Origin: a virus
DNA length: 24,273 bases
IMG/VR virus record: IMGVR_UViG_3300027851_000128
Location: 1-24,273 of that record
Direction: 5' to 3' (one strand)
In this document: positions 1 through 24,273 of the stretch, piece by piece
How positions within the stretch are numbered: the stretch's first letter is position 1
How the letters are laid out: each line of letters begins with the position of its first letter
Notes under the pieces: model-generated
Told to the model about the DNA's origin: nothing
Seen by the model: the letters and a program-made list of their open reading frames with translations, nothing else
Database searches by the model: none
Program-made: the position numbers and the translations under genes

Positions 1-109
1 GTTTTATAGCGGCCACCGCTTCGCTGGCGCGAACATTGGCTGCGTATAAAATATTTTCTAGGGCTTCTAAATTTGCGCCTATCGTTGTTTTTTTAATTTC
101 TTTATCCAT
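1..109 (-). CDS. Partial small protein, unknown function (runs off left edge)
   Basis: An ATG at 107-109 (minus strand) opens a frame of 36 codons that runs uninterrupted to the window edge. A good Shine-Dalgarno (AAAAGGAAAAACT) sits just before it. The visible N-terminus (MDKEIKKTTIGANLEALENI) is polar and then helical. It is preceded at 147-200 by the same composite upstream element found before two other minus-strand genes, which supports it being a real gene. It shows at most faint resemblance to the C-terminal helix of the two paralogues at 186-799. No function can be assigned. Confidence 0.6.
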   Translation of the reverse strand, partial: MDKEIKKTTIGANLEALENILYAANVRASEAVAAIK

Positions 110-146
110 AGTTTTTCCTTTTCTGTTTTGTGTTTACAAATTTAGT

Positions 147-200
147 AACGCTTGGCCGCGCGGCGAAGTCCACTCGGAAAGTGGATCATTTGATTGCTTT
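147..200 (-). promoter_or_regulatory. Composite upstream element, copy A
   Basis: Read on the plus strand, the element is AACGCTTG (147-154), 10 nt, GAAGTC (165-170), 13 nt, GATCATTTGATTGCTTT (184-200). Copies at 838-891 and 2104-2157 have identical spacing. On the gene-sense minus strand it ends 37 nt before the start codon at 109. The distal block contains the inverted repeat ATCAAATGAT, and the P2 stop codon (186-188) lies inside that block. GGACT, 16 nt, CGTT on the minus strand resembles an ECF-type promoter (-35 near GGAAC, -10 CGTT). The promoter role is inferred. Confidence 0.7.
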
Positions 201-488
201 CTTTTCGTTTTGTATTTTTGAAATTTTGGAAAGTTCTTGGGCGGCGGTATGGGCGGCACTTAAAAGTTTATTAAGGTGGCGAAAAACTACAATATGTTGT
301 TCGCAAATATTATCGTGCGTAATACCGTATAGGGAATTTGAAAGTTCGGAAATTTCTTCAAGAAAAGTCGCGCTATCGTATTCAAACAATTCTAGCGCGT
401 CCATAATTTCCCCGCCCGTTAGGTCGGCGGGATTTTTAGAATATAGCAAGTCGTTATAATCTAGGTCGGCGTTATCAACTACGGACAT
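186..488 (-). CDS. Small helical protein, downstream member of a paralogous pair
   Basis: This is a 100-aa acidic, helix-rich protein of unknown function with no signal peptide or membrane segment. It aligns over its length with the adjacent 102-aa protein: both carry an E-L-F acidic segment (ALELFEYD here), then a YGIT or FGIT motif, then QHI...FR.LNKLLS.A, then a polar QN.KK tail. The start is an ATG two nucleotides after the neighbour's stop. Its Shine-Dalgarno (AAAAAGGAA) is formed by the last codons of that neighbour, so the two are probably translationally coupled. The 3' end overlaps upstream element A of the next gene. It is likely a phage early or accessory protein. Confidence 0.75.
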   Translation of the reverse strand: MSVVDNADLDYNDLLYSKNPADLTGGEIMDALELFEYDSATFLEEISELSNSLYGITHDNICEQHIVVFRHLNKLLSAAHTAAQELSKISKIQNEKKAIK

Positions 489-490
489 TT

Positions 491-799
491 TTAAATTCCT
501 TTTTCTTTTTTTGCATTTTGTTTTTTGGTTTCCGCCGCCAATTCTTCGGCCACGCCATAGGCTTCGCTCAATAATTTATTTAGGCGGCGAAATTTGAAAA
601 TATGCTGGCTGGAAACATTTTCGGCGGTAATACCAAAAGTCGAATCCGCGAAGTCGTTTATGTCTTCTATTATGTGGGTAAAATCGTGGTCGAATAATTC
701 TATGGCCTCGGCCTTTTCTTCCCGCGTAAATTTTACGGGCGGCGCGTTATAAATATCGTCATAGAATTTCATAGGGTCTTTTTCGTTTAAAGAAGTCAT
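491..799 (-). CDS. Small helical protein, upstream member of a paralogous pair
   Basis: This is a 102-aa protein of unknown function. Features visible are AEAIELFDHD near residue 32, an FGIT motif near residue 55, QHIFKFRRLNKLLSEAYG (residues 65-82) and a lysine-rich C-terminus. It shares this layout with the protein encoded at 186-488, which indicates tandem duplication followed by divergence. The start has a strong Shine-Dalgarno (GAAAGGAAAAACCT). Composite element B ends 38 nt upstream, so this is the first gene of a two-gene unit. No catalytic motif is seen. Confidence 0.78.
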   Translation of the reverse strand: MTSLNEKDPMKFYDDIYNAPPVKFTREEKAEAIELFDHDFTHIIEDINDFADSTFGITAENVSSQHIFKFRRLNKLLSEAYGVAEELAAETKKQNAKKEKGI

Positions 800-837
800 A
801 GGTTTTTCCTTTCTTTTTGGCAGCCTATATTTCTATG

Positions 838-891
838 AACGCTTGGAAAAAACGCGAAGTCGAGAAAAAATGACGATCATTTGATTGCTTT
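838..891 (-). promoter_or_regulatory. Composite upstream element, copy B
   Basis: AACGCTTG (838-845), 10 nt, GAAGTC (856-861), 13 nt, GATCATTTGATTGCTTT (875-891), read on the plus strand. Block sequences are identical to copy A and spacing is identical to copies A and C, while the 10-nt and 13-nt spacers differ completely. It ends 38 nt before the ATG at 799. On the minus strand CGACT, 16 nt, CGTT could be an ECF-like -35/-10 pair, giving a leader of about 30 nt that contains the Shine-Dalgarno. Its distal block is also the left arm of the inverted repeat at 873-922. Confidence 0.72.
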
Positions 892-922
892 GTTCGGCCC
901 TTTTTGAGCATCAAATGATCGT
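873..922. repeat. 13-bp perfect inverted repeat (paired operator-like sites)
   Basis: ACGATCATTTGAT at 873-885 is exactly repeated in inverse orientation as ATCAAATGATCGT at 910-922, with 24 bp between. Each arm itself contains the small dyad ATCA-AA-TGAT. The left arm coincides with the distal block of composite element B; the right arm stands alone. Paired inverted sites of this kind often bind a dimeric repressor or activator. A structural RNA role is less likely because the intervening loop is long. Confidence 0.6.
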
Positions 923-989
923 AAAAAATATTTGATTTTTTCCGCCGAACGCGGGCTATTAGAACGCGGCCCGACCGCCTTTTATTTCA

Positions 990-1013
990 ATATTCGGATC
1001 CGTATCTGAATAT
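990..1013. repeat. 10-bp imperfect inverted repeat beside the iterons
   Basis: ATATTCGGAT (990-999), a 4-nt spacer, then ATCTGAATAT (1004-1013). One position is mismatched at the DNA level (G.U in RNA). It lies 9 bp before the first iteron. No T-run follows on either strand, so it is not a convincing terminator. It is more likely a protein-binding dyad belonging to the iteron locus. Confidence 0.5.
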
Positions 1014-1022
1014 AAAAACTCT

Positions 1023-1181
1023 ATCTGTTCAAAAATTTGAAAAAGCCATCTGTTCAAATTTTTGGAAATCAAAAACCTATCTGTTCAAAATTTTGGAGAA
1101 CCGATCTGTTCAAAAATTCATGCATGAAAAAGTCATCTGTTCAAATTTTTGAAATTGAAAAAGTGATCTGTTCAAAATTTC
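1023..1181. repeat. Six direct repeats (iterons), core ATCTGTTCAAA
   Basis: Copies of ATCTGTTCAAA followed by an A/T run begin at 1023, 1048, 1079, 1104, 1135 and 1166, giving intervals of 25, 31, 25, 31 and 31 bp. Copies 1 and 5 extend to a near-palindrome (TTCAAAAATTTGAA and its complement TTCAAATTTTTGAA), so each unit has both direct and dyad character. The intervals are either about 3 or about 2.4 helical turns. Copy 6 overlaps the 3' end of the minus-strand gene at 1172-1669, supplying its stop codon and last few codons. Possible roles are replication origin, partition site, multi-copy operator or terminase-binding site. Confidence 0.85.
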
Positions 1182-1669
1182 TGCATTCCTCTGCGGCTGA
1201 TACGTTTTCGCAAATTGTTCAGCCTGACCCATTCATTCGAAAAAGGAATCATAACGTCGATGGAATGCCATGCGTTGATGACGGCTTCTTTTCCGCTTCC
1301 GGTTTGCTGGACAAGGCGTTTGATCATCTGGTTGGGCGTATGGAATCTTTCCTCGCCGAGCGACCAGAACCCGTCAATAATAGCGCCTTCGTGATGGGTT
1401 TGCTTGTAAATAAAGCGGAAGCGGGTGCCGGAATCCAGCACCACGCCTCCCTTGCTCCAAGCAGCGCCCGGCACTTTAAGTCTGATCGATGGGTTATCTA
1501 ATATTTTCGTAACTTCATCGTCCAGATTCATGGGTGCGGATAGCTCAAACATGATGTTTTCCATGATCATGCGATCATGTTCCGCCAGCGCATGATGGCC
1601 ATCCAAGGCTATCCGCAAGGCACCCACAACATAGGCCGCTTGAAGGCCCGTTAAAGTAAAGGTCGTCAA
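1172..1669 (-). CDS. 165-aa protein of unknown function, TTG start
   Basis: The open frame extends upstream to 1759, but that extension overlaps the DUF3489 gene. A TTG at 1669 is preceded by a strong Shine-Dalgarno (AGGGAGG) eight nucleotides before it and lies 10 nt after the DUF3489 stop, so TTG is the preferred start. Residues about 77-140 contain the pattern V-L-D-S-G-T-R-F-R-F-I-Y, E-G-A-I-I-D-G-F-W-S and a later A-W-H-S. This loosely recalls small DNA-associated RAMA or DUF4357-like beta domains, an assignment I hold weakly. The C-terminus is basic (NLRKRISRRGMQKF). It is coupled to a DNA-binding-like protein and ends in the iterons, so a role with that DNA is possible but unproven. 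Confidence 0.72.
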   Translation of the reverse strand: MTTFTLTGLQAAYVVGALRIALDGHHALAEHDRMIMENIMFELSAPMNLDDEVTKILDNPSIRLKVPGAAWSKGGVVLDSGTRFRFIYKQTHHEGAIIDGFWSLGEERFHTPNQMIKRLVQQTGSGKEAVINAWHSIDVMIPFSNEWVRLNNLRKRISRRGMQKF

Positions 1670-1679
1670 GAATGCCTCC

Positions 1680-2063
1680 CTATTGCGCGTCTTCGAGCTT
1701 GTACATGGTTTTGCCGTCGCGGGTGTATTTTGCGATTTGCAGCCCTTCCTTTTTTTCAAGGAGCTTTTTACGGAGGACGGACAAATGCGCCCGCGCGGTA
1801 TGCGGCAGCCATCCGGTGATCTTGATCATCTCATCGATGGTGATGCCATTTTCGCTCTTGAGCGCCGCCATGATACTGAGCGTCTTACTGACGTTCTTTG
1901 GCGACAATTTATCAGCCTTCGGCTTGACGTCGGCTTTGGGCTTTTGCGTGGTTTTAGACGCCTTGGGCTTGCCGGCTGCCTTCGGCTTTACCGCCTTCGC
2001 GGTTTTGCCTTTTTTGACAGCCTGGTTCGGTTTTTTGCTTTTGGTTTTGCTCTTGCTGGCCAT
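1680..2063 (-). CDS. DUF3489-type protein with histone-like basic tail
   Basis: This 127-aa protein starts at the ATG at 2063, which has a Shine-Dalgarno (GAAAGGAAAATTACA). The longer frame to 2177 would swallow composite element C. Residues 1-55 are almost entirely Lys, Ala, Pro, Ser and Thr, like histone H1 tails. Residues 57-124 form a compact domain with the ITIDEMIKITGWLPHTAR signature (GW-x-PHT at 84-89), typical of DUF3489 proteins, which look like small winged-helix folds. It is divergent from the terminase operon across a 146-nt interval and is followed closely by the 165-aa gene. It is probably a DNA-binding regulator or nucleoid-like protein; a substitute small-terminase role is conceivable since none is seen. 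Confidence 0.85.
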   Translation of the reverse strand: MASKSKTKSKKPNQAVKKGKTAKAVKPKAAGKPKASKTTQKPKADVKPKADKLSPKNVSKTLSIMAALKSENGITIDEMIKITGWLPHTARAHLSVLRKKLLEKKEGLQIAKYTRDGKTMYKLEDAQ

Positions 2064-2103
2064 TGTAATTTTCCTTTCATAATGGGTTAACAGCATCGCC
2101 ATG

Positions 2104-2157
2104 AACGCTTGCGTCAAAACGGAAGTCCAGCGCCAAAGCGGATTAGATGATTGCTTT
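2104..2157 (-). promoter_or_regulatory. Composite upstream element, copy C
   Basis: AACGCTTG (2104-2111), 10 nt, GAAGTC (2122-2127), 13 nt, GATTAGATGATTGCTTT (2141-2157). Spacing is identical to copies A and B; the distal block has three substitutions that break the ATCAAATGAT dyad. It ends 40 nt before the ATG at 2063. On the minus strand GGACT, 16 nt, CGTT gives the same ECF-like reading as copy A. It occupies the shared interval with the divergent terminase gene. Confidence 0.7.
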
Positions 2158-2167
2158 CTTCCGGCCA

Positions 2168-2179
2168 GAATGATCATTC
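2168..2179. promoter_or_regulatory. 12-bp perfect palindrome GAATGATCATTC
   Basis: A perfect dyad lies between the DUF3489 gene and the terminase, 30 bp before the terminase start and 10 bp from composite element C. It shares ATGATC with the other dyads of the left arm (876-880 and 916-920 regions). It could be an operator controlling both divergent units. No convincing sigma70 -35/-10 pair was found for the terminase operon in this interval. Confidence 0.45.
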
Positions 2180-2209
2180 CCTGACAATCGCCAAAAATGC
2201 TTATGATGA

Positions 2210-4129
2210 ATGCAAAACCAGAACGCCGAATTGATTTATGGGACGGCCTTCCGGCACGGCCTGAAACCCGATCCGCTTATTACCGTATCCCAATGGGCCG
2301 ACCAGCACAGGCGGCTCTCCAGTAAATCGGCTTCCGAGCCGGGGCCGTGGCGGACAAGCCGAACGCCCTATCTGCGGGAGATAATGGATTGTCTTTCGCC
2401 GCGCTCGCCTGTCGAGCGCGTTGTTTTTATGAAAGGCTCCCAGCTTGGCGCTACGGAATGCGGCAATAACTGGATCGGCTATATCATCCACCACGCGCCG
2501 GGGCCGATGCTATCCGTGCTGCCCACGGTGGAAATGGCCAAACGGACATCGAAACAGCGGCTGGAGCCGCTTATCGATGAAAGCCCTGTCCTGCGGGAGC
2601 GGATAAAGCCGCCGCGTTCGCGTGACAGCGGCAACACGATCATGGTCAAGGAGTTCCAGGGCGGCGTCCTGGTATTGACGGGAGCGAACAGCGCGGTCGG
2701 CCTGCGCTCGATGCCTGTCCGTTATTTGTTTCTGGATGAGGTTGATGCCTATCCCGGCGATATTGATAACGAAGGCGATCCGGTCATGCTGGCGGAAGCC
2801 AGGACGCGGACATTTTCGCGCCGGAAAATCTTTCTTGTCTCCACGCCGACGATCAAAGGCATCTCGCGGATCGAACGCGATTACCTGAATACGGATCAAC
2901 GGCGCTACATGCTGCCCTGCCCGCATTGCGGCGAGGCGCAATGGCTCAAATTCGAGCAGCTAAAATGGCCCAAGGATCTGCCGGAGCTGGCGCAATACGA
3001 ATGCGAACATTGCGAAGCCCAGATCGATGAGCATCACAAAACATGGATGCTCGATAATGGTTTCTGGCAGGCGCAAGTCGAAAGCGCCGATCCGAAAACG
3101 GCGGGCTTTCACCTGTCGTCACTGTATTCGCCACTCGGCTGGCGGGCCTGGGCGGATATCGCCCGCGCATGGATCGACGCGCAAGGATCGGATTCCGCCA
3201 TCAAGGCTTTTAAAAACACGGAGCTTGGAGAAACATACGTGGAAACAGGCGATGCCCCAGACTGGCAGCGGCTATACGAACGCCGCGAGGATTACAAAAT
3301 CGGAACCGTCCCCAGGGGCGGTTTTTTTGTGACCGCAGGCGTCGACGTTCAAAAAGACCGGATCGAAGCGTCCGTATGGGCGTGGGGCCGCGACAAGGAA
3401 AGCTGGCTGGTCGAACACCGCGTCATGGACGGCGATACATCGAGGCCGGAGGTTTGGAAAAGCCTCACCGCGATGGTTTCCGAAACATGGACGCACGAGT
3501 CCGGCTGCGAATTGCGGCTGGCCCGCGCGGCCATCGACTGCGGCTATGCCACGCAGGAGGTTTATGATTGGGCGCGCCGGAATCCTATCGCCATGCCCGT
3601 CAAAGGCGTGGCGCGCGGCGCGGCCCTGGTCGGCGGCCTGTCCAGCATCGACACCACATCCGATGGTAAAAAGCTGCGGCGCGGCCTGAAACTCCGGCCT
3701 GTTTACGGCCATATCGCCAAGCTGGAATTGTTCGGGAACTTGCGGAAAAACCCGCCGACCGACGAAAGCGGCGATCCCTATCCGCCCGGCTATGTCCACA
3801 TCCCCAAAATGGATGAGGAATATATCAAGCAGCTTTGCGCCGAGCAGCTCGTCACGAAACGCAACCGGGCCGGATACGCCCTGCGTGAATGGCAAAAAAC
3901 GCGGGACAGAAACGAAGCTCTTGATTGCTATGTCTATGCCCGCGCCGCCGCCGCCATGCACGGCCTTGACCGCTTTAATGAGCGGCGCTGGCAGGAACTG
4001 GAACGCTCTCTCGGCCTCGACCACGTTCCGTCCCGCGTTATGGATGCGTCCGACGATCAGACGCCGCCACCCTCGTTTCCTTCAACACCCCAAGGCCGCC
4101 GTGCGCGGAGTAAAGGCATAAAATTATGA
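2210..4129 (+). CDS. terL: Terminase large subunit, GpA family
   Basis: This is a 639-aa ATP-dependent DNA packaging motor and nuclease that docks on the portal and fills the procapsid. The lambda-type deviant Walker A KGSQLGATE is at 75-83, Walker B LFLDEVD at 173-179 and the coupling motif VSTPT at 210-214. A Zn-binding pair CPHC (237-240) and CEHC (265-268) follows. Nuclease-domain acidic residues are seen in GVDVQKDRIEA (Asp379), AAIDCGY (Asp443) and RNEALDCYVYA (Asp572). Length matches lambda gpA. The start ATG has only a weak Shine-Dalgarno. The stop overlaps the next start (ATGA). No small terminase gene precedes it; the upstream neighbour is divergent. Confidence 0.97.
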   Translation: MQNQNAELIYGTAFRHGLKPDPLITVSQWADQHRRLSSKSASEPGPWRTSRTPYLREIMDCLSPRSPVERVVFMKGSQLGATECGNNWIGYIIHHAPGPMLSVLPTVEMAKRTSKQRLEPLIDESPVLRERIKPPRSRDSGNTIMVKEFQGGVLVLTGANSAVGLRSMPVRYLFLDEVDAYPGDIDNEGDPVMLAEARTRTFSRRKIFLVSTPTIKGISRIERDYLNTDQRRYMLPCPHCGEAQWLKFEQLKWPKDLPELAQYECEHCEAQIDEHHKTWMLDNGFWQAQVESADPKTAGFHLSSLYSPLGWRAWADIARAWIDAQGSDSAIKAFKNTELGETYVETGDAPDWQRLYERREDYKIGTVPRGGFFVTAGVDVQKDRIEASVWAWGRDKESWLVEHRVMDGDTSRPEVWKSLTAMVSETWTHESGCELRLARAAIDCGYATQEVYDWARRNPIAMPVKGVARGAALVGGLSSIDTTSDGKKLRRGLKLRPVYGHIAKLELFGNLRKNPPTDESGDPYPPGYVHIPKMDEEYIKQLCAEQLVTKRNRAGYALREWQKTRDRNEALDCYVYARAAAAMHGLDRFNERRWQELERSLGLDHVPSRVMDASDDQTPPPSFPSTPQGRRARSKGIKL

Positions 4130-4332
4130 GTTCTCTTCAGGAAAAACTGGAGCGGGTTCAAGCCGCCATCGCGGAAATTGAATCCGGCGCCCAGGAAGTC
4201 ACTTATGAAGGCCGCTCTGTTACCAGAGCAAAGATTGAGGCTCTCTATGAGCGCGAAAAATATCTGGAGCAGCGGATCGCCCGCCAGTCTAGAGGCGGCG
4301 GTATTCGCACGCGCGGAGGTGTTCCGTTATGA
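4126..4332 (+). CDS. gpW-like head-tail joining protein
   Basis: This 68-aa protein lies exactly where lambda W lies, between the large terminase and the portal, overlapping both by ATGA junctions. It is helical and charged: residues 1-20 form a helix, then VTYEGRSVTRAKIEALYEREKYLEQRI matches the hairpin-then-helix layout of gpW-type proteins, followed by a Gly/Arg tail (RGGGIRTRGG). gpW proteins plug the head after packaging and help tail attachment. The size and position support the call more than individual residues do. Confidence 0.82.
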   Translation: MSSLQEKLERVQAAIAEIESGAQEVTYEGRSVTRAKIEALYEREKYLEQRIARQSRGGGIRTRGGVPL

Positions 4333-5942
4333 GACGCTCCCGTATTTCCCTTCCGAAGCCGGACACGCTGGATAAAATGATCGGCTGGCTATCGCCGGAG
4401 GCTGGCGTTCGCCGCCTGAAGGCAAAGACCGTCATGGCCCTTTATGGCGGTTATACCGCCGCCCGCTCCGACCGCCGCCAGACAAAAACCTGGGAGACCA
4501 TGGAAAGCAGCGCCGATCAGGCCACGCTGCCCGATCTCCCCATATTGCGGGAACGCTCTCACGATCTTGTCCGCAATGCCCCGCTGGCAACGGGCGCGAT
4601 CAATACGGTCGTGACCAACGTGGTCGGCACTGGCCTTAAAGTGCAAAGCCGCATCGACCGGGAAGTGCTGGCCCCGTATCTGGGCGACAATGAGGAAGTT
4701 TTCGATGCCTTTGAACGCGCCGCCGAGCGCGAGTTCCGGTTCTGGGCCAGCAGCCGTAACGGCGACGCCGCACGGATGCAGGATTTCGCCGGGCAGCAGG
4801 ATCTTGCCATGCGCTCCACGCTGGTCGCGGGTGATGCCTTCGTCCTGCGCCGTCATATCAACCGGCCCGGCGCGCGTTATTCAACGGCCTTCCAGCTGGT
4901 CGAGGCCGAGCGCGTCTGCAATCCGAACTTCAACCGTGATTTGCCGTCTTTAAGTGGCGGCGTGGAAAAGGATGAATTCGGCGCGGCCATCGCCTATCAC
5001 GTTCTGCAGGCTCATCCCGGCGATGTGACGAACCCCGCCAGCCGCCAATGGGTGCGCCTGCGCGCCCAGGACAGGCAAGGTCTATGGCTGGTCAATCATC
5101 TGGCGCGTCCCACGCGCATCGGCATGACGCGCCCGGCTCCCTACCTGGCTCCGGTTATTGAAAGCCTGAAGCAGCTGGATAAATATTCGGAAGCCGAACT
5201 CATGGCCGCCGTGATTTCTTCCATGTTCAGCGTATTTATCAAGTCCGAGGATCCAGACGGCCTCGCGCCCATGAATGACGGCAGCCCCGTTTCCAGCCGC
5301 GAGGAAAGCGATTTTCAGCTGGGGCCGGGCGCGATCCTCGATCTGCTGCCCTATGAAAGCGTGGAGATTGCGGATCCGAAACGCCCCAATACCGCCTTTG
5401 ATGGCTTTGTCATGGCGGTGCTGCGGCAGGTCGGCGTGGCTCTTGAAATTCCGTTCGAACTTCTGGTCAAGCATTTTACCGCCAGTTATTCCGCCGCGCA
5501 GGCCGCGCTGCTGGAGGCGTGGAAATTCTTCCGCGCCCGCCGCGAATGGCTGGCCTCCATGTATTGCCAGCCCATTTATGAAGTCGTTATCACGGAGGCT
5601 GTCGCCAAGGGTTATCTCCATGCGCCCGGCTTTTTCTCCGACCCCATGATCCGCGCGGCCTATCTCGGTGCCGAGTGGATCGGCCCGCCGCGCGGCCAGA
5701 TCGATCAGCTCAAGGAAGGCAAGGCCGCCCGCGAACGGGTCGATATGGGAATCTCGACGCTGGCCGAGGAAACGGCATCGCTGACAGGCGGAGATTGGGA
5801 TCGCAAGCACCAGCAGCGCGTGAAAGAAAAACGCATGCGCGTCGAGGCCGGGCTTGAAGGCTGGCTGGATGAAGAATCCCGCTCTCTAAACCGCCAGCCC
5901 TATTCTCCCGCCCCTCCCGGCGATGAGGAAGACGACGATTAA
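4329..5942 (+). CDS. Portal protein, lambda family
   Basis: This 537-aa protein forms the dodecameric ring at one capsid vertex through which DNA enters. Residues 81-110 (VRNAPLATGAINTVVTNVVG then TGLKVQSRID) are the signature of lambda gpB-type portals, and the spacing to the following gpC-type protease gene is also as in lambda. The C-terminus is acidic and Pro-rich (PAPPGDEEDDD). It is translationally coupled to the gpW-like gene by a 4-nt overlap. The frame is intact with no sign of truncation. Confidence 0.96.
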   Translation: MRRSRISLPKPDTLDKMIGWLSPEAGVRRLKAKTVMALYGGYTAARSDRRQTKTWETMESSADQATLPDLPILRERSHDLVRNAPLATGAINTVVTNVVGTGLKVQSRIDREVLAPYLGDNEEVFDAFERAAEREFRFWASSRNGDAARMQDFAGQQDLAMRSTLVAGDAFVLRRHINRPGARYSTAFQLVEAERVCNPNFNRDLPSLSGGVEKDEFGAAIAYHVLQAHPGDVTNPASRQWVRLRAQDRQGLWLVNHLARPTRIGMTRPAPYLAPVIESLKQLDKYSEAELMAAVISSMFSVFIKSEDPDGLAPMNDGSPVSSREESDFQLGPGAILDLLPYESVEIADPKRPNTAFDGFVMAVLRQVGVALEIPFELLVKHFTASYSAAQAALLEAWKFFRARREWLASMYCQPIYEVVITEAVAKGYLHAPGFFSDPMIRAAYLGAEWIGPPRGQIDQLKEGKAARERVDMGISTLAEETASLTGGDWDRKHQQRVKEKRMRVEAGLEGWLDEESRSLNRQPYSPAPPGDEEDDD

Positions 5943-5966
5943 TCCCAGAAGGAAGGAAAACTTATC

Positions 5967-6305
5967 ATGACTAAACGCATTGTCTGCGCGGTCAGTGGCA
6001 ATCGCCATGAAGCCGTGCCAGCCCCGCAGTGGGATTATTCAAAGGGCCAGAAAATCAGCTTTTCAAGCAGCGCCGTCCTTTCTGCGGTTTTCGAGTCCCC
6101 TTTGATTTTGCTCCATGCCACGGAAAAATGCTTCGTGCAGATCGGCGAAAATCCGGTCGCCGCCGACGCCGCAAAATCCCGGCCTCTTGTTTCAGAAAAA
6201 GACTGGGCGGAAACCGTCACGGTCGGCCATCGCCTCTCTGTTATCAGGGCAAGCGAGGACGGCGTGCTGTTTGTTATTCCGGCTCTCATGGAAGGCGGTG
6301 AATGA
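5967..6305 (+). CDS. Small beta-rich phage protein, probable virion component
   Basis: This 112-aa protein has an excellent Shine-Dalgarno (GAAGGAAGGAAAA). Its core, ILLHATEKCFVQIGENPVAA (residues 49-68), resembles short beta-sandwich proteins that recur between portal and protease genes or near tail genes in phages. The following segment predicts beta strands with a V-G-H-R-L-S-V-I-R turn. The stop overlaps the start of the protease gene. No catalytic motif is present. A structural or stabilising role is inferred from fold and position only. Confidence 0.65.
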   Translation: MTKRIVCAVSGNRHEAVPAPQWDYSKGQKISFSSSAVLSAVFESPLILLHATEKCFVQIGENPVAADAAKSRPLVSEKDWAETVTVGHRLSVIRASEDGVLFVIPALMEGGE

Positions 6306-7645
6306 TGTGGGATATTCCAAGCGGAACCGGGCTTGCCATCCAGACGGATGTATTGCCCCTCGAAGCGCCCGGCGCATTCCAGAAAAACGCGCCCCTGCTG
6401 GCAGCCCAGCATTTCGCGCAGCAGGAGTCCATCGCGGTCATCGATGTCAGCGGCGTGATTACGCCCTATCCGAATATCCTGTCCTTCCTGTTTGGCGGCA
6501 CGGATATCGCCTCGCTGGAGGAACAATTCACCGCCGCGCTCGATGATCCCGATATTTCAGGCATCGTCCTTCGCATCGATAGCCCCGGCGGCCTGATAAC
6601 GGGCGTGGAGGAGTTCGCCTCCACCATCGCCCAGGCGCGCGGCATAAAGCCTATTGTCGCCTATGCCTATGGAAACGCGGCTTCGGCAGCCTATTGGATC
6701 GCCGCGGCGGCTGACAGGATCGTTGCTGGCCCGACCACCGTCCTCGGTTCCATCGGCGTCGCCATGGCCGTGGCGAAAGACCAGGACTCGCGGTGGGTGC
6801 GGTTCGTTTCCAGCGGCGCTCCCAACAAAAACCTCGATCCCGCGACCGAGCAAGGCCGGGAGTCCCTTCAAAAACGACTGGACGCGATGGAAGCCGAATT
6901 TGTCGGCGCCGTCGCCAGGTTCCGCAATACCAGCACCGACCGTGTGCTGCCCGAGTTCGGGCAAGGCGATGTATTGCCTGCCCGTGAGGCCGTGAAAATC
7001 GGAATGGCCGACCACCTGGGCGGGTTCAAAGACGCTCTCGCCCTTATTTCAACCCTCCACACAGAAAGAAAAGGAGCCACTATGACTACACCTCAGCAAG
7101 CGCCGCAGACAAAAGGCGGCGAAGACATGATCGCGCGGGCCGATATGACCGCCGATATGATCGCCAAGGACTTCCCCGATCTTGCCGCCGCCCTTATGGC
7201 GAAAGGTCGTGAACAGGCGGAAGGCTCGGTGAGTAAGGCCAGCTTCAATGAAGGCTTCAAAGCCGGATCGGAAGCCGAGCGCAAGCGCATCCTCGCTATC
7301 GAGGAAGTGTCCATGCCCGGCCATGACGCCATGGTGAAGGCTGCCAAGGAAGACGGCAAAACCACGGCGGGCGATCTCGCCATGAAAATCGTGACCGCCG
7401 AAAAACAGCGCGGCGCGAAAACGCTGAAAACCATGGAGGACGATGCCAACGAGCAGCCTGTCGTCCAGCCCACCACGCAGGCGACAACGCAATCCGTCGA
7501 TGCCAACGCCCCGATTGAAGACCGGGCGGAAGCCGAATGGAGCGGATCGCCTTCTATCCGCGACGAATTCGGCACCAAGGAAGCCTATCTGGCCTTCCGC
7601 AAAGCCGAAGAACAGGGCCGCGTCAAACGCTACGTCCGCGCCTAA
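6302..7645 (+). CDS. S49-family capsid maturation protease fused to scaffold
   Basis: This 447-aa protein corresponds to lambda gpC in size and place. Residues about 42-160 are an SppA/ClpP-type domain with RIDSPGG (91-97), the nucleophile region GNAASAAYWIAAAADRI (Ser128 likely) and GSIGV (149-153). Lys176 in SSGAPNKN is the probable dyad lysine. Residues 261-447 form an Ala/Lys/Glu-rich, mostly helical scaffold-like segment beginning at an internal start. ATGs at 6302 and 6305 are both usable; the first overlaps the preceding stop. It would cleave scaffold and other head proteins inside the procapsid. Confidence 0.93.
   Translation: MMWDIPSGTGLAIQTDVLPLEAPGAFQKNAPLLAAQHFAQQESIAVIDVSGVITPYPNILSFLFGGTDIASLEEQFTAALDDPDISGIVLRIDSPGGLITGVEEFASTIAQARGIKPIVAYAYGNAASAAYWIAAAADRIVAGPTTVLGSIGVAMAVAKDQDSRWVRFVSSGAPNKNLDPATEQGRESLQKRLDAMEAEFVGAVARFRNTSTDRVLPEFGQGDVLPAREAVKIGMADHLGGFKDALALISTLHTERKGATMTTPQQAPQTKGGEDMIARADMTADMIAKDFPDLAAALMAKGREQAEGSVSKASFNEGFKAGSEAERKRILAIEEVSMPGHDAMVKAAKEDGKTTAGDLAMKIVTAEKQRGAKTLKTMEDDANEQPVVQPTTQATTQSVDANAPIEDRAEAEWSGSPSIRDEFGTKEAYLAFRKAEEQGRVKRYVRA
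7082..7645 (+). CDS. Nested scaffold protein (in-frame internal start, Nu3-like)
   Basis: The ATG at 7082 is in frame with the protease (codon 261) and carries its own strong Shine-Dalgarno (AAAAGGAG, 7 nt before). It would give a 187-aa protein: a Gln/Pro-rich start, a helical charged body and the C-terminus RKAEEQGRVKRYVRA. Lambda C/Nu3 and Mu I/Z use the same trick to make free scaffold from the 3' half of the protease gene. The boundary falls just after the protease fold ends, which supports real internal initiation. Confidence 0.82.
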   Translation: MTTPQQAPQTKGGEDMIARADMTADMIAKDFPDLAAALMAKGREQAEGSVSKASFNEGFKAGSEAERKRILAIEEVSMPGHDAMVKAAKEDGKTTAGDLAMKIVTAEKQRGAKTLKTMEDDANEQPVVQPTTQATTQSVDANAPIEDRAEAEWSGSPSIRDEFGTKEAYLAFRKAEEQGRVKRYVRA

Positions 7646-7687
7646 TCCCTACCCCCCAACCCCACCCATCCAAAAAAGGAGACACAC

Positions 7688-8410
7688 ATGACGACCCTTG
7701 CAGCCGATGCGCCGAGAGATTTTGAGATCGGCGATCACAACGATCTGCCCGTTATCGCGGCGGATATTATTTACGAAGGTGCCGCCGTTGGCATCAACAC
7801 CAGCGGTTACGCCAGACCGCTTGTGGCCGCAGACGCCTTTGGCGGCTTCGCGCTGCGCCAGTGCGACAATGCCAATGGCGTGGCGGGCGAGAAAAACGTC
7901 CGCGTCATCGCGCGAGGGGCTATCGCCCTGAGCGTAACGGGCCTGACGATTGATGATTTCGGCAAGCCTGTTTATGCCTCGGACGATAATACCTTCACCA
8001 TGACGGCCAGCACGAATACGCAGGTCGGCACGGTAAAACGCTTTATCAGCAACGGCAGAGGCGTGGTCGAGTTTTCGGTGCCGCGCGCCCCGGCAGCCGT
8101 ATCCACCGCCGACCTTGGCAACGGGGCCGTCACGCTGGCGAAGCTCGCTACGGAAGTCAAACCCAGCCATATCGTCGTCTATGCTGGCGAAGTGACATGG
8201 TCTGGCAGCGGCGCGACGCTGAACCATACGGTGACGGGCGCGGCTGATACGGACATCGTCGTGGCAACCATCGCCTCGGCACCGACGCAGGCCGCCTATC
8301 TGAAGAAAGCCGTAATCAGCACTGCCAACACGCTGGCGCTGGAATTGTCCGCCGCCAACTCCGGCAACGATGCGGTGATCGCTTACAGCGTTCTGCGCGC
8401 CACAGCGTAA
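7688..8410 (+). CDS. Capsid decoration/cement-like protein with C-terminal extension
   Basis: This 240-aa protein has a clear Shine-Dalgarno (AAAAGGAGACAC). Residues 1-135 resemble DUF2190/decoration-type proteins placed before the major capsid gene: I-I-Y-E-G-A-A-V-G, Y-A-R-P-L-V-A-A-D-A-F-G-G-F-A, and G-K-P-V-Y-A-S-D-D-N-T-F-T-M near residue 95. Residues about 140-240 (D-L-G-N-G-A-V-T-L-A-K-L-A onward) look like a separate beta-rich, fibre-like domain, which could protrude from the shell. It probably stabilises the capsid surface. A terminator hairpin follows 30 nt after the stop. Confidence 0.75.
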   Translation: MTTLAADAPRDFEIGDHNDLPVIAADIIYEGAAVGINTSGYARPLVAADAFGGFALRQCDNANGVAGEKNVRVIARGAIALSVTGLTIDDFGKPVYASDDNTFTMTASTNTQVGTVKRFISNGRGVVEFSVPRAPAAVSTADLGNGAVTLAKLATEVKPSHIVVYAGEVTWSGSGATLNHTVTGAADTDIVVATIASAPTQAAYLKKAVISTANTLALELSAANSGNDAVIAYSVLRATA

Positions 8411-8440
8411 CCCTCACTAAAAACCTGACTTCCCGACCGT

Positions 8441-8471
8441 CCTCCGTGGGTTCCCGCGCGAGGGCTTTTTT
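8441..8471 (+). terminator. Intrinsic terminator before the major capsid gene
   Basis: CCTCCGTGG (8441-8449), loop GTTC, then CCGCG, a bulged C and GAGG (to 8463), followed by GC and six T residues (8466-8471). The stem is about nine pairs, including one G.U pair and one bulge. Only 31 nt separate it from the capsid ATG, so no separate promoter is obvious downstream. Confidence 0.7.
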
Positions 8472-8502
8472 ATTTCACCCCTGACAAAAGGAGATTTACA
8501 CC

Positions 8503-9450
8503 ATGGGTGCTTCCACACTATCCAGCCGCGCCATTATTGGCCGGTACTACCAGCGTCTTGAGCAAAACCCCGGCCTGCAATGGGTCGGCGCTGTTTCCAA
8601 CTATTTTACGTCTGATCAGGAATCCGAGACCTATAAATGGCTCGGCCAGGTTCCTGTTATGCGTGAATGGATCGGAGGCCGTAACGCCAAGGGCTTCCGT
8701 GAAAACGGCATCACCATCGAGAATAAGCACTTTGAAGCCACGCTCGAAGTGCTTGTCCGCGAACTGAAACGCGATAAGACCGGACAGGTCATGGTGCGCG
8801 TGGATGAGCTGGCCGACCGTACCAACGCGCATTGGGCGAAGCTGCTTTCGACCTTGATCGAAAACGGCGAGTCCACCGTGTGCTATGACGGCCAGTATTA
8901 TTTCGACACCGACCACACCGAAGGCGATAGCGGTTCACAGTCGAATAAGCTGGAAATCAATATTTCCGATCTGCCCACGGAAGTCCACGGCTCCGTCACG
9001 GTTCCGTCCGTTGAGGAAATGCAGCTTTCCATTCTCCAGATCATCCAGCAGCTTTATTCGCTGAAGGATGACCAGGGTGAGCCGATCAACGAAAACGCGC
9101 GGCAATTCCTCATTATGGTTCCGACTAAGATGTGGAACGTAGCCAAGGCCGCAACGGCGGCTCCGGTCATTACGCACGGCCAGACCAACATCATCCAGAC
9201 CATGGATGAAATCAAACTCTCGGTCGCCATGAACCCCCGCCTGTCATGGACTGACAAGCTTGCCGTCTTCCGCACGGATGGCGCCGTCAAGCCGCTCATC
9301 CGGCAGGAAGAGGAAGCCGTGATCCTGAAAGCCATCGCCGAAGGATCGGAGCTGGAGTTCAACGAAGACAAGCACCGCTATGGCGTCGATACATGGCGCA
9401 ACGTCGGTCTTGGTTTCTGGCAGCACTCCTGCCTTGCCCAACTCGTATAA
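8503..9450 (+). CDS. Major capsid protein, Mu gpT family
   Basis: This 315-aa protein is the shell subunit. The pattern ESETYKWLGQVPVMREWIG (about residues 45-63), ITIENKHFEATLEV (about 73-86) and STVCYDGQYYFDTDHTEGD (about 124-142) is characteristic of Mu-like major head subunits. The length is typical. The start has an ideal Shine-Dalgarno (AAAAGGAG). It follows a lambda-type protease/scaffold gene, so the head module mixes lambda-like packaging genes with a Mu-like shell. Confidence 0.95.
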   Translation: MGASTLSSRAIIGRYYQRLEQNPGLQWVGAVSNYFTSDQESETYKWLGQVPVMREWIGGRNAKGFRENGITIENKHFEATLEVLVRELKRDKTGQVMVRVDELADRTNAHWAKLLSTLIENGESTVCYDGQYYFDTDHTEGDSGSQSNKLEINISDLPTEVHGSVTVPSVEEMQLSILQIIQQLYSLKDDQGEPINENARQFLIMVPTKMWNVAKAATAAPVITHGQTNIIQTMDEIKLSVAMNPRLSWTDKLAVFRTDGAVKPLIRQEEEAVILKAIAEGSELEFNEDKHRYGVDTWRNVGLGFWQHSCLAQLV

Positions 9451-9461
9451 GGAGGCGTTTC

Positions 9462-9854
9462 ATGACACAGCGTTATGCAGTAACCGGGGTCAAAGTAAAA
9501 TTTGGCCCCGGCTTTGTTCTGGAGCTGGACAAGGATCAATCCGGCTCCCGGTCTCACCTTCTTGAAAAGCTGAAAAGCGGGCATTACCGCGTTTTGACTC
9601 AGGTCGAGTTCAAGCGCGGCGAAGAGCTGGGCATTGTCAGCGGCGACGTTCCGAAAGCCTGGTCGGGCTTTCTTGCGCCTGCCGATAGCCGTGCGGAAAC
9701 TTCCGGCGATCATATCCGCCTGCCCGTCAAAGCCATTCATCGTGGCTTTGGCAAATGGGACGTTGTCGACCCGGAAGAAATTGCCGTCAACGACGAGTCG
9801 CTGACAAAGGAAGACGCGCTGGCATTGGCCAAAAAACTCAATGCCGGAACCTAA
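9462..9854 (+). CDS. Hypothetical head-completion region protein, 130 aa
   Basis: The start is chosen at the ATG at 9462, 7 nt after the Shine-Dalgarno AAGGAGG; the frame is open further upstream but that part overlaps the capsid gene. The protein begins with strands (TQRYAVTGVKVKFGPGFVLE), has a charged middle and ends in the helical motif ESLTKEDALALAKKLNAGT. It lies between the capsid and connector genes, where lambda FI-like or adaptor proteins sit. I do not recognise a family. A head or connector accessory role is inferred from position only. Confidence 0.72.
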   Translation: MTQRYAVTGVKVKFGPGFVLELDKDQSGSRSHLLEKLKSGHYRVLTQVEFKRGEELGIVSGDVPKAWSGFLAPADSRAETSGDHIRLPVKAIHRGFGKWDVVDPEEIAVNDESLTKEDALALAKKLNAGT

Positions 9855-9857
9855 GCC

Positions 9858-10169
9858 ATGACATCGCCCTCTCAGATGGCCGTGGATATCGTCTTCGCCA
9901 CATTCGGCGTGGACGCCGTTCTCAGCCCGAAATCGGGGGATCCAGACGTTGCGATCCGTGTTGTCACGAAATCCGCGCATGAAGTGATGGATTTCGGCGA
10001 CACACGGATCCTGACGGACACGATGCTTATGGAAGTGCGCCGCTCCGAAGCCTCACCCGTCAACGGCGATATTATCCGGCTCGGCGACCAGGATTATCAG
10101 GTGCAAGGCCCGCCGCAGATTCTTGATACGGACAGGCTCGTCTGGACGCTCGATATGAGGAAAGCATGA
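9858..10169 (+). CDS. Head-tail stopper/attachment protein, gpFII-like
   Basis: This 103-aa protein starts 3 nt after the previous stop. Beta-rich segments such as DTRILTDTMLMEVRRSEAS and NGDIIRLGDQDYQVQGPPQI, ending in VWTLDMRKA, match the short barrel proteins (lambda gpFII, head-tail attachment family) that close the connector and accept the tail. Position after the capsid and before the tail-completion gene agrees. Its stop overlaps the next ATG. Confidence 0.72.
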   Translation: MTSPSQMAVDIVFATFGVDAVLSPKSGDPDVAIRVVTKSAHEVMDFGDTRILTDTMLMEVRRSEASPVNGDIIRLGDQDYQVQGPPQILDTDRLVWTLDMRKA

Positions 10170-10834
10170 TCGTTGCCGATATCATCGGTTCCTTGAACAA
10201 GGACGTTCTGGCGGAAAAACAAAACCTGATTTCCGCCGTCCAGTCGGCCACGCGGGCCGCCACGGACGGTTTAAAAAGAGAACTGCGCGGCCAGATCACA
10301 ACGGCGGGCATGGGCCGCAATCTTGCCAATAGCTGGCAATCTGAATTTTACACGAACAAGGGCATAGACCCTGGCGGTTATATTTATTCAAAGGCGCCGC
10401 ACATTATCGAATCCTTTGACGAGGGTGTGATTGTTCGCGCCCGGCGTAAGCGCATGCTGGCGATCCCGACCGAAAACGCCCCCAAGCGTATCAATGGCCG
10501 CAAGGCGACACCGTGGCGATATAACGATTATATCCGCAAGCTCACATACGTTAAGCGCCCCGGCAAACTGCCGCTGCTGGTCGATGAATATGAAGCGCAG
10601 ACCTATAAGCGCAAAACAAAAAGCGGCAAGAAAAAGGGCGATTTCAAAAGATTCAATATCAATCCCGATCCTGCGAAGTCGGAAGGCCGCACGACCGTGG
10701 TCGTTTTTATCCTGATCCCTATCGCCAAAATGCCGCGCGTCCTCGACGTAACGGGCGCGGCGGAAAAATGGGCCAATGAGCATGTGAAACTGATCGACGG
10801 CCACTATAACCGGAAAAGCAGAACCAGAAAATGA
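10166..10834 (+). CDS. Tail completion protein, DUF6441-like
   Basis: This 222-aa protein has a helical N-terminus (NKDVLAEKQNLISAVQSATR) and then a body with RKRMLAIPTENAPK (about residues 93-106), TPWRYNDYIRKLTYVKRPG and a late hydrophobic strand TTVVVFILIPIAKMPRVLDV. This layout fits DUF6441-type phage proteins occupying the gpZ/HK97 gp10 position, which complete the tail end that meets the head. It is basic, especially around RKTKSGKKKGDFKR. It is coupled to both neighbours by ATGA overlaps. Confidence 0.7.
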   Translation: MIVADIIGSLNKDVLAEKQNLISAVQSATRAATDGLKRELRGQITTAGMGRNLANSWQSEFYTNKGIDPGGYIYSKAPHIIESFDEGVIVRARRKRMLAIPTENAPKRINGRKATPWRYNDYIRKLTYVKRPGKLPLLVDEYEAQTYKRKTKSGKKKGDFKRFNINPDPAKSEGRTTVVVFILIPIAKMPRVLDVTGAAEKWANEHVKLIDGHYNRKSRTRK

Positions 10835-11259
10835 GCAGCAAAACAGAAACCGTCCTGCAGACGCTGAAAACACTGCTGGAAGCGAATTGCGCGGCCCCTG
10901 TTATCCGCAACACCGCCTTGCCGGAGATCGTGCCGCCTGAAGGACTGATCGTGATTTATGACGGCGATCCCGGCCAGTCCGACAAGGCTCTGGGCGGCTT
11001 TGACTCCGTCTATTATGAGCATGCCATCGACATTATCGTTTTTGTGGAGCAAGGCGAGGCGGACGAGCGCGATACGGCGTTCGATACGCTGGTGGCGCAA
11101 ATAAAAACGGTTTTCCGAACCTATCCCGATTTAAACGGTGAGGTTTTCGGCCTCACCTACGACCACCCGAAAACAGAAGTCATTCCGGTCGTCGGCGGCA
11201 CGGCGCTTAAATCCGGCACCCTCGCCCTGCGCGCCGATTACGAGGATCCGCTTCACTGA
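10831..11259 (+). CDS. Tail terminator protein, gpU-like
   Basis: This 142-aa protein has an N-terminal helix (TETVLQTLKTLLEANCAAPV), a strand GLIVIYDGDPG, then HAIDIIVFVEQGEADERD and an amphipathic helix DTLVAQIKTVFRTYP. This is the alpha/beta order of small tail-terminator proteins that cap the growing tail tube. Relatives are sometimes labelled acyl-CoA transferase by mistake. Position between tail completion and tail tube genes supports the call. A strong terminator follows 23 nt after the stop. Confidence 0.65.
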   Translation: MSSKTETVLQTLKTLLEANCAAPVIRNTALPEIVPPEGLIVIYDGDPGQSDKALGGFDSVYYEHAIDIIVFVEQGEADERDTAFDTLVAQIKTVFRTYPDLNGEVFGLTYDHPKTEVIPVVGGTALKSGTLALRADYEDPLH

Positions 11260-11282
11260 CCGCATAGATTTACCCCTGAAAA

Positions 11283-11311
11283 CCCCGCCATCCCGGCGGG
11301 GTTTTTCTTTT
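11283..11311 (+). terminator. Strong intrinsic terminator before the tail tube gene
   Basis: CCCCGCC (11283-11289), a 5-nt loop, GGCGGGG (11295-11301), then TTTTTCTTTTT. The stem is a perfect seven-pair GC helix. It divides the head genes from the tail genes and leaves only 28 nt before the tail tube ATG. Confidence 0.9.
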
Positions 11312-11339
11312 TCACCAAAACCAAAAAGGAGAAACGACC

Positions 11340-12611
11340 ATGGCAAGAGCGTATGGGTCTAACGCCACGCTGCTGCTCAAACGCGAGACCGTGTATGGGC
11401 AGCAGGCAACGGGCAATTATTACCGGATGCCTTTCAACAGTTCCGACCTCAGCAGTGAGCAAGGCTTGATCGAGGATGCCGTTCTCGGTTATGGCCGCGA
11501 TCCGCTCCAGCCGTTGCGGGACGTTATCAATGATGAAGGCGACATTGCCGTTCCCGTCGATCCGCGCTATCTCGGATTCTGGCTGACGGGGCTTTTGGGC
11601 GATCCCACCAGCGCGGCTGTTCCCGCGACCGGGTCTATCGAATTTTCAGAAATTCCGACTGACGGGGATACGATCACCATCAACGGCACGGAATTTACCT
11701 TTGTCGATGAATCCCCCGCAGGCGATGAAATCGAAATCCAGGATACGCTCATCCAGACCATCGACGCCGCCGTTACAAAACTCAATGCGTCTTCGGACGG
11801 CGACGTTCTGGTCGCCACCTACAGCCGCCCGACCGGAACCGAGCGCCTTGTCATCACCCATGACACAGGCGGCACGGCGGGCAACACCTTCACGCTGGCC
11901 ACGGATATCGAAACCGCGACCGTGAGCGCCGCCACGCTACAAGGCGGCGGCAACAAGCACGAGTTTATTTCCGGCAAAGATCCGTTGCCCAGCTATTCCG
12001 TCCAGATCGGCATGTCCAAAGTGCCGGCCTTTTTCATGCATACGGGCGTGGTCGTCAATTCGCTTGCGCTGGATTTCCAGCGTTCGGGCGCGGCGGCGGC
12101 CACCATCGGTGCCATCGCGCAGGCCGAGACGCGCTTTGGCTCGACCCAGGGCGGCACACCGCAAACCCTGACCTTTTCCCGTATCAGCCAGTTCCAGGGC
12201 GCGGTGAAAAGCGGCGGCGACCCCATCGGCAACCTGACGGCGGCTTCCGTCACCTACACGAACAATATGGAGAAAATCGAAACAATCCGCGATGACGGCC
12301 TTATCGACGGCGCCGATCCGACGATTGCCGCCCTGACTGGCACGATTGAAGTGCGGTTCGCCGATACGGTTCTGGTCGACAAAGCCTCCAGCGGCATACC
12401 TGTCGATCTGGAATTTACCTATACCCTTGCCCATAACCTGATTTTGAAGCTGGAGGCGCATGAAGTGTATCTGCCCAAGCCCAAGCTCTCGGTGGACGGC
12501 CCTGGCGGCGTCCAGGCCTCGTTTGATTTTCAGGGGGCATTCAACACCATCAAAGCCCGCATGCTCACCGTCACGCTGCTCAACGACATCGATGGAAGCC
12601 AGTACCTATGA
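11340..12611 (+). CDS. Major tail tube protein with inserted domain
   Basis: This 423-aa protein forms the stacked rings of the tail tube. Residues 1-95 (GSNATLLLKRETVYGQQATG onward) and 205-423 make up the tube fold, with typical motifs such as LEFTYTLAHNLILKLEAHEVYLP near the end. Residues about 97-204 are an extra beta domain (SIEFSEIPTDGDTITING to TVSAATLQGGG) of a kind seen inserted in other phage tail tubes, probably displayed outward. Length well above the usual 200-300 aa reflects this. The start has Shine-Dalgarno AAAAAGGAGAAA. The stop overlaps the next gene (ATGA). Confidence 0.9.
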   Translation: MARAYGSNATLLLKRETVYGQQATGNYYRMPFNSSDLSSEQGLIEDAVLGYGRDPLQPLRDVINDEGDIAVPVDPRYLGFWLTGLLGDPTSAAVPATGSIEFSEIPTDGDTITINGTEFTFVDESPAGDEIEIQDTLIQTIDAAVTKLNASSDGDVLVATYSRPTGTERLVITHDTGGTAGNTFTLATDIETATVSAATLQGGGNKHEFISGKDPLPSYSVQIGMSKVPAFFMHTGVVVNSLALDFQRSGAAAATIGAIAQAETRFGSTQGGTPQTLTFSRISQFQGAVKSGGDPIGNLTAASVTYTNNMEKIETIRDDGLIDGADPTIAALTGTIEVRFADTVLVDKASSGIPVDLEFTYTLAHNLILKLEAHEVYLPKPKLSVDGPGGVQASFDFQGAFNTIKARMLTVTLLNDIDGSQYL

Positions 12612-13366
12612 TCAATATAAAACAGCCCAGAGAGCCGTATCGCATTGATGTCGTCCGGGGGTTTACGGTTACCGTCAAACCCCTGACCACCCTCTTGTAT
12701 TCAGCCGCCACGATTGCCGCGCAAAAGCGGGTCAGCGAACTGGAAAAGAGCATAAAAGACGTCGAAATGGCGGGTTTTATGCCCGAAAACCCCCTCGACC
12801 TGAAGGATCCAAGGCAGAAAACCGCCATTTATATGGATTTTCTAATCAAGGAACTGGCGATCAATCATATTGTGGCGTGGGACGGGGTCGGAAACGAGGC
12901 CGGAGACGGCCCCGCCGAATGCACACCGGATAATATCCGCGCCGTCATGGAGCAATCAGCAGTCGCCGAGAGCTTTTTCCAGCTTTTCACCAACTATGTT
13001 TTCCTGCTGCAGGAAGGCAAAAGCCGGATCCGGGCGCTGGCGACATGGCACTTCAAAAAGAACGGCGGCCCCTCCTATTGCGATGGCTGCCGCAAGCAGG
13101 AGCTATCCTGCGCCTTTGAAAATATCTGCCCCTATCAGGTGAACGCGCCCAAGCTGCTGCAAGAGCAGCAGGCGTGGGAAATTATCGAAGCCTCCATCAC
13201 GCAGATGCGGATCTCTCCTGCCGGAAAAATTCTCGGCCTGAATATGGACTCCGCTCTGGCGATGGCAAAAGCCCGCAATTTCGATCTGGAAATCGTGTCC
13301 GAATTTTTGACCGAAGCCGAGCGCGGCATTCTTCAATCCCTTGATGAAAACGAAACAGCCTCCTAA
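12608..13366 (+). CDS. Probable tail assembly chaperone with four-cysteine motif
   Basis: This 252-aa protein lies between tail tube and tape measure, the place of lambda G/GT. The N-terminus is a strand pair (RIDVVRGFTVTVKPLTTLLY), the middle is helical and the C-terminus (GLNMDSALAMAKARNFDLEI, then FLTEAERGILQSLDE) resembles chaperone tails that engage the tape measure. Cys158, Cys161, Cys168 and Cys174 form C-x2-C-x6-C-x5-C, a likely Zn or Fe-S site with a nearby His148. No clear slippery heptamer for a programmed frameshift was seen, so this may be a single unsplit chaperone. The tape measure begins 2 nt after its stop. Confidence 0.65.
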   Translation: MINIKQPREPYRIDVVRGFTVTVKPLTTLLYSAATIAAQKRVSELEKSIKDVEMAGFMPENPLDLKDPRQKTAIYMDFLIKELAINHIVAWDGVGNEAGDGPAECTPDNIRAVMEQSAVAESFFQLFTNYVFLLQEGKSRIRALATWHFKKNGGPSYCDGCRKQELSCAFENICPYQVNAPKLLQEQQAWEIIEASITQMRISPAGKILGLNMDSALAMAKARNFDLEIVSEFLTEAERGILQSLDENETAS

Positions 13367-13368
13367 AT

Positions 13369-15756
13369 ATGGCCAACCGCGAAAACAGATATACAATCTC
13401 CCTGCGTGTCCAGGGGGACGGCAAAGTCACGGCCACGCTGGAAAAGGTCGGGCAGGCCGGGGAGAAAAGCCTTAAGCGCATAAACAAGGCGGCCAGCGAA
13501 AGCGATGTGATCGTCCGTGGCCTGACCCGCACCATCACCTCGCGGCTGCTTCCGGCTTTCACTGCCGCCAGCGCGACAAAAAGCCTGTTTCAGAATATCC
13601 AGACCTTCGAGCGGATCGATATCCGCCTGCGTTCCCTGACCAACAGCGCGGAGGATTATGCCGACACGCAGGCTTATTTATCGGCAAAAGCCAATGAGCT
13701 GAATGTCGATCTGACTGTTTTGTCGGATGGATACGCCAAACTGCTGGCGCTGCAGAAATCCGGCATCCTCAACCGTGAACAGGTCAATCAACTTTCCGAG
13801 GGTCTGGTCAATGTCGGCGTCGCGCTCGGCACATCGTCTGCCAATATCGACCGCGCCCTGTTCGGCCTTTCGCAAGGCTTAAGCACCGGAACGCTGCGCG
13901 CCGAGGAATTGAACCAGGTGGTCGAGCCTCTGCCCGGCCTGCTGCAAGAGCTTGACCGCGCGGCGGGCCTGCCCGCGGGCGGTTTCCGCAAGCTGGTCAA
14001 TGACGGCAAGGTCACGAGCGATTTCTTCGCCACGACCATGATCCAGGCATTGCAGGGCTTTGAAGGAGAGGCCGCAAAACTGGACGGCACGGTGGCGGGA
14101 TCCTTCACGCGCCTGAATAACGCATGGAAAGAACTCTCCCGCGCCATCGGCGATTCCGTGGCCATCGACGGCGTTGTATTTTTAACCGAGGCTCTGGCCG
14201 ATAGTATTTCCGTGGGTGAAAAAGCCGTCACCGGGCAGATGGCCTTTGCCGAGGCCACGACCTTTGTCCAGAAAACGGCGTTCTTTGTCGCCCGCGCGAT
14301 CAAGGCCGCCTTCCTGGTCTTGCAAACCTCGGTGCTGGGGCTGGCGCGGGCCTTATTATTCAGCCTTGAAAAAGTGCAGGACGGCATTGTCTATACCGTC
14401 AATCTTATTCCCGGCATTGAAATCGAAGGCGTTAAAGCCTTCAAGAATTTCCGTCTGGCCGCCGAAGCCGCCATCCGTGATAACGCCGTCCAGTTTGTTC
14501 AAAATCTGGACTTCGGGCCGGACGAAGAAACGATTAAGAAAATCCGCGACACCGAAAAACGCCTGCAGGAAATGCGGCGTCAAGCTGAGATCGACCGCTC
14601 CAAGGAATACCAGGCCGGGCAGCAGAAAAACCAGCCCGCCACGCAAACCAAGGAGGATAAAGAGCGCATCAAGGCGATGGAGGAAGAGCGCAAGAAAATC
14701 GAAGACGTTACAGCCGCCCTGCGCTTTCGCAACGAACAGGTCTTACGGAATGAAGAGGCCCAGGAACTTTACAATCAGCTTAAAGCGGCGGGCGTCGAGC
14801 TTTTCAGCAAGGAAGGTTTTGAGATCGCCAAGCTGGTGCAGGAATATTTCCGGCTGCAGGAACAAAAAGAAAATGAACGCAAAGATGATGAGCGCCGCAA
14901 GCAGCTTATCGATGAAATAAAGCAGATCACGGAAGACAATATCTCCGTGCAGGACAAATACAACCAGCGCATGGAAAAATTGAACCAGCTCCTGAAAGAA
15001 GGCGCCATCAGTTTTGAAGAGTTCAAGGCCGCATCGGCAAAAGCCTATGAGGAAATGGAAAAGGCCAGCGACAAATGGTTCGATGGCGCCAAACGCGCAT
15101 TTGACGATTACGCTAAGGAAGCCACCGACATGGCGGCCAATGTCGAGCGCGTGGTTTCCAACGCCATGCAGGGACTTGAAGATGCGCTTGTCGAAGCAAC
15201 CACCACCGGAAAATTTGAATTCAAGGATATGGTCGACAGCATTATCGAGGATGTCGCCCGCCTGCTCGTCCGTACCCAGATTACAGGGCCGCTGGCGCAA
15301 GGGTTGAGCGGCCTGATCGGCAATATCTTCGGCGGGCAAAGCGGTGGTGGGAGCAGCGGCGGCTGGTTTGCAAAAGGCGCGGCGTTCTCGGACGGGGAGC
15401 GCGTCACGGCCTATGCCAGAGGCGGCATTGTGGGCCGCCCCACCCTGTTCCCCATGGCAAAAGGCGTGGGACTTATGGGCGAAGCCGGGCCGGAGGCTGT
15501 CATGCCGCTCACCCGCACATCATCTGGTCGCCTCGGCGTTGAAGCCATAGGAGGCGGCGTCGCGGGCGGCAATCTCTACACCATCAATGTCGATGCCAGA
15601 GGCTCCAGTGATCCAGCTGCTACGTCCGAGTCCGTCAAACAGGCAGTGGACGAAGCCCTGAGCGCCCGCATCCCCGGTATCGTGCAGACCAGCGTCCAGC
15701 TTGCTCATCGCAAGACCGTGGATTCCTGGCAGCGGCGCGGCAGCCGATTTGAGTAA
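13369..15756 (+). CDS. Tail tape measure protein
   Basis: This 795-aa protein sets tail length and passes into or through the host envelope. The N-terminal tape-measure domain has the LRSLTNSAEDYADTQAYL, LSQGLSTGTLRAEELNQVVE and SGSFTRLNN-type pattern (about residues 85-250). A hydrophobic helical stretch covers about 300-340 (FFVARAIKAAFLVLQTSVLG). Long charged coiled coils run about 385-590. A Gly-rich hinge (about 650-665) precedes the lambda-type C-terminal motif with AYARGGIVGRPTLFPMAKG and GLMGEAGPEAVMPL (about 683-720). Length is near lambda gpH, so a tail of similar order is expected. Confidence 0.95.
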   Translation: MANRENRYTISLRVQGDGKVTATLEKVGQAGEKSLKRINKAASESDVIVRGLTRTITSRLLPAFTAASATKSLFQNIQTFERIDIRLRSLTNSAEDYADTQAYLSAKANELNVDLTVLSDGYAKLLALQKSGILNREQVNQLSEGLVNVGVALGTSSANIDRALFGLSQGLSTGTLRAEELNQVVEPLPGLLQELDRAAGLPAGGFRKLVNDGKVTSDFFATTMIQALQGFEGEAAKLDGTVAGSFTRLNNAWKELSRAIGDSVAIDGVVFLTEALADSISVGEKAVTGQMAFAEATTFVQKTAFFVARAIKAAFLVLQTSVLGLARALLFSLEKVQDGIVYTVNLIPGIEIEGVKAFKNFRLAAEAAIRDNAVQFVQNLDFGPDEETIKKIRDTEKRLQEMRRQAEIDRSKEYQAGQQKNQPATQTKEDKERIKAMEEERKKIEDVTAALRFRNEQVLRNEEAQELYNQLKAAGVELFSKEGFEIAKLVQEYFRLQEQKENERKDDERRKQLIDEIKQITEDNISVQDKYNQRMEKLNQLLKEGAISFEEFKAASAKAYEEMEKASDKWFDGAKRAFDDYAKEATDMAANVERVVSNAMQGLEDALVEATTTGKFEFKDMVDSIIEDVARLLVRTQITGPLAQGLSGLIGNIFGGQSGGGSSGGWFAKGAAFSDGERVTAYARGGIVGRPTLFPMAKGVGLMGEAGPEAVMPLTRTSSGRLGVEAIGGGVAGGNLYTINVDARGSSDPAATSESVKQAVDEALSARIPGIVQTSVQLAHRKTVDSWQRRGSRFE

Positions 15757-15764
15757 AGGAGTGC

Positions 15765-16364
15765 TTACTGGACTTCAAAATAATCGACGGAGAGAATCAT
15801 GCCCCTATCATCGCCGATGGCCTTTTTTGCGAAATCGGGAAGAGTATCTTTATAATTTTCTAATTCAATATTCAGGGAGCATAAATTGCCAGCCCCCATA
15901 AGCGCAGGCCCAAGCAAGTTTCCTGTTAGATTTTCTTCAAGCGCCAAAATGGCTTTTTCGGTTTCGGATCGGAGAGCTTCCCAAGATTTCTTATCCATTG
16001 GGCGTTTTAATGCATGAAGATAGTCTCCAGATTTTTCTGCAAATTTTCTTAAAAACAGAGAAACAGGGATATAGCGAAATACGAAAGTTTTGTCGCCATC
16101 GGTCACAGTGATGGTTGATCCGGTGTTCTCACTGCAGAGATTTTTAGAGATCGCTTTAGACAGATGGTCGATCTTGTATGTTCTCTTCGCTTTTTTGGGA
16201 ACGTGATCGTGCGGATCAAGGATTTCCTGCAACCGCGCTTCAATAGCGCAGCGCAATTCCAGAATGGCATAAACCAAAGATGCTTCCGAGCCTTCGGAAA
16301 ACCTCTTTTTCGCCCGCTCAAAATACCCGCGAGAGTTTATGGGATATGAATCGCCGTCTTTCAT
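15765..16364 (-). CDS. Inverted moron-like gene, unknown 199-aa protein
   Basis: It lies on the opposite strand inside the tail operon, ends 8 nt from the tape measure stop, and is visibly AT-richer than its neighbours. Residues 12-50 form a helical pair (RGYFERAKKRFSEGSEASLV, then ELRCAIEARLQEIL), recalling helical bundles of HEPN-like or abortive-infection proteins. R-x5-H (RTYKIDH, about 61-67) fits the HEPN RNase spacing but not clearly its usual position. No membrane segment is seen. A candidate promoter sits directly upstream. Likely a lysogenic or defence/exclusion cargo gene; function is not established. Confidence 0.85.
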   Translation of the reverse strand: MKDGDSYPINSRGYFERAKKRFSEGSEASLVYAILELRCAIEARLQEILDPHDHVPKKAKRTYKIDHLSKAISKNLCSENTGSTITVTDGDKTFVFRYIPVSLFLRKFAEKSGDYLHALKRPMDKKSWEALRSETEKAILALEENLTGNLLGPALMGAGNLCSLNIELENYKDTLPDFAKKAIGDDRGMILSVDYFEVQ

Positions 16365-16371
16365 GCCCTTG

Positions 16372-16401
16372 ACTATACAACACCCACCCTAACCTGTTGA
16401 A
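16372..16401 (-). promoter_or_regulatory. Candidate promoter of the inverted gene
   Basis: On the minus strand TTCAAC (16401-16396), an 18-nt spacer and TATAGT (16377-16372) form a plausible sigma70-type promoter. The -10 box ends 7 nt before the ATG at 16364, so transcription would begin at or next to the start codon, giving a leaderless or nearly leaderless mRNA. AAGGG just before the ATG is too close to act as a normal Shine-Dalgarno. Confidence 0.45.
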
Positions 16402-16407
16402 AAAATA

Positions 16408-17013
16408 ATGGCAGACATAGAATTAACCTGGCCGCTCAATCTACGGCCAGCCCAGCAAAGTTTTTATATCCGCACCCTGACCACGAAATTTGAAAATCCG
16501 CTGACCGGACAGGTGCAGGTGCTGGAACGCGACGCGGCGCGATGGGTCACGAAGCTTTCCCTTGTCCGCAACGAACTGGACGCGCGGCGGCTGGAAGCCC
16601 TGCTGGCTGCCCTGCGCGGTTCGGTCGGGCATGTCTTTATGCCTGATTTTCGCAGGCCGCAGGCCAAAGGCTCCCTCGCGGGCGATCCGCAGCTTGCCAG
16701 CGGCACAGGCACGACCCTGACCGTCACCGGATTTACGCCGGAGGCGGTGGGCGTATTGAAGGCGGGCGATCTGATCCAGACCTCCGTGGGCCGCTCCCAT
16801 ATCGTGCTGCAGGACGTTGATGCTGACGCGGACGGTGAAGCCCTGGTGCCGATTGCGCCGCGCCTGCGCGAAGAGGTCACGGAAGGGCCGCTTGTCACGC
16901 AGAATTGCCGCGTCCGCATGCGGCTGCTGAATGATGACAGTACGGAAAACACCACGGACAGGCGCCGCCTGACCAGCTTTGATTTGGATCTGATCGAGGT
17001 TTTGCCGCAATGA
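16408..17013 (+). CDS. Distal-tail-like protein, first of duplicated pair
   Basis: This 201-aa protein follows the tape measure functionally and is interrupted from it only by the inverted gene. N-terminal motifs TGQVQVLERDAARWVTK, ALLAALRGSVGHVFMPDFRR and a C-terminal HIVLQDV...VPIAPRLRE segment are all matched in the next protein. A beta-rich ring protein at the base of the tail (Dit-like, GTA gp12 position) is inferred. There is no Shine-Dalgarno directly upstream, which is unusual in this window. The stop overlaps the next gene. Confidence 0.7.
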   Translation: MADIELTWPLNLRPAQQSFYIRTLTTKFENPLTGQVQVLERDAARWVTKLSLVRNELDARRLEALLAALRGSVGHVFMPDFRRPQAKGSLAGDPQLASGTGTTLTVTGFTPEAVGVLKAGDLIQTSVGRSHIVLQDVDADADGEALVPIAPRLREEVTEGPLVTQNCRVRMRLLNDDSTENTTDRRRLTSFDLDLIEVLPQ

Positions 17014-17978
17014 TTTTTGACTGGCCGGAGGGAATTTATCCGCGCACCCAGAAATTCTATCTCCTGCCGCGCACGACCCGCTTTGCCTCGTCTTTCACCG
17101 GGCAGGATCAGGTTCTGGAGCGCGACGCTGTCAGATGGGTGGCGGAATTTACTTTTGAACTTGAGGGCAATCGCACCCGCGCTCTGGATGCTCTCATAGC
17201 GTCCTTGCGCGGCGCGACCGGAAAAATCCTCGTGCCGGATTTCCGGCGCAACATGCCCATGCCCGTCGCGCCCAGCATGGACGATTATGCCGAGGATATC
17301 GGCCTGACGTTCTTTGGAGACCGCTATGATTTCAGCGATCAAACGCATGAGGAAGGTTTTCTAGCGACGGAACAAACGCCGCCTCTGGGCGCGGAGCAAA
17401 ACGCCCTGTTCGGCGGCGGCTTCGATGCCATCCTTGTTTTCAAGGATCATGTCACGCTGCTGACCGAGGATGAGCTGATTTTACTGGCCGATGGCGTGGG
17501 CATTCCTTTTGAAACGGATCGTGGCTTTCTTCTCACCATCGAGCATGGCGAGGCTTTGGAAATATACGCCGAGGAAGGCTATGAGCTGCAAACGCAGAGC
17601 TTTCAATATATCCCTCGCCAGATCAGCGGCGGATTTATCGAAGGCGAAGGCCAGCCCACCCTTTTAAAAGGCGGCACGAGGAACAGTCTTTTGATCGGCG
17701 GCCTTGCGCCCTGGCATACCGTGATCAAGGCCGGAAACGGGATTTCGCCCATTGAAGGCCATGCCCATATCATTTTGCAGGATGTGACGACCGATATTAA
17801 CGGCCATGCCAACGTCCCGGTCGCGCCCCGCCTGCGCGGCGCCATTATCGAGCAGCCGCTTTTATTAAATGGCATCGCCGTCCTGATGCGCCTGACCGAA
17901 GACGATGCGGGCGAAAACAACACGGTTCCGCCGAACCGCTCCCTCTACACCCTGAAATTTGAACAGATACTGGCTTAA
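17010..17978 (+). CDS. Distal-tail-like protein, second copy with ~150-aa insertion
   Basis: This 322-aa protein repeats the frame of the preceding one: TGQDQVLERDAVRWVAE, LIASLRGATGKILVPDFRR near the N-terminus and HIILQDV...VPVAPRLRG near the C-terminus. Between these blocks, about residues 85-235, lies an insertion rich in short beta hairpins and acidic residues (ILVFKDHVTLLTEDELILLA and similar). It probably forms part of the tail baseplate ring with its sister, the insertion projecting outward. It is coupled to the upstream gene by an ATGA overlap. Confidence 0.7.
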   Translation: MIFDWPEGIYPRTQKFYLLPRTTRFASSFTGQDQVLERDAVRWVAEFTFELEGNRTRALDALIASLRGATGKILVPDFRRNMPMPVAPSMDDYAEDIGLTFFGDRYDFSDQTHEEGFLATEQTPPLGAEQNALFGGGFDAILVFKDHVTLLTEDELILLADGVGIPFETDRGFLLTIEHGEALEIYAEEGYELQTQSFQYIPRQISGGFIEGEGQPTLLKGGTRNSLLIGGLAPWHTVIKAGNGISPIEGHAHIILQDVTTDINGHANVPVAPRLRGAIIEQPLLLNGIAVLMRLTEDDAGENNTVPPNRSLYTLKFEQILA

Positions 17979-17981
17979 GCA

Positions 17982-18551
17982 ATGACAAAACGCCTGAATG
18001 ACACTCTGTCTGAAGAGACGGAGAAACAAGTCGTGCGCCCTATTCTTATGGCCTCCTTTGATTTTGGGGAAAGCATCGACCGGGCATGGAGCGGCGTCGG
18101 GCAGCTGGAATGGGACGGCCATATCTGGTACGGTGCGGGAAGCCTCGGCAAAGTTTCCACGGTCGAGGAAACGACCGAACTGCGCGCCACCGGAGCCAGC
18201 TTTCAATTAAGCGGCATTCCCGCCGACCTGATTACAAAAGTCAGCACCTCACCCATTCAAGGCCGGAAGGCGCGGCTTTATCTGGCCTTCATGGAGGATG
18301 ATTTCAAAACCCTCATCATGGATCCCGTTCTGATTTTCGATGGGCGGATGGATACGGTCGATATAGCGGACAGCGGCGATACGGCCACCGTCACCCTGAC
18401 TGCCGAAAGCCGCCTGCGCGATCTGGAGCGCACCCGCACACGCCGTTATACCGACGCCGATCAGCAAGGCCGCTTTCCCGGCGACAAAGGTCTCGAATAC
18501 GTCCCCTCGCTGCAAGACAAGCAGATCGTCTGGGGCCGCGCACCGGAGTAA
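17982..18551 (+). CDS. Tail hub-like protein (DUF2163/BR0599-related)
   Basis: This 189-aa protein has N-terminal FDFGESIDRAWSGVGQLEWD then WYGAGSLGKV, a middle with IFDGRMDTVDI, and the conserved end TVTLTAESRLRDLERTRTRR then YTDADQ...YVPSLQDKQIVWG. This resembles the N-terminal domain of phage and GTA hub proteins that sit between distal tail and tip. It lacks the C-terminal cysteine-rich part seen in longer relatives. Start is 3 nt after the previous stop. Role inferred from this pattern and gene order. Confidence 0.7.
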   Translation: MTKRLNDTLSEETEKQVVRPILMASFDFGESIDRAWSGVGQLEWDGHIWYGAGSLGKVSTVEETTELRATGASFQLSGIPADLITKVSTSPIQGRKARLYLAFMEDDFKTLIMDPVLIFDGRMDTVDIADSGDTATVTLTAESRLRDLERTRTRRYTDADQQGRFPGDKGLEYVPSLQDKQIVWGRAPE

Positions 18552-18555
18552 ATCG

Positions 18556-18978
18556 ATGACAGAATTAAAACGCTATCCCGACTGGCCCGAAAGGCTGGCG
18601 GCGCAGATCCATGCCCGCATGAAAGAGCCTTTCGTGTGGGGCCAGCATGATTGCTGCCTGTTCGCTATGGACTGCGTCAAGGCGATGACGGGCGAGGATC
18701 TGGCCGCGCCGTTCCGGGGCTATGCCGACCAGAAACAAGCCCTGCGAATGCTTAAAAAGCATGGCGGGGTCGCCGGGATCGCCGAGGCCGTGGCGAAGCG
18801 ATACAAAATTCTGGAAATCGCGCCCGCCATGGCCGGACGGGGCGATGTCTGCCTGTTTGATATCGGGCGTGGCGATACGCTCGGAATCCGCGCCGGAGAA
18901 AATATCTTCGCGCCCGGCCCGGACGGCCTCCTCGGCTTTCCCATGCTCCAAGCCACTCGCGCATGGAGGATCGGATAA
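18556..18978 (+). CDS. NlpC/P60-related tail protein (DUF6950-like)
   Basis: This 140-aa protein has FVWGQHDCCLFAMDCVKAMT (residues 26-45), carrying the NlpC/P60 nucleophile region with Cys33 after Asp32, and AGRGDVCLFDIGRG (about 93-106). In active members a histidine follows this second block; here the equivalent stretch reads DTLGIRAGENIF with no His. The protein may therefore be a degenerate peptidase used structurally at the tail tip, as in lambda gpK/GTA gp14 position. Start has GGAG 8 nt upstream. The stop and next start share one base (TAATG). Confidence 0.78.
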   Translation: MTELKRYPDWPERLAAQIHARMKEPFVWGQHDCCLFAMDCVKAMTGEDLAAPFRGYADQKQALRMLKKHGGVAGIAEAVAKRYKILEIAPAMAGRGDVCLFDIGRGDTLGIRAGENIFAPGPDGLLGFPMLQATRAWRIG

Positions 18979-20786
18979 TGCCCCAGGTCATTCCCGTTGT
19001 CCTGGGCGCGGCTGTTTCGCATGTCGTCAGCGGCGTTATCGGCGGCGGCATTATCGGCGCCATCGTGGGCGGGGTTGTCGGCTCCGCCGTGGTGTCCTTC
19101 ACCGCGCCCATTTTCGCCCCCAAGCCCAAGCAAGTTTCTACAGCCCCGTCCGTCACCTCCATCGCCAATGGCAGCCGGGGCCGGACGGAAATGGTCAACC
19201 AGCCGATCACTTCGCACCGGATTGTTTACGGCCAGGTACGCGTGTCCGGCCCCTTGGTATTCACCCACAGCCGCGCCATCGGCAGCAGCGACAAACTCGA
19301 CATGCTGCATTGGGTCATCATCCTGGCCGCCCATGAAGTCGAGGAAATCGGCGATATTCTGTTTAATGACCAGGTCGTGCCGCTGGACGGCAGCGGGGAT
19401 GCCACATCCGAACCCTATAAACGGGACGGCACGGTCTATGCCAGCGTTTACAAGCATCTGGGATCCATCGACCAGACGGCGGATTCCGTCCTGGTCGCCA
19501 ATAGCGGCGGCCAATGGACATCGGGTCACCGCCTGCGCGGCCTAGCCTATATCCACGCCCAGATGCGTTTTGACGATATCGCCTATGCCAGCGGCACGCC
19601 GAATATCTCCGCGCTGGTCAAGGGCCGCAAGGTTTACGATCCGCGCAGCGAAGAGGAAGCCTGGTCGAATAACGCCGCGCTCTGCATTCTTGATTACCTG
19701 ATTTCGGATTTCGGTCTGGGCGCCAGCGTCGATGAAATCGACATGAACTCCTTCGTGGCCGCCGCCAATATCTGCGATGAGGAAGTGGCCACGCTGGATG
19801 GAACGGAAAGCCGCTATACATGCAACGGCGTTGTCGATCTTTCAGACAGCCCGCGCGATATTCTTGAAAACATGCTGGGAAGCTGCGCGGGCTTCCTTGT
19901 CCATACGGGCGGGAAATGGCGGCTGCAAGTCGGCGCTTATAATCCGCCGCTCAAAACATTCGACCAAAATTTCCTGCGCGATGCAGTGGTCATGCGCCCG
20001 CATCGCTCCCGCAGGCAGCTTTTCAATACGATCAAGGGTGCGTTCGTCTCGCCCGACCATAACTGGCAATCAACAGGCTATCCCGCCGTCTCCACGGATT
20101 TTTATATCACGCAGGACAATGGCGAAGAAATAATCAGCACGCTGGATCTGTCTTTCACGGTGTCGCACACCATGGCGCAGCGCATCGCCCGTATCGCGCT
20201 GGAGCAAGTCCGCAGGCAGCGGCAGATTCAATATCCCGCCAATCTGGCAGGGTTTCAGGTCGCGGCAGGAAACACCATCGCCGTCGATCTTCCCCGCTTT
20301 GGAGTCAACGGCCTGCCCTGCCGGATTACCAACTGGCAGATGGTCGAGGATATGGGCGTCGATCTGACTTTCGATGAGGACGGCGAGAGCGTTTATGCCT
20401 TCGACCAGTCCGACCTGAAAGCCATCGGCGACAATCCGCAAGTGGTGGTGCCGAATAATCAGGCCGTTCCGCCTGCCGAGCCGAATAACGTCACGGCGGA
20501 AGCCGGGGACGATTTTATCACGATTAGCTGGGATCGGATTTTAGAAAGCGATTTCCGGTATGTCGAGGTCTGGGAAAAATCCACCACGACCGCCACGCCG
20601 GAAATCGACGCGGCCCGCATTCTTGAAGTCTACGACAACTCGTTCACCCGCAATCTGCTGACAGGCGGCCAGACAAAATATTACTGGCTGCGCGCCGTTG
20701 ATCGCTATGGGAACAAATCCACCTTCGCCGGGCCTGTCGAGGCCACCACTTCCGGCGAAGAAACCATCGTCCTTGTCCTTGAATAA
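18978..20786 (+). CDS. Tip attachment/host specificity protein, gpJ-like
   Basis: The preferred start is the ATG at 18978, with GGAGG 8 nt upstream and TAATG coupling; an earlier ATG at 18963 lies before that Shine-Dalgarno. The 602-aa protein has a Gly/Val-rich hydrophobic N-terminus (about 8-46, VSGVIGGGIIGAIVGGVVGS), as in lambda gpJ and gpI-type tip proteins. The core (about 70-490) is the phage tail tip fold with SHRIVYGQVRVSGPLVF near the start. A fibronectin III domain ends the protein (about 500-590, PPAEPNNVTAEA to YYWLRAVDRYGNKSTF). It probably nucleates tail assembly and carries fibres. It is shorter than lambda gpJ. Confidence 0.9.
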   Translation: MPQVIPVVLGAAVSHVVSGVIGGGIIGAIVGGVVGSAVVSFTAPIFAPKPKQVSTAPSVTSIANGSRGRTEMVNQPITSHRIVYGQVRVSGPLVFTHSRAIGSSDKLDMLHWVIILAAHEVEEIGDILFNDQVVPLDGSGDATSEPYKRDGTVYASVYKHLGSIDQTADSVLVANSGGQWTSGHRLRGLAYIHAQMRFDDIAYASGTPNISALVKGRKVYDPRSEEEAWSNNAALCILDYLISDFGLGASVDEIDMNSFVAAANICDEEVATLDGTESRYTCNGVVDLSDSPRDILENMLGSCAGFLVHTGGKWRLQVGAYNPPLKTFDQNFLRDAVVMRPHRSRRQLFNTIKGAFVSPDHNWQSTGYPAVSTDFYITQDNGEEIISTLDLSFTVSHTMAQRIARIALEQVRRQRQIQYPANLAGFQVAAGNTIAVDLPRFGVNGLPCRITNWQMVEDMGVDLTFDEDGESVYAFDQSDLKAIGDNPQVVVPNNQAVPPAEPNNVTAEAGDDFITISWDRILESDFRYVEVWEKSTTTATPEIDAARILEVYDNSFTRNLLTGGQTKYYWLRAVDRYGNKSTFAGPVEATTSGEETIVLVLE

Positions 20787-20808
20787 CCCGCTTTAAGGAG
20801 CTTCCCTC

Positions 20809-22161
20809 ATGACCACGACTAAAAAAATCTCGGAACTTCCGAGTGCTGTAACGCCGCTTGCCGGAACCGAAGACATTCCCATCGTTCAAGATGGCGCAAC
20901 GCGCAGGGCCTCGCCCAATGATCTCCGCGCTGGCCTTTCGGCGGAAGGCCATGAACACGTTCTCGCGGATATCACCGACGCGGGAACGGCGGCGGGCGCG
21001 GACATTGAGGACTTTGCCACTGCCGCGCAAGGCGCCAAGGCCGATAGCGCCATCCAGCCGGAAGACCTCGGCACGGCGGCTGTGGCCGATACAGGCGATT
21101 TCGCTACGGCGGCACAGGGCGCGAAAGCTGATTCCGCCGTGCAGCCGGAGGATCTGGGAACGGCTGCTGCCGCCGACGCGGGAGATTTTGCCACCGCCGC
21201 GCAGGGTGCCACTGCCGATAGCGCGGTACAGCCGGGGGATCTTGCTTATCCTGGCTTTCTGAATGCCATCATCAATGGCGGCTGCCTCATATCCCATCGC
21301 GGAGACAAGTCTTTAAGCACGTCCTGGCAATACGGCCCGGTCGATCTGCTGGCCGTGAAAGCCGAAGGCACTGTATCCGCCGGCACAATCAAACAGGTGA
21401 CGTCCGCCTTCAGCCTGACTGTAACGGGCGCGGCCTGCTTCGTGGAAAACGCGACGCTGACCGGATCGGGCGCGATCCTGTTCCGCCGCCGCATCGAGGC
21501 AAAGGACGCCGCCCTGTTTTATAACAAGCCCGCTTATTTTTCGGCGCGGACGTATCACGATACGGGGTCAACGCGGAATTACATCATCACAATCCGCAAG
21601 GCGGACGCGGCAGACGATTTTTCCAGCACCACGCTTATCGACACCGACACCGTAACGGTCGCCGACGACACCAATGCGTCCATCGCCATGGCGATCAATG
21701 ATATGGGCGATTGCCGGAACGGTATTGAGATCGAAGTCAAAATCGATTGCGGAGCTGTAACCACCAAGGATTTTTTCATGGCCGAGCAGCAGTTAAGTAT
21801 CGGCAATGTCCAGCGGCCCTTTGAATTTCGGCCTGCCGCGTTTGAAACGAAGCTGGTTCATCGCTATTTGCGGCCCATCGCCGGAATCATTGGCGTGGCG
21901 AACTCCGCCAGCAACATGCAGGCGATATTTAGCCACCCCGATATGAGGGCCGCGCCCGAATACGAGGCGCTGGCGGCTCTCAATATGACAGACGGTTACA
22001 CAGCCGACTTTAACCAGTCGGGGCCGAATATCGCCACCGTCCACGAAAATACCGCCCACAGCGCCCGCGTCGATATTGCCCTGTTTTCCGGCCTGACTTC
22101 GGGCCGATTCCATATTCAGCGCGGCACCAGCGCCATCATCCTTGCCAGCGCGGAGCTATAA
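20809..22161 (+). CDS. Tail fibre protein with 29-aa repeats
   Basis: This 450-aa protein has a Shine-Dalgarno (AAGGAG). The N-terminus KKISELPSAVTPLAGTEDIP and IVQDGATRRASPNDL is the adaptor motif common to phage fibres. Residues about 68-145 hold nearly three 29-aa repeats (DFATAAQGAKADSAVQPEDL then GTAA.AD.G), likely a shaft. The C-terminal part (about 150-450) is beta-rich, with an INGGCLISHRG motif typical of phage fibre receptor-binding or carbohydrate-binding regions. It probably recognises host surface glycans together with the spike encoded next. Confidence 0.87.
   Translation: MTTTKKISELPSAVTPLAGTEDIPIVQDGATRRASPNDLRAGLSAEGHEHVLADITDAGTAAGADIEDFATAAQGAKADSAIQPEDLGTAAVADTGDFATAAQGAKADSAVQPEDLGTAAAADAGDFATAAQGATADSAVQPGDLAYPGFLNAIINGGCLISHRGDKSLSTSWQYGPVDLLAVKAEGTVSAGTIKQVTSAFSLTVTGAACFVENATLTGSGAILFRRRIEAKDAALFYNKPAYFSARTYHDTGSTRNYIITIRKADAADDFSSTTLIDTDTVTVADDTNASIAMAINDMGDCRNGIEIEVKIDCGAVTTKDFFMAEQQLSIGNVQRPFEFRPAAFETKLVHRYLRPIAGIIGVANSASNMQAIFSHPDMRAAPEYEALAALNMTDGYTADFNQSGPNIATVHENTAHSARVDIALFSGLTSGRFHIQRGTSAIILASAEL
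21010..21243 (+). repeat. 87-bp tandem repeat inside the fibre gene
   Basis: Units begin at 21010, 21097 and 21184 with identical 87-bp period (29 codons); the third is cut after about 60 bp. Each unit starts GA(C/T)TT(T/C)GC and encodes D-F-A-T-A-A-Q-G-A. A degenerate GTAAGADIED precedes the first unit. Copy number could change by slippage or recombination. Confidence 0.88.
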
Positions 22162-22163
22162 AC

Positions 22164-23792
22164 ATGGCCGAAATTGATTCCATCCTTGTCCCCGGCCAGA
22201 GCGTCAACAAGCAGCTCCTGCGCCAGTATCTGGCCGCGCGGGAAGTCGCCCGCCCGCAGGATTACGGCGCGGTCGGCGATGGCGTCCACGACGATACGGA
22301 GGCCATCAATAACGCTCTGGCGGCGGAACAGGCCATTTATCTGCCGCGCGGCGTTTACCGCATCACCGCTCCGATTGTCATGCACTATGGCAACGCCATT
22401 CTGGGCATGGGTGATGGCAGCGTTATTCAGGCGCAGGATACGCCGCTCAATGAAATGGAGGCCCCGCCCTATAGCTCGGATTTTAATGCCATCGAAATGG
22501 TCGAGGGCTATTGCATCCTCGAAAATATCAAGATTGTCGGCGGCGGCTCCGCCCTGTTCCTCGCGGGCAAGGTTGGCCCCTGCGTCAAGAATGTGATCGA
22601 GAACGTCACCATCTGGGACGCGCAAATCGGCATAACGCTGGATGGCTGGAACGACACGAACAAGCCTTGCTATTGGAATAATTTCAGCCGCGTGCTGGTG
22701 GCGCGGCCAAAGATCAATGGCGTTTTGCTGACTACCACGCCGCTTGATTGGGACGACCCGGATACGTTCGGGGATTCTCCCAATGCCAATAAATTTTATG
22801 ATGTGCGCGTTTATTCGCTCTCGTCCCCTCTGAGCGGCGCGGGATTTTTCGTTTCCAGCGGGCAGTATAATAACTCCTTCACGGATTGCGAGGCGAACGT
22901 CCATCCCGATTCCGAAGCTTGCTTTCGGCTTGGCTTCGCCGCGCGGCATAATGTCATTACGAACTTTTACGCGGAAGGTCTCGGTCTTTCGCCCGGCATC
23001 CGTATTGATAACGGCTCTCTCGATAATACGATTTTCCGCCTGTTTTCCGCGACGGGCGGCGCCGCTATCTGGGATCCCACGCTGCAGGGCGAATATCAGG
23101 CGTTCGACGCGGGCTATCCGAAGAAAAATTATTTCAAGGATGCCCTCGTCACGGACATTCACATCGAGGGCATGACCAGGGCCACGACCTTTATCGATCC
23201 CCCCGTCGATCATGAGGGCGACATCTATATAGACCTGAAACATACTTTCTATCTGCTCAGTTCCTTTAATCTTCCCTATAACGTGATCCTGCCGAATGCG
23301 GGTGACGCTGGCGGGCGCTGGGTCACGTTCAAGAAAAACGATCTGCGCGATAATCCTATCACGATCAAGGAACAGGACGGCGAAGGCCCCGACAGGCGCG
23401 ACCTTGTCCTCCTGCAGCAATATGACACCGTAACGCTGGTTTCAAACGGCGCGACCTGGTGGGTATGCCAGGACAATCGCATGCCGCGCCCCAGCCGTTA
23501 TATCGAGAATAGCACCGTGCCGTCCGGCACGTTTCAGGCCGATATGCTCAACCGCGTTTATCTGGTTTCGGCCTTTTCCGGGCAGATCATTTTTGAATTG
23601 CCGCATCCCTCCGCCGCCTCCGGTCGGCTGGCCACCATCAAGAAAATAGACCCTTCCGGCAACCATGTAAAAATTCAGATGGCGGGCGGCTCCGGCGGGC
23701 CGGACGCGCAAATCTGGTCACTGACATCCCACTTCGCCGCCATGACGATCTATTCGGATGGCGGGCAGTGGATTGTGCTTTCCAGTTACTAA
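22164..23792 (+). CDS. Tail spike, right-handed beta-helix (pectate lyase-like)
   Basis: This 542-aa protein starts 2 nt after the fibre stop, with GGAG upstream inside the fibre gene. Residues about 33-52 (DYGAVGDGVHDDTEAINNAL) are the signature of phage spike and pectate-lyase-3 beta helices; the body to about 370 has the repeated N/V/I strand pattern. Two related C-terminal modules follow: about 374-440 (NVILPNAGDAGGRWVTFKK to WWV) and about 470-540 (IFELPHPSAASGRLATIKK to QWIV), which look like duplicated tip domains. Likely an enzyme or binder for host polysaccharide; the catalytic residues cannot be picked out. Confidence 0.9.
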   Translation: MAEIDSILVPGQSVNKQLLRQYLAAREVARPQDYGAVGDGVHDDTEAINNALAAEQAIYLPRGVYRITAPIVMHYGNAILGMGDGSVIQAQDTPLNEMEAPPYSSDFNAIEMVEGYCILENIKIVGGGSALFLAGKVGPCVKNVIENVTIWDAQIGITLDGWNDTNKPCYWNNFSRVLVARPKINGVLLTTTPLDWDDPDTFGDSPNANKFYDVRVYSLSSPLSGAGFFVSSGQYNNSFTDCEANVHPDSEACFRLGFAARHNVITNFYAEGLGLSPGIRIDNGSLDNTIFRLFSATGGAAIWDPTLQGEYQAFDAGYPKKNYFKDALVTDIHIEGMTRATTFIDPPVDHEGDIYIDLKHTFYLLSSFNLPYNVILPNAGDAGGRWVTFKKNDLRDNPITIKEQDGEGPDRRDLVLLQQYDTVTLVSNGATWWVCQDNRMPRPSRYIENSTVPSGTFQADMLNRVYLVSAFSGQIIFELPHPSAASGRLATIKKIDPSGNHVKIQMAGGSGGPDAQIWSLTSHFAAMTIYSDGGQWIVLSSY

Positions 23793-23818
23793 CCTCCCCA
23801 AAAAAGAAAGGAATTATC

Positions 23819-24085
23819 ATGTCCCCTGTCGAATGGGGCCTGCTGCTGGGTATTCTTGCCCAGAGCGTGGCCGTTATTTCCACCCTCGTAAAACTGGTCG
23901 CGTGGGCCACCCGAAGCATCACCGCTTGCGAACAGCGTCTCACCTCCCTTGAGCATCAGGTCAATAATGATGTAACGGGCCGTCGCGTCGTTGCTGAAAT
24001 GCGCGAGGATTTGGCCAGCATCAAATCGCAAGTCATCGATATTCGTGCGGACATAAAGCTCCTGCACGAGATTGCGGGGCGGTAA
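23819..24085 (+). CDS. Membrane plus coiled-coil protein, holin-like candidate
   Basis: The start is taken at 23819, with Shine-Dalgarno AAAGGAATTATC; an upstream ATG at 23768 overlaps the spike gene. The 88-aa protein has one hydrophobic segment (about residues 5-30, WGLLLGILAQSVAVISTLV) followed by a charged helix with heptad spacing (CEQRLTSLEHQ to IRADIKLLHEIAG). It directly precedes an endolysin gene and overlaps it by one base (TAATG). It could be a class III-like holin, a spanin-related protein or a membrane accessory; one membrane span is few for a canonical holin. Confidence 0.78.
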   Translation: MSPVEWGLLLGILAQSVAVISTLVKLVAWATRSITACEQRLTSLEHQVNNDVTGRRVVAEMREDLASIKSQVIDIRADIKLLHEIAGR

Positions 24086-24273
24086 TGCTTTATCGCTTTT
24101 CGCAAAAATCGGAGGATCGGCTGCAAACCCTTCATCCAGACATGCGGCGTGTCGTCCGCAGGGCTTTAAGTTTTCAGGTGATGGATTTTACCGTCCTTGA
24201 AACGCTGCGCGATCAGGCCCGGCAGGAACTCATGGTCAAAACGGGCGCGTCCACGACACTAAACAGCCGCCAT
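24085..24273 (+). CDS. Endolysin, M15 peptidase family (partial, right edge)
   Basis: The 63 codons present encode YRFSQKSEDRLQTLHPDMRR near the N-terminus, MDFTVLETLRDQARQ in the middle and GASTTLNSRH at the edge. This matches VanY/T5-type L-Ala-D-Glu or D-Ala-D-Ala carboxypeptidase endolysins, where the SRH histidine is a zinc ligand. The catalytic Asp, Glu and second His lie beyond the window. It cuts peptidoglycan peptide links during lysis. Its start shares a base with the preceding stop. Confidence 0.85.
   Translation, partial: MLYRFSQKSEDRLQTLHPDMRRVVRRALSFQVMDFTVLETLRDQARQELMVKTGASTTLNSRH

Follow-up and report, generated by a model that had tools for sequence, protein, structure and literature searches.

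A repeated promoter-like element in register before unrelated small genes marks a candidate phage regulon

An element of 54 nt with fixed internal spacing was found three times in the window (the whole stretch of DNA that was analysed, a virus record of 24,273 nt that codes for a GpA-type terminase, a portal, an S49 protease, and tail tube and tape measure proteins), and considerably more than a hundred phage contigs have the same element, likewise in register, upstream of small genes that are unrelated to one another. It belongs to a large, apparently undescribed family and is taken here to be the promoter of a phage regulon, with a probability of roughly 0.78; the proposal of a sequence-only reading of the window, that a shared promoter-operator marks a small phage regulon, is supported for a promoter-like element. 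Comparison of sequences establishes that the element keeps a fixed register, forms a family and has a promoter-like layout; it also establishes the gene context, the single DUF3489 gene per genome and the likeness of copies within a phage. A search of the open literature with the exact motif text and with DUF3489 returned no paper naming the element.

The three copies were located at 147-200, 838-891 and 2104-2157 of the window, all read on the minus strand and each upstream of a Shine-Dalgarno sequence (SD) and an ATG. They share the pattern AACGCTTG-N10-GAAGTC-N13-GAT.A..TGATTGCTTT, in which the spacers are constant in length and variable in sequence. This gapped pattern had exactly 3 matches in the window and, at ≤3 mismatches, none in 100 dinucleotide-preserving shuffles; 32 of the 54 positions were identical across all three copies (best other site in the window, ≤20/32). 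The three composite copies with rigid spacing that had been described from the letters alone were thus recovered, and an SD was seen before each start codon as well, while the distance to the start codon, given earlier as 37-40 nt, was corrected to 36, 38 and 40 nt from the end of AACGCTTG (ATG at 108-110, 797-799 and 2061-2063, minus strand). Because relatives conserve GCGTTCAT, of which AACGCTTG spans only CAAGCGTT, the conserved unit extends 3 nt beyond the earlier limit and is better set at 144-200, 835-891 and 2101-2157 (all minus strand). Placed by the register of the family, the -35-like hexamers on this strand are TGGACT at 167-172 (copy 1), TCGACT at 858-863 (copy 2) and TGGACT at 2124-2129 (copy 3); the hexamers at the -10 position, 17 nt away, are GTTACT at 144-149 (copy 1) and GTTCAT at 835-840 and 2101-2106 (copies 2 and 3). 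A distal block, AAAGCAATCAAATGATC, lies at about -47 to -63 (minus strand; 184-200 in copy 1, where it overlaps the final codons and stop of the preceding gene 186-488; 875-891 and 2141-2157 in copies 2 and 3); it is present in close relatives only and is UP-element-like or operator-like.

Copy 1 (exact gapped-pattern match, family register) precedes a gene at 1-110 (minus strand, ATG at 108-110) that is truncated at the left end of the record. Copy 2, likewise an exact match in the family register, precedes the gene for a small protein of 102 aa (491-799, minus strand) and then that for a protein of 100 aa (186-488, minus strand); the two are paralogues with 42% identity, and the second, which has no Pfam or PHROG family, has no element copy of its own and is separated from the first by a 2-nt gap. 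Copy 3, a pattern match, lies in the divergent gap beside the gene for the GpA-type terminase large subunit (2210-4129, plus strand; PF05876 and PF20454) and precedes a gene for a DUF3489 winged-helix protein of 127 aa, whose N-terminal tail is rich in Lys (1680-2063, minus strand; PF11994, E=2.3e-11), the candidate regulator, followed by a gene for a 165-aa protein (1172-1669, minus strand; TTG start, SD GGGAGG). Six iteron-like repeats ATCTGTTCAAA.TTT in steps of 25 or 31 nt (window 1023-1192) sit between the 3' end of gene 1172-1669 and copy 2. G+C content was 34-42% in window 1-1200 and 54-64% from about 2100 onward; the leftmost cassettes look like a recent acquisition or a switch of contig source, and the shared element argues against a chimeric contig.

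When viral and genome collections were searched with exact patterns, only intragenic or single chance matches were obtained (L003-L008), which were discarded on reading the surrounding sequence, and searches with the small proteins of the window found no relatives. The terminase did lead to relatives: in L009-L014 the same element was found in the same register upstream of the terminase and before a small gene, which is the position of copy 3, and in L026 and L027 it stood in register before a small gene farther from the terminase. A position weight matrix seeded with eight sequences (the three copies in the window plus five relatives) picked up sites of a larger, more compact main class at other loci with a score of 14.5, against a maximum of 3.6 in the reversed-sequence null. 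Iterated, it found at least 435 sites (at least 298 distinct) in 226 loci and 2.06 Mb of phage DNA, many of the contigs being fragments, and none in reversed sequence; iterated models favour sequences like themselves, so that the weight lies on the independent checks. In whole records, the gapped pattern at ≤3 mismatches had matches in 24 of 27, with a reversed control near zero. At DUF3489 loci that scored low with the main model, a relaxed pattern gave 72 matches at the spacing of the family versus 32-56 at other spacings; in L100 no element was found. Of seven plasmids retrieved via DUF3489 alone and not via the motif, four carried the element (Eleftheria, Shinella, Roseicitreum and Agarilytica, the last with an entire element array) and three did not. 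The block conservation that had been named as a test of the sequence-only reading was seen in part: the -35 and -10 parts are conserved across the family, whereas the distal block is conserved only among the nearest relatives.

The main form of the element is CTTGGCTTC-N7-AACAGCGCGTTCAT, also written GCTTGGCTTC-N6-GAACAGCGCGTTCAT; divergent classes read GTTGATTACACT...AGAGCGATTCT, TTGATAA...GAATGAAGCGTTCAT and TTGATGT...GAGCGTTAAT, and the window has a divergent class of its own, TGGACTTC...CAAGCGTTCAT. Nearly all sites share TTG or TGG at -35, a spacer of 17 nt, the GC of the GCG that opens the -10 region and the T that closes it. TTGGCT occupies the -35 position in 268 of 298 distinct sites (TTGACT, TTGAT. 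and TTGATA also occur in the family; box consensus TTGRYN), and GTTCAT the -10 position in 231 of 298. An A/T-rich patch lies at -42 to -40, and close relatives of the window carry an additional AAAGCAATNAAATGATC at about -63 to -47. Measured against sigma70 promoters, the -35 hexamer is near TTGACA (mean 1.96 mismatches) with a 17-nt spacer, whereas the -10 hexamer is far from TATAAT (mean 3.0 mismatches) and has T at -11, where sigma70 requires A; a standard sigma70 scan missed all three window copies. The distance from GTTCAT to the start codon has a median of 35 nt. At 287 of 334 distinct sites (86%), a start codon with an SD and an open frame of ≥40 codons lies 28-41 nt past GTTCAT; the corresponding shares are 3.2% for random positions and 6.9% for the opposite strand.

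The constant distance to SD and ATG would also suit an element that acts in the RNA, as an mRNA leader governing translation or stability of the kind proposed for start-associated sequences, and in some copies CTTGGCTTC is flanked by the arms of an inverted repeat of 10-12 bp. There was, however, no Rfam match, and the arms do not covary, because their complementarity is no greater than that with the left arms of other sites; the spacers are constant in length and not in sequence, the parts are arranged as in a promoter, and an action in the RNA is judged quite improbable. The inverted repeat is perfect over 10-12 bp and spans the -35 box, as GAAGCCAAGC-N6-7-GCTTGGCTTC, in some main-class copies (for example L073:4982, L069:4999 and L221); it is commonest upstream of DUF3489 and of a small number of further families and may be an additional operator. 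Improbable, too, is the view that the repeats are operators only, bound by a repressor or by a partition or replication protein, with the true promoters elsewhere. A GAAC-N5-GTTC dyad in the main form would fit it, and the homogeneity of copies within a phage would fit any trans-acting factor; yet the dyad is missing from the divergent classes and from the window, and the sigma70 scan found nothing better in the stretch from copy 1 or copy 2 to the SD that follows; behind copy 3 it gave just a 9-of-12 site that overlaps the start codon.

The suggestion that expression follows host stress through the alphaproteobacterial sigma factor EcfG did not hold up and is considered very unlikely. EcfG, which is confined to alphaproteobacteria, reads GGAAC-N16-CGTT (PMC3892343), and the likeness lies in the -10 position, where CGTT follows [GC]GACT after 16 nt in all three window copies (16-17 nt being expected). 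None of the 298 distinct sites has GGAAC at the -35 position; there, the window copies read GGACT or CGACT, and TTGGCT or TTGAT. is seen in the family. The element is moreover not limited to alphaproteobacteria: AcaML1 has it, as do Eleftheria (beta) and Agarilytica (gamma), and EcfG is absent from these (PMC3892343).

The genes downstream of the element fall into several dozen families, nearly all of them unknown; among ten representatives, Pfam gave names for DUF6900 and DUF3489 only. In the arrays beside the terminase, membership varies among phages and each gene retains its own element. Records have up to 11 copies, with the control pattern near 0, and in three of them (G014, G015 and G025) copies lie on both strands. 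Besides Acidithiobacillus phage AcaML1, replicons of beta-, gamma- and alphaproteobacteria have the element, among them the Eleftheria (beta) and Agarilytica (gamma) plasmids; hosts were identified for AcaML1 and the plasmids only. AcaML1 has four copies: three adjoin the terminase, and the fourth lies close to site-specific recombinase genes. This extra copy, CTTGGCTTCYTGCCCGACCAGCGCGTTCAT, stands before gp4, outside the terminase-side array, and is near-identical at L232:3012-3051, G008:39356, G013:11232 and G022:2235. Two plasmid records, Agarilytica pSU2 (L242) and Roseicitreum pRA03 (L241), have an element array and DNA methyltransferase genes, and pRA03 also carries a phage terminase; because of the terminase in pRA03 and the methyltransferase genes in both, they may be phage-plasmids.

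Within a phage, the core of the element had an identity of 0.909 between copies before different gene families, compared with 0.879 when phages were swapped within a family (0 of 200 permutations), a homogeneity that fits recognition by a phage-specific or host-specific factor. Identity of the upstream flank was scarcely higher within a phage than between phages (0.311 vs 0.298); the flank instead tracks the family of the downstream gene (0.383 vs 0.298), and so does the leader (0.480 vs 0.351). Promoter and gene therefore seem to move as a unit, with no break at the element. The modular gene content of the arrays could suggest that the repeats are cassette boundaries, i.e. recombination sites at which small genes are swapped among phages, which is barely credible given that flank and leader travel with the gene and that the copy has a set place before the start codon and on one strand only. 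A cos site (one copy adjoins the terminase) was rejected, as there are several copies per genome before other genes, and there is no support for Frpo, a single-stranded DNA promoter in which -35 and -10 are presented within a conserved hairpin, as complementarity around the -35 arm equalled that of the permuted control.

DUF3489 was present exactly once in 25 of 25 IMG/VR records, in the window and in AcaML1 (27 of 29 records in all); it was missing from RcBaka and WO, which have no element, and from all 14 control genomes. AlphaFold predicts one winged helix (residues 55-127) for the window protein and two for a longer class, and structure comparison returned winged-helix proteins with Z up to 10. 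Foldseek alone, within the families that its collections cover, gave nothing below E 0.001 for either model, a sequence search of solved structures gave no credible match, and T4 MotA (E=0.79) was set aside as noise. In a partial Mantel test, covariation with the element was r 0.47 for DUF3489 and r 0.47 for the terminase, with similar values for control families; because this covariation is inseparable from shared lineage, the role of DUF3489 is put forward as a hypothesis. In many phages of alphaproteobacterial type the DUF3489 gene lies behind another leader. This different, conserved leader (L082, L088, L094, L095, L097, L098, L101, L102, L104, L105, L108, L109, L110 and L013) runs from a GC-rich hairpin through GTAGAAG or a near variant to a second hairpin, the arms of which co-change (covariation judged by eye), and then to the SD, and it resembles a cis-regulatory RNA. 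A phage-encoded sigma factor was rejected as the reader of the element, as sigma region 2 (Sigma70_r2) was found in 0 of 29 records, some of which may be incomplete; a Sigma70_r4_2 match in G010 was barely above the cut-off and was taken as a generic helix-turn-helix.

On the promoter reading, every small gene or gene pair in the modular terminase-side cluster would have its own copy of the element, to which the host RNA polymerase probably binds through the A/T patch near -42, TTGRYN at -35 and the 17-nt spacer, with a start site predicted about 28 nt before the ATG. Because the -10 position holds the unusual GCG-GTTCAT instead of TATAAT, the promoter probably requires, or is tuned by, a lineage-specific trans-acting phage factor, and one virus-encoded DNA-binding protein probably controls the genes jointly. 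The best candidate would be the DUF3489 winged-helix protein, of which there is one per phage; its gene is itself usually in the regulon, so that the circuit would be autoregulatory. That DUF3489 is the regulator is a reasoned guess, and we tentatively put its binding to the element at slightly worse than even odds. We also infer transcription from the element, a direction of control, and a time of action of the genes that would be early in infection or at the establishment of lysogeny. A more specific version appears rather doubtful: that host RNA polymerase reads this promoter class only with DUF3489 as a factor akin to those of sigma appropriation, which would switch on swappable small genes for takeover or counter-defence in temperate phages across several classes of proteobacteria.

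The closest analogues are the establishment regulons of plasmids, CUP/ArdK and EGeRS2/Reg. In the IncN/IncW plasmids pKM101 and R388, ArdK was shown experimentally to bind direct repeats of TTGACA adjacent to the -35 box of CUP elements (PMC6289460, PMC9723621). As there, one promoter-containing element precedes unrelated genes in several copies; the small helix-turn-helix protein that is coded in the plasmid regulon and also controls itself would have its counterpart here in the candidate, the DUF3489 winged helix, once per record; the present element differs in belonging to phages, in having no TTGACA direct repeat that could be seen and in its candidate regulator. In the p576-pLS20 plasmid family, repeated promoter regions precede establishment genes, and one precedes the repressor gene (PMC8708921); the repetition of a promoter region before several genes is alike, but these are Gram-positive plasmids with the repressor motif TTATCCCnnTTATCCC, a sequence unlike the phage element. 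The SAS of cluster K mycobacteriophages, GGGATAGGAGCCC, overlaps the SD and is 3-7 nt from the start codon (PMC3203893). SAS/ESAS resemble the element in that they are conserved across phages and repeated, for the most part in a single orientation, ahead of many non-structural genes from different families, whereas the element is about 35 nt upstream of the start codon.

The element provides a sequence handle on many uncharacterised small phage genes that are seemingly co-expressed. DUF3489, an uncharacterised family, may be the regulator of those genes, and the motif makes the gene set searchable. The regulator is directly testable in the cultured AcaML1 system and with the DUF3489-bearing plasmids, and the establishment regulons of plasmids suggest, by analogy, that the genes which the element would control are candidate takeover or counter-defence genes.
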